Source: Leeuwenhoekiella blandensis MED217 (GTDB lineage Bacteria; Bacteroidota; Bacteroidia; Flavobacteriales; Flavobacteriaceae). From it: a stretch of 64,000 bases of DNA. Position 1 is the stretch's first letter; the number at the start of each line of letters is the position of its first letter. The position numbers and the translations under genes are program-made. Below the pieces are notes generated by a model. The model saw only the letters and a list, made by a program, of their open reading frames with translations, searched no databases and had not been told where the DNA came from. The DNA is taken from assembly GCF_000152985.1 (NCBI RefSeq), contig NZ_CH672395.1:1092567-1156566 (forward strand). Direction: 5' to 3'. Of the stretch, positions 1 to 64,000 are shown one piece after another.

Positions 1-884
1 AGTCCAAAAATGTTTGTGCTGAGTGTGTTACAGTCTTTAATGGTGCCCTGTGCATCAAAAAGGATGTAGCCGTCGAGCAAATTTTCTAAAACATCTACGT
101 GAGTTGTTTTGGGCGCGTTGGCAGAATCAACCTTTTCCTCGGCTGCTTCAGTCGGTTCTAAAGGAGTATTGAAGAAGTTCTTTTGAGGAGACTCATGAAG
201 TAAGGAGGTAAATAGCTGCGGAATGATGTCGTTAATTGAAACGACGGCTGGTATTTTCTCATAAAAGCTCAAGAATTCCTCTTTAGTTCCCGAAAAAGCC
301 GAGTCGACAAAATCTTGCCCAAATAAAGCTCCAAACTCCTGATTGATTCTCAACGCATCATCCTTAATTCTTCTAAATGTATTGATTTGTTTAACAATGT
401 CATCTGAAACAGGAGCTTTAAACGCCTTTGTAAGCGCATTGAGCCAAGAAATAGTATTAGTAAGCTCAGGGTCTTCATCTTTAAACTTTTTCAGAAGGAT
501 TATAAGAAAAAACTGCGCCAAAAGTACTTCCTGATTTTTACCACTTACGTAAAGTGGAGCAAACGCATCAGAATTTGCAATCGAAGGAAAATTGAGCTTA
601 ATTTCTTGTCTAAGCTTTTGCTCTGTGCTGATGTATCGGGAGTCATGATGAAGCAAATAATATTCAAGATCTAAATAAAAACTTGCAACACAAATTTCAG
701 CGAGGTATTGATCCTCGGGAAATTCAAAGTTTTCAAGCTTAGATTCAATAAGCTTAAGGCGCGCTCCGGGTGTTCCCTGACCTATCAAATAATCAAAGAA
801 ATTTTTAACCGGATCAGTGTCAGATGGACTCTGATTTATTTTGCTAGCCCTATGCGTAAAAAGACGATCTATAAATGAGCTCAT
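1..884 (-). CDS. PAS-domain protein, N-terminal part (cut by window edge)
   Basis: An open frame runs from ATG at 884 to the left edge, giving about 294 residues. Residues 1 to about 240 are largely helical, with no motif I recognise and no signal peptide or membrane segment. A linker rich in Pro, Ala and Glu follows. At about residue 267 a PAS-like start appears (ENLLDGYILFDAQGTIKDCN), which is the usual opening strand pattern of a PAS sensor domain. The output domain lies outside the window, so a histidine kinase, cyclase or plain PAS regulator are all possible. The gene is separated from proA by the proA terminator. The PAS call is moderately sure; the function is unknown. Confidence 0.6.
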   Translation of the reverse strand, partial: MSSFIDRLFTHRASKINQSPSDTDPVKNFFDYLIGQGTPGARLKLIESKLENFEFPEDQYLAEICVASFYLDLEYYLLHHDSRYISTEQKLRQEIKLNFPSIANSDAFAPLYVSGKNQEVLLAQFFLIILLKKFKDEDPELTNTISWLNALTKAFKAPVSDDIVKQINTFRRIKDDALRINQEFGALFGQDFVDSAFSGTKEEFLSFYEKIPAVVSINDIIPQLFTSLLHESPQKNFFNTPLEPTEAAEEKVDSANAPKTTHVDVLENLLDGYILFDAQGTIKDCNTLSTNIFG

Positions 885-1038
885 AGGGTGTTATGCTTTT
901 AACGAATAGCTAATTTCGTTTAACTGCTAAAATACTGATTTTATATGAATCATACATGATTTTATTTGTAGGAAAACTTTGATTATTAAAGAATTAAGGG
1001 ATTTCTATTAATAGTATATAATTTTTAATATAAATAAA

Positions 1039-1076
1039 AAAAAGAGGAACTTTTTAAATTAAAAGTTCCTCTTTTT
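1039..1076 (-). terminator. Rho-independent terminator after proA
   Basis: A 16-bp inverted repeat (1039-1054 with 1061-1076, loop of 6) is followed on the minus strand by a run of T. It lies 18 bp past the proA stop codon and ends the proC-proB-proA operon. Confidence 0.85.
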
Positions 1077-1094
1077 GTTTTGTAAATCAGTTGT

Positions 1095-2294
1095 TTAGAC
1101 TCTTACGTGCCCATCACCGAATACATAATATTTATTAGTCACTAATTGTTTAAGACCTAAAGGTCCTCTATGGTGTAATTTATCGGTACTAATTGCTAAT
1201 TCAGCACCAACTCCCATTTGTCCACCATCGGTAAAACGTGTTGATGCATTGTGATAAACTGCAGCTGTATCTATGTTTTCCATAAAGGTTGTTGCAGCTT
1301 CTTTATCTGTAGTCATAATAGCACTTGAGTGTCCTCCACTATAGGTGTTGATTTTTTCCATCGCTTCGTCTATACTATCAACTGCACCAAGTACGATTTT
1401 CATTGCTAGAAATTCTTCATACCATGTGTCTTCATTAGGAATTACAGCATTTTCAGAAAGTACTTCTTTTGAGGCCTCGTCTGCCAAAACTTCTACACCT
1501 TTTGCTTTTAAGATTTCATCCAGCTCTTTAATTTTTACTTCGTAATCTGCGATATTTTTATCTACTAAAACTTTATCTAGCGCGTTACAACCTGAGATCT
1601 TATCTGTTTTAGCATTGATAATTACTTCAATAGTTTTAGCCCAATCAGCCTTTGGATGCACGTATAAAAAGTTGTTTCCTCTACCGCTTACTAAAACAGC
1701 ACATTTAGCGTGTTCTTTTACAAATCCAATTAAGCGCTCACCTCCACGAGGCACAATCAAATCTAAAGGTTGGTCAGGGTTCTTTAAGAAAGCCTGAGTT
1801 TCCTCACGATTCATTTGTAACATCGTTATCCAAGACTCATCGAGATCATTTTCGCGTAAGGCTTGTTTCCAACAATCTACAAGAACCACATTACTGAGAT
1901 AAGCTTCTTTACCACCTTTAAGCAAAATCTTATTGTTTGCTTTAAATGCTAAAACAGCTGCTTCGATGGTAACATCTGGCCGCGATTCATAAATGATCAT
2001 TATGGTTCCAAATGGAGCCGTCTTGTTGATGATTTTTAATCCACTTTCTAACGTGGTGTTTGAAATTTCTTGACTTACCGGATCCTCTTGATCACGAACC
2101 TCTTTAATCGCCTGAATCATACCACTAATTTTGGCATCATTCACGACTAGCCGGTCGTAAAGGGCTTGGTCATCACGATTAAAAGCTTCTAAGTCTTTTT
2201 TGTTTGCTTCTAAAATTTCGTCTTTTCTAGACTCAATAATCTGCATCATTGAATCTAAAACTTTATTTTTTATATCTGTATTGAGTAATTGCAT
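1095..2294 (-). CDS. proA: Glutamate-5-semialdehyde dehydrogenase (gamma-glutamyl phosphate reductase)
   Basis: This enzyme reduces gamma-glutamyl phosphate to glutamate semialdehyde with NADPH, the second step of proline synthesis, in the cytoplasm. The 399-residue product has normal family length and an aldehyde-dehydrogenase fold. The catalytic cysteine is C236 in the motif SGCNALDKV. Family blocks such as ESRPDVT (103-109), KGGKEA (126-131) and PRGGERLIGF near 182 are clear. It is the last gene of proC-proB-proA, 55 bp after proB, and is followed by a strong terminator. The order with the reductase ProC first differs from the common proBA order, but all three enzymes of the pathway are present. 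Confidence 0.95.
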   Translation of the reverse strand: MQLLNTDIKNKVLDSMMQIIESRKDEILEANKKDLEAFNRDDQALYDRLVVNDAKISGMIQAIKEVRDQEDPVSQEISNTTLESGLKIINKTAPFGTIMIIYESRPDVTIEAAVLAFKANNKILLKGGKEAYLSNVVLVDCWKQALRENDLDESWITMLQMNREETQAFLKNPDQPLDLIVPRGGERLIGFVKEHAKCAVLVSGRGNNFLYVHPKADWAKTIEVIINAKTDKISGCNALDKVLVDKNIADYEVKIKELDEILKAKGVEVLADEASKEVLSENAVIPNEDTWYEEFLAMKIVLGAVDSIDEAMEKINTYSGGHSSAIMTTDKEAATTFMENIDTAAVYHNASTRFTDGGQMGVGAELAISTDKLHHRGPLGLKQLVTNKYYVFGDGHVRV

Positions 2295-2349
2295 TTTACT
2301 TGTTTTCTTAGTTAATATTTAAACTGAATAGCACTATTCAATTAAATGT

Positions 2350-3120
2350 TTAAGCCTGAAACTTTGTACCAATTTCTTTTCCCTCTAACAGGTCTACGAT
2401 CACATTTGGTTTTTTACCGTTTGCGATGTAACAGGTAATGTCTTTACGAGCGGTTTCTTTGGCTATTTTTAGCTTAGATTTCATTCCGCCGCGACCTTCA
2501 CCTTCAGCTTTATTATTTTCCTGAACATATTGTTCAACTTTCTGCTCTGGATGAACTTCAGTTAATTTTTCTGAATCATCATCATCTGGATGACCAGTGT
2601 AAAGTCCGTCTGTATCTGTAAGCAGAATTAATGCATCTGCGTTGATCAATTCAGCTACAAGACTTGCGAGTTCGTCATTGTCCGTAAACATTGACATGGT
2701 TAGTGAAACTGCATCATCCTCATTTGCGATAGGAATAATACCTTCTGAAAGAAGACCTTCATAACAATTGATCATATTTTCGCGGTGCTTACCTGGCGCA
2801 AAATCACGCTTAGTGGCAAGCAACTGGGCGCAATGCATACCAAAACTATTGAATAGTGTATAGTAATGACGCATCATTCGAGGTTGACCAACTGAAGAGA
2901 AAATTTGCCTACGGGTAGAAGCATCTTCATAATTACATTCTCCTAAGACTTCCTTACCAGCAATTGCAGAACCTGAAGAAACCAGAACAGGCTGATAACC
3001 TTTCTCATAAAGCTCTGCAATTTGTCTTACAAGCTCATGAAGAACAGGTCCAACAATTCTGTTGTTTCTGTTGGTCATTACATTGGTTCCTACTTTTATA
3101 ACTACACGTTTTGTGCTCAT
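2350..3120 (-). CDS. proB: Glutamate 5-kinase, short form without PUA domain
   Basis: This kinase phosphorylates glutamate with ATP, the first and usually feedback-controlled step of proline synthesis. I start it at the ATG at 3120 (MSTKRVVIKVGTN), because the longer frame from 3168 would overlap proC and add 16 unrelated residues. With this start the gap to the proC stop is 4 bp. The 256-residue protein carries the amino-acid-kinase motifs KVGTNV near residue 9 and SSGSAIAGKE near 50. It ends after the kinase domain, so the C-terminal PUA domain of the roughly 370-residue E. coli type is absent. Short kinase-only forms are known in other bacteria. Confidence 0.93.
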   Translation of the reverse strand: MSTKRVVIKVGTNVMTNRNNRIVGPVLHELVRQIAELYEKGYQPVLVSSGSAIAGKEVLGECNYEDASTRRQIFSSVGQPRMMRHYYTLFNSFGMHCAQLLATKRDFAPGKHRENMINCYEGLLSEGIIPIANEDDAVSLTMSMFTDNDELASLVAELINADALILLTDTDGLYTGHPDDDDSEKLTEVHPEQKVEQYVQENNKAEGEGRGGMKSKLKIAKETARKDITCYIANGKKPNVIVDLLEGKEIGTKFQA

Positions 3121-3124
3121 AGTT

Positions 3125-3931
3125 TTATTTTTCTTTACCGAGTTCTGTTGCACGGTCAAATGCTGCATATGCAGCTTCCTTAATTAATTCTTTTACATTA
3201 TTGTCTTCCATAGAATCTAGTGCGGCACGTGTTGTACCTCCTTTAGAGGCAACGCGGTCCATCCACTTTTCCGGAGTAAGATCTGATTCATTAAATAATT
3301 TTACAGCGCCTTCAAAAGTTTGTGAAACCAGTACTTTTGAATCATTTGGAGAGAAGCCCATTTTTAAAGCTGCTTCTAACATAGATTGCATAAAATAGAA
3401 TACATATGCAGGACCACTACCAGAAATACCGGTAGAAGCATCAATAAACTGCTCTGTTTCAACGTGAATTGATTCTCCTGTAGTGTCTAATAAACTGCGA
3501 ACAGTAAGTAATTCAATTCTACTAACTTCTTTAGATTCTGTAAACGAAGTAACACCTTTACCTACTTTCGCAGGAAGGTTAGGCATGGTACGTATTACTT
3601 TTTTAACACCCAATCCTTCTTGAATGGTATTGATAGTCACACCCGCCATTAAAGACACAAATAATTGTTCTTGGTTGATGTAAGGTTTAATACTGTCAAA
3701 TAAAGATTGACTGTGGTACGGTTTTACCGCAATAAAAATAACGTCTGCTTTTGGCACACATTCTTCGATGCTGTCATAAGCATCAAACTGCGCCATGGTT
3801 GACAAAGCTTCTGTTTTTTGAGGTGAGACATCGAATATCATAAGCTTGCGCTTATTTAAGAATGGGGAGTTCGCCATACCTTCGGCGTAAGTAAGTCCCA
3901 TATTGCCAGCACCTAATACTAATACTTTCAT
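3125..3931 (-). CDS. proC: Pyrroline-5-carboxylate reductase
   Basis: This enzyme reduces pyrroline-5-carboxylate to proline with NAD(P)H, the last step of the pathway. The 268-residue product starts with a Rossmann motif (VLGAGNMG, residues 4-11). It has FIAVKPYHSQ near residue 70, the MAGVTI block near 96, the conserved RTMPNLPAKVGKG near 115, and the ISGSGPAYVF helix near 168 that forms the dimer core. It is the first gene of the proC-proB-proA operon. I did not find a convincing -7 box right before it. A palindrome about 180 bp upstream (4111-4131) could have a role. Confidence 0.95.
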   Translation of the reverse strand: MKVLVLGAGNMGLTYAEGMANSPFLNKRKLMIFDVSPQKTEALSTMAQFDAYDSIEECVPKADVIFIAVKPYHSQSLFDSIKPYINQEQLFVSLMAGVTINTIQEGLGVKKVIRTMPNLPAKVGKGVTSFTESKEVSRIELLTVRSLLDTTGESIHVETEQFIDASTGISGSGPAYVFYFMQSMLEAALKMGFSPNDSKVLVSQTFEGAVKLFNESDLTPEKWMDRVASKGGTTRAALDSMEDNNVKELIKEAAYAAFDRATELGKEK

Positions 3932-4262
3932 TAAATAGTTTTTAATTAATTAGTTCGCCCTATTTAGTGCAAGTATCATGCGAGACTCTTTAAATCGGAA
4001 GCGTAGCCTATTTGGAAAATAAAAAAAGCGTGGTAGGGTAGATGAGGTATAGCCTAAGCCGGGTTTATTAACTATATGTTAAAAAACAGCTGAGAATTCT
4101 GTAATTCATTTTTGGCAGTTTTTCTGCCAAATGCTGTATTTCTGTCAGTTTTTTGTCAGTTGTGAGTAGTATCAAGTAAATAGTATCAATTGAAATCTAT
4201 TTTTATTGATAATAAGTCTAATATTCAAGCTTGTGAGAATTAAGCTGATTTTAGATAGAAAA
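3932..4262. other. Non-coding stretch between proC and pnp, with short repeats
   Basis: About 330 bp hold no credible gene. I see a palindrome at 4111-4131, a run of near-repeats (TGTCAGTT twice, around 4144-4162), and a 9-base direct repeat TAGTATCAA occurring twice near 4167-4191. The small open frames here only run antisense to the end of pnp. The right edge of the stretch is the pnp terminator. It probably holds the proC operon promoter. Confidence 0.5.
4111..4131. promoter_or_regulatory. Perfect 8+8 palindrome upstream of the proline operon
   Basis: TTTGGCAG and its exact reverse complement flank five T residues (4111-4118 and 4124-4131). The spacing of GG and GC is 12 bases on either strand, which also resembles the -24/-12 element of sigma-54 promoters (TTGGCA-N6-CTGC). 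It could be a repressor site, a sigma-54 promoter or just a hairpin. Its closest downstream gene in reading direction is proC, 180 bp away. Confidence 0.35.
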
Positions 4263-4267
4263 CATAA

Positions 4268-4294
4268 AAAAAGGGAGCAAAATGCTCCCTTTTT
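4268..4294 (-). terminator. Rho-independent terminator after pnp
   Basis: A perfect 12-bp stem (4268-4279 with 4283-4294) with a loop of three A is followed by T residues on the minus strand. It sits 20 bp past the pnp stop codon. Confidence 0.85.
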
Positions 4295-4313
4295 GAATAA
4301 AATATGCAAGAAA

Positions 4314-6539
4314 TTAGTCTCTTTTACGATCTCTATTTCTGTTATCACGACCTCTGTTATCACGAGATCCGCGATCTTTATTGTCGTTGTTACGTGGCGC
4401 ACGCTCTTTAAAACCTTCCGGTTTTGGCAGTAATGCTTTGCGAGAAACTTTTTCTTTACGTGTACGAGAATCGATTCCGAAGTATTTTACTTCAAACTCA
4501 TCTCCCATATTTACCACATCGCTCACATTCTCTGTGCGTTCCCAAGCAAGCTCAGATACGTGAAGTAAAACTTCATTACCCGGTGCAGCAAGATATTCTA
4601 CCACAGCACCAAAGTCAAGCATCTTGATTACTTTCACTTTGTAAGACTCACCAACTTTTGGTTTAAAAGTGATCGAATCTATTTTTGCAAGAACCGCGTT
4701 GATACCTTCAGTTCCTGTTCCTAGTATTTCAACAATTCCTTCTTCGGTTACCGGATCTTCGTTGATAACAATCGTAGTTCCTGTTTCTTTCTGAAGTTCT
4801 TGAATTACTTTTCCGCCAGGTCCTATAAGCGCACCAATGTATTCATTAGCAATGCGTGTAGTAACCATTTTAGGAGCGTAATCTTTAACATCCTCACGAG
4901 GTTCTGAAATAGTATCGGTAAGGTGATTTAAGATGTGTAAACGTCCGTCACGTGCTTGGTGAAGTGCTTTTACAAGAATCTCATAAGAAAGACCTTTTAC
5001 CTTAATGTCCATCTGGCAAGCAGTGATACCGTCAGCAGTACCTGTTACTTTAAAGTCCATATCACCTAAGTGATCTTCATCTCCAAGAATATCAGAAAGT
5101 ACAGCGTATTTACCAGTTTCAACATCAGTGATAAGACCCATTGCGATACCAGAAACTGGTTTCTTAAGTTTTACACCGGCATCCATAATCGCCATGGTAC
5201 CTGCACAAACAGTTGCCATTGAAGAAGAACCGTTAGATTCTAAAATCTCAGAAACAACACGTACGGTATACGGGCAATCTGCTGGGATCATCCCTTTAAG
5301 CGCACGTTGTGCTAAGTTACCGTGACCTACCTCACGACGAGACGTTCCACGAATAGGACGCGCTTCACCGGTTGAGAAAGGAGGGAAGTTGTAGTGTAAA
5401 TAGAATGTTTCTTCACCTTCGTAAGATGGCATATCAATTTGATTAGCCTCTCTCGAAGTACCTAAAGTTACAGTAGCAAGCGCCTGAGTTTCCCCACGTG
5501 TAAAGATCGAAGATCCGTGTACTGATGGTAAATAATCAGTCTCACACCAAATTGGGCGAATCTCAGTAGTCTTACGACCATCAAGACGTAAACCTTCATT
5601 TAAGGTAAGATCGCGTACCGCAGCCTTTTCAGCCTTGTAGAAATATTTAGAGATCAAATCTCCAAACGCTTCCAGGTCTTCTTCTGAGAAGGTTCCTTTT
5701 ACTTCTTCTTTAATGGCGTCAAAAGCAGTGCTTCGCTCGTGTTTAGAAGAACCAGCTTTGGCTACTTCATACACTTTGTCATACGTTAAATCGTAAACTT
5801 TTTTCTCAAGTTCTGCGTCTTCAACTTCTGGTTCGTACTCACGGGTTGGTTTTTTACCAAAAGCTTCCGCAAGACGAATTTGAGCCTCACACTGAACTTT
5901 AATAGCCTCGTGAGCAGCTTTGATGGCTTCGGTCATTTCTTCTTCAGAAATTTCGTCCATCTCACCTTCAACCATCATTACAGAGTCAGCCGAAGCACCA
6001 ATAACCATATCGATGTCAGATTCTGCTAACTGTGCGCGAGAAGGGTTGATGATAAATTCACCGTTTACACGACCTACACGTACTTCAGAAATCGCACATT
6101 CAAATGGGAAATCTGAAAGTTGAATCGCTGCAGAAGCTGCAAGACCCGCCATAGCATCAGGCATCACTTCGTCATCATGAGACATCAACTGAATCATAAC
6201 TTGTGTTTCTGCGTGATAATCTTTTGGGAACAATGGGCGAAGTACACGGTCTACAAGACGCATCGTTAATACTTCACCATCACTTGGACGTGCTTCTCTT
6301 TTGAAGAAACCACCAGGATAGCGGCCGGCAGCAGCAAATTTTTCACGATAATCTACCGTTAACGGAAGAAAATCAACATCACTTTGCTTGTAGTTTGAAA
6401 CTACGGTACAAAGCAACATACATTTACCGGATTGAACAACAACAGAACCATGTGCCTGTTTTGCTAATTTTCCGGTTTCGATAGAGATCTCTCTACCATC
6501 ACCAAGGTCAATGACCTCTTTGAAAGTCTTTGGAATCAT
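4314..6539 (-). CDS. pnp: Polyribonucleotide nucleotidyltransferase (PNPase)
   Basis: PNPase degrades RNA from the 3' end using phosphate and takes part in mRNA turnover. The protein has two RNase PH domains (about residues 10-215 and 310-545), a linking helical part, a KH domain ([15 protein letters not shown] near 565) and an S1 domain (near 620-690). It ends in a tail of Arg, Asp and Asn repeats ([19 protein letters not shown]). I prefer the ATG at 6539 (MIPKTFKEV), the usual family start with an A-rich leader. The in-frame ATG at 6554 lies only 2 bp from a 7-bp hairpin. The gene has its own promoter and terminator and is not joined to rpsO. Confidence 0.95.
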
Positions 6540-6556
6540 ATTTTGATTTTTCATCT

Positions 6557-6576
6557 GTATCCTACATCGAGGATAC
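6557..6576 (-). promoter_or_regulatory. Hairpin in the pnp leader
   Basis: GTATCCT (6557-6563) pairs with AGGATAC (6570-6576) across a 6-base loop, directly upstream of the pnp start. A second short hairpin with a GAAA tetraloop (minus strand, 6677-6686) lies near the proposed 5' end. pnp is controlled through its leader in E. coli, so a similar role is possible but unproven. Confidence 0.4.
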
Positions 6577-6693
6577 TGTTAAACATAAGCTGCAAACCAA
6601 AAAGGTTAGCGGCAAGGTCGTTGTGTTGTTGTGTGTAGTGTTTGACCAATGAAAAACCTAAGGATAGCTTTCTTTGCCCTTTCGGGACTTAAC

Positions 6694-6701
6694 CAAAAAT
6701 A
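6694..6701 (-). promoter_or_regulatory. -7 box for pnp
   Basis: On the minus strand this reads TATTTTTG, matching the Bacteroidota -7 element TAnnTTTG. It would give a leader of about 140-150 bases. A TTTG lies 24 bp further upstream, slightly beyond the normal -33 spacing. Confidence 0.45.
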
Positions 6702-6760
6702 TGGTTTTTATTTTTACTGAAGCTTCAAATGTTAGTCTGAAACAAACAGATTTTAAAAAT

Positions 6761-6787
6761 AAAAGGGACTGAAAAACAGCCCCTTTT
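6761..6787 (-). terminator. Terminator after rpsO
   Basis: An 11-bp stem (6761-6771 with 6777-6787, one G-U pair in the minus-strand RNA) and a loop of five bases lie 12 bp past the rpsO stop. This separates rpsO from pnp, which in E. coli form one operon. Confidence 0.8.
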
Positions 6788-6798
6788 ATAAATAAGAA

Positions 6799-7068
6799 TT
6801 ATTTTCTTAAACCTAATTCTTTAACGATAGCACGATATCTATTGATATCTTTCTTAGTTAAATAGTCAAGTAATGCTCTACGCTTACCAACTAATTTTAC
6901 TAGAGAACGCTCTGTGTTAAAGTCTTTGCGGTTCTTTTTCAAGTGTCCCGTTAAGTGGTTGATGCGATGTGTAAACAACGCAATCTGTCCTTCCGCAGAT
7001 CCGGTATCGTTTTTGTCTTTACCGAACTTGCTGAAAATTTCATCTTTCTTTTCTTGAGTAAGATACAT
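6799..7068 (-). CDS. rpsO: 30S ribosomal protein S15
   Basis: S15 binds 16S rRNA early in assembly of the small subunit platform. The 89-residue product has the exact family length and conserved blocks: DTGSAEGQIALFTHRINHLTGHLK (residues 21-44), and RRALLDYL near 63 followed by the typical YRAIVKELGLRK end. It has its own -7 box (7125-7132), a hairpin leader and a terminator, so it is a one-gene transcript upstream of pnp. In several bacteria S15 represses its own mRNA by binding the leader. Confidence 0.97.
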   Translation of the reverse strand: MYLTQEKKDEIFSKFGKDKNDTGSAEGQIALFTHRINHLTGHLKKNRKDFNTERSLVKLVGKRRALLDYLTKKDINRYRAIVKELGLRK

Positions 7069-7099
7069 GCCAATATTATTTAAATAGTTTTTATGTATT

Positions 7100-7118
7100 C
7101 AACGAGGCTATCTCGTTG
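7100..7118 (-). promoter_or_regulatory. Hairpin at the 5' end of the rpsO mRNA, possible S15 site
   Basis: CAACGAG (7100-7106) pairs with CTCGTTG (7112-7118) across a 5-base loop, 6 bp downstream of the -7 box and therefore very close to the mRNA 5' end. It could be the binding site for S15 autocontrol, or only an end-protecting hairpin. Confidence 0.4.
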
Positions 7119-7124
7119 AGCCGG

Positions 7125-7132
7125 CAAAGATA
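7125..7132 (-). promoter_or_regulatory. -7 box for rpsO
   Basis: The minus strand reads TATCTTTG, an exact match to TAnnTTTG. It lies 57 bp upstream of the start codon. I see no clear -33 TTG at normal spacing. Confidence 0.6.
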
Positions 7133-7164
7133 CAATTAATTTATCAATCTTAACCTAACTTTTT

Positions 7165-8022
7165 TTAATTGCGAATTGCCTGATTAAGAATCAAGTCTAT
7201 ATAAAGATTGATGTTCTTTTTAAGTTCTTTACGGTGTGAGATGAAATCTAAGAATCCGTGCTCTTTTAAGAACTCTGCAGTTTGAAAATCTTCTGGCAAT
7301 TCTTGACCGGTTGTATCGCGAACTACACGTGGTCCTGCAAAACCAATTAAAGCTCCAGGCTCAGAAATATTAATATCTCCTAACATTGCAAATGAAGCTG
7401 TTGTTCCACCGGTTGTAGGATCTGTGCATAATGAGATATATGGAATTTTTGCTTCGGCAAGTTGCGCCAATTTAGCAGAAGTTTTTGCCAATTGCATCAA
7501 GGATAGTGCAGCTTCCATCATACGTGCACCACCAGACTTTGATATAATTACTAGTGGTACGTTGTGTTTAAGCGAGTAATCTGCGGCACGCGCGATTTTC
7601 TCACCTACTACAGAACCCATAGAACCACCGATGAATTTAAAATCCATTGCGGCAACAACAAGGTCTTTACCCATACTCTTACCTACAGCAGTACGTACAG
7701 CGTCTTTTAAGCCTGTTTTTGACTCGGCATCTTTTAAACGATCAACATACTTCTTGGTGTCTTCAAAATTTAAAGGATCTTTAGAAGTGAGGTTTTTATC
7801 TAACTCTTTGTATTTATTATCGTCAAAAAGTATTGAGAAATATTCATTACTACCAATTCTTACGTGGTAATCATCTTCCGGGCTTACATAAAAGTTTTTT
7901 GCAAGCTCTTCTGCGTCAATAATTTTACCGGTAGGAGATTTGTACCAAAGTCCTTTAGGTACATCTTTTTTATTTTCGGTAGCAGTTTGTATTCCTTTTT
8001 CTTTCCGTTTAAACCAAGCCAT
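7165..8022 (-). CDS. accD: Acetyl-CoA carboxylase carboxyltransferase, beta subunit, without zinc-ribbon cysteines
   Basis: With AccA this subunit transfers the carboxyl group from biotin to acetyl-CoA, giving malonyl-CoA for fatty-acid synthesis. The 285-residue protein has the crotonase-like core, with [23 protein letters not shown] near residues 160-180 and [16 protein letters not shown] near 202. The N-terminus matches the zinc-ribbon region in layout ([17 protein letters not shown] then NFYVSPED). However, the four cysteines of the E. coli type are replaced, by S29, G32, S47 and D50 in my alignment. accA lies separately at 60.4 kb. The gene precedes rpsO on the same strand. Confidence 0.93.
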
Positions 8023-8093
8023 AATTTGTGCTTTTTAGTTTTTAAGCTTTAGGGGTTGCCTCGTAAAATTAAGAGGCTGTTTTTAAAGGTTGA

Positions 8094-8123
8094 AAAACCT
8101 CAGAATATAAATCCTGAGGTTTT
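8094..8123 (-). terminator. Terminator after fbaA
   Basis: A 10-bp inverted repeat (8094-8103 with 8114-8123) lies between the fbaA stop and accD, with A residues at 8093-8097 that give a U tract on the minus strand. Confidence 0.7.
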
Positions 8124-8149
8124 AAAATTTCTTTTTCGCGGATGCGAAA

Positions 8150-9217
8150 TTACAAAGTATTTACGTTATTCAAATCTTCAAACGCTTTTTCTAATCGCGC
8201 AACAAAAGATTCTTCACCTTTACGTAACCAAACGCGTGGGTCGTAAAACTTCTTATTTGGGCTATCTTCTCCGGTTGGGTTACCTATTTGTGTTTGAAGA
8301 TAGTCTGCATTTGCATCAAAATATTCACGAATTCCTTCAGTAAAGGCCCACTGTAAATCGGTGTCGATGTTCATTTTGATAACACCGTAGCTAATACCTT
8401 CACGAATCTCTTCTACAGTAGAACCACTTCCTCCGTGGAATACGAAGTCGATATGATTTTCTTCAACACCATATTTTTCTGTGATATATTCCTGAGAGTT
8501 CTTAAGAATTTTTGGAGTCAATTTTACGTTACCAGGTTTGTAAACCCCGTGAACGTTACCAAAAGCCGCAGCGATAGTGAACTGGTCGCTTACTTTGCTC
8601 AACTCTTCATATGCATAAGCAACTTCTTCTGGCTGTGTATATAGTTTAGAAACGTCAACATCAGAGTTGTCTACACCATCTTCTTCACCACCGGTGATAC
8701 CAAGTTCGATCTCAAGAGTCATTTCCATTTTACTCATACGCTCAAGATACTTTTTACAAAGCTCAATGTTCTCTTCGATTGGTTCTTCACTCAAATCGAT
8801 CATATGAGAGCTGAAAAGAGAATGACCGTGTTCTTTATAATATTCTTCTGAAGCGTCTAGAAGTCCGTCAATCCAAGGTAAAAGTTTTTTAGCACAGTGG
8901 TCTGTATGTAAGATTACAGTTGCACCATAGCGCTTTGCTAATTCATGAACGTGTTTTGCTCCTGCAATTGCTCCTGCAACTGCTGCTTGTTGATTGTCAT
9001 TAGAATATCCTTTTCCTGCATTAAACTGGGCTCCTCCGTTAGAAAATTGAAGAATAACAGGCGCATTTAATTTTGCAGCGGTCTCTAAAACACCATTAAT
9101 AGTGTTAGAACCAATAACGTTTACTGCCGGTAGGGCATAACCGTTTTCTTTTGCATGTTTAAAAATAGCCTGAACTTCTTTTCCGGTAGCAACTCCAGGT
9201 TTGATACTATGACTCAT
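8150..9217 (-). CDS. fbaA: Fructose-bisphosphate aldolase, class II
   Basis: This enzyme splits fructose 1,6-bisphosphate into dihydroxyacetone phosphate and glyceraldehyde 3-phosphate and works in reverse in gluconeogenesis. The 355-residue product has the length of class IIA enzymes. Zinc-binding histidines are visible in HTDHCAKKLLPW (near residue 105), GNVHGVYKPG (near 223) and FHGGSGS (near 260). The NMDTD-type phosphate-site block appears as KMNIDTDLQWAF near 287. It is a single gene between accD and the TamL gene with its own terminator. Confidence 0.96.
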   Translation of the reverse strand: MSHSIKPGVATGKEVQAIFKHAKENGYALPAVNVIGSNTINGVLETAAKLNAPVILQFSNGGAQFNAGKGYSNDNQQAAVAGAIAGAKHVHELAKRYGATVILHTDHCAKKLLPWIDGLLDASEEYYKEHGHSLFSSHMIDLSEEPIEENIELCKKYLERMSKMEMTLEIELGITGGEEDGVDNSDVDVSKLYTQPEEVAYAYEELSKVSDQFTIAAAFGNVHGVYKPGNVKLTPKILKNSQEYITEKYGVEENHIDFVFHGGSGSTVEEIREGISYGVIKMNIDTDLQWAFTEGIREYFDANADYLQTQIGNPTGEDSPNKKFYDPRVWLRKGEESFVARLEKAFEDLNNVNTL

Positions 9218-9285
9218 AGGTTGTTGTTTACTTAGTTAAAGGGCATAAAATTAATAAATAATTGGGGTTTAACCAGCTTATTTGA

Positions 9286-11880
9286 TTAGAAAGGATAGTT
9301 AATACCCACATTGTAGACGGCATTGGCAAAATTTGTGTTTTTAAACCAGCGTTCGCCATTGGGTAAAGCAGGATCATAGGTTTTAAAACCTACATCAAAC
9401 CGCAATACAAAAAAGCTAAAATCATAGCGTAGACCAAAACCGGTTCCTACCGCAATATCCTCTAAACTTTGGAAGCCTGTAAAGGTAGCTTGTGGGTCTT
9501 CTACATTATCTAGAGCATTCCAGATATTTCCAACATCTGTAAAAATGGCACCCTTTAAATCGCCCAGAAAGGTAAAGCGCTGTTCTAAATTAAAAGCAAG
9601 CTTCATGTTTGCTTCGTTAAAGTCGTTTGGGCTGTCTGTGCTACCAGGTCCTAATCTATAGGCCTGCCAAGCGCGGTTATCGTTAGAGCCACCACCAAAG
9701 AAACTGCGTATGAATGGAATACTATTGGAGTTTCCGTATGGGATCGCGATTCCGCCGTAGGCTCTAAAAGCAAGAATATTATCACTGCCAAAATCCCAAT
9801 GCTTTATAAAATCCAATTCGGTTTTTACATATTGAGAAAATGTTACCCCTAGAATTCTTGACGAACCGTTCTCATTCTCTTCAAGTCCGATCAAATTACT
9901 TATCGCACTCAGGGTGTTTCCTGCAACTTCGAGCTTGGCTCTAAAACTGGTGAATTCATCATCAAAAAGATTGTCTCGGGTATTTTTATAATAGGTAAAA
10001 CTCGAGGCGAGTATCAGGTTATCTTCAGTCAATCTTTGACGGCGTTCTTCAATATTCACGACATCATTAAACTCGGTTGTGGTGACGCCAATTGTTCGGT
10101 TTTGTACTTCATTAATAAATCCAAGTGCGCCATCAGGTATCGAGAGGTTGCCCGCATCATTATAATAAGAACCCGCTTGAGCCGGATAGTTTAAAGCGAT
10201 AGCGTTCAACTCATCGTACGAATTCTCATAGACATTGAAATAATTAGGGATGTTTAGATTCCGAATATATTGAATGTCAAAAAGGTCAAAACGGTAATTT
10301 AAATTTGCTGAAGGTGTCCATTTGTAATTGATGCCGCCGGTGATGTTTTGCTTGTCAAGACCTATGTTTTGTTGAATTCCTATACCGGTAGTAAAACTTG
10401 TAGAAGGGGACATTTCTGGAGCGATAAAACCGGTGCGAATAGGAAAAAAGATACGCGGAATTGTTAAGCTGATATCTGCGCCAATTTCAGTAATATCAAA
10501 AAGCTCTGGGCTGTTACTGCCCGCAGCAGTCCTGGAATCACCTATACTCGCCCGTCCAGAAATTTGCAAGGTTTCCATTCCGCCAAGAACGTTACGTATG
10601 CGTAAAGAACCTCCACCTGCTATCCCGAAGGTTTGAATATTTGAGGTAGAAACATCAAAATCTGCTCTCAAATTGAATTTAGGCAGGGGCGTAAGCAGAA
10701 TATTTGCAACAAGATCAGTTCCGTCGGGATCATCGGGATCTTCAGAAAACCGAAGGTCAGGATATCTAAAAGTTCCTAGTTGACTCAGGCGTATTAATGT
10801 TTGATTGCGGGACTCATCGCTATACGTTTCGCCCGGCTCAATAAAAATAGCGTCTATAAGACGTTTGGGTTTGTATCTGATCTTATCATAAGCATATAGA
10901 TAATGATCATCACGTTCTAAACTGTCTGTAAAGGTATCGTTGCGCAGGGAATAACCATAATCTGTAGTGACTTTTACCTTGCTTATTTTATGCACTTGTA
11001 GAGGGAGTTCATAAACCGAATCACGCCCGCGTATTTCGCGGTTTCTGATGTTTAGCTCTAAATTTACCCGATGATTGGTATTAACCGAATCGCCTACAAA
11101 ACTGATGAACTCCTGATCAAAATGAAACAAACCGTTATTACGCATCAATTCGGTAATACGGCTGGTTTCTGCATTGATGTCTAGCAGTTCATATTGTGCT
11201 CCGTTTTTTATAAACGCGTTTTCTTTGTGTGCTTGATAGATTGAATCTGCTGCTGGGGATTTGATAAATGTTTTTACAGAATCAATGATATAGGGTCTCT
11301 TAGTGTCAACTGCATAAACTATTTTTCCGCGTTTGTTGGCGCTGTCTTTTTCTATCGTATAGGTTGTTTCGGCATTAAACCATCCTTTACTGTTGTAGTA
11401 TTCTGTGAGTCGTTCTGCTGAGCGCTTCGTGAGATTCTCAGTAATTATGGCAGGTTCTTCTCCAAAATCGCGCAGCACTTCATTAAACCCCAATTTAAAT
11501 TTTATGTATTGGTCAAGTTGTTTGCGAGATAGAATGCTTGTCCAAAAATTTAAAGTACGTTGATTATTGTCATTAAGTTTGGCTTGAAGAATGGAATCTA
11601 GATTGGGTCGCGCCCAATTGTAAATGTATAACCGCGTAGGTGTGCCCAGCAAAGGCACTTTGCTGTTGGGCTGTAAATAAGGAATATTGTTGATGTTGTA
11701 TTCTGTATTTACTTCGCCATTGACTACGATTTCATTTTCGGTTAATAAAAGTCGGCCTTCGGGTACTCGCTTTACCGCATCACAAGCTGCCAGGGTAGAC
11801 AGTAGTATGATAATTAATCCTATTTTTGCGGAAAGTTTTTGCAAGGGCTTTTTTATAAAAATAACTTCAAAAATACACAT
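9286..11880 (-). CDS. tamL: Outer-membrane assembly factor of the BamA/TamA family, lipidated (TamL-like)
   Basis: Members of this family help place proteins in the outer membrane. The 864-residue product has a lipoprotein signal (GLIIILLSTLAAC, lipid on C33), periplasmic POTRA-type repeats in about residues 50-400, and a C-terminal beta-barrel with alternating strands ending in Phe (NVGINYPF). A lipobox on an Omp85 protein is typical of Bacteroidota TamL. The start codon lies only 5 bp from the GTG of the divergent RNA methylase, so promoters of each gene must lie inside the other gene or be very compact. No better internal start is visible. Confidence 0.85.
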   Translation of the reverse strand: MCIFEVIFIKKPLQKLSAKIGLIIILLSTLAACDAVKRVPEGRLLLTENEIVVNGEVNTEYNINNIPYLQPNSKVPLLGTPTRLYIYNWARPNLDSILQAKLNDNNQRTLNFWTSILSRKQLDQYIKFKLGFNEVLRDFGEEPAIITENLTKRSAERLTEYYNSKGWFNAETTYTIEKDSANKRGKIVYAVDTKRPYIIDSVKTFIKSPAADSIYQAHKENAFIKNGAQYELLDINAETSRITELMRNNGLFHFDQEFISFVGDSVNTNHRVNLELNIRNREIRGRDSVYELPLQVHKISKVKVTTDYGYSLRNDTFTDSLERDDHYLYAYDKIRYKPKRLIDAIFIEPGETYSDESRNQTLIRLSQLGTFRYPDLRFSEDPDDPDGTDLVANILLTPLPKFNLRADFDVSTSNIQTFGIAGGGSLRIRNVLGGMETLQISGRASIGDSRTAAGSNSPELFDITEIGADISLTIPRIFFPIRTGFIAPEMSPSTSFTTGIGIQQNIGLDKQNITGGINYKWTPSANLNYRFDLFDIQYIRNLNIPNYFNVYENSYDELNAIALNYPAQAGSYYNDAGNLSIPDGALGFINEVQNRTIGVTTTEFNDVVNIEERRQRLTEDNLILASSFTYYKNTRDNLFDDEFTSFRAKLEVAGNTLSAISNLIGLEENENGSSRILGVTFSQYVKTELDFIKHWDFGSDNILAFRAYGGIAIPYGNSNSIPFIRSFFGGGSNDNRAWQAYRLGPGSTDSPNDFNEANMKLAFNLEQRFTFLGDLKGAIFTDVGNIWNALDNVEDPQATFTGFQSLEDIAVGTGFGLRYDFSFFVLRFDVGFKTYDPALPNGERWFKNTNFANAVYNVGINYPF

Positions 11881-11885
11881 TAGAC

Positions 11886-12599
11886 GTGGTTAGCAAAAGC
11901 CAAATAAAATTAATAACGAGTCTGGCTCAAAAAAAGTACCGACAGCAAAACGCTTTGTTTGTTGTAGAGGGAATTAAAGGAATACGCGAATTTCTAGATT
12001 CGAGCTACGTATTACACAGTCTTTATGCGCTTGAAGGTGTTTTTGAAGATCAGGATACAACTGAGGTTTCACCTGCAGAACTCAAAAAAATATCGTTTTT
12101 AAAAACACCACAAAAGGCTTTGGCGCTTTTTGAAATCCCAAAACAGCGTTTAGAAATAAAATCGGGCTTTCAGTTGGTACTTGATGAGGTGCGTGACCCG
12201 GGAAACTTAGGTACTTTGATAAGGCTTTGCGACTGGTATGGTATTGAGCATCTTATTTGTTCTGAACAGACGGTAGATTGTTTTAATCCTAAAGTGGTGC
12301 AAGCGACGATGGGATCATTAACACGTGTAAACCTTGTGTATACCGATTTAGAAACTTATTTGTCAAAACAAAAGCTTCCGGTTTACGGCGCGTTTATGGA
12401 TGGAGAAAATGTTTACCGCTCCCAATTGCCAGAGGAAGCGATTTTGGTTTTAGGTAACGAGGCTAATGGAGTTTCGGCGGCAGTTTCAGAAAAAATTCAG
12501 CAAAAAATAAGCATACCCCAATTTGGTTCAAGCACTACCGAAAGCCTTAATGTAGCCATTGCCGGAGCTATTTTAGTAAGCGAATTTAAACGCGGTTAG
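11886..12599 (+). CDS. TrmH-family (SpoU) RNA 2'-O-methyltransferase
   Basis: Proteins of this type methylate ribose 2'-OH in rRNA or tRNA with S-adenosylmethionine. The 237-residue protein has an N-terminal substrate-binding part (ALFVVEGIKGIREF near residue 18) and the three SpoU motifs: DEVRDPGNLGTLIR near 100, VLGNEANGVS near 188 and IPQFGSSTTESLNVAIAGAI near 213. This knot fold is well conserved. The start is GTG at 11886; no ATG lies nearby. The exact RNA target cannot be told from sequence. Confidence 0.9.
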   Translation: MVSKSQIKLITSLAQKKYRQQNALFVVEGIKGIREFLDSSYVLHSLYALEGVFEDQDTTEVSPAELKKISFLKTPQKALALFEIPKQRLEIKSGFQLVLDEVRDPGNLGTLIRLCDWYGIEHLICSEQTVDCFNPKVVQATMGSLTRVNLVYTDLETYLSKQKLPVYGAFMDGENVYRSQLPEEAILVLGNEANGVSAAVSEKIQQKISIPQFGSSTTESLNVAIAGAILVSEFKRG

Positions 12600-12649
12600 A
12601 TTTTCTCGATCGTCGATATTAAATGTTCTGAGACTTACCTCAGGAAAAT

Positions 12650-13399
12650 TTATTTGATCGCGCAAATACGTAAGCGCTTGTAGTCTGCATAATAATGACC
12701 GTCTTGAAATAGCGCCTCATGCACATTTTCCTGAACTTCTTTTCTAATAGCGTCTGCCTCATGCTCAGGAATGTCTGTGAAGTAGTGTTTAGCAAACATT
12801 TTGAGCCAATCGATAATGCCTGTTTCAGGATCTTTCAATTTAGTAGGGCGCTCGTATAAATGCGCAAAAGTTACCTGAAAGCCCGATTTTTCAAGAAAAT
12901 AGCAGTAGGTTCCCAATTTAGGAAAGTACCAATTGATCGTTCTGGATTGCTTAAAATAACCTTTTTCTTCTAAAACTCTACTCAAAGCTTTGATAATGGT
13001 GTCGATATTTCCTGCGCCTCCCATTTCTAAAAGTAATCTTCCGCCGATTTTTAGATTGCTGTACATCGCAGAGATTGCTGCTTCAGGGTTTAAAATCCAA
13101 TGCAGGGTTGCATTACTAAATATCGCATCGTAGCGTTCTTGATCTATAAAACTTTCTCCGCGAGCGGTTATAAATTCAATGTTTTTAAACTGCGCTTTTG
13201 CTGCATCAATCATCTCTTGAGAAGCATCAATACCTACAAGTTGCGCTCCGCTTTCGGCAATAGCAGCAGTGAGTTCACCAGTACCACAACCCAGATCAAG
13301 TATGCGTTCGTCTTTTTGCGGATTAAGCATACTAATGAGGTCTTTCCCGTAGTTAAAGACAAAGCCGTGTTTTTCTCTATATAAATCTGCTTCCCACAT
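12650..13399 (-). CDS. Class I SAM-dependent methyltransferase (trans-aconitate methyltransferase-like)
   Basis: The 249-residue protein has motif I ILDLGCGTGELTAAI (near residue 34), an acidic residue after strand 2 (VGIDAS), and YDAIFSNATLHWI near 89, which is the pattern of trans-aconitate 2-methyltransferases. The C-terminal half has the long helical cap of that group. The gene overlaps the porT stop by one base (TAATG), so it is the third gene of ubiE-porT-methyltransferase. The substrate is unknown; aconitate is only a family guess. Confidence 0.8.
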   Translation of the reverse strand: MWEADLYREKHGFVFNYGKDLISMLNPQKDERILDLGCGTGELTAAIAESGAQLVGIDASQEMIDAAKAQFKNIEFITARGESFIDQERYDAIFSNATLHWILNPEAAISAMYSNLKIGGRLLLEMGGAGNIDTIIKALSRVLEEKGYFKQSRTINWYFPKLGTYCYFLEKSGFQVTFAHLYERPTKLKDPETGIIDWLKMFAKHYFTDIPEHEADAIRKEVQENVHEALFQDGHYYADYKRLRICAIK

Positions 13400-14100
13400 T
13401 ATTGAAAGGTAAAGTTTAAAAATATACCGCGAGATTGCATGGTTTCAATATTTGAAGTGTATAAACTGTTTGGGTTTTCATCCCTAACCAGTTCATCTGT
13501 CAATGCAAAAACACCGCGTATACTTGGTGAAAATTTGAAATAAGGTAAATATAAGTCAATACCAAATCCTACCTCATAGTAAAAGGTATTGTTGGTCATT
13601 CTAAATTGTCCCGAACTGTTGTCATCGGGATTTTTCTCATTACTCGATAAGTTGTGCGAGTAACTAAAACCGCCCACAACAAATGGTTTGAAGTTATTAA
13701 GTCGCTTGGTTGAAAATTTTAATAACAAAGGGAAGTGTATATAGGTCGAATTGAGTTCGCGAATTCTATCATTTTCTTCTCCCGGAATATCAAGATAAAA
13801 CAGTGTTCGTGCATTGTAAACCAAACCGGGTTCCAGGCGTAAATCTAAAAATTCATTAATACGTTTGTTCCCAAGCAGTCCTACATTGAAACCGTAGTTT
13901 TGCTCGACAAAAATATCAGGCCTAGCTTCTTTATAATCAAAATTGAAGTCGTATCGATTGATGCCAAAATAGTATCCCCAACTCCATGGTTTTTTGTCAA
14001 AATTCTCATCATTAAGAATGCGCTCCCGAGTCAAAAATTGCGCTTGCGCTGTTGATGCTGAGAGTATAATAAGAAAGACAAAAACCGGTAGTTTGTGCAT
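13399..14100 (-). CDS. porT: PorT family protein, T9SS / gliding component
   Basis: PorT is an outer-membrane beta-barrel needed for type IX secretion. I start it at the ATG at 14100 (MHKLPVFVFLIILSASTAQAQ), which begins a clean signal peptide and leaves 4 bp after the ubiE stop. The longer frame from 14163 would run into ubiE. The mature part alternates amphipathic strands typical of OMP_b-brl barrels. ubiE followed by porT is a known neighbour pair in Bacteroidota, which supports the name. Length is 233 residues. Confidence 0.9.
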   Translation of the reverse strand: MHKLPVFVFLIILSASTAQAQFLTRERILNDENFDKKPWSWGYYFGINRYDFNFDYKEARPDIFVEQNYGFNVGLLGNKRINEFLDLRLEPGLVYNARTLFYLDIPGEENDRIRELNSTYIHFPLLLKFSTKRLNNFKPFVVGGFSYSHNLSSNEKNPDDNSSGQFRMTNNTFYYEVGFGIDLYLPYFKFSPSIRGVFALTDELVRDENPNSLYTSNIETMQSRGIFLNFTFQ

Positions 14101-14104
14101 AGAA

Positions 14105-14833
14105 TTACTTTGATGCCGAATAAATTGTGGCCACGCCCATCGTTTGTGGGTTGGCTTCAACATGAGTAAACCCTGTTTTTCTCAAAATATTGTTGAGCTT
14201 TTCACCATAGGGAAAAACAGAAGCGCTTTCACTTAAATACCCATAAGCATCGCGATCTTTTGAAAATACCCGACCAATTAATGGGAGTAAGGTTTTGGTG
14301 TACAATCCGTAGCCTTGTTTAAACGGGAACTTAGTAGGTACTGAAGTTTCTAGGATCACAAAAATTCCGCCGGGTTTAAGAACGCGTAGGATTTCAGCCA
14401 GACCTTTTTCTAGGGTTTCAAAATTGCGAATTCCGAAGGCAACGGTGATGGCGTCAAAATAATCATCTTCAAACGGAAGATTTTCAGAATCTCCCTGAAC
14501 CATTTTGATACGATCATCCAGGTTTTTTGCAGCAACTTTTTCTTTTCCTACGCTGAGCATTCCTGCAGAAATGTCAAGACCTATAATTTCTTCGGCATCG
14601 GTTTTAGCCAGATTGATAGCGAGATCACCGGTTCCTGTTGCGACGTCCAGGATACGCTTAGGTTTTGTGGCAGCTACTTTGTTTACCACTTTCTTACGCC
14701 ATTTTACATCAATTCCAAAAGAAATCACACGGTTGAGTCCGTCGTATTCTTTAGAAATGGTATCAAACATGCGCTCTACTTGTTCGCGCTTTGACTGGTC
14801 TGAATCTTTATACGGATTAACGTTGCCGCTCAT
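14105..14833 (-). CDS. ubiE: Demethylmenaquinone methyltransferase
   Basis: This enzyme performs the final C-methylation of menaquinone (MenG/UbiE), using S-adenosylmethionine. The 242-residue product has motif [17 protein letters not shown] (near residue 61), the UbiE signature [18 protein letters not shown] (near 30-47) and the second signature [13 protein letters not shown] near 152. It heads the operon with porT and a methyltransferase. Menaquinone is also the electron acceptor of the Nqr complex encoded further on. Confidence 0.95.
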
Positions 14834-14849
14834 ATTTTAATTTTAGTGG

Positions 14850-14857
14850 CAAATATA
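14850..14857 (-). promoter_or_regulatory. -7 box for the ubiE-porT operon
   Basis: The minus strand reads TATATTTG, an exact TAnnTTTG match, 17 bp upstream of the ubiE start codon. Confidence 0.55.
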
Positions 14858-14928
14858 CTATTTGTTAGTCGATGAGGCCTGCTCTTTTAGAAGGCTGTTA
14901 TAATTAAAGTTATCTCTATTAATTCTCC

Positions 14929-14936
14929 TATCTTTG
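14929..14936 (+). promoter_or_regulatory. -7 box for trkA-trkH
   Basis: TATCTTTG matches TAnnTTTG exactly. Transcription would begin near 14942, placing the 5' end at the base of the first leader hairpin. A good -33 TTG is not visible. Confidence 0.55.
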
Positions 14937-14942
14937 CAAGGT

Positions 14943-15047
14943 TTTGCTCACAAAGTGAGCGCCGCAGGAACTCGATGATTCGTGTTGCGGTCTACAAACC
15001 AAATGCCTTGCGGACTTGCCCCAAGGTAGTTTACTTTAAAATTGACT
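14943..15047 (+). promoter_or_regulatory. Structured leader of trkA, possible cis-regulatory RNA
   Basis: About 105 bases form three consecutive hairpins: a perfect 6-bp stem with loop AAA (14946-14960), CCGCA with TGCGG (14962-14966, 14986-14990), and CCTTG with CAAGG (15006-15010, 15022-15026). CCGCAGG (14962-14968) can instead pair with CCTTGCGG (15006-15013) with one bulged base, which would break the last two hairpins. I do not recognise any known riboswitch. Control of potassium uptake is an inference from position only. Confidence 0.45.
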
Positions 15048-16397
15048 ATGAAGATTGTAATTGCAGGTGCCGGGGAGGTAGGCTTTCATTTAGCCAAACT
15101 TCTCTCTTTTGAATCACAAGATATCACGCTTATAGATGTTGATAAAGATAGTATTGCGTACGCCGATACGCATCTTGACATACGAACCATACGTGGAGAT
15201 TCTACCTCGATTGCAGTTTTAAAAGAAGCGCGTATAGATACGACAGATCTTATAATTGCAGTTACCTCTAGTGAAACCACCAATATTACAGTGTGTGTGC
15301 TTGCAAAACAAATGGGAGCAAATCGCACCATCGCACGTATTTCAAATACAGAGTTTATAGAGAATCAGGAGGTAGCCGGTTTTAAGAAATTTGGTATTGA
15401 TGAATTGATCTCGCCAGAAAGTCTAGCAGCTTCAGAGATAGAATTGCTGCTCAATCAGTCGGCATTTAACGACAGTTACGAGTTCGAGAACGGAGCGCTT
15501 ACAATGGTAGGAACTTCCTTGAGCAGAACCGCTTCTTTTGTGGGGAAAAGTGTAAAAGAGGCAGCGCGCATTTTTCCTACGTTGCATTTTATGCCTATTG
15601 CAATTCAGCGTGAAGGCACACAGTATACGTTAATTCCGCGAGGTGATACCATTTTTAAAGAAGGGGATCAGGTGTATTTTATGACGGTAAAAGAGGGTGT
15701 TGATGAACTCTATAAGCTTACCGGTAAGATGAAGCAGGAGATTAAAAATGTAATGATTTTAGGCGGAAGTAAAATAGGATACAAGACCGCCCGTGATCTT
15801 TGCTCGCATAATTTTAAGGTCAAGCTCGTAGAGAAGGATAATGATAAAGCCTATGATCTTGCCGAAAATTTACCTAAAACCTTAGTGATCAATGGGGACG
15901 GAAGAAACGTAGAACTTCTTGAAGAAGAAAATATCTACGATATGGACGCTTTTATCGCCGTGACAGGAAACAGTGAAACCAACATTATGTCGTGTTTGGT
16001 GGCGAAGTCTAAAAGCGTTAAAAAAACCATCGCCTTAGTCGAGAATATGGATTATTTTCAGCTTTCTCACAGTATTGGTATCGATACGTTGATCAATAAA
16101 AAGTTACTTGCAGCCAATAATATTTTTAGATACATAAGAAAGGGCGATGTGGTCGCAATGACCAAACTCAATAATATGAATGCTGAACTTTTAGAATTTA
16201 GCGCTAAGCCTAATTCTAAAGTCATAGGAAAACGTATTAAGGATTTAGATTTTCCTAGATCGGCGACTATTGGAGGTATTGTTAGAGACGGAAAAGGTAT
16301 TATTGCACTTGGAGAAAATCGTATCGAAGTAGGCGATCGTATTGTGGTGTGTTGCCTGTTACGATCGATCAACAAAGTAGAACGCATGTTTATCTAA
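15048..16397 (+). CDS. trkA: Trk potassium uptake regulator TrkA
   Basis: TrkA is the peripheral NAD(H)-binding subunit that gates the TrkH potassium channel. I start it at the ATG at 15048 (MKIVIAGAGEVG); the frame can be extended to a TTG at 15042, which is less likely. The 449-residue protein has two RCK halves, each a Rossmann domain followed by a TrkA-C domain. The nucleotide motifs are GAGEVGFHLA (near residue 7) and GGSKIGYKTA (near 238), with acidic residues ending strand 2 (LIDVD, LVEKD). trkH follows after 6 bp, so the pair is one operon. Confidence 0.95.
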   Translation: MKIVIAGAGEVGFHLAKLLSFESQDITLIDVDKDSIAYADTHLDIRTIRGDSTSIAVLKEARIDTTDLIIAVTSSETTNITVCVLAKQMGANRTIARISNTEFIENQEVAGFKKFGIDELISPESLAASEIELLLNQSAFNDSYEFENGALTMVGTSLSRTASFVGKSVKEAARIFPTLHFMPIAIQREGTQYTLIPRGDTIFKEGDQVYFMTVKEGVDELYKLTGKMKQEIKNVMILGGSKIGYKTARDLCSHNFKVKLVEKDNDKAYDLAENLPKTLVINGDGRNVELLEEENIYDMDAFIAVTGNSETNIMSCLVAKSKSVKKTIALVENMDYFQLSHSIGIDTLINKKLLAANNIFRYIRKGDVVAMTKLNNMNAELLEFSAKPNSKVIGKRIKDLDFPRSATIGGIVRDGKGIIALGENRIEVGDRIVVCCLLRSINKVERMFI

Positions 16398-16403
16398 GAC
16401 TCT

Positions 16404-17912
16404 ATGCCTAACAGACCCAGACTCAATCTAAAAATCATTTTTCATTTAATGGGCGTATTGCTTCTGTTTAACGGGGGCTTTATGTTTATTTCTGCAATTG
16501 TTGGCTATTTCTATGATGAGGTTTCGGTGGCTTTAGGGATCATTTCTGCTGGTTTGTTAACGATTTTTCTCGGGATGGTTTTTATGTTCTTTACCCGAGA
16601 CCATAAAAAGGAAATTCAAAAACGGGAAGGGTATATCGTTGTTACCTTTGGATGGATTTTCATGTCATTGAGCGGTTGTTTGCCTTATTTGTTTACAGGT
16701 GCGATCCCTTCATTTACCAATGCTTTTTTTGAAACCATAAGTGGGTATACCACAACGGGTGCGTCGATTTTAAATGATATTGAAGCAATACCTGACGGAG
16801 TTTTGTTCTGGCGTAGTACCACGCATTGGATAGGAGGGATGGGAATTATTGTTCTGGCAATTGCCATTTTGCCTTTACTGGGAATAGGTGGTATGCAACT
16901 TTTTGCTGCCGAAGCACCCGGCCCAAATGCCGATAAATTGCACCCAAGAATTACAGATACCGCAAAACGTTTATGGCTTATTTATTTTGGCTATACGGTA
17001 GCTGAAACCATACTTCTAAAAATCGCAGGAATGTCATTTTTAGATGCTGTGAATCACGCGATGAGTACGCTTTCTACTGGTGGTTTTAGTACAAAAAACG
17101 CGAGTGTAGCCTATTGGAATGATAATCCGGCGGTTCAATATATTATCATTCTCTTCATGTTTTTGGCGGGAACCAACTTTATTCTGAGTTATTTCGCCTT
17201 CAAAGGAAAGCTGCGTAATGTCTGGAAGGATGAAGAGTTCAAATTATATTCAGCCTTTACTGTGGGGTTCACAGTGCTTGTCGTATTTATAATCATATTA
17301 CGTGCTGATGTATCAATTTCTTCAATAGATCATCCAATGGTGTTTGGAGAGTATGAGAGCGCGATACGCCACGGATTGTTTCAAGTGATCTCTGTAATTA
17401 CGACCACCGGTTTTGTTTCAGCAGATTTTACGATGTGGGCACCGTTTGCGACAATTATTTTCTTTGGTTTGATGTTTTTAGGGGGCTCAGCAGGTTCTAC
17501 TTCAGGTGGAATTAAAGTAGTGCGCCATCTTATGATCATCAGAAATGGGGTACTCGAGTTTAAACGTACACTGCATCCAAATGCCATTTTGCCGGTACGT
17601 CACAACGGTAAAGCGGTTAAAAAAGAGATCGTATTTAATATTCTTGCCTTCTTTATTCTTTACCTTTTGGCTTGGATCATTGGTGCCTGTGGTTTGGCTT
17701 CGATGGGACTCGATTTTCCTACAGCTTTGGGAGGTGCAGCTTCATCATTGGGTAATGTGGGGCCTGCTTTTGGGATTTTAAGTCCTGTAAATAATTTTGA
17801 TGCCCTGCCGATTTTAGGAAAGTGGTGGTGTGCATTTTTAATGTTGATCGGCCGACTTGAACTCTTCACTGTTTTGATTCTGTTAACGCCGTTCTTTTGG
17901 CGTAATCGCTAG
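16404..17912 (+). CDS. trkH: Potassium uptake protein TrkH
   Basis: TrkH is the potassium-conducting subunit in the inner membrane. The 502-residue protein has about ten membrane helices and the four pore loops of the family. Their filter sequences are TTTGAS near residue 116, STGGFST near 228, TTTGFVS near 334 and SSLGNVGP near 449. The basic segment KRTLHPNA near 390 after the third pore is usual. The gene follows trkA after 6 bp. No terminator is obvious in the 97 bp before the next gene. Confidence 0.95.
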   Translation: MPNRPRLNLKIIFHLMGVLLLFNGGFMFISAIVGYFYDEVSVALGIISAGLLTIFLGMVFMFFTRDHKKEIQKREGYIVVTFGWIFMSLSGCLPYLFTGAIPSFTNAFFETISGYTTTGASILNDIEAIPDGVLFWRSTTHWIGGMGIIVLAIAILPLLGIGGMQLFAAEAPGPNADKLHPRITDTAKRLWLIYFGYTVAETILLKIAGMSFLDAVNHAMSTLSTGGFSTKNASVAYWNDNPAVQYIIILFMFLAGTNFILSYFAFKGKLRNVWKDEEFKLYSAFTVGFTVLVVFIIILRADVSISSIDHPMVFGEYESAIRHGLFQVISVITTTGFVSADFTMWAPFATIIFFGLMFLGGSAGSTSGGIKVVRHLMIIRNGVLEFKRTLHPNAILPVRHNGKAVKKEIVFNILAFFILYLLAWIIGACGLASMGLDFPTALGGAASSLGNVGPAFGILSPVNNFDALPILGKWWCAFLMLIGRLELFTVLILLTPFFWRNR

Positions 17913-18009
17913 TAAGGGTTAACTTTGTTAAGCTTTAAATTTAGTTGAAGTTAGAAGTTATGTTGCTTTTATTTTTCGACTAATCCCAACCAACCCAAAA
18001 ATAATTGTT

Positions 18010-18987
18010 TTGAAAAATTACGATCTTATCATAATAGGTGGCGGCCCCATAGGTCTTGCTTGCGGAATCGCAGCCACAAAAGCAAAACTCAATTATATTA
18101 TTTTAGAAAAAGGCGTTCTGGTTAATTCGTTGTATAATTTTCCTGAACAAATGACTTTTTTCTCTACTTCAAATCTGCTCGAAATAGGTGATGTGCCTTT
18201 TGTGGCTCATAATGATAAGCCTACGCGTAAAGAGGCTTTAGAATATTATCGTCGTGTTTATGATAGCTGGAAATTGAATGTACAGCTTTATACGCCCGTA
18301 GAGGCAATGACGAAAACCAGCGATGGATATGTGCTCAAAACCCCTAAGGAAGAATTTAAAACTTCAGCAGTAATTGTTTCTACAGGGTTTTACGATACCG
18401 CAAGAATGCTGAATGTTCCCGGAGAGGATTTACCTAAGGTGAAGCATTTCTATGACAGTCCGCATCCTTACGTAAATCAAAAGATCTTAGTGGTGGGCGC
18501 TGCAAACTCTGCCTGTGATGTGGCTCTAGAAACTTATTATAAAGGAGCAGAGGTTACGATGGCCATTCGCAGTAATGAGATTTATCCTAAAACCAAATAT
18601 TGGATCAAACCCAACATCGAAAACCGAATTAAAGAAGGATCGATCAAAGCGTATTTTGAAACTACAGTAAAAGAGATCAAACCGCATAGTGTGATCCTAA
18701 ATACTCCCGAAGGAGAGGTGGAACTTGAGAATGATTTCGTTTTAGCGATGATAGGTTATACGCCAGATTTCAGTTTGTTTGAGCGTCTTGGGATTCCGGT
18801 AGATGAGGAAAATCACAAGCGACCTATACACGACGAAGAGACTTTAGAAACTCCGCTTGCTAATGTATATGTCGCAGGCGTAATTAATAGCGGTCTTAAA
18901 ACGAGTAAACTCTTTATAGAAAATACACGTGTACACGCTGATATGATTATGGAGGATCTGAAGACCAAATTAGCCATCCCTTCTTAA
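18010..18987 (+). CDS. ypdA: YpdA-family FAD-dependent disulfide reductase
   Basis: YpdA reduces bacillithiol disulfide with NADPH in Firmicutes. The 325-residue protein has the FAD motif IIIGGGPIGLACGIAA (residues 7-22), the NADPH motif VVGAANSACDVALE (near 160) and the late FAD block VYVAGVINSG near 287. It lacks the CxxC of thioredoxin reductases, as YpdA proteins do. The start is TTG at 18010; no ATG fits. It stands alone between trkH and the fasciclin gene. Bacillithiol use by this organism is inferred, not shown here. Confidence 0.85.
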   Translation: MKNYDLIIIGGGPIGLACGIAATKAKLNYIILEKGVLVNSLYNFPEQMTFFSTSNLLEIGDVPFVAHNDKPTRKEALEYYRRVYDSWKLNVQLYTPVEAMTKTSDGYVLKTPKEEFKTSAVIVSTGFYDTARMLNVPGEDLPKVKHFYDSPHPYVNQKILVVGAANSACDVALETYYKGAEVTMAIRSNEIYPKTKYWIKPNIENRIKEGSIKAYFETTVKEIKPHSVILNTPEGEVELENDFVLAMIGYTPDFSLFERLGIPVDEENHKRPIHDEETLETPLANVYVAGVINSGLKTSKLFIENTRVHADMIMEDLKTKLAIPS

Positions 18988-19075
18988 TAGTTAATACTTT
19001 CTTAAAGCCTGAAAATTGAAAAACCGAAGGTGAGTTTCTCCACGTAAGTGTATTGTAACTAAAAAACTTTACACT

Positions 19076-19636
19076 ATGAAAATGAGAAATTTATTACCAG
19101 TTTTAGCTTTAGGTCTTTTTATGATCACAGGTACCGCAACTTTTGCACAGGAAACAAAAATGGTGGGTGGTGCTGCAATGTATCCTTCAAAAAATATTGT
19201 TGAGAATGCCGTAAACTCAAAAGATCATACGACTTTAGTAGCTGCGGTAAAAGCTGCGGCTCTTGTAGAAACCTTGCAAAGTGAAGGGCCTTTTACAGTA
19301 TTGGCGCCTACAAATGCTGCTTTTGAAAAGCTTCCTGATGGGACGGTGGCATCTCTTTTAAAACCTGAAAATAAAAAGGCTTTACAAGGCGTTTTGACGT
19401 ATCACGTGATCGCGGGCAAAAATTCTGCAGCAGATATTATTCAAGATATAAAAGATGCTGGTGGAACTGCAGAGTGGACTACCGTTAACGGGCAAATGTT
19501 ATGGGGAATGCTTGATGGAGATATGGTTAAAATTAAAGATCAAGCAGGAAATATAGCAACGGTTACGATTGCAGATGTATATCAATCAAATGGAGTGATT
19601 CACGTAATAGATACAGTGTTGTTACCTAAAATGTAA
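19076..19636 (+). CDS. Secreted fasciclin-domain protein
   Basis: The 186-residue product begins with a signal peptide (MKMRNLLPVLALGLFMITG, cleavage expected after ATFAQ). One fasciclin (FAS1) domain follows at about residues 40-184. It carries the H1 block GPFTVLAPTNAAFEKLP near 80 and the H2 block YHVIAGKNS near 124, and ends with GVIHVIDTVLLPK. FAS1 domains mediate adhesion at the cell surface; bacterial roles vary. A strong terminator follows. No operon partner is apparent. Confidence 0.9.
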   Translation: MKMRNLLPVLALGLFMITGTATFAQETKMVGGAAMYPSKNIVENAVNSKDHTTLVAAVKAAALVETLQSEGPFTVLAPTNAAFEKLPDGTVASLLKPENKKALQGVLTYHVIAGKNSAADIIQDIKDAGGTAEWTTVNGQMLWGMLDGDMVKIKDQAGNIATVTIADVYQSNGVIHVIDTVLLPKM

Positions 19637-19655
19637 TAGAGATAATTTTAAAAGT

Positions 19656-19683
19656 AAAAAGCGACCCAATGGGGTCGCTTTTT
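19656..19683. terminator. Terminator shared by the fasciclin gene and the convergent aminotransferase
   Basis: A perfect 12-bp stem (19656-19667 with 19672-19683) with a 4-base loop has T residues after it on the plus strand and A residues before it. It can serve both converging genes. Confidence 0.85.
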
Positions 19684-19707
19684 TAGTGATATAAGCTGAA
19701 ATTTCTT

Positions 19708-20904
19708 TTAAGAAACCGCTTTTTTAATTCGGGCTAAAGCCTCTTTAATTTGGTCTTGACTTGCTGCATAAGAAATACGAATGCAGTTAGGATTACCAAA
19801 AGCTTCACCGGTAACTGTAGCTACATTGGCTTGCTCTAAGATATACAAGGCAAAATCAGAAGCATTGTTTATCGTTGTTCCGTTAAGGGTTTTGCCAAAA
19901 TAATGCGAGATATTAGGGAAAACATAAAATGCGCCTTCAGGTTCATTACATTCAAAACCTTCAATATCGTTGAGTAGACCTAGAATTAATTTTCTACGCT
20001 CTTTAAACTCATCAACCATATATTGAATTTTGCTCACAGGAGCTTCTAGGGCTGTGATCACCGCGCGTTGAGCAATACAGTTTGCACCGCTGGTTACCTG
20101 TCCTTGAATTTTGTTACACGCACGCGCGATGTATGCCGGAGCGCCTATGTAACCTATTCGCCATCCTGTCATTGCAAAGGCTTTTGCAACACCATTTACG
20201 GTTACTACACGATCATACATATCTTCAAACTGCGCCATACTTGCGTGACCTCCTACATAATTAATATGCTCATAGATCTCATCACTTACTACTACAATTT
20301 GAGGATGCTTTTGAAGCACATCAGCAAGGGCTCTTAATTCAGCTTCGCTATAGATAGATCCACTTGGGTTACATGGCGAACTGTACCAAAGCATTTTGGT
20401 CTTTGGTGTGATTGCTGCCTCTAGCTGTTCTGGAGTCATTTTAAAATCGGTATCCAAAGAAGTTTCAACTTCTACGGGTACACCTTCAGCAAGCTTTACT
20501 ATGTCTGAATAGCTTACCCAATACGGGCAAGGTAGCAGCACCTCGTCTCCCGGGTTCAGGCATACTTGAGCTACATTGTAAAGTGATTGCTTAGCTCCTG
20601 TTGAAACTACGATTTGAGAGCGATCATAAGTAAGATTGTTGTCGCGCTTAAATTTTGTAATGATGGCATCTTTCAGCTCAACATAACCGTCAACAGGTGT
20701 GTATGAATTGTAGTTGTCGTTTACAGCTTGTATCGCTGCATCTTTGATAAAATCTGGTGTGTTAAAATCTGGTTCACCAAGGCTCAAGCCTATGATGTCC
20801 TTTCCTTCAGCACGTAACTCACGCGCTTTTGCCGCCATAGCAAGTGTAGCTGAAGCAGCCAGATTATTAATTCTATCAGATAGTTGGTTGGTAAGTGTAT
20901 CCAT
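19708..20904 (-). CDS. Pyridoxal-phosphate aminotransferase, class I (aspartate aminotransferase-like)
   Basis: The enzyme transfers amino groups between amino and keto acids, probably aspartate and 2-oxoglutarate. The 398-residue protein has fold-type I markers: SLGEPDFNTP near residue 41, STGAKQSLYN near 105, CNPSG near 178, SDEIYEHI near 205 and the cofactor lysine in VAKAFAMTGWRIGY near 239. A substrate-binding arginine is present near the end (CIRISYAAS). It follows the desaturase gene after 17 bp on the same strand. The substrate is a best guess among the Ib aminotransferases. Confidence 0.9.
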   Translation of the reverse strand: MDTLTNQLSDRINNLAASATLAMAAKARELRAEGKDIIGLSLGEPDFNTPDFIKDAAIQAVNDNYNSYTPVDGYVELKDAIITKFKRDNNLTYDRSQIVVSTGAKQSLYNVAQVCLNPGDEVLLPCPYWVSYSDIVKLAEGVPVEVETSLDTDFKMTPEQLEAAITPKTKMLWYSSPCNPSGSIYSEAELRALADVLQKHPQIVVVSDEIYEHINYVGGHASMAQFEDMYDRVVTVNGVAKAFAMTGWRIGYIGAPAYIARACNKIQGQVTSGANCIAQRAVITALEAPVSKIQYMVDEFKERRKLILGLLNDIEGFECNEPEGAFYVFPNISHYFGKTLNGTTINNASDFALYILEQANVATVTGEAFGNPNCIRISYAASQDQIKEALARIKKAVS

Positions 20905-20921
20905 TTAAAAAATGTAAATAA

Positions 20922-22028
20922 TTAAGCAGGTTGAAGAGCGGGTTGCATCCCCATCTCTTTTAAATATTTAAAATGAGCAATGATCGCTTTACGCGTCGTT
21001 TTATACTCATTATAGGGTAGGTTAAACTCCTGAGCCGTTTCTTTAACGATTTTTGAAATCTTAGTGTAGTGAATGTGGCTGATATGCGGGAAAATATGAT
21101 GCTCAACCTGATGATTAAGTCCGCCGGTAAACCAGTTCACAACTTTATTTTTTGTTGAAAAATTCACTGTGGTAAATAACTGATGTATTGCCCATGTATT
21201 TTTCATCGTTCCGGTTTGATCAGGAAGCGGCATATCTGCCTCGTCAATCACGTGTGCCAACTGAAATACCACACTTAGAATTACTCCGGCAGTATAATGC
21301 ATCACAAAAAAGCCTAATAAAACCTTCCACCAGGCAATATCTAAAACAAGTAGTGGTAGAATGATCCAGATACTTAAATAGATGAGTTTTGTGATCACGA
21401 GTTTAGTCCATTCCAATTTTGGATTTGGGAATTCTCCATAGGATAATTTACGTTTCAGATAACGCTTCATTTGAAGGAAATCTGTAGTCAGCGCCCAGTT
21501 AAATGTTAATAATCCGTAGAGGAAAATAGAGTAAAAATGCTGAAAGCGGTGATGCTTATACCATTTTGCGTGTTTTGAAAATCTTAGAATACGCCCCGCC
21601 TCAAGATCTTCATCGTGACCGTGAATATTGGTATAAGTATGGTGAAGCACATTATGTTGTACTTGCCAATTATAAACGTTCCCGGCAAGAATGTAGATGC
21701 TGCTTCCCATAATTTTATTTACCCATTTTTTCTTTGAGAATGAGCCGTGGTTACCATCGTGCATTACATTCATACCTACGCCGGCCATACCAACACCCAT
21801 TACGATCGTAAGAAGCAATTGTGCCCAGCCCGGTAGGTCGATGCTGAGTAATAAGAAGTAAGGGGTAAGAAACAGCGAAAACATAATAATTGTCTTCAAG
21901 TACAATTTCCAGTTTCCTGTTCTTTCTACATTGTTCTCTTTAAAGTACGTGTTTACACGCTTGTTGAGGGTTCGGAAGAATTTTGCCGAATCTACTCTCG
22001 AAAATTTTATTGTCTTTGTATTCTCCAT
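20922..22028 (-). CDS. Membrane fatty-acid desaturase (acyl-CoA / acyl-lipid type)
   Basis: The di-iron enzyme puts a double bond in acyl chains in the membrane. The 368-residue product shows the three histidine boxes: H90-DGN-H94, H125-NVL-H129-H130 and QVEHH at 307-311. The Q in the third box is typical of front-end desaturases related to linoleoyl-CoA desaturase. Four or more membrane helices lie near residues 48-90 and 210-260. The gene runs just before the aminotransferase gene. A -7 box is visible at 22083-22090, back to back with the rsmG promoter. Confidence 0.9.
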   Translation of the reverse strand: MENTKTIKFSRVDSAKFFRTLNKRVNTYFKENNVERTGNWKLYLKTIIMFSLFLTPYFLLLSIDLPGWAQLLLTIVMGVGMAGVGMNVMHDGNHGSFSKKKWVNKIMGSSIYILAGNVYNWQVQHNVLHHTYTNIHGHDEDLEAGRILRFSKHAKWYKHHRFQHFYSIFLYGLLTFNWALTTDFLQMKRYLKRKLSYGEFPNPKLEWTKLVITKLIYLSIWIILPLLVLDIAWWKVLLGFFVMHYTAGVILSVVFQLAHVIDEADMPLPDQTGTMKNTWAIHQLFTTVNFSTKNKVVNWFTGGLNHQVEHHIFPHISHIHYTKISKIVKETAQEFNLPYNEYKTTRKAIIAHFKYLKEMGMQPALQPA

Positions 22029-22082
22029 AATTTAAAGCTTAGCGTTAAAAAGCATTTTTTTAAGTCTTTTTTAACGCGACCT

Positions 22083-22090
22083 CAAAAATA
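22083..22090 (-). promoter_or_regulatory. -7 box for the desaturase gene
   Basis: The minus strand reads TATTTTTG, matching TAnnTTTG, about 55 bp upstream of the start codon. No clear -33 element. Confidence 0.4.
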
Positions 22091-22121
22091 AGATTTATAT
22101 CGTTTTAAGGTCTGAAAATCC

Positions 22122-22151
22122 TTTAATTTAACGCCCGAAATCCTAATTTTG
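22122..22151 (+). promoter_or_regulatory. Promoter for rsmG
   Basis: TAATTTTG at 22144-22151 matches TAnnTTTG. A TTT at 22122-22124 lies 19 bp upstream, close to the -33 position. The start codon follows 18 bp downstream. Confidence 0.45.
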
Positions 22152-22169
22152 TTGCCATAAAAGTCGAAT

Positions 22170-22799
22170 ATGGAGCTTATCAAGCATTATTTCTCAGATC
22201 TTAGTGATACTCAGTTAAATCAGTTTGAAAAACTGAACGATTTGTATCAAGATTGGAATTTAAAGATCAACGTAGTTTCTCGTAAAGACATTGATGAGAT
22301 CTATTTGCGTCACGTTTTGCATTCTTTGGGAATAGCGAAAGTGCAGAAATTTAATCGCGGAGCTTCAATTCTTGATGTTGGAACAGGGGGTGGTTTTCCT
22401 GGAATTCCGTTGGCGATATTATTTCCTGAAACGCAATTTCATCTGGTAGATAGTATCGGTAAAAAGATCAAAGTTGTTGAAGAAGTTTCGGCTGGCTTAG
22501 GTTTGAGTAATGTAAAGATCACAAACGATCGCGTTGAGAATATTGATGGGCAATATGATTTTATTGTAAGCAGGGCTGTGGCTCAGATGGAAACTTTTGT
22601 GCGATGGATCAAAGGCAGAATTGCAAAGAAAAGTGAGCACGAACTCAAAAACGGAATTCTATATCTGAAAGGTGGGGATTTAACTGAAGAATTGAAGCTC
22701 TATACTTCGGCAACCATTTATGATCTAAACGACTACTTTGAAGAAGAATTTTTTGTAACCAAAAAGGTAGTGCATTTACCGTTGAAGTATAAAGGCTAG
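22170..22799 (+). CDS. rsmG: 16S rRNA (guanine-527-N7)-methyltransferase
   Basis: RsmG methylates G527 of 16S rRNA, a site that affects streptomycin response. The 209-residue product has the family block LYQDWNLKINVVSRKD (near residue 25-40), motif I ILDVGTGGGFPGIPLAI near 69 and FIVSRAVAQMETFVRW near 131. Length is normal. The gene is a single unit with its own promoter and a strong terminator 15 bp after the stop. Confidence 0.95.
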   Translation: MELIKHYFSDLSDTQLNQFEKLNDLYQDWNLKINVVSRKDIDEIYLRHVLHSLGIAKVQKFNRGASILDVGTGGGFPGIPLAILFPETQFHLVDSIGKKIKVVEEVSAGLGLSNVKITNDRVENIDGQYDFIVSRAVAQMETFVRWIKGRIAKKSEHELKNGILYLKGGDLTEELKLYTSATIYDLNDYFEEEFFVTKKVVHLPLKYKG

Positions 22800-22814
22800 A
22801 TTAAGCACAAATAA

Positions 22815-22843
22815 AAAATGCGACTCAAATTGAGTCGCATTTT
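22815..22843. terminator. Bidirectional terminator after rsmG
   Basis: Two 14-base arms (22815-22828, 22830-22843) are perfectly complementary, with A residues on the left and T residues on the right. It serves rsmG and, on the other strand, the small protein ending at 22848. Confidence 0.85.
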
Positions 22844-22847
22844 CTTT

Positions 22848-23129
22848 TTAAGTCCTTAGCATGTTGAGGTACGTGCGGTTGCATCGAGTGCCAAATTTTC
22901 TTAGAAATTCCTGTGCACGTTCTATAAGCGTCGCGCGTTGTTCTTGATCGATCTCAAGTAATGTATCTTCTAATTCTTTTAATTTATCGTCGATACTTTC
23001 AGGATCGCGCACGAGATATAGTTTCTCTTTTTTACGCGTAATTCTTCTTTTACTTTTCTTTTTTGACACATCGATTACCGAATATTTTACTTTCAGTACA
23101 TACATCTTGCTATCCTCCGTCGTTGTCAT
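22848..23129 (-). CDS. Small basic protein of unknown function
   Basis: The 93-residue product is very rich in Lys and Arg (KKKSKRRITRKKEKLY near residues 23-38), followed by a helical Glu/Asp-rich part and a final segment with Arg and Asn (FGTRCNRTYLNMLRT). There is no signal peptide, membrane helix or known motif. The start may be the ATG encoding M1 or the later M9 (MYVLKVKYSV). A basic tail plus a helical segment could suit a nucleic-acid or ribosome partner, but I do not recognise the family. It ends at the shared terminator and precedes the pruA terminator. Confidence 0.6.
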   Translation of the reverse strand: MTTTEDSKMYVLKVKYSVIDVSKKKSKRRITRKKEKLYLVRDPESIDDKLKELEDTLLEIDQEQRATLIERAQEFLRKFGTRCNRTYLNMLRT

Positions 23130-23230
23130 GGTTCTTCCTTTTTGATTCTATACAAAGTTAAAAAAACAAATTCAATTAACCTTAAGGTTAACTTTAGGTA
23201 ACGTTTAGTTAACATTGGGGTTTGATCAAA

Positions 23231-23265
23231 AATAAAGCTATCGCGTTGAATACGATAGCTTTATT
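23231..23265 (-). terminator. Terminator after pruA
   Basis: AATAAAGCTATCG (23231-23243) pairs with CGATAGCTTTATT (23253-23265), loop of 9, starting 20 bp past the pruA stop codon. Confidence 0.8.
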
Positions 23266-23285
23266 GAGTTATCTCCTGAGGTCGT

Positions 23286-24911
23286 TTATTCTCCTAAGAA
23301 TGGATATCTGTAGTCTTCTGGAGTTACAAATGTTTCCTTGATCAAGCGAGGAGAAGCCCAACGCAATAGGTTAAGCACACTTCCTGCTTTATCGTTTGTA
23401 CCAGATGCACGAGCACCACCAAAGGGTTGTTGACCAACAACAGCTCCTGTAGGTTTATCATTGATGTAGAAGTTACCCGCTGCATTTTGTAACGCATCTG
23501 TAGCTTCGGTGATCGCATATCTATCGGCTGCTAGAACGGCACCAGTTAAGGCATATTCGCAATCGTCTACAAGTTCTAAAGTCTTTGACCAATCTGCATC
23601 TTCATATACATAGATCGTTACCACAGGTCCAAAAAGTTCTGTAGTCATCGTGGTATATTTAGGATCGGTAGTTACGATAACTGTAGGTTCTACAAAATAC
23701 CCTTTTGACTTATCGTAATTTCCACCGGCAATAATTTCTGCTTCGCTATCTTCTTTAGCTTGGTCAATGTATTTGGCCAGTTTGTCAAAAGAGCCTTCGT
23801 GAATAACAGCAGTTATGAAGTTGCTCATATCTTCCGGAGAACCCATTTTGAAAGATTTGATGTCTTTTAATAAAGCATCTTTTACTTCAGACCAGATCGA
23901 CTTGGCAACATAAACGCGGCTTGCAGCACTACATTTTTGCCCTTGAAATTCAAACGCTCCTCTTGAAATAGCTGTAGCCACTTGTTGAGGTTTTGCAGTT
24001 GGATGCGCAAGGATGAAGTCTTTACCACCAGTCTCACCTACAATACGAGGATACGTTTTATAGTTGTGAATGTTTGCACCTATTTTGGCCCAGATATTTT
24101 TGAATACGTGTGTTGAACCTGTGAAGTGAATCCCGGCGAAGTCAGGGCTCGCTAAAACCGTGTCGGTGATCATTTCAGGATCTCCCATCACCATATTGAT
24201 CACACCTGCAGGAACACCTGCTTCTTCAAAAACTTCCATAATTACCTGAGCAGAATACACCTGACTGTCACTTGGTTTCCAAACAACGGTGTTACCCATA
24301 AGTGCCGGAGCTGCCGGTAAATTTCCTGCGATCGCAGTAAAATTAAATGGAGTGATAGCGTAAACGAAACCTTCGAGTGGGCGATGTTCTACACGGTTCC
24401 AGGCAGCTGCTGAAGATTCTGGTTGCTCAGAATAAATTTCACTCATATACTGTACGTTAAAACGTAAAAAGTCTATAAGCTCACAAGCCGAGTCAATTTC
24501 AGCTTGAAAAATATTCTTAGACTGCGCCAGCATAGTAGCTGCATTAATCTTGTAGCGGTAAGGCCCTTGTATAAGTTCTGCAGCCTTCAAAAATATTGCA
24601 GCGCGCTGTTCCCAAGGCATTTTTGCCCATTTTTTGCGAGCTTCTAATGCGCTTGCAATAGCATCTTCAATATGTGATTTTTCAGCAAGGCTGTAGTTTC
24701 CTAAAATGTGTTGGTGATCGTGAGGCGGAGCCATTGTAGCGGTATTGGCCGTTTCAATTTTCTCTCCATTTATATAAAGTGGCACATCAATAGTGCTGTT
24801 GTATAAATCTTTATAAGCGGTTAATACTTCATCTCGTTCTGGAGTTCCTGGCGCGTAGCTTTTTACAGGCTCGTTAATCGCAACAGGTACTTCAAAAAAT
24901 CCTTTTGACAT
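23286..24911 (-). CDS. pruA: L-glutamate gamma-semialdehyde dehydrogenase (1-pyrroline-5-carboxylate dehydrogenase)
   Basis: This NAD-dependent enzyme oxidises glutamate semialdehyde to glutamate in proline breakdown. The 541-residue length fits the single-domain PruA of the human P5CDH type. Key residues are the Glu in VGETGGKDF near 292 and the catalytic Cys in FEFQGQKCSAASRVY near 322. AITPFNFTAIAGNLPAAPALMGN near 190 is the NAD-binding block. PutA-like proline dehydrogenase is not in this window. The gene has its own terminator and a probable promoter in the 230 bp before it. Confidence 0.95.
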   Translation of the reverse strand: MSKGFFEVPVAINEPVKSYAPGTPERDEVLTAYKDLYNSTIDVPLYINGEKIETANTATMAPPHDHQHILGNYSLAEKSHIEDAIASALEARKKWAKMPWEQRAAIFLKAAELIQGPYRYKINAATMLAQSKNIFQAEIDSACELIDFLRFNVQYMSEIYSEQPESSAAAWNRVEHRPLEGFVYAITPFNFTAIAGNLPAAPALMGNTVVWKPSDSQVYSAQVIMEVFEEAGVPAGVINMVMGDPEMITDTVLASPDFAGIHFTGSTHVFKNIWAKIGANIHNYKTYPRIVGETGGKDFILAHPTAKPQQVATAISRGAFEFQGQKCSAASRVYVAKSIWSEVKDALLKDIKSFKMGSPEDMSNFITAVIHEGSFDKLAKYIDQAKEDSEAEIIAGGNYDKSKGYFVEPTVIVTTDPKYTTMTTELFGPVVTIYVYEDADWSKTLELVDDCEYALTGAVLAADRYAITEATDALQNAAGNFYINDKPTGAVVGQQPFGGARASGTNDKAGSVLNLLRWASPRLIKETFVTPEDYRYPFLGE

Positions 24912-25141
24912 ATAATTATTTTTTTGATTTTTTATTAATTGTTCTCTTGAACATTGAATCCGCTAAAGTTACAAAATATAAAAGGCAATACCTTAGCGGA
25001 ATACTACAGTATTTTTTGGTATCGCCAATGGATTTTAGATCCTTTGGTTTGGCTTGAAATAGAAAATTTGTTTTGAACGAATGGCCAAGAACTTTACTCG
25101 AAGTGGCTTGTGAATTTGTAGAAAGAATTTGTCGAATCCTG

Positions 25142-25528
25142 CTAGTTAAGCAAATGTGTTGCACTTAATTTGAAGGTAGGGATGTATACTTGAAATTGAG
25201 AGGAATTGGTAAAATTGATCATGGTGTAGTAACCGTTCATCGCGCCAAAAGGTGAGCGTAGCAAACAACCTGAAGAGTAGGTGTGTGTTTGTCCAGGGTT
25301 GAGTACCGGCTTTTTTCCGATCACACCTTCACCTATAACTTTCTCTTGTGCATTTAAGGCGTCGTAAATATCCCAAGAGCGACTTAGGAGTTGTACTGTG
25401 TCTGTGCTGTTGTTTGTGATGCTTACTTTATAACCAAAAGCGTAGAAGAGCAGTCCCTCTTTTGAGAAAGAGCCTTCAAAATAAGTGTCTACAGAGACGC
25501 GAATGCCTTTGGTTACTTGTTCGACCAT
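25142..25528 (-). CDS. apaG: ApaG-domain protein (Co2+/Mg2+ efflux family)
   Basis: The 128-residue product is a single ApaG domain, a fibronectin-like beta-sandwich of unclear role, linked to cobalt and magnesium resistance in some bacteria. The conserved glycine motif VIGEGVIGKKPVLNPGQTHTY (near residue 59) and the following SGCLLRSPFGAMNGYY are typical. It follows the DUF3667 gene after 3 bp, so they are cotranscribed. pruA starts 230 bp downstream and may be read through. Confidence 0.9.
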   Translation of the reverse strand: MVEQVTKGIRVSVDTYFEGSFSKEGLLFYAFGYKVSITNNSTDTVQLLSRSWDIYDALNAQEKVIGEGVIGKKPVLNPGQTHTYSSGCLLRSPFGAMNGYYTMINFTNSSQFQVYIPTFKLSATHLLN

Positions 25529-25531
25529 AAT

Positions 25532-26770
25532 TTAATATAATGCAGCAGTGAGTATAAAAAATACACTACCCACAACTAAACCTAGCAATAAAAATACGCT
25601 ATTTAAAATGAAAAACTTAAAAATTGTACGTAAACGACTTTCTTTGTAGAAATTGCGTAGAGCTTTATAAAAGTAAAACGGAGCGATTACCAGGATGAAA
25701 ATTCCGGAAAGAACTTCGGAGCCTATTAGGAATTCAGGTATTAATAAAATGAGTAATACTAAAAAGAGGAATGTGAAAATGTGAAAGATGAAGATCACAT
25801 GTTCCATATAGTTGTATTTGCGTTTTACCACAAAGAACTTCCTGAAGCAGGCTATTAGGTTCAAGCAAAAAGGACCTAGGTACGGGATTTTGTACAACCG
25901 ACTAAATACCTTGTGATTGGTGTTTTTCAATTCTTCTTTAATGTATTTAAAAGAGTATCTTTTAAAATAAAGCAAGAGAAAAAAGCAAGCGAAAATCGGT
26001 GCGAGGAAGAATAAGAACACCGGAATTTTTTCAGCCAAATACTGACCAAATTCTACAGGATTTTCTTGTATGCGTTCAAAGCCATTTTCTCGCTCATACA
26101 GCCAAATATTAAATCTGCTTTTGGAATACTCTAGGCTATCAAGTGCTTGATAAGGATTTTTGATTTGAGTTTGTAATGAAAAACCTTGAAACATTTTAAA
26201 CTTAAAAAAGCTGCGTTCAAAGAAATTTGTCGTGTCTAAGCTTTGTTCACGAGCATATACAAAAGGAAGACGCTCTAAGCTGTCTTGGTTTTTGGTTTTT
26301 AATGCAAGGTCTTTGTAATAGGCAATCGAATCTAATGCGATTTCCGGCTTGTCTTTATCCTTTTGAAAATTGAATAAATTCTGAAGCGAAGAATTGTTTT
26401 CAGATTCAACTTCATTGATTTGCATAAAATCGATAAAACCACTGATCAAAAAATAAATAATACTTACGCTTAGAAAAAACCTAAAGGGGTTTGCGTAACG
26501 CATGCGCTTACCGGAGGTGAAATTGCGAGTGATCACGCCGGGTTTAAAAAGTAGATCTTTAACCGTATATCTAAAACGAGAATCATAATTCACAATACTT
26601 ATGATGAACTCATTTACATAATCACCTAAGGATAACCTTTTTGTAGAATTGAGTTGCCCGCAGTAGGAACAGTATCTGTCGCTTAATTCTAGAGGATGCC
26701 CGCAATTGAGGCATTCATTACTGCGATAACTGAGTGATTTTCTCGAAGATTGTTCTAGTTTGTCATTCAC
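25532..26770 (-). CDS. DUF3667 family membrane protein with zinc ribbon
   Basis: The 412-residue protein begins with a four-cysteine zinc ribbon (C20-x2-C23 and C34-x2-C37). The DUF3667 signature then follows (SRFRYTVKDLLFKPG, then FTSGKRMRYANPFRFFLSVSIIYFLI near residue 88). Several membrane helices follow near 95-115, 245-270, 330-350 and 385-410, separated by a soluble segment of about 130 residues. The function of DUF3667 is unknown. It lies between a T9SS plug-like gene (30 bp) and apaG (3 bp) in one direction, so it may belong to envelope biology. Confidence 0.8.
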   Translation of the reverse strand: MNDKLEQSSRKSLSYRSNECLNCGHPLELSDRYCSYCGQLNSTKRLSLGDYVNEFIISIVNYDSRFRYTVKDLLFKPGVITRNFTSGKRMRYANPFRFFLSVSIIYFLISGFIDFMQINEVESENNSSLQNLFNFQKDKDKPEIALDSIAYYKDLALKTKNQDSLERLPFVYAREQSLDTTNFFERSFFKFKMFQGFSLQTQIKNPYQALDSLEYSKSRFNIWLYERENGFERIQENPVEFGQYLAEKIPVFLFFLAPIFACFFLLLYFKRYSFKYIKEELKNTNHKVFSRLYKIPYLGPFCLNLIACFRKFFVVKRKYNYMEHVIFIFHIFTFLFLVLLILLIPEFLIGSEVLSGIFILVIAPFYFYKALRNFYKESRLRTIFKFFILNSVFLLLGLVVGSVFFILTAALY

Positions 26771-26800
26771 AATTTAAAGATAAAACGATTTTCTTAGAAA

Positions 26801-28060
26801 TCAATCGCAACGCACATTAGAAATAGAAGTTGAAAGCGCATTTCCGCGACCTATGAGCTCATCAAAACGGCTGCCGGGAGCTCTATAGTATATAAGGACA
26901 TCATAGATATTTTCAGTTTGCCAAAAATCTCCATCTACAGGATTAAAGGGAAGTAAGCTGCCATCTTTTACTACAACATAGCGATAATTGTAATAGCCTT
27001 GCTTTAAAAGTAAGGGCAATTCATAGCGCTTGCTTTCAGGGTTATACTGCATTTTGGTTGCGTCTTCGATCACATAATTGTTAAAATTTCCATAGACGTG
27101 AATTTCTTCATCTAATGCGCGCTGTGGATGATCTAGACTAAAATGAATCCAGGCATATTCTGCATTAACCTTGGGTTCATCGCCTTGAATGGTATTGATC
27201 TTGAAATTACCATTCAGGTCAGGGTTGTATGTGTAGACTGTATTGTCTCTCGTGATGTTTCCGAAGAGGTAATTGTGGTATAAATCTATAAGTTCGATAT
27301 ATTGAACTCTGTTGGTTGCGGCGCGAATGTCTTTGTTGTCAAAGTCAAAAAACTCGTTACCGGCAAAAAAAGACGTCTCTTCATCATAACGGTATTGCAG
27401 CATATTACCAATGCTAAATTGTGGTTTGATAGGACCGATGGCTCTTTTGAGGTCGTTATTCTGAATGATAAGCGGTTTGACCGTGTTTTCCGGGTTAATA
27501 AGAATGAGGTCGCCACCATCTACATTAAAGTTTACTACTTGTTTTTCTTCGATGTATTCAAGGTTTCGCGTGCGTAAAATTTCTACACCTACCGTTACCT
27601 GAGGATCATAAATCATAAACTTACGTGAGAAAATAAGTTCGTCCTCATTGTTAAAAACACTAAGCAGATAATTTCCAGATTTCAATAAAGCAGTAGTGTA
27701 TTGGTTTGGGATTTGAAGTTCGTAATGGGTGTAAAGTTGAAGTGTGCTTACCGAATTTGTATAATTCATAATGCGCACGTCATCGACTCCTTTTAAATAT
27801 TCGGTTTTAGCAAGTACCGAAGGTGTCCAGTCATAATTGTGGTGTGTAATGGTGTAATAATAGTCTGCTTCATCACCTATAATATCATCAAAACTTAAAT
27901 TAAGCGGGTCACCAAGTCGCAATACCGGGAGCTGACTTTGAGACGTATTGCTATAAAATTGAACCGATTTTATGTAAGGTGGTGCAGCAACTTCAACAGC
28001 TACCTGACTAAAAGCGAAGTGTGAGAGCACCAAGAGTAAGAATGTCGAAAACGTTTTCAT
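26801..28060 (-). CDS. Type IX secretion system plug-like protein (DUF5103)
   Basis: The 419-residue protein has a signal peptide (MKTFSTFLLLVLSHFAFSQ). The body carries family blocks typical of DUF5103: FYSNTSQSQLPVLRLGDPLNLSFDD near residue 36, then YYYTITHHNYDW and a later PVDGDFWQTENIYDVLIYYR near 376. A protein of this family was found as a plug closing the periplasmic side of the SprA translocon in Flavobacterium. That link is known from the family; the role here is inferred. The DUF3667 gene follows after 30 bp. Confidence 0.75.
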   Translation of the reverse strand: MKTFSTFLLLVLSHFAFSQVAVEVAAPPYIKSVQFYSNTSQSQLPVLRLGDPLNLSFDDIIGDEADYYYTITHHNYDWTPSVLAKTEYLKGVDDVRIMNYTNSVSTLQLYTHYELQIPNQYTTALLKSGNYLLSVFNNEDELIFSRKFMIYDPQVTVGVEILRTRNLEYIEEKQVVNFNVDGGDLILINPENTVKPLIIQNNDLKRAIGPIKPQFSIGNMLQYRYDEETSFFAGNEFFDFDNKDIRAATNRVQYIELIDLYHNYLFGNITRDNTVYTYNPDLNGNFKINTIQGDEPKVNAEYAWIHFSLDHPQRALDEEIHVYGNFNNYVIEDATKMQYNPESKRYELPLLLKQGYYNYRYVVVKDGSLLPFNPVDGDFWQTENIYDVLIYYRAPGSRFDELIGRGNALSTSISNVRCD

Positions 28061-28208
28061 TTTGAAATTTCAGGTTTAAAGCGCCGTGAACGAAGCAAAC
28101 AGCCCTTATTTGGAAACAGTCTGAATAAGGTCTAAAACTAGGTGTTATAAGCGGTTTGAGCGCCTTCAAATGTAACGAAAATAATGCCGCTTTATTTTTA
28201 TATTATAG

Positions 28209-28242
28209 TTTGTGTTAGAAGCTTGTAAAATTTGTAAATTCG
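28209..28242 (+). promoter_or_regulatory. Promoter for the nqr operon
   Basis: TTTG at 28209-28212 and TAAATTCG at 28235-28242 (7 of 8 fit TAnnTTTG) are spaced by 22 bp. The nqrA start lies about 60 bp downstream. Confidence 0.5.
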
Positions 28243-28303
28243 CACACCTCAATTCAAGCATATAAAGGGTTGAGAATAACAAGAACTTTAACATATACTT
28301 CCT

Positions 28304-29656
28304 ATGTCAAAAGACATTAAGATCAAAAAGGGTCTTGATATTAAATTGGTGGGCGAGGCTGAAAAGTCGATCGCCGAGGCACCAAAATCAAGAACTTATG
28401 TGATCAAGCCTTCAGATTTTCATCTGGTAACACCTAAGATGTTATATAAAGAAGGAGCTAGCCTAAAAGCAGGAGAGCCACTTTTCTACGCTAAAAAAGA
28501 TGAAAGTATCAAATTTGTTTCACCTGTAAGTGGAACACTTACTGAAATTAAACGAGGAGCAAAACGCGTTATTACACATTTAGTAATTGAAGCAGATGGT
28601 AAGGATACTACGGTAGAATTTCCTACGCTTGATGTAAATGCTGCAAATGCCGAGGCGATCAAGGCGCGTATGCTAGAATCTGGTCTTTGGCCATTTATCA
28701 AGCAGCGTCCTTATGATATTATTGCCAACACAGAGACGACTCCTGATGCTATTTTTATTTCAGGACACAACAGTGCTCCATTGGCGCCTGATTACAATTT
28801 TAGTCTGAAGGGTAAAGAAGCATATATACAGGCTGCAATTACCGCGTTGAGTAAATTGACTTCAGGTAAGATCTATTTAGGAGTAGGTAAAGCTTCAGAT
28901 TCTGTTTTTGCTAACATAAGCGAAGTAGAGATGCATACGGTTTCAGGACCACACCCTTGTGGAAATGTAGGTACGCAAATCAATAAAATCGCTCCAATAA
29001 ATAAAGGAGAAACCGTTTGGACCGTAGCGCCTGAGAATTTAGCGATCATCGGAGAGCTTTTCTTAACCGGGAAGTTTAACCCTGAGCGCGTGATTTCAGT
29101 TTCAGGATCTGGTATTAAAGCGCCTAAATATTATAAGACTAAGATAGGAGCTGAAGTTTCAACATTTGCATATTCAGCAGGTATTGAAGGTGATAACGTA
29201 CGTATGATCTCAGGAAATGTGTTAACTGGAGATCAAGTAAATGCAGACGGGCATTTAGGGTACTACCACAATGAATTTGCTGCTATTCCTGAAGGAGATG
29301 ATTACGAACTCTTTGGGTGGAATAAGCCGGTATTCAACAAGATTTCTTCATCAAGAGCTTTAACTTTCTCTTGGTTGTTCCCAAATAAGAAATACGATCT
29401 AGATACCAATACAAATGGTGAGCATCGTGCATTTGTAGTGACTGGTAATTATGAAGAGGTTTTTCCTTTGGATATTTACCCATTGCAATTATTAAAGGCT
29501 TGTATGGTACAAGATCTTGATGCGATGGAAGCTTTAGGGATGTATGAAGTAGCTCCTGAAGATTTCGCGCTTACCGAGTTTATTTGTGTGTCAAAACAAC
29601 CACACCAAGCAATAATTCGTAAAGGACTTGATTTAATGTACGCTGAAATAGGATAA
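28304..29656 (+). CDS. nqrA: Na+-translocating NADH:quinone reductase subunit A
   Basis: NqrA is the cytoplasmic subunit of the sodium-pumping complex Na+-NQR, which oxidises NADH, reduces quinone and exports sodium. The 450-residue product shows the NqrA layout: N-terminal biotinyl-lipoyl-like SPVSGTLTEIKRGAKR near residue 73, TVSGPHPCGNVGTQIN near 212, and PLDIYPLQLLKACMVQDLDAMEALG near 384. It is first of six genes with gaps of 2 to 49 bp. Confidence 0.95.
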   Translation: MSKDIKIKKGLDIKLVGEAEKSIAEAPKSRTYVIKPSDFHLVTPKMLYKEGASLKAGEPLFYAKKDESIKFVSPVSGTLTEIKRGAKRVITHLVIEADGKDTTVEFPTLDVNAANAEAIKARMLESGLWPFIKQRPYDIIANTETTPDAIFISGHNSAPLAPDYNFSLKGKEAYIQAAITALSKLTSGKIYLGVGKASDSVFANISEVEMHTVSGPHPCGNVGTQINKIAPINKGETVWTVAPENLAIIGELFLTGKFNPERVISVSGSGIKAPKYYKTKIGAEVSTFAYSAGIEGDNVRMISGNVLTGDQVNADGHLGYYHNEFAAIPEGDDYELFGWNKPVFNKISSSRALTFSWLFPNKKYDLDTNTNGEHRAFVVTGNYEEVFPLDIYPLQLLKACMVQDLDAMEALGMYEVAPEDFALTEFICVSKQPHQAIIRKGLDLMYAEIG

Positions 29657-29661
29657 AAGCT

Positions 29662-30873
29662 ATGGGATTAAAAGAAAAATTACACGGAATTAAAGAGGAT
29701 TTCAAGGGCAAGAAAATGGCGCCTGCATTTAATGCATTGCACACCTTTCTTTATACGCCTAATGAAACCACGCATAACGGAGCTCATATTAGAGCCGTAG
29801 ATGATTTAAAGCGTACCATGAACACGGTGATCATGGCGCTTATCCCTGTTTTAATATGGGGTATTTTTAATGCAGGTTACCAACATTATGCGGCAGTTGA
29901 TGCAGCAAATGGAATTGTTAGAGAAGCAAGCCTTTTTGGTAACTTTTTTACTTGGGACAATTTTACGATGGGTGCAATTACGGTGCTTCCATTAGTGATT
30001 GTTTCTTATGGAGTTGGACTTTTAGTTGAATTCATTTTTGCTGTAATCAAAGGACACGAAGTAGAAGAAGGATATCTTGTAACAGGTATGCTTGTACCTT
30101 TAATTGTACCGGTAGATATCCCATTATGGATGCTTGCTGTTGCAATTGTTTTTGGTGTTGTAATTGGTAAGGAAGTTTTTGGAGGTACCGGGATGAATAT
30201 TTTGAATCCTGCACTTACGATTAGAGCCTTTTTATTCTTTGCTTATCCTACCTGGATGAGTGGTGATAAAGTTTGGGTTCACGGAGCTAAAGAAGCAGTA
30301 GGTACTCCAGACGCGATTTCAGGAGAAACAATTTTAGGTTCTTATGCGCAGAATTCTTCTGTAGTATATGATTTTGCTGATAAGTTTTTTGGGTTTATTC
30401 CTGGTTCTGTAGGAGAGACTTCTACATTCTTGATTTTACTAGGAGGTTTGTTCTTAATGTTTACCAAGATCGCAAGCTGGAGAATTATTCTAAGTGCGAT
30501 CGTTGGAGCTGCAGTAATGGGATTGATCTTTAACGGTGTTGCAGATGCTGGTTGGATAACAGAATCAAGTAAATTCTATGGATTGATGAGTACTCCATAT
30601 TGGGAGCACCTGATCATAGGAGGAATTGCTTTTGGTATCGTGTATATGGCCACAGATCCTGTTTCTGGATCACAAACCAATACCGGTAAATATTGGTACG
30701 GTTTCTTAATCGGGTTCTTCTCGATCATGATTCGTGTATTTAACCCTGCATATCCAGAAGGTGTATTCTTAGCGATCTTATTAATGAACGTTTTTGCACC
30801 TACAATTGATCACTACGTGGTACAGGCAAACGTTAAAAAACGTATGAAACGTTTAAAACTTAAAACTGCTTAA
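29662..30873 (+). CDS. nqrB: Na+-translocating NADH:quinone reductase subunit B
   Basis: NqrB is the large membrane subunit with the quinone-side flavin path. The 403-residue protein has about ten helices. The FMN attachment motif is seen as D217-AISGET-223, with T223 as the likely FMN-bearing residue; many relatives have Ala where E222 stands. Motifs GGTGMNILNPALTIRAF near 174 and YMATDPVSGSQTNTGKYWYG near 328 are conserved. It starts 5 bp after nqrA. ApbE at 34.8 kb is the matching flavin transferase. Confidence 0.95.
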   Translation: MGLKEKLHGIKEDFKGKKMAPAFNALHTFLYTPNETTHNGAHIRAVDDLKRTMNTVIMALIPVLIWGIFNAGYQHYAAVDAANGIVREASLFGNFFTWDNFTMGAITVLPLVIVSYGVGLLVEFIFAVIKGHEVEEGYLVTGMLVPLIVPVDIPLWMLAVAIVFGVVIGKEVFGGTGMNILNPALTIRAFLFFAYPTWMSGDKVWVHGAKEAVGTPDAISGETILGSYAQNSSVVYDFADKFFGFIPGSVGETSTFLILLGGLFLMFTKIASWRIILSAIVGAAVMGLIFNGVADAGWITESSKFYGLMSTPYWEHLIIGGIAFGIVYMATDPVSGSQTNTGKYWYGFLIGFFSIMIRVFNPAYPEGVFLAILLMNVFAPTIDHYVVQANVKKRMKRLKLKTA

Positions 30874-30875
30874 TA

Positions 30876-31610
30876 ATGGCAAATACAGATAAAAACAGTT
30901 ACACGATAATTTTTGCTATAGTGATGGTGCTTGTAGTGGGAGCATTATTAGCTTTTACCGCATCAAGCTTGAAGCCAACGATTACCGAGAATGAGCGCTT
31001 TGAAAAGCAACAGAACATCCTTTATGCTATGGGCGTAAATGAGAATGTTGAAGGCGCAGTGAATTTTATTCCGGCAAACGAGGTTGAGGCTGAGTTTTCA
31101 AAATATATCAAAGAACAATTGGTTATCCAGAACGGAGAAGTGAAAAAAGATAGTTCTGCATATTTGATTGACCTTAAAGGTGAATTAAGCAAAGATATGT
31201 CAGAGCGTAAGCTTCCATTGTTCGTAGGAGAAAAAGAAGGTAAAGATTATTACATTATACCGCTTTACGGTAAAGGACTTTGGGATGCGATCTGGGGCTT
31301 TGTGGCTCTTGATGCTGATTATGTTGTTCAAGGTGTATTCTTTGATCACAAAGGTGAGACTCCAGGACTTGGTGCAAACATCAAGGAGCGTTATTTTATG
31401 GATGACTTCACCGGTGAAGAAATTATGAACGGTACGCAGTACTCAGGGATCACTGTAGCAAAAGGAAATAACGACCCATTAAACGAACGTAAGGATGATG
31501 GAAAAGTTGATGCCATTGCTGGAGCAACCATTACCGGTAACGGTGTGACTGCTATGATCAATAGTACCGTTAAGCTTTATATACCTTACTTAAAAGATAT
31601 TAAATTATAA
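30876..31610 (+). CDS. nqrC: Na+-translocating NADH:quinone reductase subunit C
   Basis: NqrC carries the second covalent FMN on the outer face of the membrane. The 244-residue protein has one N-terminal helix (residues 10-31) and an FMN-binding domain ending in D212-AIAGAT-218. The flavin goes on T218. ETPGLGANI near 161 is conserved in the family. The gap to nqrB is 2 bp. Confidence 0.94.
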   Translation: MANTDKNSYTIIFAIVMVLVVGALLAFTASSLKPTITENERFEKQQNILYAMGVNENVEGAVNFIPANEVEAEFSKYIKEQLVIQNGEVKKDSSAYLIDLKGELSKDMSERKLPLFVGEKEGKDYYIIPLYGKGLWDAIWGFVALDADYVVQGVFFDHKGETPGLGANIKERYFMDDFTGEEIMNGTQYSGITVAKGNNDPLNERKDDGKVDAIAGATITGNGVTAMINSTVKLYIPYLKDIKL

Positions 31611-31612
31611 TT

Positions 31613-32260
31613 ATGGCACTACTATCTAAAAAAGACAGAGGTCTCATTCTAGATCCTCTAGCAGATAACAACCCAATTACCATTCAGGTATTAGGTATTT
31701 GTTCGGCGCTTGCAATTACAGCTCAGTTAAAAGCTTCGATAGTGATGGCACTTTCGGTAGTGTTTGTACTTGCAGTAGGTAATGTCGTGATTTCTTTGAT
31801 GCGTAATATCATTCCGTCAAAAATTAGAATTATCGTACAGCTGGTTGTTGTAGCAGCTTTGGTAATCATCGTTGACCAAGTGCTTAAGGCATTTGCTTAC
31901 GAGTTGAGTAAAACGCTTTCGGTTTTCGTAGGTCTTATTATTACCAACTGTATCATTATGGGACGTTTTGAAGCCTTTGCATTAGGTAACGGTCCTTACA
32001 GATCGTTCTTAGACGGTATTGGTAATGCTGCCGGTTATGGGTTGATCTTGATTATCGTAGGTTTCTTTAGAGAACTATTAGGTTCGGGTACCTTATTAGG
32101 ATTTAAAGTACTAGGAGATCCAATCGCAAAAACAGGACTTTATGCAATTGGGTACGAAAACAACGGTTTTATGTTGCTTTCGCCAATGGCACTTATAGTG
32201 GTGGGAATCATCATTTGGGTACAGCGTTCTAGAAACAAAGAGTTAATCGAAGAAAACTAA
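31613..32260 (+). CDS. nqrD: Na+-translocating NADH:quinone reductase subunit D
   Basis: NqrD is a six-helix membrane subunit that pairs with NqrE in an inverted arrangement. The 215-residue product has the two cysteines C30 (GICSALAI) and C112 (TNCIIMGR), at the positions of the NqrD ligands for the intramembrane iron site in Vibrio cholerae. EAFALGNG near 119 is conserved. It starts 2 bp after nqrC. The next gap (49 bp) is the widest in the operon. Confidence 0.94.
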
Positions 32261-32309
32261 AGATTACGAATGGAGGTTTTCCTCTTTTCTAACTTCTTAT
32301 TATAAAAAA

Positions 32310-33041
32310 ATGGAACACGTAGAGTTATTTTTTAAATCAATTTTTATAGACAATATGGTATTTGCCACCTTCCTTGGGATGTGCTCTTACTTGGCAGTGT
32401 CTAAAAAAGTTTCTACCGCTGTGGGTCTGGGTGCTGCAGTAATCTTTGTACTTGCAGTAACAGTACCTATGAACTGGTTATTAGATCAGTATGTATTGCG
32501 TCCGGGAGCCTTAACGTGGTTAGGACCAGAATATGCAGATTATGATTTGAGCTTTTTATCTTTCATTCTCTTTATTGCGACCATTGCAACAATGGTACAG
32601 CTCGTAGAGATTGTAGTTGAAAAATTTGCACCATCATTATACAACTCCTTGGGTATTTTCTTACCGCTTATTGCTGTAAACTGTGCGATTTTAGGAGGAT
32701 CATTATTTATGCAGTCTAGAGATATTCAAACTTTAGGTCTGGCATTCAATTATGGTCTTGCTTCAGGGATAGGTTGGTTTCTAGCGATTTTAGCAATTGC
32801 TGCTATCCGTGAGAAAATTAGATATTCTAATGTGCCTGCTCCTTTGAGAGGATTGGGAATTACCTTTATCATTACAGGTCTTATGGCTATTGGTTTTATG
32901 AGTTTTGGAGGAATGCTTACCGGAGGTGAGGAGAAAACCGAAACGACTGATGAGGTAGCAAAAGTAGAAGTTCAAAGTCAAGATACGACTGAAGAGGATG
33001 AATCTTTAGCTGAAGTATCTCAAGAAATAAACAACAAGTAA
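32310..33041 (+). CDS. nqrE: Na+-translocating NADH:quinone reductase subunit E, with acidic C-terminal extension
   Basis: NqrE pairs with NqrD and holds the other two cysteines of the intramembrane iron site, here C25 ([11 protein letters not shown]) and C125 (VNCAILGG). The core of about 200 residues is typical. The product continues with a soluble, acidic tail (residues 205-243, many Glu, Asp and Thr), which the usual 198-202-residue family members lack. The tail lies after the last helix; its side of the membrane depends on topology I cannot fix here. Confidence 0.94.
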
Positions 33042-33043
33042 AT

Positions 33044-34351
33044 ATGTTTTTAGCAGCAAGTACAGGAGGAGTTATCGCAGCAACTGTAGTAGCGTTTTTA
33101 GTACTAACACTTGTGTTAGTAGGATTACTACTTTTTGCAAAAGAAAAATTATCTCCATCAGGTCCGGTAAAAATTACCATCAACGGAGAGAAAGAAATTG
33201 AAGTAGATTCAGGTAGTTCATTACTTTCTACTTTAGGTGGAAAAAAAGTATTCTTACCATCTGCTTGTGGTGGTGGTGGTACTTGTATTCAGTGTGAGTG
33301 TCACGTTTTAGAAGGTGGTGGTGAAGCACTACCTACCGAAACTCCACACTTTACCCGTAAAGAATTAGCAGCAGGAGCACGTCTTGCTTGTCAGGTAAAG
33401 GTGAAGCAAGACATGAATATCACAATCCCTGAAGAGGTATTTGGTATTAAGAAATGGGAAGCAACTGTTGTACGTAACTACAACGTAGCATCGTTTATCA
33501 AGGAATTCGTTGTTGAAATTCCTGAAGATATGGATTATAAAGCGGGTGGATATATTCAAATCGAAATTCCTGAAACTACAGTGAAGTTTGAAGATATTGA
33601 TATTACTGCGCATCCAGAAGAGCACGAGACTCCAGATAAGTTTCAGGAAGAGTGGGATAAGTTTAAACTTTGGCCACTTGTGATGAAAAATAACGAAACT
33701 GTAGAGCGTGCGTATTCAATGGCTTCTTACCCTGCAGAAGGACGCGAGATTATGTTGAATGTACGTATCGCAACACCACCATTTGATCGTGCTAAAGGCG
33801 GTTGGATGGATGTAAATCCTGGTGTAGCTTCTTCTTATATCTTCAGTAGAAAGAAAGGTGATAAAGTAATTATTTCTGGGCCTTACGGTGAATTCTTCAT
33901 CAACGAGTCTGAAGCAGAAATGCTTTATGTAGGTGGTGGAGCAGGTATGGCGCCAATGCGTTCGCATTTATATCACTTATTCAAAACCTTAAAGACTGGT
34001 CGTAAAGTGACGTATTGGTATGGTGGTCGTTCTAAGCGTGAGCTATTTTACCTTCAACATTTTTATGACTTAGAAAAAGAGTTTGAAAATTTCAGTTTCT
34101 ACTTAGTGCTTTCTGAGCCATTAGAAGAGGATAACTGGAAGGTAAAAGAAGACATTCATAGTGAAGGTGACGGTTTTGTTGGTTTTGTTCACAACGCTGT
34201 AATTGAGCAGTATTTGAGCAAGCATGATGAGCCAGAAGAAATAGAATTGTATTTCTGTGGGCCGCCATTAATGAACAAAGCAGTTCAAAAAATGGGAGAG
34301 GATTTTGGTATCCCAGATGAGAATATTCGTTTTGATGACTTTGGAGGTTAA
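33044..34351 (+). CDS. nqrF: Na+-translocating NADH:quinone reductase subunit F
   Basis: NqrF is the NADH entry subunit. The 435-residue protein has an N-terminal membrane helix (residues 8-32) and a plant-type 2Fe-2S ferredoxin domain with C75-x5-C81-x2-C84 and a distant C116. An FAD domain follows (RAYSMASYP near 223), then an NADH domain (GGGAGMAPMRSH near 304, ending CGPPLMNKAV and FDDFGG). A terminator 22 bp after the stop ends the nqrA-F transcript, before the companion gene and apbE. Confidence 0.96.
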   Translation: MFLAASTGGVIAATVVAFLVLTLVLVGLLLFAKEKLSPSGPVKITINGEKEIEVDSGSSLLSTLGGKKVFLPSACGGGGTCIQCECHVLEGGGEALPTETPHFTRKELAAGARLACQVKVKQDMNITIPEEVFGIKKWEATVVRNYNVASFIKEFVVEIPEDMDYKAGGYIQIEIPETTVKFEDIDITAHPEEHETPDKFQEEWDKFKLWPLVMKNNETVERAYSMASYPAEGREIMLNVRIATPPFDRAKGGWMDVNPGVASSYIFSRKKGDKVIISGPYGEFFINESEAEMLYVGGGAGMAPMRSHLYHLFKTLKTGRKVTYWYGGRSKRELFYLQHFYDLEKEFENFSFYLVLSEPLEEDNWKVKEDIHSEGDGFVGFVHNAVIEQYLSKHDEPEEIELYFCGPPLMNKAVQKMGEDFGIPDENIRFDDFGG

Positions 34352-34373
34352 TCTTCTAAAGTTTATAAAATGC

Positions 34374-34401
34374 AAAAGCCGTTACGAAAGTAGCGGCTTT
34401 T
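34374..34401 (+). terminator. Terminator after nqrF
   Basis: AAAAGCCGTTAC (34374-34385) pairs with GTAGCGGCTTTT (34390-34401) with one G-U pair and a 4-base loop, then T residues. Confidence 0.85.
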
Positions 34402-34425
34402 TTTCTACTATAATTTAGAGCGTAG

Positions 34426-34433
34426 TATCTTTG
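34426..34433 (+). promoter_or_regulatory. -7 box for the small gene and apbE
   Basis: TATCTTTG matches TAnnTTTG exactly. Only 4 bases separate it from the ATG at 34438, so the mRNA may begin at or within the start codon (leaderless). Confidence 0.5.
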
Positions 34434-34437
34434 TAGC

Positions 34438-34800
34438 ATGGCAGAATTATTAAATAAACAGGAGCTTCATAACCTTGCGATGAATATCGTAGGGAAGGAT
34501 TTAGAAGAGCAAGGTTTTGAGTTTTTAGGGGTGAATAGCCAGTTGAAGCGTAACCCTCAGTTTGTGGCTTTAAAGAATAAAAAGCTGCATTTTGTTATTG
34601 TACGTGCGGTGGGCTATCCTGAAAACGCCAATACCTATGACGAAGGTTTTATGAGCGAAATGAAACTACATGCCGATAAGTTTAATGCCCGAACTTTTTA
34701 CGCGGGTGTAGGTTTAGGTAGTGCTGAAGATTATGGTAAGCCTGTGGAAAAAGGAGATGCTTACACGGTAATTTATAATGGTTTACAAGAAATAGAATGA
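34438..34800 (+). CDS. Small protein accompanying the Nqr genes (unknown function)
   Basis: The 120-residue product has no signal peptide, cysteine or membrane helix. It is a mixed alpha/beta sequence with RNPQFVALKNKKLHFVIVRA (residues 38-57) and YPENANTYDEGFMSEMKLHA after it. As I recall, family members are sometimes labelled Na+-NQR subunit F, but it has no 2Fe-2S, FAD or NADH motif, so that name looks like a carry-over from the neighbour. It sits between the nqrF terminator and apbE, overlapping the apbE start by 4 bp. A role in NQR assembly or flavin delivery is an inference from position. Confidence 0.75.
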   Translation: MAELLNKQELHNLAMNIVGKDLEEQGFEFLGVNSQLKRNPQFVALKNKKLHFVIVRAVGYPENANTYDEGFMSEMKLHADKFNARTFYAGVGLGSAEDYGKPVEKGDAYTVIYNGLQEIE

Positions 34801-35813
34801 TGAGATCTTTAACATTACTAGTTGTTGTTTTATTGATGATTGGCTGCAAATCAGAACCAAAATTGGTGGTTTTAAGCGGGCAAGCTTTAGGTACCGGCTA
34901 TCAAGTGCAGTTTTACGCAAATGAACGTTTTGAAGTTGCTCAAAAATTTGATTCAACCGTTACTGCGATTAATCAATCGATGAGCACTTATCAACCAGAT
35001 TCTGACATTTCGAGAATAAATGCCGGAGATACTTCGGTTGTTGTTGATGAGATGTTTAAAGAAGTTCTGGCTTTATCCAGAACGGTGTATCAGGCTACTA
35101 AGGGTTATTACGATCCAACCGTTGGTATTTTGGTAAATGCTTATGGTTTTGGTCCGGGAAAACCGCTCAAACAGCTTGATAGTGTGGTTTTAGATTCTTT
35201 AAAGGCCTATGTAGGTTTGGATAAAATCAAAATTTCTGAAGCAGGGAAAATCCTTAAAGAGAATCAGTCGGTTTATCTTGATTTCAACAGTATCGCAAAA
35301 GGATATTGTATCGATCGTATTGGAGTTATGCTGGAACAAAACGGAGTAGAAAATTACTTGATCGAATTGGGAGGGGAATTGTTGGCAAAGGGAAAAAACC
35401 TGGATAAGGATAAGCCTTGGCGTGTAGGAATAGAAAACATTAATGCGCCGGTAACCGATCGTGATTACACCGAAGCGGTTACGTTAATAAATAAAGGGAT
35501 GGCGGGCTCAGGAAACTACCGCAAGTTTCGTGTTGATACTGTGACCGGTCAGCGGTATGTGCATACGGTGAACCCATTAACGGGTTTGGCAGAAAAAAGT
35601 GATGTGCTCAGTGCTACGGTAATAGCAAATAGCTGCGCAGAAGCCGATGCCTTTGCAACTGCTTTTATGGCCTTGGGTTATGAACGTGCCAAAGAGGTAC
35701 TGGCAAATGTAGCAGGAATTGATGCCTACTTGCTTTATACGCAAACTGAAGCAGACAGTGTTCAGGTTTTTATGTCAGCTAATTTTCAGCAGTACTTAGT
35801 ACCTTCTAATTAA
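34797..35813 (+). CDS. apbE: FAD:protein FMN transferase (lipoprotein)
   Basis: ApbE attaches FMN to threonines of NqrB and NqrC in the periplasm. The 338-residue product has a lipoprotein signal (LTLLVVVLLMIGCKSE, lipid on the Cys). Family blocks are the GQALGTGYQVQFYA start, STYQPDSDISRINAG near residue 65, DFNSIAKGYCIDRI near 162, IELGGELLAKGK near 186 and YVHTVNPLTGL near 252. It overlaps the previous gene by 4 bp and converges with the T9SS substrate gene, sharing 8 bp with it. Targets T223 of NqrB and T218 of NqrC are present in this window. Confidence 0.93.
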   Translation: MMRSLTLLVVVLLMIGCKSEPKLVVLSGQALGTGYQVQFYANERFEVAQKFDSTVTAINQSMSTYQPDSDISRINAGDTSVVVDEMFKEVLALSRTVYQATKGYYDPTVGILVNAYGFGPGKPLKQLDSVVLDSLKAYVGLDKIKISEAGKILKENQSVYLDFNSIAKGYCIDRIGVMLEQNGVENYLIELGGELLAKGKNLDKDKPWRVGIENINAPVTDRDYTEAVTLINKGMAGSGNYRKFRVDTVTGQRYVHTVNPLTGLAEKSDVLSATVIANSCAEADAFATAFMALGYERAKEVLANVAGIDAYLLYTQTEADSVQVFMSANFQQYLVPSN

Positions 35814-37893
35814 CTAAGCTAAAGTGACCTGTAACACGCGCTCCTTCCGGTAAAAGAAGTTCAAACCAATAATCATCGGCTTGGAGTAGTTTATCTAGGT
35901 AGGTGCCGTCCCAGCTGGCATTTTGTGCGCCTAACTCTTTCAAAAGTTTTCCGTAGCGGTTATATATACGTACGATAGCACCCGGATATTCTTCTAAACC
36001 TATCAACTCCCATTGATCGTGAATTCCGTCGCCATTAGGTGTGAAATATCTTGGGTAATCAAGAATTAAGAAGGCTTGAGAAACCACCGTTCCGCAGCCA
36101 TTAATGTCTCGAACAGCAATGTTGTGATAGCCTCTTGAAAGACCGCCAAAAGTAGGATTGGACCCAAAAGGACCACCGTCAAGAGCGAACTCATACGATC
36201 CTAGTCCGGTTACTGTGATCGTGGCTTCATTTTGAGGGTAGTTTAAGCCTACAACTTCTATTTCTGTTATTGTGGCTCTTTCAGACTCAAATACCTCAGT
36301 TGACATTGTTGTGCTGCAGCCATATGAATTGTAAACCGTCACGTCATACACGCCGGGTTGATCAATAACAATCTCATTTAAATTGGCGCCGCTTTCACCA
36401 GTACTCCATTCATAAAACGCAAATCCGGAAGCGATCGCTAACGTAAATGGATTAGGGTCATCGATACATAAATAGTGAATTTCAGCAAGCTGGAACACTG
36501 GAGGATCAACAACTAAAATGTCAAACGAGCCATCAGAATAGCATCCGGTCAAGAGATTGATACTTCTAAAATAAATAGTTCTTGAGTCTGCTGAAGCTTG
36601 CCAGTTCAGCGGTAATCTGTTGCTGTCATTGGCGCGGTCTTGTATGGACTCATAAAGATACGTGTCGTAATCATCGGGATCAAGACCATTTAGGGCTTCG
36701 GTTTCAATATTTGAAAAGTCATAAGTAAGGGCGTTGTTCCCATCTCGACACGCAATTATTGTACTGGGTTGGCTTAAGGTAGGGCCAAACTCATAATCGA
36801 TTCTAAAACTATCGGTAACGACACAGCTTGTAGCGTTACTTCGTATAGTGAAGAAAATTTCAATTCCGCTTTGCGGAACATCTACAGCAGTTATAGCACC
36901 GCGATTAGTAAACGCATCAATAGACGACCTGTAATAGGTGATATCTAAATCGGTACCTTCCTGAGTTATTTGCTCATTTAAGGCTGTGAGATCGTAATTT
37001 TCAATACCTGAAGCATTACAAATATAAAGTTGGTCGGGATTGTTGTAAGCCGGACTTCTGTTTACAATAAGATCAAATTCTTCGATAGAAGAGCAGGGTC
37101 CTGTTCTGCTGGTTATACGAGCATAAACAGTTTGAGAATTTGCGCGGGTATTGGTGTAGCGGTTAGGTAGGCTATTCTGATTTAAATTAGCGTCACCTAA
37201 TGATGCGTGAAAACTTACTTCAGAATCCGGATGTCCGCTTATAATAGTTGAAGCGTGACTTGATAGATCAAAAGAATAAAAACCATCATCGTTTCCATCA
37301 TCATCACAAACCTCAAGATCCTGAACGGTATTGTAATCGGGTGTTTCTGGTAATTTGGCGGTTCCATTTAAATTAATTTCAAAACCTTCGGCGCCGTGAG
37401 CGCGATCAACAAGCAAGTAGTAGCGCTCACCGGCATTAACTGTTAATTCTTGAAGATAACCATTGCCGTCACCACCAGGTCCTTCTGAGAGGTCTGTTTC
37501 GGTGGAATTTAAACCGGTGTTAGCGCTTACTCCAGCGGCCTGAGGGTTGGTGCTACTGCAGCGGATAGACATACCTAAGTTGGCGCAATCGGTCACCGGA
37601 CCATAAACTGCAAAGTCAAAATCATCGGTTCCGTTTTCAGGAACGATATCAAAGCCTAAGCTTCCTCCTTCTTCAATATTGATCTCAAACCACACGGTGG
37701 CATTATTGAATTTATAGCAAGGTGGGACAAAATTCCCCGGTAAACTGAATTCATCAAAACCAACACCGTTTGGTTCAACGCCAACGGGTGTGTTTCCGCA
37801 GAGAATTATTGCATCGGTACAATCATTAGCTTGACTGTAGGTCCAATTGCTGTAAATAACTAAAACAAGTAAGAAGATATAGTTTTTGAGCAT
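35806..37893 (-). CDS. Secreted protein with T9SS type-B sorting domain
   Basis: The 695-residue product has a signal peptide (KNYIFLLVLVIYSNWTYSQ). The long middle consists of repeated Ig-like/PKD-like beta modules with cysteines (for example GCYSDGSFDILVVDPP). The C-terminus is the type-B CTD used for secretion by the type IX system (YFTPNGDGIHDQWELIG, then VRIYNRYGKLLKELG). It should leave the cell through T9SS and be attached to or released from the surface. It is last in the map operon, 5 bp after the methyltransferase gene, and converges with apbE (8 bp overlap). The function of the repeat part is unknown. Confidence 0.88.
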   Translation of the reverse strand: MLKNYIFLLVLVIYSNWTYSQANDCTDAIILCGNTPVGVEPNGVGFDEFSLPGNFVPPCYKFNNATVWFEINIEEGGSLGFDIVPENGTDDFDFAVYGPVTDCANLGMSIRCSSTNPQAAGVSANTGLNSTETDLSEGPGGDGNGYLQELTVNAGERYYLLVDRAHGAEGFEINLNGTAKLPETPDYNTVQDLEVCDDDGNDDGFYSFDLSSHASTIISGHPDSEVSFHASLGDANLNQNSLPNRYTNTRANSQTVYARITSRTGPCSSIEEFDLIVNRSPAYNNPDQLYICNASGIENYDLTALNEQITQEGTDLDITYYRSSIDAFTNRGAITAVDVPQSGIEIFFTIRSNATSCVVTDSFRIDYEFGPTLSQPSTIIACRDGNNALTYDFSNIETEALNGLDPDDYDTYLYESIQDRANDSNRLPLNWQASADSRTIYFRSINLLTGCYSDGSFDILVVDPPVFQLAEIHYLCIDDPNPFTLAIASGFAFYEWSTGESGANLNEIVIDQPGVYDVTVYNSYGCSTTMSTEVFESERATITEIEVVGLNYPQNEATITVTGLGSYEFALDGGPFGSNPTFGGLSRGYHNIAVRDINGCGTVVSQAFLILDYPRYFTPNGDGIHDQWELIGLEEYPGAIVRIYNRYGKLLKELGAQNASWDGTYLDKLLQADDYWFELLLPEGARVTGHFSLVN

Positions 37894-37898
37894 ACATA

Positions 37899-38666
37899 TT
37901 ATTTAAAGCAAACCGGTAAAATCTCGCCTTTTGCAAGTCGGTATTTATCAACTTCTGCAGCATCTAACTGCGCGGTATAATCGACCTCATGTACTTTGAA
38001 ACCGATAGTACGTAATTTATCAAAATAATCGCGACCGTAAATACGCACGTGATCGTATTGCCCAAAAATTGCTGCACGTTCGTTTCGGTCTGTGATACTG
38101 TTATCTTCAAAAGTATCTGCTCGCTGCAAATCCTGCGGAATTTGTAAAATAGCCATTCCGCCGGATTTTAGAATACGATAAAGCTCTTGCATTGCTTTTG
38201 TATCATCGGGAATATGTTCTAAGACGTGGTTACAGAAAATAACATCGTAAGAATCATCTTCGAATGGCAAGTCGCATATATCTGCTTTCACATCTGCCAG
38301 CGGCGAATTTAAGTCTGTAGTAGTGTAGTCGAGATTTTTCATGGCTCTGAAGCGCTTGTAAAAAGCTTGTTCCGGTGCGAAGTGCAACACTTTTCTAGGA
38401 GCTTTAAAAAAATCTGTTTCGTTCTTTAAATAGAGCCAGAGCAACCTGTGGCGCTCGAGAGAAAGCGTAGAAGGGGAGAGCACATTTTCGCGTTGATTCT
38501 CGTAACCATAAGGTAAAAACTTTTTAAAAGTCTTTCCGTCTATGGGGTCTTGATAGGTGTCTCCGCGCAAGCTAAGCGCCAGAAAAGGACGTGCAACATA
38601 GCTCAAACGGATTAAAAGCGGTCTGGGAACTAAATTTAGAACACGTTTAAAAAGCTGTGCAATCAT
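37899..38666 (-). CDS. Class I SAM-dependent methyltransferase, glycan/lipid-type
   Basis: The 255-residue protein has a methyltransferase_11-type core: FAPEQAFYKRFRAMKNLDYTTTDL (residues 76-99) instead of a classical GxGxG motif I, then DDSYDVIFCNHVLEHIPDD near 136 and the ILKSGGMAILQIP strand near 165. The N-terminus carries an extra basic helix (FKRVLNLVPRPLLIRLSYVARP) that could touch membranes. It overlaps the HNH gene by 4 bp (ATGA). The substrate is unknown. Confidence 0.82.
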   Translation of the reverse strand: MIAQLFKRVLNLVPRPLLIRLSYVARPFLALSLRGDTYQDPIDGKTFKKFLPYGYENQRENVLSPSTLSLERHRLLWLYLKNETDFFKAPRKVLHFAPEQAFYKRFRAMKNLDYTTTDLNSPLADVKADICDLPFEDDSYDVIFCNHVLEHIPDDTKAMQELYRILKSGGMAILQIPQDLQRADTFEDNSITDRNERAAIFGQYDHVRIYGRDYFDKLRTIGFKVHEVDYTAQLDAAEVDKYRLAKGEILPVCFK

Positions 38667-39202
38667 ACTTGAAGATCACCCCAGTTTTCACCGGTCTTGA
38701 TACGGTGCAATTGCATTTCAGAAACGCCAAACTGTTTTGCCAATACTTTTAAGCGTGTACGACGGTTAGGGTCTAGCAATTTTTTCTTGAGCACTTTAGC
38801 TTCAGCATAGCTTAATTTGGTGTAATGGCGTTCTCCCGAGGTACGACGTTTTATATCTAACGGACTTGTTTTTTGATGCGCATAGCGCTCTTTATGCGTT
38901 GCCCATTTTAGGTTGGTAATACGATTGTCTGTCTTGTCGTGATTGAGATGTAGAACAGCTTTTTCGTTCTCACCGGCTTTAAGAAATGCTTTTGCCAATA
39001 ATTTGTGCAGATAGAAGTTGCGACGTTTACCACCTGCGAGTTTAATGTTTACCGTGATGTAGCCGTTAATATGCCCACCTTTGATAATATTTCCTTTAGG
39101 GTTTTTATTGTAACTACGTACTTGACCGTAATTTGAAAGCCCAATTTTATAGCCTTCTTCCCAGTTTTCTTCACGGTAGTCGATCCAAGTTTCTAGCTGC
39201 AT
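38663..39202 (-). CDS. NUMOD4/HNH-type DNA-binding protein, homing-endonuclease-like
   Basis: The 179-residue protein shows a NUMOD4-like start (EEGYKIGLSNYGQVRSYNK near residues 15-33), then an HNH_3-type block (LHKLLAKAFL with H66, HLNHDKTDNRITNLKWAT with H85, H88 and N93). A C-terminal helix-turn-helix-like part follows (VLAKQFGVSEMQLHRIKTGENW near 153-174). This layout is that of group I intron or phage homing endonucleases, yet it lies without an intron in an operon: 20 bp after map, 4-bp overlap with the methyltransferase. Catalytic activity is not shown by sequence alone. Confidence 0.75.
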   Translation of the reverse strand: MQLETWIDYREENWEEGYKIGLSNYGQVRSYNKNPKGNIIKGGHINGYITVNIKLAGGKRRNFYLHKLLAKAFLKAGENEKAVLHLNHDKTDNRITNLKWATHKERYAHQKTSPLDIKRRTSGERHYTKLSYAEAKVLKKKLLDPNRRTRLKVLAKQFGVSEMQLHRIKTGENWGDLQV

Positions 39203-39222
39203 GGCACTTGGTATTTTGTTAG

Positions 39223-40041
39223 TTAATTGGTTATAGGTTGCGCTCTAAAAGCGTCTTCTTCATCACTTACGATTCCTAGGGCGTCATAAATATACTTAAA
39301 AGTAGAAAGAAGCTCAGGTTTTCCATCAACTAATGCAACATCGTGCTCAAAATGAGCACTTGGCTCCCCATCACGTGTGGTGATCGTCCAGCCATCACGA
39401 TGCTGTTTAATACGGTGTGTACCGCGATTGACCATAGGTTCGATCGCTACGACCATACCTTCAATAAATTTTTTACCACGACCGCGACGACCATAATTAG
39501 GCATTTCGGGATCTTCATGCATAGAAGCACCAACACCGTGACCTACCAGTTCGCGTACAATTCCGTAGCCGTGCGCTTCGCAATATTGTTGAATAGCATA
39601 GCCCACATCACCTACGCGATTGCCAAACTTAAATTGCTCGATTCCTTTGTAAAGTGATGCCTTAGCAACTTCCAAAAGTTTTTTTGTTGCCGGTTCAACT
39701 TCACCTACTTCAAAGGTGTAGGCGTGATCACCATAAAATCCATTTTTGAGTGCGCCGCAATCAATAGAGATGATGTCTCCATTTTCAAGAGGTTTGTCAT
39801 TAGGAATACCGTGAACCACTTGCTCATTAGGACTCATGCAAAGCGAATTGGGAAAGTCGTACAGACCAAGAAATCCGGGTACAGCCCCGTGATCGCGAAT
39901 GCAGGTCTCTGCAATTTTATCGAGTTCGAGCGTGGTTACTCCTGGTTTAACTTCTGGTGCAAGGGCTCCTAGAGTTTTTGAAACGATTAATGCGCTTTCA
40001 CGCATAAGTTCTATCTCTTCTCTGGTTTTTACAATGATCAT
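39223..40041 (-). CDS. map: Methionine aminopeptidase, type I
   Basis: This enzyme removes the starting methionine from new proteins. The 272-residue product has the metal ligands in DIISIDCG and GFYGDHAYTF, the histidine GHGVGASMHEDPE near 166, and Glu in VVAIEPMVN and AHFEHDVALVD. It lacks the zinc-finger extension, so it is type Ia. It is first in an operon with the HNH-type gene, a methyltransferase and a T9SS substrate gene. Its -7 box is at 40061-40068. Confidence 0.95.
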   Translation of the reverse strand: MIIVKTREEIELMRESALIVSKTLGALAPEVKPGVTTLELDKIAETCIRDHGAVPGFLGLYDFPNSLCMSPNEQVVHGIPNDKPLENGDIISIDCGALKNGFYGDHAYTFEVGEVEPATKKLLEVAKASLYKGIEQFKFGNRVGDVGYAIQQYCEAHGYGIVRELVGHGVGASMHEDPEMPNYGRRGRGKKFIEGMVVAIEPMVNRGTHRIKQHRDGWTITTRDGEPSAHFEHDVALVDGKPELLSTFKYIYDALGIVSDEEDAFRAQPITN

Positions 40042-40060
40042 TAATCTCTTTTTTGGAGCG

Positions 40061-40068
40061 CAAAGTTA
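40061..40068 (-). promoter_or_regulatory. -7 box for the map operon
   Basis: The minus strand reads TAACTTTG, an exact TAnnTTTG match, 19 bp before the map start codon. Confidence 0.5.
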
Positions 40069-40164
40069 CGAAGATTAGCGAGAAAATCGCGGTATTTAGA
40101 TGGTGGGTTTAAACCATTTTTAGGTAGAATAATACCTCAAAGAATTCAGGCAATTAAAAGTCTT

Positions 40165-41571
40165 CTAAATATTATCTGGATTGGTAGCAAGCGTTTTGAA
40201 TAGCTTGGCTTTAGCCTTTTGTAATTTATAGGTAATCTCGATTTGTTTCAATTGTGAATCAATAAGCTTTAACTCGCGCGAATTGATCAAGAAAATTGAA
40301 CTTTCTCCCACCTGATATTTGCGCTCTTCTGCATTGAGCATCGTGGCGTAATTCACGACAAGTTCTTCAGCTACGATATTCTGCTCTTTAAGCGTGATGA
40401 GTTCTGTATTCACGGCTCTCACCTTGTTTTGCAATTCTAGTCTGGAGTTGGTTAATTCTAATTCAGAATCTTGAAGTTTAAGCTTCGCAAGTTGAAGATC
40501 TCCGCGTTCTTTCCGAAGGAATAAAGGCATTTTAAAGTGTAGCCCGGCTTTATAATTTTGGGTATAAAAGCTATCCAGATTATCAGGTTCTGAAGTGATA
40601 AAATTATAATTAACATCAATCACCGGAAGCAACTTATTTCCTTTCAAACGCTTTTCGATCTCGAGACCTTGTACTTTGTAGGCAAGCGAACGCATTTTAG
40701 GATGTTCTTCTATCTGAAAGTTTGCAATATCAAAGCCTGTGATTTTAAGGGTTTCATCAACTACGTATTGTAAATCTTCCTGCGGATAGACGGCTTCTTG
40801 CAGTTCTACAGGAATATTGTTACCCAGCCATAAGAAGTTGGCCAATTCTAGCTTTTTCTGAATGTATTCTAAGCGCACTTCTCTCAGGCTCAAATCCCTG
40901 CTCTGAACGCTTATTTTAGCTTCGGTAGTATCGATCAAAGGAATATCTCCTGCGAGCGCACTTCGCTTGATTCCTCTAAATCTAATGATTGAATTTTCTA
41001 AGGCACGCTCGTAGAGCAGTACTTTTTTATAAGCTTGAAGCCAGTCAAAATAAGCGATAGCAGCATTGTACAAAACCTGGTTTACCGCAAGGTCGAGATC
41101 TGCACGAGCTTGTTGCCGGTAAACCTTTGCCTGTTTAAGCGTAGCCATACGCTCATTAATCCATAAACCTTGTCCTAAAGATGCCGAAATTCCTGCGGTA
41201 TACAATCCGTTTTCAGGTACGGTTTTCTGCGGATTTAAATAATAGCCTTCATTTTCTTCAAACTGCGCTTTTAAGTCAATACCATACCAGGTTGGGACTT
41301 TAAAAGTAGCGTTGAGTAAATTGTAATATTCGGTCTCTTTAAAAACCTTTTGGTCAAAATCTACTTCTACTTTAGGATCAAACCCACCACGGGCTTTAAG
41401 CAGTTTTGCGTCCCCGGTTTCTAAGATAAGGTTTGCCTGCTTAGCCACCGGATGGTTTTGCTTTACCAAGCTTATATATTCTTCAAAGCTTAAGATTTGC
41501 AGTTCCTGATCTTGAGCAAAAAGCCCAGAACCGTAGAGGAGTAGTATGAGTAAAACTAGAGGCTTTCTCAT
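40165..41571 (-). CDS. TolC-family outer-membrane efflux protein
   Basis: This is the outer-membrane tunnel of the export operon. The 468-residue protein has a signal peptide (RKPLVLLILLLYGSGLFAQ) and two outer-membrane-efflux repeats rich in long helices (near residues 25-215 and 265-455). Typical elements are KQANLILETGDAKLLKARGGFDPKVEVDF near 41 and the GESSIFLINSRELKLIDSQLK segment near 420. It overlaps the HlyD gene by 4 bp. It should receive substrate from the HlyD-type adaptor and the ABC membrane protein. Confidence 0.9.
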   Translation of the reverse strand: MRKPLVLLILLLYGSGLFAQDQELQILSFEEYISLVKQNHPVAKQANLILETGDAKLLKARGGFDPKVEVDFDQKVFKETEYYNLLNATFKVPTWYGIDLKAQFEENEGYYLNPQKTVPENGLYTAGISASLGQGLWINERMATLKQAKVYRQQARADLDLAVNQVLYNAAIAYFDWLQAYKKVLLYERALENSIIRFRGIKRSALAGDIPLIDTTEAKISVQSRDLSLREVRLEYIQKKLELANFLWLGNNIPVELQEAVYPQEDLQYVVDETLKITGFDIANFQIEEHPKMRSLAYKVQGLEIEKRLKGNKLLPVIDVNYNFITSEPDNLDSFYTQNYKAGLHFKMPLFLRKERGDLQLAKLKLQDSELELTNSRLELQNKVRAVNTELITLKEQNIVAEELVVNYATMLNAEERKYQVGESSIFLINSRELKLIDSQLKQIEITYKLQKAKAKLFKTLATNPDNI

Positions 41572-42926
41572 TTCTTATCTTTTTCTTTTGAATCGTTAGA
41601 ATCACTAGGCGTGTAGTAATTTGGCGGGAAGCCATTCAGTTTTCGCCATAATTCATACCAGATAGGCACATCTTCAAGAAGTGCCAAGGTGCTCGCGCCG
41701 GCGCCTATACGTAAGGCTTCAGGCCAAGGTTGCTCATCAGGATCTGGTGCCAGAAGTACGCGGTATTTTCCGTTAGGACTAATGAAGCGTTCAATAGCGA
41801 CTACTTTACCTCCAAAAGTTCCGAAGGAATTATAAGGCCAACCGCTGAACACAATAGATGGCCAACCATCAAACTGAATACGTACTTTTTCGCCGTTATG
41901 AATTAGGGGTAAATCTATAGGCTTAACATAGGTTTCAACGGCGATGTCAAAGTCAGAAGGCATAATGCTTACCAGTTGTTGCCCTTCTTTAAACGTTTCT
42001 CCGATACCGCCTATGATAGCTTTGTTAATGTATCCACTTTGCGGTGCACGTACGTAATATAACGCGTTGCGTATTTCATAATTCGTTCTGGTGTTTTCTA
42101 ATTTGCTTACCGCTGCTTCAGTATCAAGTTGTGTAGAAAGGGCAGTAGCTTGATCACTTTGTGCTTTTGAAATTTTATCAGCATAGGTCGCTTCAAGACG
42201 ATTTAGCTCGATTTGAGCATTGAGCAGTTCGTTACGACTTGCAAGTAATTTATTCTCTTGAGAAATGATTTTTGCCTGAGCTTCCTGAAGTTTTAAGCGT
42301 TTTTCTTCAACATCGGTGACCGCTTTTAGACCTTCTTGTTGAAGACCTAACGTACGCTCATATTGACGTTCTGCAATACGAAGATTAGTTTTTGTAGCTT
42401 CAAAATCGATACTGTCGCTTTTGATTTTAAGTTCGGCCTGAATACGTTTATTTTCTGCTTGTTGCAGTTTTAGAACGCGTTCATTACGCAAGGCTTCAAT
42501 TTGATTTCCTAAAGCGTTTACTTTATTTCTGTACGATTCAACAGAACTTGCTTTTGCACGTACCTGTTGATCGGTTCGTTCGACAAGGTTTGGGTCAAAG
42601 TATTCATTTTTTACTTCAGTAATAAAGAGAATAGTGTCTCCTTTCTCTACAAAATCACCTTCACGTACATACCATTTTTCTATACGGCCGGGGATAGGAG
42701 ATTGTATGGTTTGCGGGCGTTGTTCTGGGGTTAGGGTGGTGACATAACCTATACCAGAGATCGTCTGCGTCCACGGTAGAAAAAGTACAATGATCAGAAT
42801 AATGCTGAATACCTTTAAAAAGCGGTTGAAGTAAGCATAATGCTTTTTCTCAAGGACTTTCTTTGATGCCTTGTAGCCCGAAATATCAACCTTTTCGTTT
42901 ATTTTATCTTGAGATATATTAAGCAT
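41568..42926 (-). CDS. HlyD-family periplasmic adaptor
   Basis: The 452-residue protein has an N-terminal cytoplasmic stretch, one membrane helix (about residues 37-55), and then a biotinyl-lipoyl module (SPIPGRIEKWYVREGDFVEKGDTILFI near 92-118). A long coiled coil follows (about 125-285) and then the second lipoyl half (YVRAPQSGYINKAI near 292). This is the membrane-fusion protein of type I-like secretion. It sits between the ABC (6 bp) and TolC (4-bp overlap) genes and should link them across the periplasm. Confidence 0.9.
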   Translation of the reverse strand: MLNISQDKINEKVDISGYKASKKVLEKKHYAYFNRFLKVFSIILIIVLFLPWTQTISGIGYVTTLTPEQRPQTIQSPIPGRIEKWYVREGDFVEKGDTILFITEVKNEYFDPNLVERTDQQVRAKASSVESYRNKVNALGNQIEALRNERVLKLQQAENKRIQAELKIKSDSIDFEATKTNLRIAERQYERTLGLQQEGLKAVTDVEEKRLKLQEAQAKIISQENKLLASRNELLNAQIELNRLEATYADKISKAQSDQATALSTQLDTEAAVSKLENTRTNYEIRNALYYVRAPQSGYINKAIIGGIGETFKEGQQLVSIMPSDFDIAVETYVKPIDLPLIHNGEKVRIQFDGWPSIVFSGWPYNSFGTFGGKVVAIERFISPNGKYRVLLAPDPDEQPWPEALRIGAGASTLALLEDVPIWYELWRKLNGFPPNYYTPSDSNDSKEKDKK

Positions 42927-42932
42927 AGGTTT

Positions 42933-44600
42933 CTAATTTGAAGTTGAAAGTTTACCGGAGTCAAGCCATAAGGTTCTCTCGCAGCAATTTTGCCATGCCT
43001 TGTCTTTACTGGCAACAATGATGGCCCACGGATTTGACTTATCAAATAAAAAGTTTACAATGCGTTCTTTTTCTTCTGTCGAAAACTTTGTGAGTGGTTC
43101 TTTGAGAATAAGCAGTTTAGGTTTGCGCACGATACTACGCGCCATCACGATTTTATCTGCAATCGTTTTTGATAAACGCTGTCCTTCTGGCTTGATCAAG
43201 GTGTTGAGTCCGTTGGGTTGATCTTTTACAAAATCAGCAAGGCCCATTTTTTCAACCGCCCAGTCGATGTTTTTCTGAGGAACCGTTTTATCACCAAACG
43301 TGATATTGTCGAGAATGGTGCCTTCAAAAGGAGTTTCTTCAGGAAAAGATTGCCCAAGTAATGCCCGGTAATGATTCAACTGAATACCTTTAACCGATTT
43401 GTTGTTGATAAAGAATTCCCCGCTAGTTGGTTCTAAAATTCCTGCGATGATCTTAAGCAGTGTAGACTTGCCAGATCCGTTAGGGCCATTTACAAGCACG
43501 TGATCTCCTGGATTGATTTTAAGAGAGACTTTGTCGAGTATGGTGACTTCATCGGCGTGATCTTCATAGCTTACATTGCGCAGTTCTAAGTGAAGATTAT
43601 CTTCTGCTTCAAAGGGTTTAGAAAGTTCCTGGTCTTCCAGTTTCTTATCTACGACCTGTCCCACCTTTTCCAACGCGGTAAGCAAGTCATAAAAATTCTC
43701 TAATCCTAAGATGAGCTTTTCTACAGAACCTATGATAAGAACGATAATGATCTCTGCAGCCACAAATTGACCAATGTTCATCTGTTGATTGAGTACCAGA
43801 ATTCCACCTATAAGCAAAAGACCTGCGGTTACCAAAACCTTAAACGCGATCATTTGTATAAACTGAATGCGTAAAATTCTAAAGTGACTTTCACGCGAGT
43901 CTACATAATCACTTACCAAAGCATCGTTTTTATCTAATGCCAGACTCGATCTTCCTGAAAGTTTAAAGCTTACCAGAGCACGCGCGATTTCTTGAATCCA
44001 ATGCGCGATTTTGTATTTATATTTTGATTCATTCAAGCTCGTTTGCAAACCGGTATTTCCTGTGAATTTAAATACCAGATAAATAAGCAAAATGAGTAAG
44101 ATTCCGTAGAAAATAAAAAACGGATGATAAAAGGAAAGCAGAATAAGACCAAAGATGATCTGTACCAAAGCCGCCGGAAAATCAAGTACCAGTTTATACA
44201 AACTTTTCTGAATCGTAAGAATATCAAAAAAGCGATTGGCCAATTCCGGAGGATAATAATCTTTGAGTTCGCTCATTTTAATTTTAGGAAATCTATAGGT
44301 GAACTCAAAAGAAGCGCGTGTAAAGATCTTCTGCTGAATGTTTTCAAGTATGCGTATTTGCATCAATTGTAGTGCGCCAACAAAAGCAACGCCAAGGGTA
44401 ACCAAAATCACAAGAATGATCCACGACGTGGTGATTTGTGCACCTTGGATAAGATTTACAATAGCCTGAATCCCTAACGGAAGCGAGAGACTCACAATTC
44501 CCGCAAATATGGCGTAATAGAGAATCTGCAAAAAATCTTGCTTCTCTAATTTTAAAAGCCGTACAAAACGTTGCCAGGGCGTTAATGTTTTAGAATCCAT
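42933..44600 (-). CDS. ABC transporter with fused membrane and ATPase domains, degenerate ATPase motifs
   Basis: The 555-residue protein has an ABC exporter membrane part (about residues 20-310, six helices) and a C-terminal nucleotide-binding domain without an N-terminal peptidase. Walker A is intact (GPNGSGKST, 372-380) and a Q-loop Gln is at 417. The signature LSGGQ is replaced by LSKTI (476-480). The Walker B Asp is K500 (LLILKEP, E501 kept), and the H-loop His is missing (IVASKDK near 528-534). The domain may therefore bind but hardly hydrolyse ATP, or be driven otherwise. It is second in tetR-ABC-hlyD-tolC. Substrate unknown. Confidence 0.85.
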   Translation of the reverse strand: MDSKTLTPWQRFVRLLKLEKQDFLQILYYAIFAGIVSLSLPLGIQAIVNLIQGAQITTSWIILVILVTLGVAFVGALQLMQIRILENIQQKIFTRASFEFTYRFPKIKMSELKDYYPPELANRFFDILTIQKSLYKLVLDFPAALVQIIFGLILLSFYHPFFIFYGILLILLIYLVFKFTGNTGLQTSLNESKYKYKIAHWIQEIARALVSFKLSGRSSLALDKNDALVSDYVDSRESHFRILRIQFIQMIAFKVLVTAGLLLIGGILVLNQQMNIGQFVAAEIIIVLIIGSVEKLILGLENFYDLLTALEKVGQVVDKKLEDQELSKPFEAEDNLHLELRNVSYEDHADEVTILDKVSLKINPGDHVLVNGPNGSGKSTLLKIIAGILEPTSGEFFINNKSVKGIQLNHYRALLGQSFPEETPFEGTILDNITFGDKTVPQKNIDWAVEKMGLADFVKDQPNGLNTLIKPEGQRLSKTIADKIVMARSIVRKPKLLILKEPLTKFSTEEKERIVNFLFDKSNPWAIIVASKDKAWQNCCERTLWLDSGKLSTSN

Positions 44601-44606
44601 ATATAA

Positions 44607-45281
44607 TTAGGAGTTTAATAAGTTTGAAGTGAGGTGTATAAAATACTGTGAAGGTGAAGTCTTTTTACTACAATCGGTCAACGAGGTAAAATGATCTTTC
44701 AAAAAGTGTTGGTGCAAAGATCCTGCGAGAATAGTGCTGGCCAAACTTGCAGGATACGGATAGCCCTCATTCACATCGGCAATCATTTCTTTTAAGCGTG
44801 TGGTGAGCCGTTTATAAATCACAAAATATCCCTCTTTATTTTCATCGTCAACTTCTTTAGTCAAATAGGATTTAGAGTACTCGTTAATCACGATTTTGTT
44901 TAACGCCACCTCATTAATATGATTGAACGAATGATCTTCTTCTACTTCGCGCGTTAATATTTCTATCGCTTGTTCTAATTTTTCTTTAGGATCGTGGATG
45001 TTTGCAGTTGCAAAAGCCAGTTGGTATTCTTTCCAGCCCCAATACCAATTGGTTAAGTAGATCAAAAATTTATGCTTATTCTCAAAATACCGGTATACAG
45101 AACTCTCGTTAGATTCTATACGCTCTCCGAGTTTTTTAAAAGTGAAATTATCAAAGCCTAAATCATTGATGAGTAGAATGCCATGTTCTACGATGCGTCT
45201 TCCTAACGAGGAAGATTCCGGGTCTTTTAAATAGACGTTGTCATTGATAGTGATCTTCAAGTTACGAAGTAACTCATCCAT
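44607..45281 (-). CDS. TetR-family regulator of the export operon
   Basis: The 224-residue product has an N-terminal helix-turn-helix (about residues 25-75: IVEHGILLINDLGFDNFTFKKLG then ESNESSVYRYFENKHKFL), the usual TetR fold. The C-terminal ligand and dimer domain is not similar to anything I recognise. It is first of the operon, 6 bp before the ABC gene. Two palindromes at 45305-45323 and 45351-45364 lie just upstream and are good operator candidates, so autorepression of the whole operon is likely. The inducer is unknown. Confidence 0.85.
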   Translation of the reverse strand: MDELLRNLKITINDNVYLKDPESSSLGRRIVEHGILLINDLGFDNFTFKKLGERIESNESSVYRYFENKHKFLIYLTNWYWGWKEYQLAFATANIHDPKEKLEQAIEILTREVEEDHSFNHINEVALNKIVINEYSKSYLTKEVDDENKEGYFVIYKRLTTRLKEMIADVNEGYPYPASLASTILAGSLHQHFLKDHFTSLTDCSKKTSPSQYFIHLTSNLLNS

Positions 45282-45304
45282 AAAAGAATATTTTAATCGC
45301 TAAT

Positions 45305-45323
45305 TTAATAGTAATACTATTAA
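45305..45323. promoter_or_regulatory. Palindrome upstream of tetR, likely operator
   Basis: Nine bases on each side of one central A (TTAATAGTA-A-TACTATTAA) are perfectly symmetric. It lies 24 bp before the tetR start codon, where a TetR-type repressor would block transcription. Confidence 0.5.
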
Positions 45324-45350
45324 TCTTGAAAATTTTACAATTATTTTAGT

Positions 45351-45364
45351 CTATAACGTTATAG
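45351..45364. promoter_or_regulatory. Second palindrome upstream of tetR
   Basis: CTATAACGTTATAG is a perfect 14-bp palindrome, about 28 bp further from tetR than the first one. It also lies between the divergent-facing intergenic ends of tetR and the ChaN-like gene. Confidence 0.4.
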
Positions 45365-45409
45365 TGTTTAAGGATAGAATTTTGAAAATGAGAAGCTTAA
45401 AAAGGAGTT

Positions 45410-46270
45410 CTAATAGGTTTTAGTCATATCTTCATCAATAACGATAATGAAATCAGCTTGATTTAGATAAGCTTCTTCAAGCGTATCGAGGTCTTTTTGA
45501 GCAACACTGGTGATGGTGGTATAATTCAATTTAGGCGCTCCGTTTTTGAGATACCACAAGATTCCTTCGTGAAAATCGCTATGAAACGAACCGTTATAAT
45601 GAATAAAAACCTTGTTTTCTTCTATGTTTTGCAAGATAAAATGTGCCATCGTGGCATCTTTTATAGCTTGAGCCATAACCAGTTTAGGAGAGCCGTGATC
45701 TCCCATCATTTTTAAAATTTCTTGATAGCGTGGCAGTTCAGGATCAAAAGCGATAGGCAGCGGAGCAATCCATTCTTTTTCTTCAGAAGGCAAACTGTCT
45801 AATACTTCAAAACCTTCTTTGTAAACCATACTGGCATATCTTCGGGGAACATTTGTAGCAATAAATTGTAGGGAATTGTTCTTAGCAAAATCTACCAAGG
45901 GTTGATAGTCTGTTTTATGATTTACCCAAAGGCGTGCGGTAGAATCGAGCTGTTTTAAATTGATGCTATCGCTTAAATAAGCATTCAGTTGCTTTTGATT
46001 ATCTGCCTCGATCATTTCGGCTCCTAGAATAAGTGTTTTGGTAGAAGCCAAATCTTGAGTCACTTCCAATTCCAGCCAATGCGCAATGGGATTGTCGTGC
46101 ATTTCACCAAATAAGATCACATCTTTTCTGTTATTTAAGGTGTCAAGCATAGCTTGGTAGGTTGTAGGTTTTCCGCTGCTATCAAATAAAGCATAAGCAG
46201 GTTTGTCCTGTGCAATAAGCTGAATACTCACAAAAAAGATAACAAGTGGAAAAAGGTAAAGGGCGCGCAT
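45410..46270 (-). CDS. ChaN-family lipoprotein-like protein (DUF399), possible haem-related
   Basis: I start it at the ATG at 46270 (MRALYLFPLVIFFVSIQLIAQ), which gives a clean signal peptide; the longer frame from 46330 adds 20 residues without sense. The 286-residue protein has the family block VILFGEMHDNPIAHWLE near residue 50, where ChaN binds haem or metal. FIHYNGSFHSDFHEGILWYL follows near 223. Members are linked to iron and haem uptake, for example ChaN of Campylobacter. It is a single gene between the export operon and the DEAD-box helicase. Confidence 0.75.
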   Translation of the reverse strand: MRALYLFPLVIFFVSIQLIAQDKPAYALFDSSGKPTTYQAMLDTLNNRKDVILFGEMHDNPIAHWLELEVTQDLASTKTLILGAEMIEADNQKQLNAYLSDSINLKQLDSTARLWVNHKTDYQPLVDFAKNNSLQFIATNVPRRYASMVYKEGFEVLDSLPSEEKEWIAPLPIAFDPELPRYQEILKMMGDHGSPKLVMAQAIKDATMAHFILQNIEENKVFIHYNGSFHSDFHEGILWYLKNGAPKLNYTTITSVAQKDLDTLEEAYLNQADFIIVIDEDMTKTY

Positions 46271-46403
46271 AGTGGTGTTTTTGTCGTTTAAAAATACAAG
46301 ATTTATTGCATCATTTTTTGTGATAGTCAAGATTTAAAAAGAATGATTAATCAATTGTAGATCAAACTTTAGCTATCTGCATTCATTTGGCTACCTGCTT
46401 GCG

Positions 46404-46411
46404 TATCTTTG
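46404..46411 (+). promoter_or_regulatory. -7 box for the DEAD-box helicase
   Basis: TATCTTTG is an exact TAnnTTTG match, 18 bp before the start codon. A TTTG is only 14 bp upstream, too close for a normal -33 element. Confidence 0.5.
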
Positions 46412-46429
46412 CAACTCTAAAATCACAGC

Positions 46430-47548
46430 ATGGTACAAAATTTTAAGAGCTTAGGGCTCAACAAGAATTTGATAAAAGGGTTAAATGAACTTGGTATTCA
46501 AACACCTACCGAAATTCAGGCTCAAGTGATCCCTTTACTTCTTGAGGGAGCCACGCATCTCGTTGGGCAAGCACAAACCGGTACCGGAAAAACGGCTGCT
46601 TATGGTTTACCTATTTTAGAACAGATAAATCCCAATCAGAAAAGTATTCAAGCGTTGATCTTGTGCCCAACGCGAGAGTTGAGTCAGCAAGTGGCCAAAC
46701 AACTATTCAAATTCACAAAATACACAGATAAAATTTTTACCGAAGCCGTCTATGGAGGTGAAAAAATAGACATTCAGATCAAGAATCTTAGTCGGCCTAC
46801 TCAGATTGTCGTGGCTACTCCCGGCCGATTGATCGATCTGTTGAGTCGTAAGGCAATCGATCTTTCTCAGGTAAATACCGTAGTGCTTGATGAAGCAGAT
46901 GAAATGCTAAGTATGGGCTTCAAGCAACAATTAGATGATATTCTGAGTCATTTGCGTAATGTAGAGAACAAATGGTTGTTTTCGGCAACAATGCCACACG
47001 GGATCAAGCAAATTGTAAATCAACACATGGCAGAAGATGCACATCGCATTCAGATAAGCCGCGATGTGGTTAATAAAAATATTGAGCATAAATTTTTGCA
47101 ATGCGAAGAGGTTGATAAACTTCCGATTTTATTAGATTTTCTAAAAACTAAAAAGGGAGAGCGCGGTATAATCTTTTGCAAAACTAAAGCGGCTACCGCA
47201 AAACTAGCTAAGCAGCTTATAGCAAAAAATATCGCTGCAGAAGCTCTGCAGGGCGATATGTTACAAAAAGAACGCGATAAAGTTATGCGTGCTTTTAAAA
47301 ATGAAAGCTTACGCGTTTTGGTAGCTACCGATATTGCTGCACGTGGTATTGATGTTCAGGATTTAACGTTTGTTGTGCATTATCAAATGCCAGATCAGGA
47401 AGAATATTACACACACCGAAGCGGTCGTACGGCCAGAGCAGGTAAAGAAGGACTTTCGTTAGCATTGGTGACTTCAAAAGAATTACGCATTTTAAGGAGT
47501 TATGAGAAGGCGTTGGGAATTGGCATTAGTGAAATTCGTGCTAAATAG
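46430..47548 (+). CDS. DEAD-box RNA helicase, core only
   Basis: The enzyme unwinds short RNA duplexes with ATP. The 372-residue protein has the Q motif GIQTPTEIQ near residue 22, Walker A AQTGTGKT (48-55), DEAD at 154-157, SAT (185-187) and the motif VI block HRSGRTARAG near 331-340. It stops soon after the second RecA domain and lacks the C-terminal tails of RhlE or CsdA. It is a single gene with its own -7 box. Roles in cold adaptation or ribosome assembly are typical of the family but not shown here. Confidence 0.93.
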   Translation: MVQNFKSLGLNKNLIKGLNELGIQTPTEIQAQVIPLLLEGATHLVGQAQTGTGKTAAYGLPILEQINPNQKSIQALILCPTRELSQQVAKQLFKFTKYTDKIFTEAVYGGEKIDIQIKNLSRPTQIVVATPGRLIDLLSRKAIDLSQVNTVVLDEADEMLSMGFKQQLDDILSHLRNVENKWLFSATMPHGIKQIVNQHMAEDAHRIQISRDVVNKNIEHKFLQCEEVDKLPILLDFLKTKKGERGIIFCKTKAATAKLAKQLIAKNIAAEALQGDMLQKERDKVMRAFKNESLRVLVATDIAARGIDVQDLTFVVHYQMPDQEEYYTHRSGRTARAGKEGLSLALVTSKELRILRSYEKALGIGISEIRAK

Positions 47549-47616
47549 GTACGGATTCCGCAAGTTGTAGTTTGTCAACTTGTTTATAGTATATTTAGGA
47601 GTTATTACTCTCGTTA

Positions 47617-49185
47617 ATGTTTTATAAAAGTTTATTAGTCCTAGTTGTTGTGCTTTCTAGCTTTCATGCTAAAGCGCAAAGCGTTAATTCGGCATATCTC
47701 TGTATGTCTGACGGATCGATTGTTTTAGCTGATTTTGACACTTGTAGTGTGCAGGATGTAGTTACTCAAAATAACTATCTGCTTGGTGATATAGCCGAAG
47801 GCGATACCCCAACCTCTTTATACGGTGTAGACTATTCCAATATTTACACTATAGATTTGATTGCTCAAGAAATGCGGCCACTGGGAGCGCTTAGCTTTAT
47901 AGGCACTAGCGGGGCTTATTTAAACTCTTTGGTTAGAGAATCTGAAGGTACGCTACTCGCGGTTTCTGGTGACAGCACAGGTTCTTTATATCGAATTGAC
48001 GTACAAAACTTAACAGCAACACTTTTAGGCGCAACAGGTTATGCTTCAGCCGGAGATCTTACTTTTTATGAAGGCGAACTCTTCTTATCGGCAACCGGGG
48101 GTGGTTTAGTGCGTGTGGACATCGAAAATCCTTCTTCAAGCGAATTGATAGGTTCAATGAATGCCGGAGGTTTTGCAGATATTTTTGGTGTGGTTACCGT
48201 AATACAGGGAGATCCTTGTGCGGGAGACGTAAATTATGAAATGATCGCTACCGGTGGTAGAGACACACGCGTTGTTGATGTGACTACAGGTGCGACTTCT
48301 GCGCTTTGTTCAAATCTTTTTTCAGGAAGAAGCATTTTTGGTGCTGCCGAAGTGACTGTGGCTACTTTGTGTCAGTTAAATTTAGAGTTGAATGCGGTGA
48401 GCCCGGTATGTTCTGGAGAAACGCTAACTGTAGAAAGTACGGTAGATCCTAATGAAGCAATAGGGACTTTTACGTATGAATGGTATGAAGTGGGAAGTTC
48501 TCAGGTATTGAGCACTCAGCCTAATTTTACGGCGACTTTTGACCGTACTACGGTTTTAGAATGCGTGGTAACCGATGCAGACCGAGTAGCGCCTTATCAA
48601 ACCGCACGTGCTGAAATTACAGTAGAAGTTACGCCTTCTCCAGTTATTGACGCTATCGAAGATGTGGTAGCTGTTGATACGTTTACACTGCCTAACATTA
48701 CAGGTATAGCTATTCCTGATAATATGGTTTTTACAACCGAGGCTTTGGGTGAGGGGACTGTGTATAGACCGGGTGAGCAAATTACAATTGCTGATTTTTC
48801 TAGTTTTCCTGTTCGGTTGTATATGTATGCTGAAAATGAACTAGGCTGCAGTGCTCAGGAGTCCTTCGAACTTATGATCTATAGTGCCGAAGATGTTACC
48901 GACTTAGGGAAATTTTTAATAGATGCGCCTGCGTTTTTCACACCCAATGGAGATGGGTATCACGATTTATGGAGTGTTGATTTTCAAGAAAATGTATTGC
49001 TGTATGAGGTTTCGATTTACGACCGCTTCGGGAAATTGCTCAAACGCTTAAATCCAAATAATTTGAATTGGGATGGGAAGTATAACGGTGTCGATATGCC
49101 TAGCAATGAGTATTGGTTCAGTATCTATTACCGTTATCAAGAAAGACAATTAGAATATCGAGGTCATTTCACTTTAAAGCGTTAA
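47617..49185 (+). CDS. Secreted protein with T9SS type-B sorting domain
   Basis: The 522-residue protein has a signal peptide (KSLLVLVVVLSSFHAKAQS). The first half resembles a beta-propeller-like surface domain with a repeated pattern of short strands (YGVDYSNIYTIDL, GSLYRIDVQNLTATLL). A later PKD-like part follows. The C-terminus is a T9SS type-B CTD (FFTPNGDGYHDLWSVDF, then VSIYDRFGKLLKRL and a final RGHFTLKR). Thioredoxin converges and overlaps its end by 4 bp. It should be exported by the PorT-containing system. Confidence 0.85.
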   Translation: MFYKSLLVLVVVLSSFHAKAQSVNSAYLCMSDGSIVLADFDTCSVQDVVTQNNYLLGDIAEGDTPTSLYGVDYSNIYTIDLIAQEMRPLGALSFIGTSGAYLNSLVRESEGTLLAVSGDSTGSLYRIDVQNLTATLLGATGYASAGDLTFYEGELFLSATGGGLVRVDIENPSSSELIGSMNAGGFADIFGVVTVIQGDPCAGDVNYEMIATGGRDTRVVDVTTGATSALCSNLFSGRSIFGAAEVTVATLCQLNLELNAVSPVCSGETLTVESTVDPNEAIGTFTYEWYEVGSSQVLSTQPNFTATFDRTTVLECVVTDADRVAPYQTARAEITVEVTPSPVIDAIEDVVAVDTFTLPNITGIAIPDNMVFTTEALGEGTVYRPGEQITIADFSSFPVRLYMYAENELGCSAQESFELMIYSAEDVTDLGKFLIDAPAFFTPNGDGYHDLWSVDFQENVLLYEVSIYDRFGKLLKRLNPNNLNWDGKYNGVDMPSNEYWFSIYYRYQERQLEYRGHFTLKR

Positions 49186-49478
49186 TGACTTGCAATCACA
49201 TTTTTGATATCAGCACGGCTAAGCACACCACTTTGGCGCCATACTTGTTTGCCGTTTTTGAAAAGCATTAACGTGGGCACACCACGCACCTGAAATTTTT
49301 GAGCCAAAGCTTGATTCTTGTCAACATCTACTTTAACGATTTTCACGTTTTCGCCTAAATCCTTTTTTACATCTTCAAGAATAGGCGCAAGCGTTTGGCA
49401 TGGTCCACACCACGTCGCAAAAAAATCGATTAGCACAGGAATTTCAGAATCTGTAAGGTTGCCAAAACTTGTTTTCAT
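49182..49478 (-). CDS. trxA: Thioredoxin
   Basis: This is the general protein disulfide reductant. The 98-residue product has the active site W23-C24-G25-P26-C27 and the later VRGVPTLMLFKNGKQVWRQSG with the cis-Pro. No signal peptide or membrane helix is present, so it is cytoplasmic. A -7 box (49483-49490) lies 4 bp before the start codon, again suggesting a very short leader. Its end overlaps the T9SS substrate gene by 4 bp. Confidence 0.94.
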   Translation of the reverse strand: MKTSFGNLTDSEIPVLIDFFATWCGPCQTLAPILEDVKKDLGENVKIVKVDVDKNQALAQKFQVRGVPTLMLFKNGKQVWRQSGVLSRADIKNVIASH

Positions 49479-49482
49479 ACTG

Positions 49483-49490
49483 CAAAATTA
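49483..49490 (-). promoter_or_regulatory. -7 box for trxA
   Basis: The minus strand reads TAATTTTG, matching TAnnTTTG, with only 4 bases to the start codon; the mRNA may be leaderless. Confidence 0.45.
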
Positions 49491-49648
49491 GGAGTAAAGA
49501 GCCAAATTAGAAAAGCCTTTAACGACATCTTAATACTATGCTAAGATAGGGCGTTTGCAGCGTTAAATGCCGTTAATCTATGCGCAGTCTTTGGCGGTTG
49601 TTGATAACTTGAGCTTTAATATAAATTCAATCTATTAAAACGATAAAT

Positions 49649-50296
49649 ATGGAGACCAGCAAAGAAAATGTTTTAGTTGCCGGCGCAAACGGTACAACAG
49701 GAAAATTGATTGTAAGCTATTTGAGAGAATCACAATATTATAATCCTGTAGCTATGGTGCGTAAACAAGAACAACAAAAACAGTTTAAGATTCAGGAGGT
49801 TGATACGGTACTCGGTGATCTGGAAAAAGATCTTTCTCGTGCAGTTAAGGGAATTGATAAAGTTATTTTTGCTGCAGGTTCTGGCGGACATACTGGGCCT
49901 GATAAAACTATTGATGTTGATCAGGAAGGAGCAAAAAACTTAATCGATGAAAGTAAAAAAGCAAATGTCAAAAAGTTTGTGATGCTTAGTGCGATCAATG
50001 CAGACAATCCTGAAAGTAGCGATTCCCTAAAGCATTATTTAGAGGCTAAACGAAATGCTGATAATTTTTTAAAAAATAGTGGTCTGAAATACACAATTGT
50101 GCGTCCTGGAGCTTTGACTAATGAAACCGGAACACGCAAGATAGAAGCGGCCTTAGATGTTGAGCGAGGAGAAGTTACTAGAGATGATGTTGCTTACACC
50201 TTAGTTCACGTGCTCAACGACGATGTTGCCCAGAATGCTACTTTTGAAATGATCGAAGGTGATCAGAGAATAGAGGATGCAATTAAAGAATTTTAA
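49649..50296 (+). CDS. NAD(P)-binding atypical SDR protein (NmrA/YwnB type)
   Basis: The 215-residue protein has the Rossmann motif VAGANGTTGKLIV (residues 10-22) and the SDR-like VIFAAGSGGHTGPDKTID near 73. KKFVMLSAINADNP near 109 and YTIVRPGALTNETGTRKI near 153 follow, as in NmrA-type reductases that sense or reduce redox compounds. No catalytic Tyr-Lys pair is clear, so it may be a sensor or a weak reductase. A cupin lipoprotein gene follows after 12 bp and is likely cotranscribed. Confidence 0.85.
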   Translation: METSKENVLVAGANGTTGKLIVSYLRESQYYNPVAMVRKQEQQKQFKIQEVDTVLGDLEKDLSRAVKGIDKVIFAAGSGGHTGPDKTIDVDQEGAKNLIDESKKANVKKFVMLSAINADNPESSDSLKHYLEAKRNADNFLKNSGLKYTIVRPGALTNETGTRKIEAALDVERGEVTRDDVAYTLVHVLNDDVAQNATFEMIEGDQRIEDAIKEF

Positions 50297-50308
50297 AACC
50301 ACGCAACT

Positions 50309-50803
50309 ATGAATAGAAAATACATTGCAATTTATGTTACTGTTTTCTTGTTAACGATGTTTTCCTGTGCTGAAAGCAAGCAAAAGGAAGCAGAAGCAGA
50401 AACAGAAGACCAAGCTGAAACACCAATTTTTGAAAAGGGAAACCTTACTTCAAAAGAAAAATTTGTCGGTGATGTTTATATGAATTTATTGGTTCCTGAA
50501 GATTCAACCTATACTACAAAATCAGGTAGTGTTACGTTTGAAGCGGGATCTCGTACCAACTGGCATTACCATCCCAGCGGTCAAATTCTAATGGTAACTG
50601 AAGGAACAGGATATCACCAGATCGAAGGTCAGGTTAAAGAAATTATTGCTAAGGGAGATGTGGTTAAGGTGCCAAAGAATGTAAAACACTGGCGCGGTGG
50701 TTCAAAAGAAGAGGCTATGACGCATATTTTTGTGATTCCAAATACCGAAATGGGAGCTTCAGTATGGTTTGAGCCTGTAAGCGATGAAGAGTTTTCTGAG
50801 TAG
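50309..50803 (+). CDS. Cupin-domain lipoprotein
   Basis: The 164-residue product has a lipoprotein signal (VTVFLLTMFSCAESK, lipid on the Cys) and an acidic linker (EAEAETEDQAE). A single cupin barrel follows, with motif 1 GSRTNWHYHPSGQILMVTEG near residue 86 and motif 2 GDVVKVPKNVKHWRGG near 117. The His residues of both motifs could hold a metal. Related cupins occur near aromatic-degradation or stress genes. The SDR gene lies 12 bp before it. A strong terminator follows 53 bp after the stop. Substrate unknown. Confidence 0.85.
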   Translation: MNRKYIAIYVTVFLLTMFSCAESKQKEAEAETEDQAETPIFEKGNLTSKEKFVGDVYMNLLVPEDSTYTTKSGSVTFEAGSRTNWHYHPSGQILMVTEGTGYHQIEGQVKEIIAKGDVVKVPKNVKHWRGGSKEEAMTHIFVIPNTEMGASVWFEPVSDEEFSE

Positions 50804-50856
50804 CAATTACAAGTATTTCTGCATTCTAAAAACAGAAATAAACTCGATATAAAAAG

Positions 50857-50890
50857 AAAAAGCCAGTGAATTTGAGTTCACTGGCTTTTT
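50857..50890. terminator. Bidirectional terminator between the cupin gene and the tRNA genes
   Basis: A perfect 14-bp stem (50857-50870 with 50877-50890) and 6-base loop have T residues on the right and A residues on the left. It ends the SDR-cupin transcript and the tRNA transcript from the other strand. Confidence 0.85.
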
Positions 50891-50901
50891 TAGTTTAGTT
50901 G

Positions 50902-50984
50902 TACCCGGGATGGGACTTGAACCCACACGTACGAAGTACACACGGCCCTCAACCGTGCCTGTCTACCAATTTCAGCACCCGGGT
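50902..50984 (-). tRNA. tRNA-Leu (anticodon GAG)
   Basis: On the minus strand ACCCGGG pairs with CCCGGGT for the acceptor arm. The D arm, a CACGG/CCGTG anticodon stem with loop TTGAGGG (anticodon GAG), a long variable arm and a normal T arm are present. The variable arm of class II tRNAs confirms Leu. CCA is not encoded. Confidence 0.93.
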
Positions 50985-51011
50985 CTGTTTAATTCAAAAT
51001 TACTATAAAAT

Positions 51012-51037
51012 AAAACCAGATGGTAAAATCTGGTTTT
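51012..51037 (-). terminator. Hairpin downstream of the second tRNA-Lys
   Basis: AAAACCAGAT (51012-51021) pairs with ATCTGGTTTT (51028-51037). It may terminate or help process the tRNA transcript. The same hairpin recurs 131 bp away. Confidence 0.55.
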
Positions 51038-51045
51038 AATTTTGG

Positions 51046-51118
51046 TGACTTGGCTGGGGCTCGAACCCAGGACCCTCTCCTTAAAAGGGAGATGCTCTAC
51101 CAACTGAGCTACCAAGTC
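51046..51118 (-). tRNA. tRNA-Lys (anticodon TTT), copy nearer the Leu gene
   Basis: A 73-base gene with acceptor GACTTGG/CCAAGTC, D arm, anticodon stem TCTCC/GGAGA around loop CTTTTAA (anticodon TTT) and a normal T arm. No CCA encoded. It is identical to the copy at 51177-51249. Confidence 0.95.
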
Positions 51119-51142
51119 TGGTAAAAAAGCTTCTAAAAAACA

Positions 51143-51166
51143 AAACCAGACGTCAAAATCTGGTTT
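51143..51166 (-). terminator. Hairpin between the two tRNA-Lys genes
   Basis: AAACCAGA (51143-51150) pairs with TCTGGTTT (51159-51166), and the minus strand continues with a T-rich run. It could stop or pause transcription between the two copies. Confidence 0.5.
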
Positions 51167-51176
51167 ATGTTGCTTG

Positions 51177-51249
51177 TGACTTGGCTGGGGCTCGAACCCA
51201 GGACCCTCTCCTTAAAAGGGAGATGCTCTACCAACTGAGCTACCAAGTC
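51177..51249 (-). tRNA. tRNA-Lys (anticodon TTT), promoter-proximal copy
   Basis: Same 73 bases as at 51046-51118. It is the first of three minus-strand tRNA genes, directly downstream of the promoter at 51268-51299. Confidence 0.95.
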
Positions 51250-51267
51250 TTTCCTTAAATGCGGCTG

Positions 51268-51299
51268 CAAATATACATCCATTTTTTTAATCTACACAA
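51268..51299 (-). promoter_or_regulatory. Promoter for the tRNA-Lys-Lys-Leu array
   Basis: On the minus strand TTG (51297-51299) and TATATTTG (51268-51275) are spaced by 21 bp, an excellent match to the Bacteroidota TTG-N21-TAnnTTTG pattern. Confidence 0.65.
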
Positions 51300-51311
51300 G
51301 CCTTTTTGTGA

Positions 51312-51319
51312 TAAATTTG
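51312..51319 (+). promoter_or_regulatory. -7 box for aroK
   Basis: TAAATTTG matches TAnnTTTG. It is back to back with the tRNA promoter and about 52 bp upstream of the aroK start. The -33 element is not clear. Confidence 0.45.
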
Positions 51320-51371
51320 AATAAAATTGCAGAAGCTTCGATAGGCTTTTGAAAATCAGTATTTTTTAAGA

Positions 51372-51890
51372 ATGAAAATTTATTTAATCGGCTATATGGG
51401 CTCAGGGAAATCTACTTTAGGTAAGATTTTGGCTCAGGAACAGGATATGAATTTCATCGATTTTGATGATTTTCTAGAAGAAAAGGAAGGTAAATCCATC
51501 TCGGAGATCTTCAATGAGCAGGGTGAGATTTATTTTAGAAAAAAGGAAGCCCTTTATTTACAAGAACTTTTACAAGGATATGATAATAGTGTTATAAGTC
51601 TTGGTGGAGGGACTCCTTGTTATGGTGACGCGATGCAACGCATCAATGAAGCAGAAGGAACTTCGGTTTATATCAACGTTCCGGTAAAAGAACTTGCAAG
51701 CCGCTTATGGTCACAACGGGAACATCGCCCGGTATTGAAGCATCAGGATACGCCTGAAAAACTCGAGGAATTTGTGCGTAAACACCTTTTTGAACGCAGC
51801 TTTTACTACAACCAAGCAGTAGTAAAAATAATGGTGAAGGAGCAAGGTGTAGACGAACTCATAAAAGCCTTAAAGACTAAGTTATTCTAA
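51372..51890 (+). CDS. aroK: Shikimate kinase
   Basis: The enzyme phosphorylates shikimate with ATP in aromatic amino-acid synthesis. The 172-residue protein has Walker A GYMGSGKSTLG (residues 7-17). The shikimate-binding FIDFDDFLEEKEGKSISEIF follows near 33-52, then ISLGGGTPCYGDA near 75 and the lid RLWSQREHRPVLK near 111. The end overlaps the convergent phosphoribosyltransferase gene by 9 bp. Confidence 0.95.
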   Translation: MKIYLIGYMGSGKSTLGKILAQEQDMNFIDFDDFLEEKEGKSISEIFNEQGEIYFRKKEALYLQELLQGYDNSVISLGGGTPCYGDAMQRINEAEGTSVYINVPVKELASRLWSQREHRPVLKHQDTPEKLEEFVRKHLFERSFYYNQAVVKIMVKEQGVDELIKALKTKLF

Positions 51891-52385
51891 GATAGCAGAA
51901 TCTTGCTCTGGTTTAAAGCGCACTTTTACCCGCTCATTTAATGAGGTGCTTAAAGAAATCCCTTTAAAGTCAGCTTTTACAGGATATTTCTTGTGATTTC
52001 TATTGACTAGAACTGCAGTTTTGAATTGTTTCAGAGGAACATCAAGAAAATGCTTAACACCGTAAATTAAAGTAGTTCCAGAGTTTAAAACATCGTCAAT
52101 AAGTACGAGTGATTTATCTTGATAGTCGGCAGGATCAAGAGAGGTGGTTACCGTGCCTTGTGGTGCTGTTTTGTTCATTTTTACTTTGCACAAAACACAT
52201 TTTAGATCAGAAACTTCTTCAAGAATCACCTTGAGACGCTCTGCGATAACATAGCCGTTTTGAACCACCCCGGCGAGAATAATTTCTTTTTCGTCAACAT
52301 TGCTTTCGTAGATTTGATACGCAATGCGGCGTATTTTATTTTGAATGTCTTGGTGATCTAAAATGGTTAGCACTTCGGTTTTCAT
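51882..52385 (-). CDS. Phosphoribosyltransferase (PyrR / hypoxanthine-type)
   Basis: The 167-residue protein has the PRPP-binding motif LVLIDDVLNSGTTLIYG near residue 92, the AGVVQNGYVIAERL block near 38 and a long flexible loop. It resembles PyrR, which both controls pyrimidine genes and has weak uracil phosphoribosyltransferase activity; the catalytic residues cannot settle which. The start ATG shares one base with the methyltransferase stop codon (TGATG), so the three minus-strand genes S4-TPMT-PRTase look like an operon. Confidence 0.85.
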   Translation of the reverse strand: MKTEVLTILDHQDIQNKIRRIAYQIYESNVDEKEIILAGVVQNGYVIAERLKVILEEVSDLKCVLCKVKMNKTAPQGTVTTSLDPADYQDKSLVLIDDVLNSGTTLIYGVKHFLDVPLKQFKTAVLVNRNHKKYPVKADFKGISLSTSLNERVKVRFKPEQDSAILE

Positions 52386-53011
52386 CAGGATTCTTGATTT
52401 GATTTTTCAAAGATAAAAAAGAGTTCGTTGCCCAATCGTGGTTTTATCGAATTATAACAGGCTTCTAATGTTTTGATGTTGAAGTATTCTGAAAACAACT
52501 TCTTGTATTCCTCAGAGCTGCCACCAAACGGAGGGCCTTTTTCCGTGAGCGGAAAATTAAATAAAACTCCGCTAATCTTTCCTGAATCTTTAAGTAAAGA
52601 AGCTGCATGCGCAGCATAATCGGGTCTTTTATCAGGTTCTAAAGCACAGAAAAAAGTTTGTTCTAAAATAAGATCATAGGAGGTGTGATGCTCAAAAAAA
52701 TCCCCTTCGATAAGTTGGTAAGCTGTAGTATCTGGTAAGGCTTTTTTTAACTGAGTCAACGCCGATACAGATAGATCAATAACGTCTACATTTTTAAAGC
52801 CTTGCTGCGCCAGATAACGTACTTCGTGACCGTAGCCGGCTCCCGGAACAAGAATTTGAATGTTCTTATCATCGATCTGGTCTATGTATTCTTTCAGCGG
52901 TGTAGAAACCGAACCGATATCCCAACCTGTTTGCTGGTTTTGATAACGGTCTTCCCAATACAATTTGTTTAAATCAGTTTTCAAAAAAGTCGTCTTTTTC
53001 GTAGAAATCAT
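52385..53011 (-). CDS. Thiopurine S-methyltransferase-like enzyme
   Basis: The 208-residue protein matches the TPMT pattern: YWEDRYQNQQTGWDIGSVSTPLKEY near residue 19, VPGAGYGHEVRYLAQQGF near 56 and LEQTFFCALEPDKRPDYA near 112. Bacterial TPMT-like enzymes methylate selenium, tellurium or thiol compounds. It starts 38 bp inside the S4 gene and ends in a TGATG junction with the PRTase. A later TTG start is possible, but the first ATG gives the full domain. Confidence 0.85.
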   Translation of the reverse strand: MISTKKTTFLKTDLNKLYWEDRYQNQQTGWDIGSVSTPLKEYIDQIDDKNIQILVPGAGYGHEVRYLAQQGFKNVDVIDLSVSALTQLKKALPDTTAYQLIEGDFFEHHTSYDLILEQTFFCALEPDKRPDYAAHAASLLKDSGKISGVLFNFPLTEKGPPFGGSSEEYKKLFSEYFNIKTLEACYNSIKPRLGNELFFIFEKSNQES

Positions 53012-53357
53012 CTAGGTCGCGACGGTCTTTCTTGGTAGGACGTCCGGTACCTTTTTTGCGATAATAGTCTTTAGAATATTTGAGTAAATCTAATTTTTCA
53101 AGATTTTCTGCAGGAGTTTTGTCAACATAATACAAACCAACCAATTTAGCACCAACACGGCTTGGTGGGTGGTCTAAAACCTCAATAATATAATTCACTT
53201 GATTCTTTCTAATTTGAATCGTATCTGAAGGAAAAACTTCTCTAGAGGGTTTAACTGCAACATCATTTATTTTTACCTGTCCTTTTTTACAGGCATTTGT
53301 AGCGATAGAACGGGTTTTAAAGTACCGCACACACCACAAATATTTATCAACACGCAT
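52974..53357 (-). CDS. S4-domain RNA-binding protein (HslR/ribosome-associated type)
   Basis: The 127-residue protein is a single S4 RNA-binding domain: MRVDKYLWCVRYFKTRSIATNACKKGQVKINDVAVKPSREV over residues 1-41. It ends in a basic tail (KGTGRPTKKDRRDLDDFYEKDD). HslR in E. coli rescues stalled 50S subunits. It is first in the S4-TPMT-PRTase operon. Confidence 0.9.
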   Translation of the reverse strand: MRVDKYLWCVRYFKTRSIATNACKKGQVKINDVAVKPSREVFPSDTIQIRKNQVNYIIEVLDHPPSRVGAKLVGLYYVDKTPAENLEKLDLLKYSKDYYRKKGTGRPTKKDRRDLDDFYEKDDFFEN

Positions 53358-53433
53358 AATCTATTGCTTTAAAGCTCGTTTTTAACAACACAAAAATAGC
53401 GTAAAATTGTATCTTGCGCGACCTAAAAGCAAC

Positions 53434-54345
53434 ATGATGACTATGATGAGAAACATATTTTTGGCTGCAATGGGCCTAGTATTTTTTATCTCTTGTAAAA
53501 ACGATGATGACAATACCGTAGAAATTGAGGTGCGTGATCGGGGGGAAGTGCAGGTAGAAAGTTCGGCAAATTTGACCGCCTATTTAGATACTCATTTTTA
53601 TAACTACGAGGAGTTTGAAACACCACCTGCAGATTTTGATTACAAAATACGCTTTGATACGATAAGTGGTGATAATGCAGACAAGACGCCGCTTTCTAGT
53701 CAGGTCATTACCCGCCAATATACTTTTGAAGAAACAGAGTACGAGCTTTACATTTTAAAAGCACGTGAGGGCGAGGGTGTTCAACCTACATTTGCAGATT
53801 CTACGTTCTTAAATTATGAAGGTCGTGTAGTAGGTGGCAATCGTTTTGATGTTGCAATTTCTCCGGTTTGGTTTGATTTATCTCAAGTTGTTTTTGGTTT
53901 TGCAAATGGGGTTAGTGAATTAAAAGCAGGAACTCAGTTTACTCAAAATGCTGACGGAACTTTTGACTTTGGAAATGACTATGGAATAGGGGCTGTTTTT
54001 ATTCCAAGTGGTTTAGGATATTTTAACGGGTCAGGACCTGGCTTTGGTTCGTATTCAGATTTGGTATTTACCTTTGATTTGTTTCGTGCAGTAGAGGACA
54101 CCGATAATGACAGAGATGGAGTACCTAACTGGATGGAAGATATTAACGGAAATAATTATGTAAACGAATTAGGAGATGATACCGATGGAGATCGCGTTCC
54201 TAATTATTTGGATACTGATGATGACGGTGATGGGACGTCTACCCGAGAAGAAATAAATTTAGATGAAGATGGTAATTTAGTTTTACCATTTCCAGATAGC
54301 GACAATGACGGAACTCCAGATTACTTAGATCCTGAGATTAGTTAA
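53434..54345 (+). CDS. FKBP-type lipoprotein with C-terminal calcium-type (TSP3-like) repeats
   Basis: I start it at the ATG at 53434 (MMTMMRNIFLAAMGLVFFISC), because the longer frame from the TTG at 53407 reads through the promoter box. The 303-residue protein is a lipoprotein with the lipid on the Cys. An FKBP-like domain lies at about residues 110-220 (SELKAGTQF, then IGAVFIPSGLGYF and YSDLVFTFDL). The rest (about 225-300) is a run of aspartate motifs (DTDNDRDGVPNWMED, DDTDGDRVPNYLD, DSDNDGTPDYLD) like thrombospondin type 3 calcium repeats. A surface folding helper is likely. Confidence 0.8.
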   Translation: MMTMMRNIFLAAMGLVFFISCKNDDDNTVEIEVRDRGEVQVESSANLTAYLDTHFYNYEEFETPPADFDYKIRFDTISGDNADKTPLSSQVITRQYTFEETEYELYILKAREGEGVQPTFADSTFLNYEGRVVGGNRFDVAISPVWFDLSQVVFGFANGVSELKAGTQFTQNADGTFDFGNDYGIGAVFIPSGLGYFNGSGPGFGSYSDLVFTFDLFRAVEDTDNDRDGVPNWMEDINGNNYVNELGDDTDGDRVPNYLDTDDDGDGTSTREEINLDEDGNLVLPFPDSDNDGTPDYLDPEIS

Positions 54346-54368
54346 ATGCTATACATATCACATAAAAG

Positions 54369-54403
54369 AAAAGGCCCGTTATCAACTTGATAACGGGCCT
54401 TTT
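54369..54403. terminator. Bidirectional terminator between FKBP and barrel genes
   Basis: Perfectly complementary 17-base arms (54369-54385, 54387-54403), with A residues left and T residues right, serve two converging genes. Confidence 0.85.
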
Positions 54404-54426
54404 TTATTTCAACAATTGTGCGACTA

Positions 54427-55011
54427 TTATAAATTAAGCGAAAGGCTTAAGATCAATTGATCGGGTCTTGTGTCAATACGATCCCCTCTAGTGATAATGC
54501 CATTATTATCTAAGAACTCAGCTTCATTGTCTCCAAAACCACGCTCATAGCGTAAATCAATTCCAAGTTTGCCTAAAGCTAAACCTGCGCCGATATTCAA
54601 ACCTACCGTAAAGTCGTTTTTAACATCACCTAGCGTAATCCCATCATATTCTGTATCTAGAATATATTGAAATGCAGGACCTGCAAAAACCTGTAAAGGA
54701 CCTAAAACTTCAAGTCCAACAAGAACGGGTAGATCTAGCTTTTGCATGCTAAAATCGTCATCCTCGTAGGTTGAATTAAGTTTGGTGTACACAAGTTCTG
54801 GTCTGATATAAAGTTTTTCTCCGGCACGGCCAAAAACTCCAACGTGATATCCTATGTCACTGCCTGGATCTTTATAAGCATTTTCCGCAGAGACTGTAAT
54901 GTCTCCTGTGCCTCCGTAGTTAAGCCCGGCTTTAATACCAAAACCCGGATCTGATTGCGCGTGTGCAAACGACACGACTAAAAATAAAATTCCTAAAAAT
55001 GTTCTTTTCAT
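54427..55011 (-). CDS. Outer-membrane beta-barrel protein (OMP_b-brl type)
   Basis: The 194-residue product has a signal peptide (MKRTFLGILFLVVSFAHAQ) and then amphipathic strands (GIKAGLNYGGTGDITV, LQVFAGPAFQYIL, GIDLRYERGFGD) ending in LILSLSLNL, a typical barrel end. Small eight-stranded barrels like this occur widely in Bacteroidota; the job is unknown. It converges with the FKBP gene. Confidence 0.85.
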   Translation of the reverse strand: MKRTFLGILFLVVSFAHAQSDPGFGIKAGLNYGGTGDITVSAENAYKDPGSDIGYHVGVFGRAGEKLYIRPELVYTKLNSTYEDDDFSMQKLDLPVLVGLEVLGPLQVFAGPAFQYILDTEYDGITLGDVKNDFTVGLNIGAGLALGKLGIDLRYERGFGDNEAEFLDNNGIITRGDRIDTRPDQLILSLSLNL

Positions 55012-55122
55012 AACGGTTAAGTTGTGCCCTGTTAAGAGCGGTTTAAATAAATTTAATCAATTACGATCGATTTATTCTAGCCGATAGAAGTAAACATTTT
55101 TAGGAATCTAGTATAAAAGTGC

Positions 55123-56076
55123 TTACTTCTTAGCTAGCACTCTATTAACGGCTTCTACTATAGATTTAGTATTAAGACCGTATTTTTCCATAAGTTGAGC
55201 AGGCGTACCGCTCTCTCCAAAAGTATCGTTGGTTGCTACAAATTCCTGATAAACAGGATCGTTTTTAGCAAGTAAACCAGATACACTCTCACCAAGACCA
55301 CCTAGGTAATTGTGCTCTTCACAGGTTACTACGCAACGGGTTTTCTTAATTGAATTTAGAATCGCTTCATCATCAAGCGGCTTGATGGTGTGAATGTTGA
55401 TCACTTCGGCTTTGATTCCTTTTTCTTCAAGTTCTTCGGCAGCTTCTAGTGCGTGCCATACCAAATGACCGGTTGCAAGAATAGTTACATCAGAACCTTC
55501 CACAAGGTGTAATGCCTTACCAATTTCAAACTTTCCGTCAGCTTCGGTAAAGTTAGGAACGCTAGGTCTACCAAAACGTAAATAAACCGGACCTTCGTGA
55601 TCTGCAATCGCGATGGTAGCGGCTTTAGTTTGGTTAAAATCACAAGGATTGATCACAGTCATTCCCGGTAACATTTTCATAAGACCTAAATCTTCTAGAA
55701 TCTGGTGAGTCGCACCATCTTCTCCTAACGTAAGACCAGCGTGAGAAGCACAAATTTTTACATTTTTACCCGAATAAGCAACGCTTTGACGTATTTGATC
55801 GTAAACACGACCAGTAGCAAAGTTTGCAAATGAAGTAGCGTAAGGTATTTTTCCGCCTATAGTCATACCGGCAGCCATACCAATCATATTAGCTTCTGCA
55901 ATACCGGTTTGAAAAAAGCGCTCTGGGTGATTCTTAGCAAAGTCGTTCAATTTTAAAGATCCGGTAAGGTCTGCACAAAGGGCAACAACATCTTCATGAG
56001 TTTTTCCCAGTTCGTCCATACCTGCACCAAAACCAGAACGAGTATCTATATTTCCTGAATTTGTGAATTTTTTCAT
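55123..56076 (-). CDS. Transketolase, C-terminal half
   Basis: This half holds the pyrimidine-binding and C-terminal domains. The 317-residue product has GIAEANMIGMAAGM near residue 57 with the catalytic Glu. HAGLTLGEDGATHQ follows near 110, and SDVTILATGHLVWHALEAAEEL near 194. Together with the upstream gene it forms one active enzyme of the pentose phosphate pathway. Two-gene transketolases are common in Bacteroidota, so this is not a frameshift. Gap to the N-terminal half: 86 bp. Confidence 0.92.
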   Translation of the reverse strand: MKKFTNSGNIDTRSGFGAGMDELGKTHEDVVALCADLTGSLKLNDFAKNHPERFFQTGIAEANMIGMAAGMTIGGKIPYATSFANFATGRVYDQIRQSVAYSGKNVKICASHAGLTLGEDGATHQILEDLGLMKMLPGMTVINPCDFNQTKAATIAIADHEGPVYLRFGRPSVPNFTEADGKFEIGKALHLVEGSDVTILATGHLVWHALEAAEELEEKGIKAEVINIHTIKPLDDEAILNSIKKTRCVVTCEEHNYLGGLGESVSGLLAKNDPVYQEFVATNDTFGESGTPAQLMEKYGLNTKSIVEAVNRVLAKK

Positions 56077-56162
56077 ATTTCTGACCCCATTTTATTCAGT
56101 AATGAGTAAAATATATTCGGGGTAATTTTTAAGGTTAATAGTTTCTTTTTGATGGGTACCAA

Positions 56163-57008
56163 TTAGTAGTCGCCTAAAGTCTCAGGGTTTTGAGCTAGTG
56201 CTTTTTCTAATTGCTCATCATTAGGAGCTTTACCGTGCCACGCGTGACCATTCATCATAAAGTCAACACCGTGTCCCATAATGGTATGTAATAAGATACA
56301 AACAGGTTTTCCTTTACCGGTGCGTGATTTTGCTTCATTAAGACCAGCGATAATCGCTTCGATATCATTTCCTTTTTCAACGTCTAAAACATCCCAGCCA
56401 AAAGCTTCAAATTTAGCTTTAACGTCTCCCATATTTAAAACGTCATCCGTACTACCGTCAATTTGCTGACCGTTTAAGTCAACTGTTGCAATAAGGTTAT
56501 CTACTTTATTACCAGCAGCATATAAGATCGCTTCCCAGTTTTGACCTTCTTGCAATTCACCATCACCGTGAAGGGAATAAACAAGACTGTCATCACCATT
56601 GAGTTTTTTGGTTTGAGCAGCACCTAAAGCAACACTCATTCCTTGTCCTAATGATCCTGACGCGATGCGAATTCCCGGAAGTCCTTCGTGCGTAGTAGGG
56701 TGTCCTTGCAGACGAGAATCTATTTTTCTAAACGTGTTTAATTCTTCAACCGGAAAATAGCCAGAACGAGCCAAAACGCTGTAAAATACCGGTGAGATAT
56801 GACCATTAGACAGGAAGAATAGATCTTCGTCTTTTCCGTCCATATCAAAACCTTCTTTACGTTTCATTACTTCTTGGTATAAGGCTACAAAAAATTCTGT
56901 ACAACCTAAAGAGCCTCCCGGATGCCCAGAACTCACTTGGTGTACTTGCCTTACGATGTCTCTTCTTACCTGAGAGACAAAATCTTCTAATTGTTTTGTG
57001 TTTGGCAT
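56163..57008 (-). CDS. Transketolase, N-terminal half
   Basis: This half binds thiamine diphosphate. The 281-residue protein has SSGHPGGSLGCTEFFVALY near residue 26, SNGHISPVFYSVLA near 68, GSLGQGMSVALGAA near 117 and the cofactor motif HGDGELQEGQNWEAI near 145. The end (residues 251-281) is complete and does not run into the next frame. The C-terminal half follows on the same strand. Confidence 0.93.
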   Translation of the reverse strand: MPNTKQLEDFVSQVRRDIVRQVHQVSSGHPGGSLGCTEFFVALYQEVMKRKEGFDMDGKDEDLFFLSNGHISPVFYSVLARSGYFPVEELNTFRKIDSRLQGHPTTHEGLPGIRIASGSLGQGMSVALGAAQTKKLNGDDSLVYSLHGDGELQEGQNWEAILYAAGNKVDNLIATVDLNGQQIDGSTDDVLNMGDVKAKFEAFGWDVLDVEKGNDIEAIIAGLNEAKSRTGKGKPVCILLHTIMGHGVDFMMNGHAWHGKAPNDEQLEKALAQNPETLGDY

Positions 57009-57180
57009 TTTGATTAAGTTAAAATTTGATTTTCAAAAATACCCATTTTAGACAGGTATTACAATCAATAACCCATATATTACTAGTCTTTTAAGGAAAT
57101 TTAAGAAGTTTTATATTTTAAGTGTAAAATCCGCACTTATTATGCGGGATTTGCAGCAAACACTATCTATTAAATAGTTT

Positions 57181-57188
57181 TATCTTTG
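57181..57188 (+). promoter_or_regulatory. -7 box for tgt
   Basis: TATCTTTG is an exact TAnnTTTG match, 17 bp before the start codon. The nearest upstream TTG is 27 bp away, beyond normal spacing. Confidence 0.5.
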
Positions 57189-57205
57189 CCGCTCTAAATT
57201 ATACT

Positions 57206-58336
57206 ATGCAATTTAATCTTGTTACAAAAGACGCTGCCAGCAAGGCACGTGCAGGAGCAATAACGACAGATCACGGAACCATTGAAACCCCCATTTTTAT
57301 GCCGGTGGGAACTGTTGCTACCGTTAAAGGGGTGCATCAACGTGAGCTTGAGCAAGATATAAATCCAGACATTATCTTAGGAAATACTTATCATTTGTAC
57401 CTAAGACCACAAACCGAAATTCTCGAGAAGGCAGGCGGGCTGCATAAGTTTATGAATTGGGACCGAAATATTCTTACCGATAGCGGTGGTTACCAGGTGT
57501 ATTCGCTTTCAGCCAATAGAAAGATCAAAGAAGAAGGTGTCAAGTTTAAGTCACACATCGATGGCTCATTTCATATGTTTACGCCAGAACGGGTGATGGA
57601 AATTCAGCGAAGTATCGGGGCCGATATTATTATGGCTTTTGATGAATGCACGCCCTATCCTTGCGATTATAATTATGCAAAACGTTCTATGCATATGACG
57701 CATCGCTGGTTGGATCGATGTATTGATCATTTGGCCAAGACGCCGGTGAAATATGGTTATGATCAGGCGTTTTTTCCTATTGTTCAGGGAAGTACGTATA
57801 AAGATTTACGGAAGCAATCTGCAGAATATATAGCCAATTCAGGAGCGGTAGGTAATGCCATTGGCGGACTTTCAGTAGGGGAGCCTGCAGAAGAGATGTA
57901 TGCAATGACCGAAATTGTGACCGATATCCTTCCGGAAGATAAACCGCGTTATTTGATGGGCGTGGGAACTCCAATCAATATTTTAGAAAATATTGCGTTA
58001 GGTGTAGATATGTTTGACTGTGTGATGCCTACGCGTAATGGCCGTAACGGAACTTTGTTTACCCAACACGGAACCATAAATATTAAAAATAAAAAGTGGG
58101 AAGATGATTTTTCTCCCTTAGATCCAGACGGAACGACCTGGGTCGATACCGCGTATTCTAAAGCTTATGTAAGACATTTATTTAGTGTAAATGAGATTTT
58201 AGGCCGTCAAATAGGTACGATTCACAACCTTGGATTTTATATGTGGCTGGTGCGAGAAGCGCGCAAACATATTATTGCAGGTGATTTTTATACCTGGAAA
58301 GAAAAAATGGTAAAACAAATGGATAAGAGACTCTAG
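57206..58336 (+). CDS. tgt: tRNA-guanine transglycosylase without zinc cysteines
   Basis: Tgt swaps guanine at position 34 for the queuosine precursor preQ1. The 376-residue protein has D92 in LTDSGGYQVYSLS and the nucleophile D271 in FDCVMPTRNGRNG. The usual zinc site has CxCxxC followed by a His. Here the aligned block reads PLDPDGTTWVDTAYSKAY (304-321), with G309, T311 and D314 in place of the three Cys; the His is kept (TIHNL, H340). Catalytic parts are intact. It is first in a tgt-LptF/G-EamA run; the next gene starts directly after its stop. Confidence 0.93.
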   Translation: MQFNLVTKDAASKARAGAITTDHGTIETPIFMPVGTVATVKGVHQRELEQDINPDIILGNTYHLYLRPQTEILEKAGGLHKFMNWDRNILTDSGGYQVYSLSANRKIKEEGVKFKSHIDGSFHMFTPERVMEIQRSIGADIIMAFDECTPYPCDYNYAKRSMHMTHRWLDRCIDHLAKTPVKYGYDQAFFPIVQGSTYKDLRKQSAEYIANSGAVGNAIGGLSVGEPAEEMYAMTEIVTDILPEDKPRYLMGVGTPINILENIALGVDMFDCVMPTRNGRNGTLFTQHGTINIKNKKWEDDFSPLDPDGTTWVDTAYSKAYVRHLFSVNEILGRQIGTIHNLGFYMWLVREARKHIIAGDFYTWKEKMVKQMDKRL

Positions 58337-59413
58337 ATGAAAATCCTAGATTGGTACATACTTAAGCGTTATCTGGGTACTTTTATCACGATGCTCTTGT
58401 TGTTTATCCCTATTGGGATCACGGTAAATCTGGCAGAGAAGATCGATAAGATGCTGGCTAATGAGGTGCCGTTTGTAGAAATCGCACTGTATTATCTAGA
58501 TTTTACCATCTACTTTGCAAACCTCCTGTTTCCGTTATTTTTATTCTTATCGGTAATTTGGTTTACTTCTAAACTCGCAAACAATACCGAGGTCATCGCT
58601 TTTTTAAGTAGTGGTGTTTCGTTTTATAGATTTTTAAGACCGTACCTTATCGGGGCAACAATCGTATGTGTTGGCGCTTATATTTTAGGAACATATCTGG
58701 CGCCTGCGGCGAGTCAGGGTTTTAATGAATTTACCTATGAATATCTCAAAAATGGTAAAGCAGCCCGTGAAACCCGAAACGTATATCGCCAGATTAATGA
58801 TAACGACTATATTTATGTAAGCCGCTTTACGCCTTCGAGTAAAATGGGGCAAAACTTTACGTTGGAGCATTTTGAGAATAATACCCTTCAGTATAAAATA
58901 CAGGCACGAAGCATTGTTTACAGACCTGAAGATACCTTGTACCGACTCAATGGTTACAAAAAACGAATTGTAGGCAAAGAAGGGGATATTTTAATTTCAG
59001 AGCCTAAGTTAGATACCTTGTTTTCGTTTGATCTTGAAGATTTAACGCCGCTTGAATATATCGCTGAAACCCTAACGACACCTCGATTGAGAGAGTTTAT
59101 AGATAAAGAGCGAGCCAGAGGTTCTTCTGCGATAAATAGGTACGAGGTGGTGCTATATAAACGCTACAGTTTGCCGGTGAGCGCCTATATTTTGACCATT
59201 ATTGCAGTCGCGGTTTCTTCTATGAAGCGCCGCGGTGGAATGGGGATCAACCTAGCCTTGGGGATTTCTCTAGCGTTTATTTTTATCTTCTTTGATAAGG
59301 TTTTTGGTACTATTTCAGAGCAATCTGACTTTTCTCCAATGGTTGCCGTGTGGTTGCCTAATGTGCTTTTTGGTATCTTAGCTATTTATCTTCTCAACCG
59401 TGCAAAACGATAG
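58337..59413 (+). CDS. LptF/LptG-family permease (YjgP/YjgQ)
   Basis: The 358-residue protein has the family start (ILDWYILKRYLGTFITMLLLFIPIG) with the first two helices. A periplasmic beta-jellyroll-like part follows (about residues 130-255), then three more helices (near 274-350). Such proteins pull lipopolysaccharide from the inner membrane to the Lpt bridge. Whether it is LptF or LptG cannot be told. It begins right after the tgt stop codon and overlaps the EamA gene by 14 bp. Confidence 0.88.
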   Translation: MKILDWYILKRYLGTFITMLLLFIPIGITVNLAEKIDKMLANEVPFVEIALYYLDFTIYFANLLFPLFLFLSVIWFTSKLANNTEVIAFLSSGVSFYRFLRPYLIGATIVCVGAYILGTYLAPAASQGFNEFTYEYLKNGKAARETRNVYRQINDNDYIYVSRFTPSSKMGQNFTLEHFENNTLQYKIQARSIVYRPEDTLYRLNGYKKRIVGKEGDILISEPKLDTLFSFDLEDLTPLEYIAETLTTPRLREFIDKERARGSSAINRYEVVLYKRYSLPVSAYILTIIAVAVSSMKRRGGMGINLALGISLAFIFIFFDKVFGTISEQSDFSPMVAVWLPNVLFGILAIYLLNRAKR

Positions 59414-60314
59414 TCTTAAAAGTTACTTCCATTTTCACGTCATTGTGTTTATTTGGGGGTTTACGGCAGTTCTGGGTGCTTTAATCAGTATTGGGGCAAC
59501 GGAATTGGTTTGGTATCGTATGCTCATTGCTTCGATAGTCATTTTTGGCTATATAAAATTTAAAGGGATTTCGCTCAAGGCGAAAGGCAAAACGATTTTA
59601 GGTCTGGCAGGTGTGGGAGTTCTTATCGCTTTGCATTGGTTAACCTTTTTTGGTGCGGTTAAAATCGCAAATGTTTCGATCACTTTGGCGATGATGAGCA
59701 CAGGAGCTTTTTTTACGAGTATTTTAGAGCCTATTTTTTATAAACGGAAGTTGATCTGGTACGAGCTCGTTTTTGGCTTGCTTGTAATTTGTGGTTTGTA
59801 TCTCATTTTTGAGGTAGAAACGCGTTATACTGAAGGAATTATCGTCGCACTTATTTCTGCATTGCTAGCTGCGCTGTTTACGCTATTCAATGGCAAGTTT
59901 GCAAAAAAGCACAATTCTGTGATGATTTCTTTTTATGAATTACTCACCGGAGCCTTGTTTATAACCGTTTTTCTGGCGCTTAGCGGAACGTTTGATGCTT
60001 CCTTTTTTCAACTACAGCAAATGGATTGGGTGTATCTTTTGATACTTGCGACCGTTTGTACTGCATATGCGTTTATCGCTTCGGTAAAAGTGATGAAACA
60101 TTTAACGCCATACACCATTATGCTCACCACAAATATGGAACCCGTGTACGGAATCATCCTAGCTTTTCTCATTTTAGGCGATGCCGAACAAATGAATACC
60201 GGCTTTTATCTGGGCGCAATACTCATTTTATGTACCGTGATTTTAAACGGAATTTTAAAGAATGCCCGCAGACGCAAGGCTGCACGCGCATTAAAGAATT
60301 TAGAAACAAATTAA
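59400..60314 (+). CDS. EamA-family (DMT) transporter
   Basis: The 304-residue protein has ten membrane helices in two EamA repeats. The first (near residues 10-140) begins FHVIVFIWGFTAVLGALISIG. The second (near 148-290) includes YFIAS-type helices, then KHLTPYTIMLTTNMEPVYGIILAF. The start is GTG at 59400, inside the permease gene; no ATG lies nearer. Substrates of EamA carriers include amino acids and metabolites, but which one here is unknown. Confidence 0.85.
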   Translation: MQNDSLKSYFHFHVIVFIWGFTAVLGALISIGATELVWYRMLIASIVIFGYIKFKGISLKAKGKTILGLAGVGVLIALHWLTFFGAVKIANVSITLAMMSTGAFFTSILEPIFYKRKLIWYELVFGLLVICGLYLIFEVETRYTEGIIVALISALLAALFTLFNGKFAKKHNSVMISFYELLTGALFITVFLALSGTFDASFFQLQQMDWVYLLILATVCTAYAFIASVKVMKHLTPYTIMLTTNMEPVYGIILAFLILGDAEQMNTGFYLGAILILCTVILNGILKNARRRKAARALKNLETN

Positions 60315-60342
60315 AAATAGACCGGCTAAAAACCGATAAGGG

Positions 60343-60375
60343 TTTGGGAGAAGCTTTTTAAAACCTTTATATTTG
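60343..60375 (+). promoter_or_regulatory. Promoter for accA
   Basis: TTTG (60343-60346) and TATATTTG (60368-60375) are separated by 21 bp, a very good match to the Bacteroidota consensus. The start codon lies 25 bp downstream. Confidence 0.65.
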
Positions 60376-60400
60376 TCAGCTAACTAAAATTTTCCCCTAA

Positions 60401-61354
60401 ATGGAATATTTAGAATTTGAACAACCCATTAAAGAGCTTGAAGAACAACTTCAAAAATGCTCGCTTATAGGAGAGGAAAGTGATGTAGATGTCACCAATA
60501 CCTGTAAGCAAATTGAGAAAAAACTCAACGATACCAAGAAAGAGATTTATAAAAATCTTACACCTTGGCAGCGTGTACAGTTGTCACGTCATCCTAACAG
60601 GCCCTATACTTTAGATTATATCAAAGCGCTTTGTGGCGATACCTTTCTAGAGCTTCACGGCGATCGCAATGTTAAAGATGACAAGGCGATGATAGGTGGT
60701 TTAGGTAAAATAGGGGATCAAAGTTTTATGTTGATCGGTCAGCAAAAAGGCTTCAATACTAAGACACGTCAGTATCGTAATTTCGGTATGGCAAATCCTG
60801 AAGGTTACCGCAAAGCATTGCGTCTTATGAAGAGCGCAGAGAAGTTTAATCTTCCTGTGGTATGCTTCATTGATACTCCGGGAGCTTATCCTGGTCTTGA
60901 AGCTGAAGAGCGTGGGCAAGGAGAAGCAATTGCGCGTAATATTCTTGAGATGACACGTCTTAAAGTGCCCATCATTGTTGTGATCATAGGTGAAGGAGCA
61001 AGTGGCGGTGCTTTAGGTATAGGTGTTGGAGATAAGGTGTTGATGCTTGAGAATACCTGGTATTCTGTGATCTCGCCAGAATCGTGTTCTTCGATCTTAT
61101 GGAGAAGCTGGGAGTTTAAAGAGCAAGCAGCAGACGCATTGAAGCTTACCGCAAAAGATATGAAGAAGCAAAAGCTTATTGATGAGATCGTAAAAGAACC
61201 ATTAGGGGGAGCACATAGCGATCGAGAAGCGACCTTCTCTACAATAAAAGAAGAGATTTTAAAAGCATTTAATGAGTTCAAAAACTTATCACCAAAAGAT
61301 TTGGTTGAAAAGCGTATGGATAAATACTCAAATATGGGGGTGTTTAAAGGTTAA
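60401..61354 (+). CDS. accA: Acetyl-CoA carboxylase carboxyltransferase, alpha subunit
   Basis: AccA joins AccD to form the carboxyltransferase that makes malonyl-CoA. The 317-residue product has [22 protein letters not shown] near residue 48, [25 protein letters not shown] near 157 and [17 protein letters not shown] near 194. Its length matches the E. coli subunit. It has its own promoter and a terminator 29 bp past the stop. accD is at 7.2 kb. Confidence 0.96.
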
Positions 61355-61383
61355 AACAGTTAAACATCACTTGCGACAAAATT

Positions 61384-61402
61384 CCGGAGATTTGCTCTCC
61401 GG
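61384..61402 (+). terminator. Terminator after accA
   Basis: CCGGAGA (61384-61390) pairs with TCTCCGG (61396-61402), loop of 5, followed by eight T residues. Confidence 0.85.
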
Positions 61403-61413
61403 TTTTTTTTATG

Positions 61414-61474
61414 CTTGTTAACAAGATTATTTAGTTATCAACATGCTATTTGTTAACTTATGGTGGATAACCAC
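61414..61474. promoter_or_regulatory. DnaA-box-like cluster upstream of dnaB
   Basis: A palindrome CTTGTTAACAAG (61414-61425) is followed by TTATCAACA (61435-61443, one mismatch to the DnaA box TTATCCACA). A further inverted repeat GTGG-ATAA-CCAC (61463-61474) has TTATCCACC on its reverse strand, also one mismatch from the box. They could bind DnaA and tie dnaB expression to replication. No further boxes or AT-rich unwinding region of an origin are evident. Confidence 0.4.
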
Positions 61475-61486
61475 AGCTGCAAAAAG

Positions 61487-61518
61487 TTGAACCCGCCTTA
61501 ACAAATTTTTTACATTCG
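61487..61518 (+). promoter_or_regulatory. Promoter for dnaB
   Basis: TTG (61487-61489) and TACATTCG (61511-61518) are spaced by 21 bp. The ATG follows 6 bp after the -7 box, so the mRNA leader is near zero. Confidence 0.55.
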
Positions 61519-61524
61519 TCCTCT

Positions 61525-63087
61525 ATGGAAAATCTGCAGACTAAACCTAATTATATTAATCCTAAAAAAGACGTGATCTCCCTTGAGCGTGGTAAATTAC
61601 CGCCTCAAGCTATTGATTTAGAGCAAGTTGTTTTAGGTGCGATGATGATTGATAAAAAAGGGGTTGATGAAATTATAGATATTTTAAGCCCTGAAGTTTT
61701 CTATAAAGATGCGCATCAACACATTTATGATGCGGTTCGTGCCTTGTTTGAAAATGGGGAGCCTATTGACTTATTAACGGTTTCTCAGCAGTTGAAGCAA
61801 ATGGGGAAATTGGATCAAGCTGGCGGGGACTATTATTTGATTCAATTAACGCAAAAAGTATCCTCATCAGCGCATATTGAATACCACGCCCGTATTATTC
61901 TTCAGAAGTATATTCAGCGGAGCTTGATCAAAATTTCTAACGAAATTATCGAAGAAGCTTACGATGAAACTACCGATGTATTCGACCTACTCGACAACGC
62001 CGAGAGTAAACTTTACGAAGTAACTCAAGGTAACATCAAGCGTAGTTCTGAAACGGCGCAGAGTTTGGTAATTCAGGCAAAAAAGAAAATTGAAGAAATT
62101 TCAAATAAAGAAGGACTTTCTGGTATACCTTCTGGTTTTGATCGTCTTGATAAATTAACTTCGGGCTGGCAGGCGAGTGACTTGATCATTGTTGCTGCAC
62201 GTCCTGGTATGGGTAAAACGGCACTTACGCTCTCCATGGCGCGTAACATTGCAGTTGGTCAGGGAATTCCCGTAGCGTTTTTCTCGCTGGAAATGGCTTC
62301 AGTACAGTTAATCACGCGTTTGATCTCTTCAGAAACCGGCTTGTCTTCAGAAAAACTACGTACCGGTAAACTTGAGAAACACGAGTGGGAACAGCTTAAT
62401 GTTAAAGTAAAAAGCTTAGAAAAAGCACCTTTATTTATTGATGATACGCCTTCGCTTTCCATCTTTGATTTACGAGCAAAGGCGCGACGTCTGGCTTCGC
62501 AACACGGGATCAAAATGATCATTATTGATTATTTGCAGTTGATGACTGCAGGAGGTAGTCAAAAAGGTGGGAACCGGGAACAGGAGATCTCGATGATCTC
62601 GCGTAACCTTAAAGCACTTGCAAAAGAATTGATGGTGCCGGTAATCGCACTATCACAGTTATCACGTGCGGTAGAAACACGTGGGGGAAGTAAACGACCG
62701 CTGCTTTCTGACCTCCGTGAATCGGGTGCGATCGAGCAGGATGCCGATATTGTATCCTTTATTTACCGTCCGGAATATTATAAAATTGATGAGTGGGATG
62801 ATGAGGAGCGCAGCCCAACAGAAGGTCAAGCCGAATTCATCATTGCAAAACACCGTAACGGTGGATTGGAAAACATCAGGCTGAAGTTCTTAGGACACCT
62901 TGGTAAATTTGACAACCTTGATGACTTTAGCACTCCGTACCAGTTTGAGTCTGCGATGAATCAAAATGCTGCGGCTAACGATGATACCTTTACTCCAGAC
63001 AGTTTCCCAACGCCTGATCAGGCATTTGGAAGCTCGATGAATGATGGTGGTTTTGATAAGAGTGGAGAAGATGAGGTTCCATTCTAG
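61525..63087 (+). CDS. dnaB: Replicative DNA helicase
   Basis: DnaB is the hexameric helicase at the replication fork. The 520-residue protein has an N-terminal DnaB domain (PQAIDLEQVVLGAMMIDKKG near residue 27). The RecA-like core follows, with Walker A AARPGMGKTALTLS near 225-238, Walker B MIIIDYLQLM near 330, the QLSRAVETR arginine region near 378 and DLRESGAIEQDADIVSF near 392. The last 50 residues are disordered and acidic. No intein. It is a single gene with a terminator. Confidence 0.96.
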   Translation: MENLQTKPNYINPKKDVISLERGKLPPQAIDLEQVVLGAMMIDKKGVDEIIDILSPEVFYKDAHQHIYDAVRALFENGEPIDLLTVSQQLKQMGKLDQAGGDYYLIQLTQKVSSSAHIEYHARIILQKYIQRSLIKISNEIIEEAYDETTDVFDLLDNAESKLYEVTQGNIKRSSETAQSLVIQAKKKIEEISNKEGLSGIPSGFDRLDKLTSGWQASDLIIVAARPGMGKTALTLSMARNIAVGQGIPVAFFSLEMASVQLITRLISSETGLSSEKLRTGKLEKHEWEQLNVKVKSLEKAPLFIDDTPSLSIFDLRAKARRLASQHGIKMIIIDYLQLMTAGGSQKGGNREQEISMISRNLKALAKELMVPVIALSQLSRAVETRGGSKRPLLSDLRESGAIEQDADIVSFIYRPEYYKIDEWDDEERSPTEGQAEFIIAKHRNGGLENIRLKFLGHLGKFDNLDDFSTPYQFESAMNQNAAANDDTFTPDSFPTPDQAFGSSMNDGGFDKSGEDEVPF

Positions 63088-63107
63088 AATCTAAAGAAAG
63101 ATATTAG

Positions 63108-63135
63108 AAAAGGAAGTCAGTTTTGACTTCCTTTT
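63108..63135 (+). terminator. Terminator after dnaB
   Basis: A 12-bp stem (63108-63119 with 63124-63135), 4-base loop and a T run. Confidence 0.85.
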
Positions 63136-63258
63136 TTTATTGATACAACCAAAGGGTATTGTCTCTCAATAGTATTTAAACAATCAAGTGCTCTAAATAC
63201 TAGGCATAGTCTTTGAATCGTTGTAACTTCAACAGCATAAAATACAAGACTTTTGAGA

Positions 63259-64000
63259 TTGAAATCATACTTTTTATTTAGACGTTTCTGGCTGTCGCTT
63301 TGTTTTAGTTTTTTAATTGTTCCGGCATTCGCTTCCTATGTTTTGATTCCTATGGATGCCGAAAGTCAAAAGGAACATTTAAAAGCCTACGGAATCACGT
63401 ATTGGACGCTCAACCAGCAGCAAAAAGTAAAATGGTTGCTCAATTATCGTGGAGGTGCGTTTTTACTGCCCGATACCGAAGCACTCCAAAAAGAATGTAT
63501 GATTCGCGGGGTGTCGTTTGAGGTTTTAAGCGATGCAAAAACCGAAGCTATTCTGGCAGAAATCGAGAGTCCGTCCCAAAATATGGAGGCGATCGTTTTG
63601 GAGAAAGCGCCTAAAATCGCGGTATATACGCCAGATGGTTCGGTGCCTTGGGATGATGCCGTGACTATGGTTTTAGAATATGCTGAAATTCCTTATACCA
63701 AAATTTACGACCGGGAAGTATTGGCAGACGAACTCGTACTTTATGACTGGTTGCATTTGCATCATGAAGATTTTACCGGTCAATACGGGAAATTTTATGG
63801 ATCCTACAGAGCGACTTCTTGGTATATCGAAGAAAAGAAACAAGCTGAAGCCTTAGCTACAGAATTAGGTTATGATAAAGTCTCTCAAGAAAAGCTAGCC
63901 GTGGCAACAAAGATCAGTGATTATGTCATTGGAGGCGGTTTTATGTTTGCGATGTGTAGCGCGACCGATAGCTTTGATATTGCGCTTTCGGCAACGGGTG
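63259..64000 (+). CDS. Secreted protein often named asparagine synthetase B in Bacteroidota (cut by window edge)
   Basis: An open frame from the TTG at 63259 (an alternative TTG is at 63253) runs to the right edge, about 247 residues. It opens with a signal peptide (KSYFLFRRFWLSLCFSFLIV, cleavage near ASYVLIP). The body has ESQKEHLKAYGITYW and NYRGGAFLLPD, then IAVYTPDGSVPWDDAVTMVL and LHLHHEDFTGQYG. It ends with GGGFMFAMCSATDSFDI, which recalls the core of class-I glutamine-amidotransferase-like folds. No AsnB features are present, such as an N-terminal Cys nucleophile or ATP motif SGGLDS. I judge the asparagine name unsupported; the true role is unknown. Confidence 0.75.
   Translation, partial: MKSYFLFRRFWLSLCFSFLIVPAFASYVLIPMDAESQKEHLKAYGITYWTLNQQQKVKWLLNYRGGAFLLPDTEALQKECMIRGVSFEVLSDAKTEAILAEIESPSQNMEAIVLEKAPKIAVYTPDGSVPWDDAVTMVLEYAEIPYTKIYDREVLADELVLYDWLHLHHEDFTGQYGKFYGSYRATSWYIEEKKQAEALATELGYDKVSQEKLAVATKISDYVIGGGFMFAMCSATDSFDIALSATG

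Follow-up and report, generated by a model that had tools for sequence, protein, structure and literature searches.

A degenerate HlyB-like ABC exporter of Leeuwenhoekiella blandensis as the possible inner-membrane part of an ion-gradient-driven tripartite exporter

We analysed a window of 64,000 nucleotides from Leeuwenhoekiella blandensis MED217 (contig NZ_CH672395.1, positions 1,092,567 to 1,156,566; coordinates below count from its first letter) and find an HlyB-like exporter gene with a degenerate nucleotide-binding domain (NBD). Judging from sequence comparison and predicted structure, its product would be, with a probability of about 0.58, the inner-membrane part of a tripartite exporter of HlyB/LssB-type descent that has abandoned its ATPase and exports by means of an ion gradient. 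ATP hydrolysis is unlikely to be its driver, given the loss of catalytic motifs, the existence of related lineages lacking the NBD and a selective constraint that is reversed between the two domains.

The window exporter and its operon

Four nearly touching genes on the minus strand, in the order TetR, exporter, HlyD and TolC, form a putative operon. The first is an open reading frame for a TetR-family regulator (44607..45281; PF00440 at 24.5 bits, cut-off 24) and the next the exporter of 555 aa (42933..44600), which passes the Pfam cut-offs for both ABC_membrane (PF00664, 30.3 bits; cut-off 28) and ABC_tran (PF00005, 77.3 bits; cut-off 25). Directly downstream, and thus next to the exporter as the original prediction had it, open reading frames with profile matches encode an HlyD-family periplasmic adaptor (41568..42926, 452 aa) and a TolC-family outer-membrane channel (40165..41571, 468 aa).

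Residues 1–325 of the exporter make up the transmembrane domain (TMD; 43626..44600, minus strand), the part retained by NBD-less relatives, and residues 335–555 the degenerate NBD (42936..43598, minus strand), which is still predicted to fold in an AF2 model of mean pLDDT 85.2. In structure comparison this model comes closest to HlyB as found in the HlyB/D complex (8dck_B; Z 29.4, rmsd 2.7, 547 residues), effectively tied with TmrAB (Z 29.3) and PCAT1 (Z 28.7). By model, structure match and Pfam, the protein has the exporter (type IV) TMD and NBD fold; its best NCBIfam match is LssB (TIGR03375), at 179.8 bits, where the subfamily cut-off of 693.1 is not reached.

The motif changes that had been read from the sequence at the outset were all confirmed from the DNA and its translation. 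Walker A, GPNGSGKST (residues 372–380, Lys at K378; 43461..43487, minus strand), is intact. K500 (AAA at 43101–43103) replaces the Walker B Asp in LLILKEP (496–502; 43095..43115, minus strand) and is followed directly by an intact E501 (codon GAA). LSKTI (476–480; 43161..43175, minus strand) replaces LSGGQ, S531 (43008..43010, minus strand) stands at the H-loop His position in a segment reading IIVASKD, and the D-loop is likewise non-canonical (LTKF). Missing from the protein are the type I exporter hallmarks LSGGQ and the complete set of Walker B Asp, catalytic Glu and His (here K500, E501 and S531). Four other fused exporters of the same genome (PF00664) keep Walker A, LS-x-GQ, D(E/D) and the H-loop His, and comparison with these and with the 80 relatives described below argues that the motif loss is more than chance.

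In a composite ATP site one chain contributes Walker A, Walker B and the H-loop, and its partner the signature. Excerpts of PMC7756269 describe the sites as composite. On its sequence, a homodimer of the window protein would contain no complete ATP site; since one chain lacks both Walker B/His and the signature, pairing with a normal partner would still leave both composite sites short. A second NBD gene was sought in the genome, as had been proposed, and the four other fused exporters were found, none of them adjoining HlyD or TolC.

Spread of the family and graded motif loss

Scanning 84,980 species gave 122 relatives, 80 of which were kept (41–94% identity). All 80 are labelled as Bacteroidota except L056, a Thalassovita MAG (Pseudomonadota) that groups with Bacteroidota members and whose contig is probably misbinned. 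None of the 80 has LSGGQ or the H-loop His, and 74 lack the Walker B Asp, which six retain (L068, L069, L071, L073, L074 and L076). The losses are thus common to the Bacteroidota relatives compared and not confined to this strain, so that the refuting case named with the original prediction did not arise. The gene neighbourhood is also widely kept. Of the 80 loci, 77 extend more than 1.4 kb downstream, and 71 have HlyD on the same strand no more than 500 bp from the exporter gene; TolC occurs in 64 of the 67 loci long enough to show it. On the upstream side, where 77 relatives have sufficient sequence, a TetR gene is found in 56 at a distance of up to 600 bp. Profile searches detected the family in 99 of 392 genomes across the phylum (threshold E 1e-70) and in 193 of 395 across the class (threshold E 1e-60).

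For further comparison we pooled all fetched loci after removing identical TMDs, a set of 190 family members scoring at least 204 bits with a TMD profile and comprising part of the matches of the phylum and class scans. A clean gap separates them from the comparison set, 11 ordinary exporters from a search with the LssB model that score 25–39 bits with the same profile (those below 20 bits were dropped). The 190 consist of 171 members with an NBD, nine TMD-only proteins, eight TMD-HlyD fusions and two that were dropped: L227 (G602), first taken as TMD-only, is a gene cut by the contig end, and L254 likewise.

Among the 171 NBD-bearing members none has LSGGQ and one (L165) has LSxGQ. Walker A of the form G4GK(S/T) occurs in 146, and 11 have none by pattern. 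The Walker B Asp is found in 31, the catalytic Glu in 43 and the two together in 12; the commonest letters at these positions are E for the Asp (98/171) and D for the Glu (89/171). A His lies in the H-loop window in 13. Walker A, Asp-Glu and His coincide in seven members (L157–L162 and L165), here called ATPase-like, all of them outside the class of the window organism. This gradation suggests that the ATPase machinery of the family was lost step by step. As the signature is imperfect in all 171, the impairment may date back to the ancestor itself.

Many members, for example L056, L062, L064, L065, L079 and L157–L164, carry an N-terminal extension of about 130–255 aa, for which the two examined (L062 and L158) gave no Pfam match. 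No common cargo emerged from six proteins of neighbouring genes at five deep-branch loci (two UvrA, FtsK, OmpA, a cyclase and one without a match).

Relatives without a nucleotide-binding domain

The class scan found at least nine genomes (G355, G719, G349, G080, G166, G249, G261, G698 and G682) with a TMD match in stop-to-stop frames of 334–361 aa. Counted from the start codon, the TMD-only proteins of nine loci (L146–L151, L203/L226, L228 and L229) are 332–339 aa long, and in all nine the family HlyD and TolC follow. The stop of the TMD-only gene overlaps the HlyD start codon in seven (L148–L151, L226, L228 and L229), and in the other two HlyD starts about 66 (L146) and about 34 (L147) bases past it; as sequenced, these loci have no room for an NBD between the TMD-only gene and HlyD. 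One neighbour of L146, at the edge of the locus, gives a short match resembling an NBD.

In 10 of 395 genomes TMD and HlyD share one frame of 747–784 aa. TolC comes next in all eight fusions examined (L256, L257, L260, L261 and L263–L266) and TetR lies alongside in seven. An AF2 prediction of a TMD-HlyD fusion, with a mean pLDDT of 58.7, supports no claim. One genus (code g214) contains both a full-length member without Walker A (L239, G610) and TMD-HlyD fusions (L263/L274 in G714, and G683), a mixture that suggests replacement or transfer.

A split NBD gene was considered and rejected as far as the stronger, listed matches of the family NBD profile in 17 NBD-less genomes and three controls go: assessed on bit score and frame length alone, none of them qualifies. 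Long frames (mostly 580–850 aa) of the NBD-less genomes reach at most 186 bits and short frames at most 111 bits, and the family NBDs of the three control genomes score 196–312 bits. Nor was an NBD-bearing family gene seen beside the NBD-less operons at the loci examined.

Phylogeny

A tree was built from 51 TMDs, leaving out the ordinary exporters and five long rows (L165, L248, L253, L255 and L258). It was rooted on the ATPase-like clade, ordinary exporters being too distant to serve as outgroup (branch 4.92), and the direction of change depends on this root. TMD-only members form one clade (100/99) inside a clade with the degenerate full-length L153 (100/98); the fusions form another (100/100), joined to other degenerate members (90/91). 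Forcing TMD-only members and fusions together is rejected (p-AU 8.7e-5), for a grouping that was composed after the first tree was known. On this tree the NBD was lost twice, separately, inside the degenerate family, by truncation and by fusion to HlyD, and the loss of Walker A needs four changes.

Conserved residues and selective constraint

Several charged TMD residues set the family apart. E283 (43752..43754, minus strand), in the last TMD helix (276–317 in the model, taken as TM6), is invariant in all 183 aligned members together with K132 and K195, and all of them carry an acid (Glu or Asp) at position 86. None of the 11 ordinary exporters has an acid at 283 or 86, or a Lys at 132 or 195. 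E283 is thus a candidate coupling residue. It is found with its companions in the seven ATPase-like members too, which indicates that these hallmarks are older than the ATPase loss and do not mark a switch to ion coupling. Likewise YddA, a relative of SbmA, has part of the glutamate ladder according to excerpts of PMC13316013.

The first coupling-helix region is kept in TMD-only members (E119, N122, R123, F124 and F125 in 9/9), so a cytoplasmic partner is possible for these proteins. Fusions are without part of the coupling motif (P118, E119, L120 and R123) and have lost H159 in all eight cases and E191 in seven.

The two domains differ in constraint. Across 10,822 pairs of degenerate members, the share in which the NBD is more alike than the TMD amounts to 0.03 at 20–35% TMD identity and 0.00 in every other band. 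For ordinary exporters, the NBD is more alike in all 45 pairs below 55% TMD identity, whereas seven closer pairs differ (0 of 1 at 65–80% and a share of 0.17 of 6 at 80–96%). The seven ATPase-like members are intermediate, with shares of 0.60 and 0.50 below 45% and 0.00 above. By these comparisons the family constrains its TMD more than its NBD, the opposite of ordinary exporters below 55% TMD identity.

At short distances both domains appear to be under purifying selection. Most Leeuwenhoekiella pairs have dS above 1, and we therefore quote two pairs of low dS. L003–L004, the least saturated (dS 0.14–0.23), gives dN/dS of 0.024 for the TMD, 0.047 for the NBD, 0.021 for HlyD and 0.070 for the control MAP; L002–L003 (dS 0.57–1.20) gives 0.021, 0.026, 0.029 and 0.020, respectively. 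For pairs of TMD-only and fused members dS was saturated or not computable. The low values imply that the NBD is still under selection, although it changes faster than the TMD in distant pairs. Together with the presence of Walker A in 146 of 171 members, this selection means that nucleotide probably still matters in most of the family.

Energy source and alternative explanations

Two lineages do without the NBD, which leaves TMD, HlyD and TolC as the core common to all. Two precedents show what an exporter-type TMD can do alone: SbmA, without an NBD, can use protons (excerpts of PMC13316013), and MsbA without its NBD continues to efflux ethidium when a pH gradient is present (excerpts of PMC4979069). 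The shared core and these precedents favour an ion-gradient-driven tripartite exporter. Among the options originally put forward, an exporter that would run on another energy source now fits best, as an inference. A dimer with another NBD is disfavoured by the composite-site rule, the want of an HlyD/TolC-linked partner among the fused exporters of the genome and the relatives that have no NBD.

The mechanism that we propose would start from an ATP-driven exporter of the HlyB/LssB type whose ATPase was abandoned. The window NBD would no longer hydrolyse ATP; in most members the retained Walker A would bind nucleotide and the NBD would act as a structural or regulatory clamp. An ion gradient would power export through charged TMD residues (E283 and E294/K295; K132 and K195), HlyD and TolC would take the cargo through the periplasm and outer membrane, and the adjacent TetR regulator would exert control. 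From that regulator we guess that the cargo is a small or lipophilic compound.

Several other explanations must be weighed against ion-gradient-driven export. The TMD might be a non-transporting scaffold, an anchor or gate joining HlyD and TolC, with passage that is passive or driven elsewhere. Its fusion to HlyD and the loss of all ATPase parts fit such a structural role, but several near-invariant charged TMD residues are more than an anchor seems to require, and we regard this explanation as rather unlikely. Somewhat less probable is an ATP-binding switch, in which members with Walker A would set their conformation by binding without hydrolysis and take their energy from elsewhere. Walker A in 146 of 171 members, the low dN/dS of the NBD and the stable holding of ATP at degenerate sites of other exporters (excerpts of PMC7756269) speak for it. 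However, 11 members have no Walker A by pattern and nine TMD-only proteins and eight fusions have no NBD at all, so that in their lineages such a switch is not essential to the core mechanism.

MsiK is an example of a shared ATPase acting in trans. A separate ATPase of this kind working on the TMD would suit the coupling-helix region retained in TMD-only members and the 10–38 NBD-profile matches that each of the 17 NBD-less genomes contains. It is nevertheless very unlikely: beside the NBD-less operons no NBD-bearing family gene was seen, the matches listed for those genomes stay below the scores of true family NBDs, and the fusions have given up part of the coupling motif. That the window protein is an unusual working ATPase relying on other residues is more improbable again; E501 and Walker A are present, but signature, Asp and His are lost together and relatives have deleted the whole domain. 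Simple gene decay would account for the lost catalytic residues and was one of the original options. We reject it as next to impossible, because the losses are common to 80 relatives, the operon is kept and dN/dS is low; the argument already drawn from the intact frame and operon has held up with this added evidence.

Relation to known systems

By descent the family is a variant of the type I secretion exporters (HlyB, LssB/TIGR03375, PrtD and PCAT1), with which it shares the fold, the best NCBIfam match (LssB) and the order exporter, HlyD, TolC. It departs from them in the family-wide loss of catalytic motifs, in missing the LssB cut-off and in two lineages where the NBD is absent or replaced by HlyD.

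A parallel in energy source would be SbmA/BacA (SLiPT), which, in excerpts of PMC13316013, descend from full-length ABC transporters, have lost the NBD and conserve membrane glutamates. Common to both are the exporter-type TMD and, in our TMD-only and fused relatives, the lost NBD (the window protein retains its own). SLiPTs are described in the same excerpts as peptide importers that have lost the coupling helices and added a TM0; here, by contrast, HlyD and TolC are the partners, and TMD-only members retain the coupling-helix region, of which fusions lack some residues. When scanned with Pfam, neither the window protein nor TMD-only L150 had an SbmA family among the matches listed, which did include ABC_membrane. 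SbmA is not among the best 50 structure matches listed, which says nothing against it. The NBD-less MsbA and LmrA, whose TMD alone is capable of proton-coupled efflux, are experimental truncations (excerpts of PMC4979069), whereas truncation and fusion are natural and conserved here. Exporters with one degenerate site (TAP, BmrCD, TM287/288 and TmrAB) resemble the family in missing catalytic Glu/His or signature residues; they keep one intact composite site (excerpts of PMC7756269), whereas a single chain of the window protein lacks Walker B/His as well as the signature.

MFS tripartite pumps of the EmrAB-TolC type join an ion-gradient-driven inner-membrane part to an HlyD-like adaptor and TolC. 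They have the MFS fold there and the family the ABC-exporter fold here. No description of the present family was found in the open-licence PMC literature, and the terms 'Bacteroidetes', 'without ATPase' and 'lacking NBD' are absent from the first 300,000 characters of PMC8277102, an extensive review of tripartite and type I systems.

It is the ATPase that defines ABC transporters. It is conceivable, at a little under even odds, that the family is a tripartite exporter new in kind: an ABC-exporter fold turned secondary and ion-gradient-driven, working with HlyD and TolC. After SbmA it would be the second such conversion known in nature, and the first within an export conduit. All stages of ATPase loss would then be extant, from weak signature through dead NBD and no Walker A to TMD alone or TMD-HlyD fusion. 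Tripartite exporters would gain a new class if ion coupling were shown. The graded losses, the two full NBD deletions and the TMD-HlyD fusion would offer a direct test of the conversion of a primary into a secondary pump, and the family would show which residues take over coupling and what HlyD-TolC conduits require of their inner-membrane part. Surveys of type I secretion systems (T1SS) use ABC, MFP and OMF profiles (excerpts of PMC4793230) and may count such loci as ATP-driven secretion systems.

Other features of the loci

Between exporter and HlyD, two Saprospiraceae loci (L051 and L052; 6.7–9.8 kb) have a pyruvate kinase-like large gene and a small beta-barrel-like gene, and L063 the small gene only (all by eye). 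The TolC reading frame is in two ORFs in L009 (8013–9413; Christiangramia echinicola) and L232 (153–1555), and genome G049 holds two full-length family copies. In the window, a 179-aa ORF resembling by eye a NUMOD4/HNH-type endonuclease (38663–39202, minus strand) is flanked by a methyltransferase-like gene and the gene for methionine aminopeptidase. A ChaN-like haem-binding gene (PF04187; 45410–46330, minus strand) lies upstream of TetR and is found at the same place in seven of eight other Leeuwenhoekiella loci (L002–L008).
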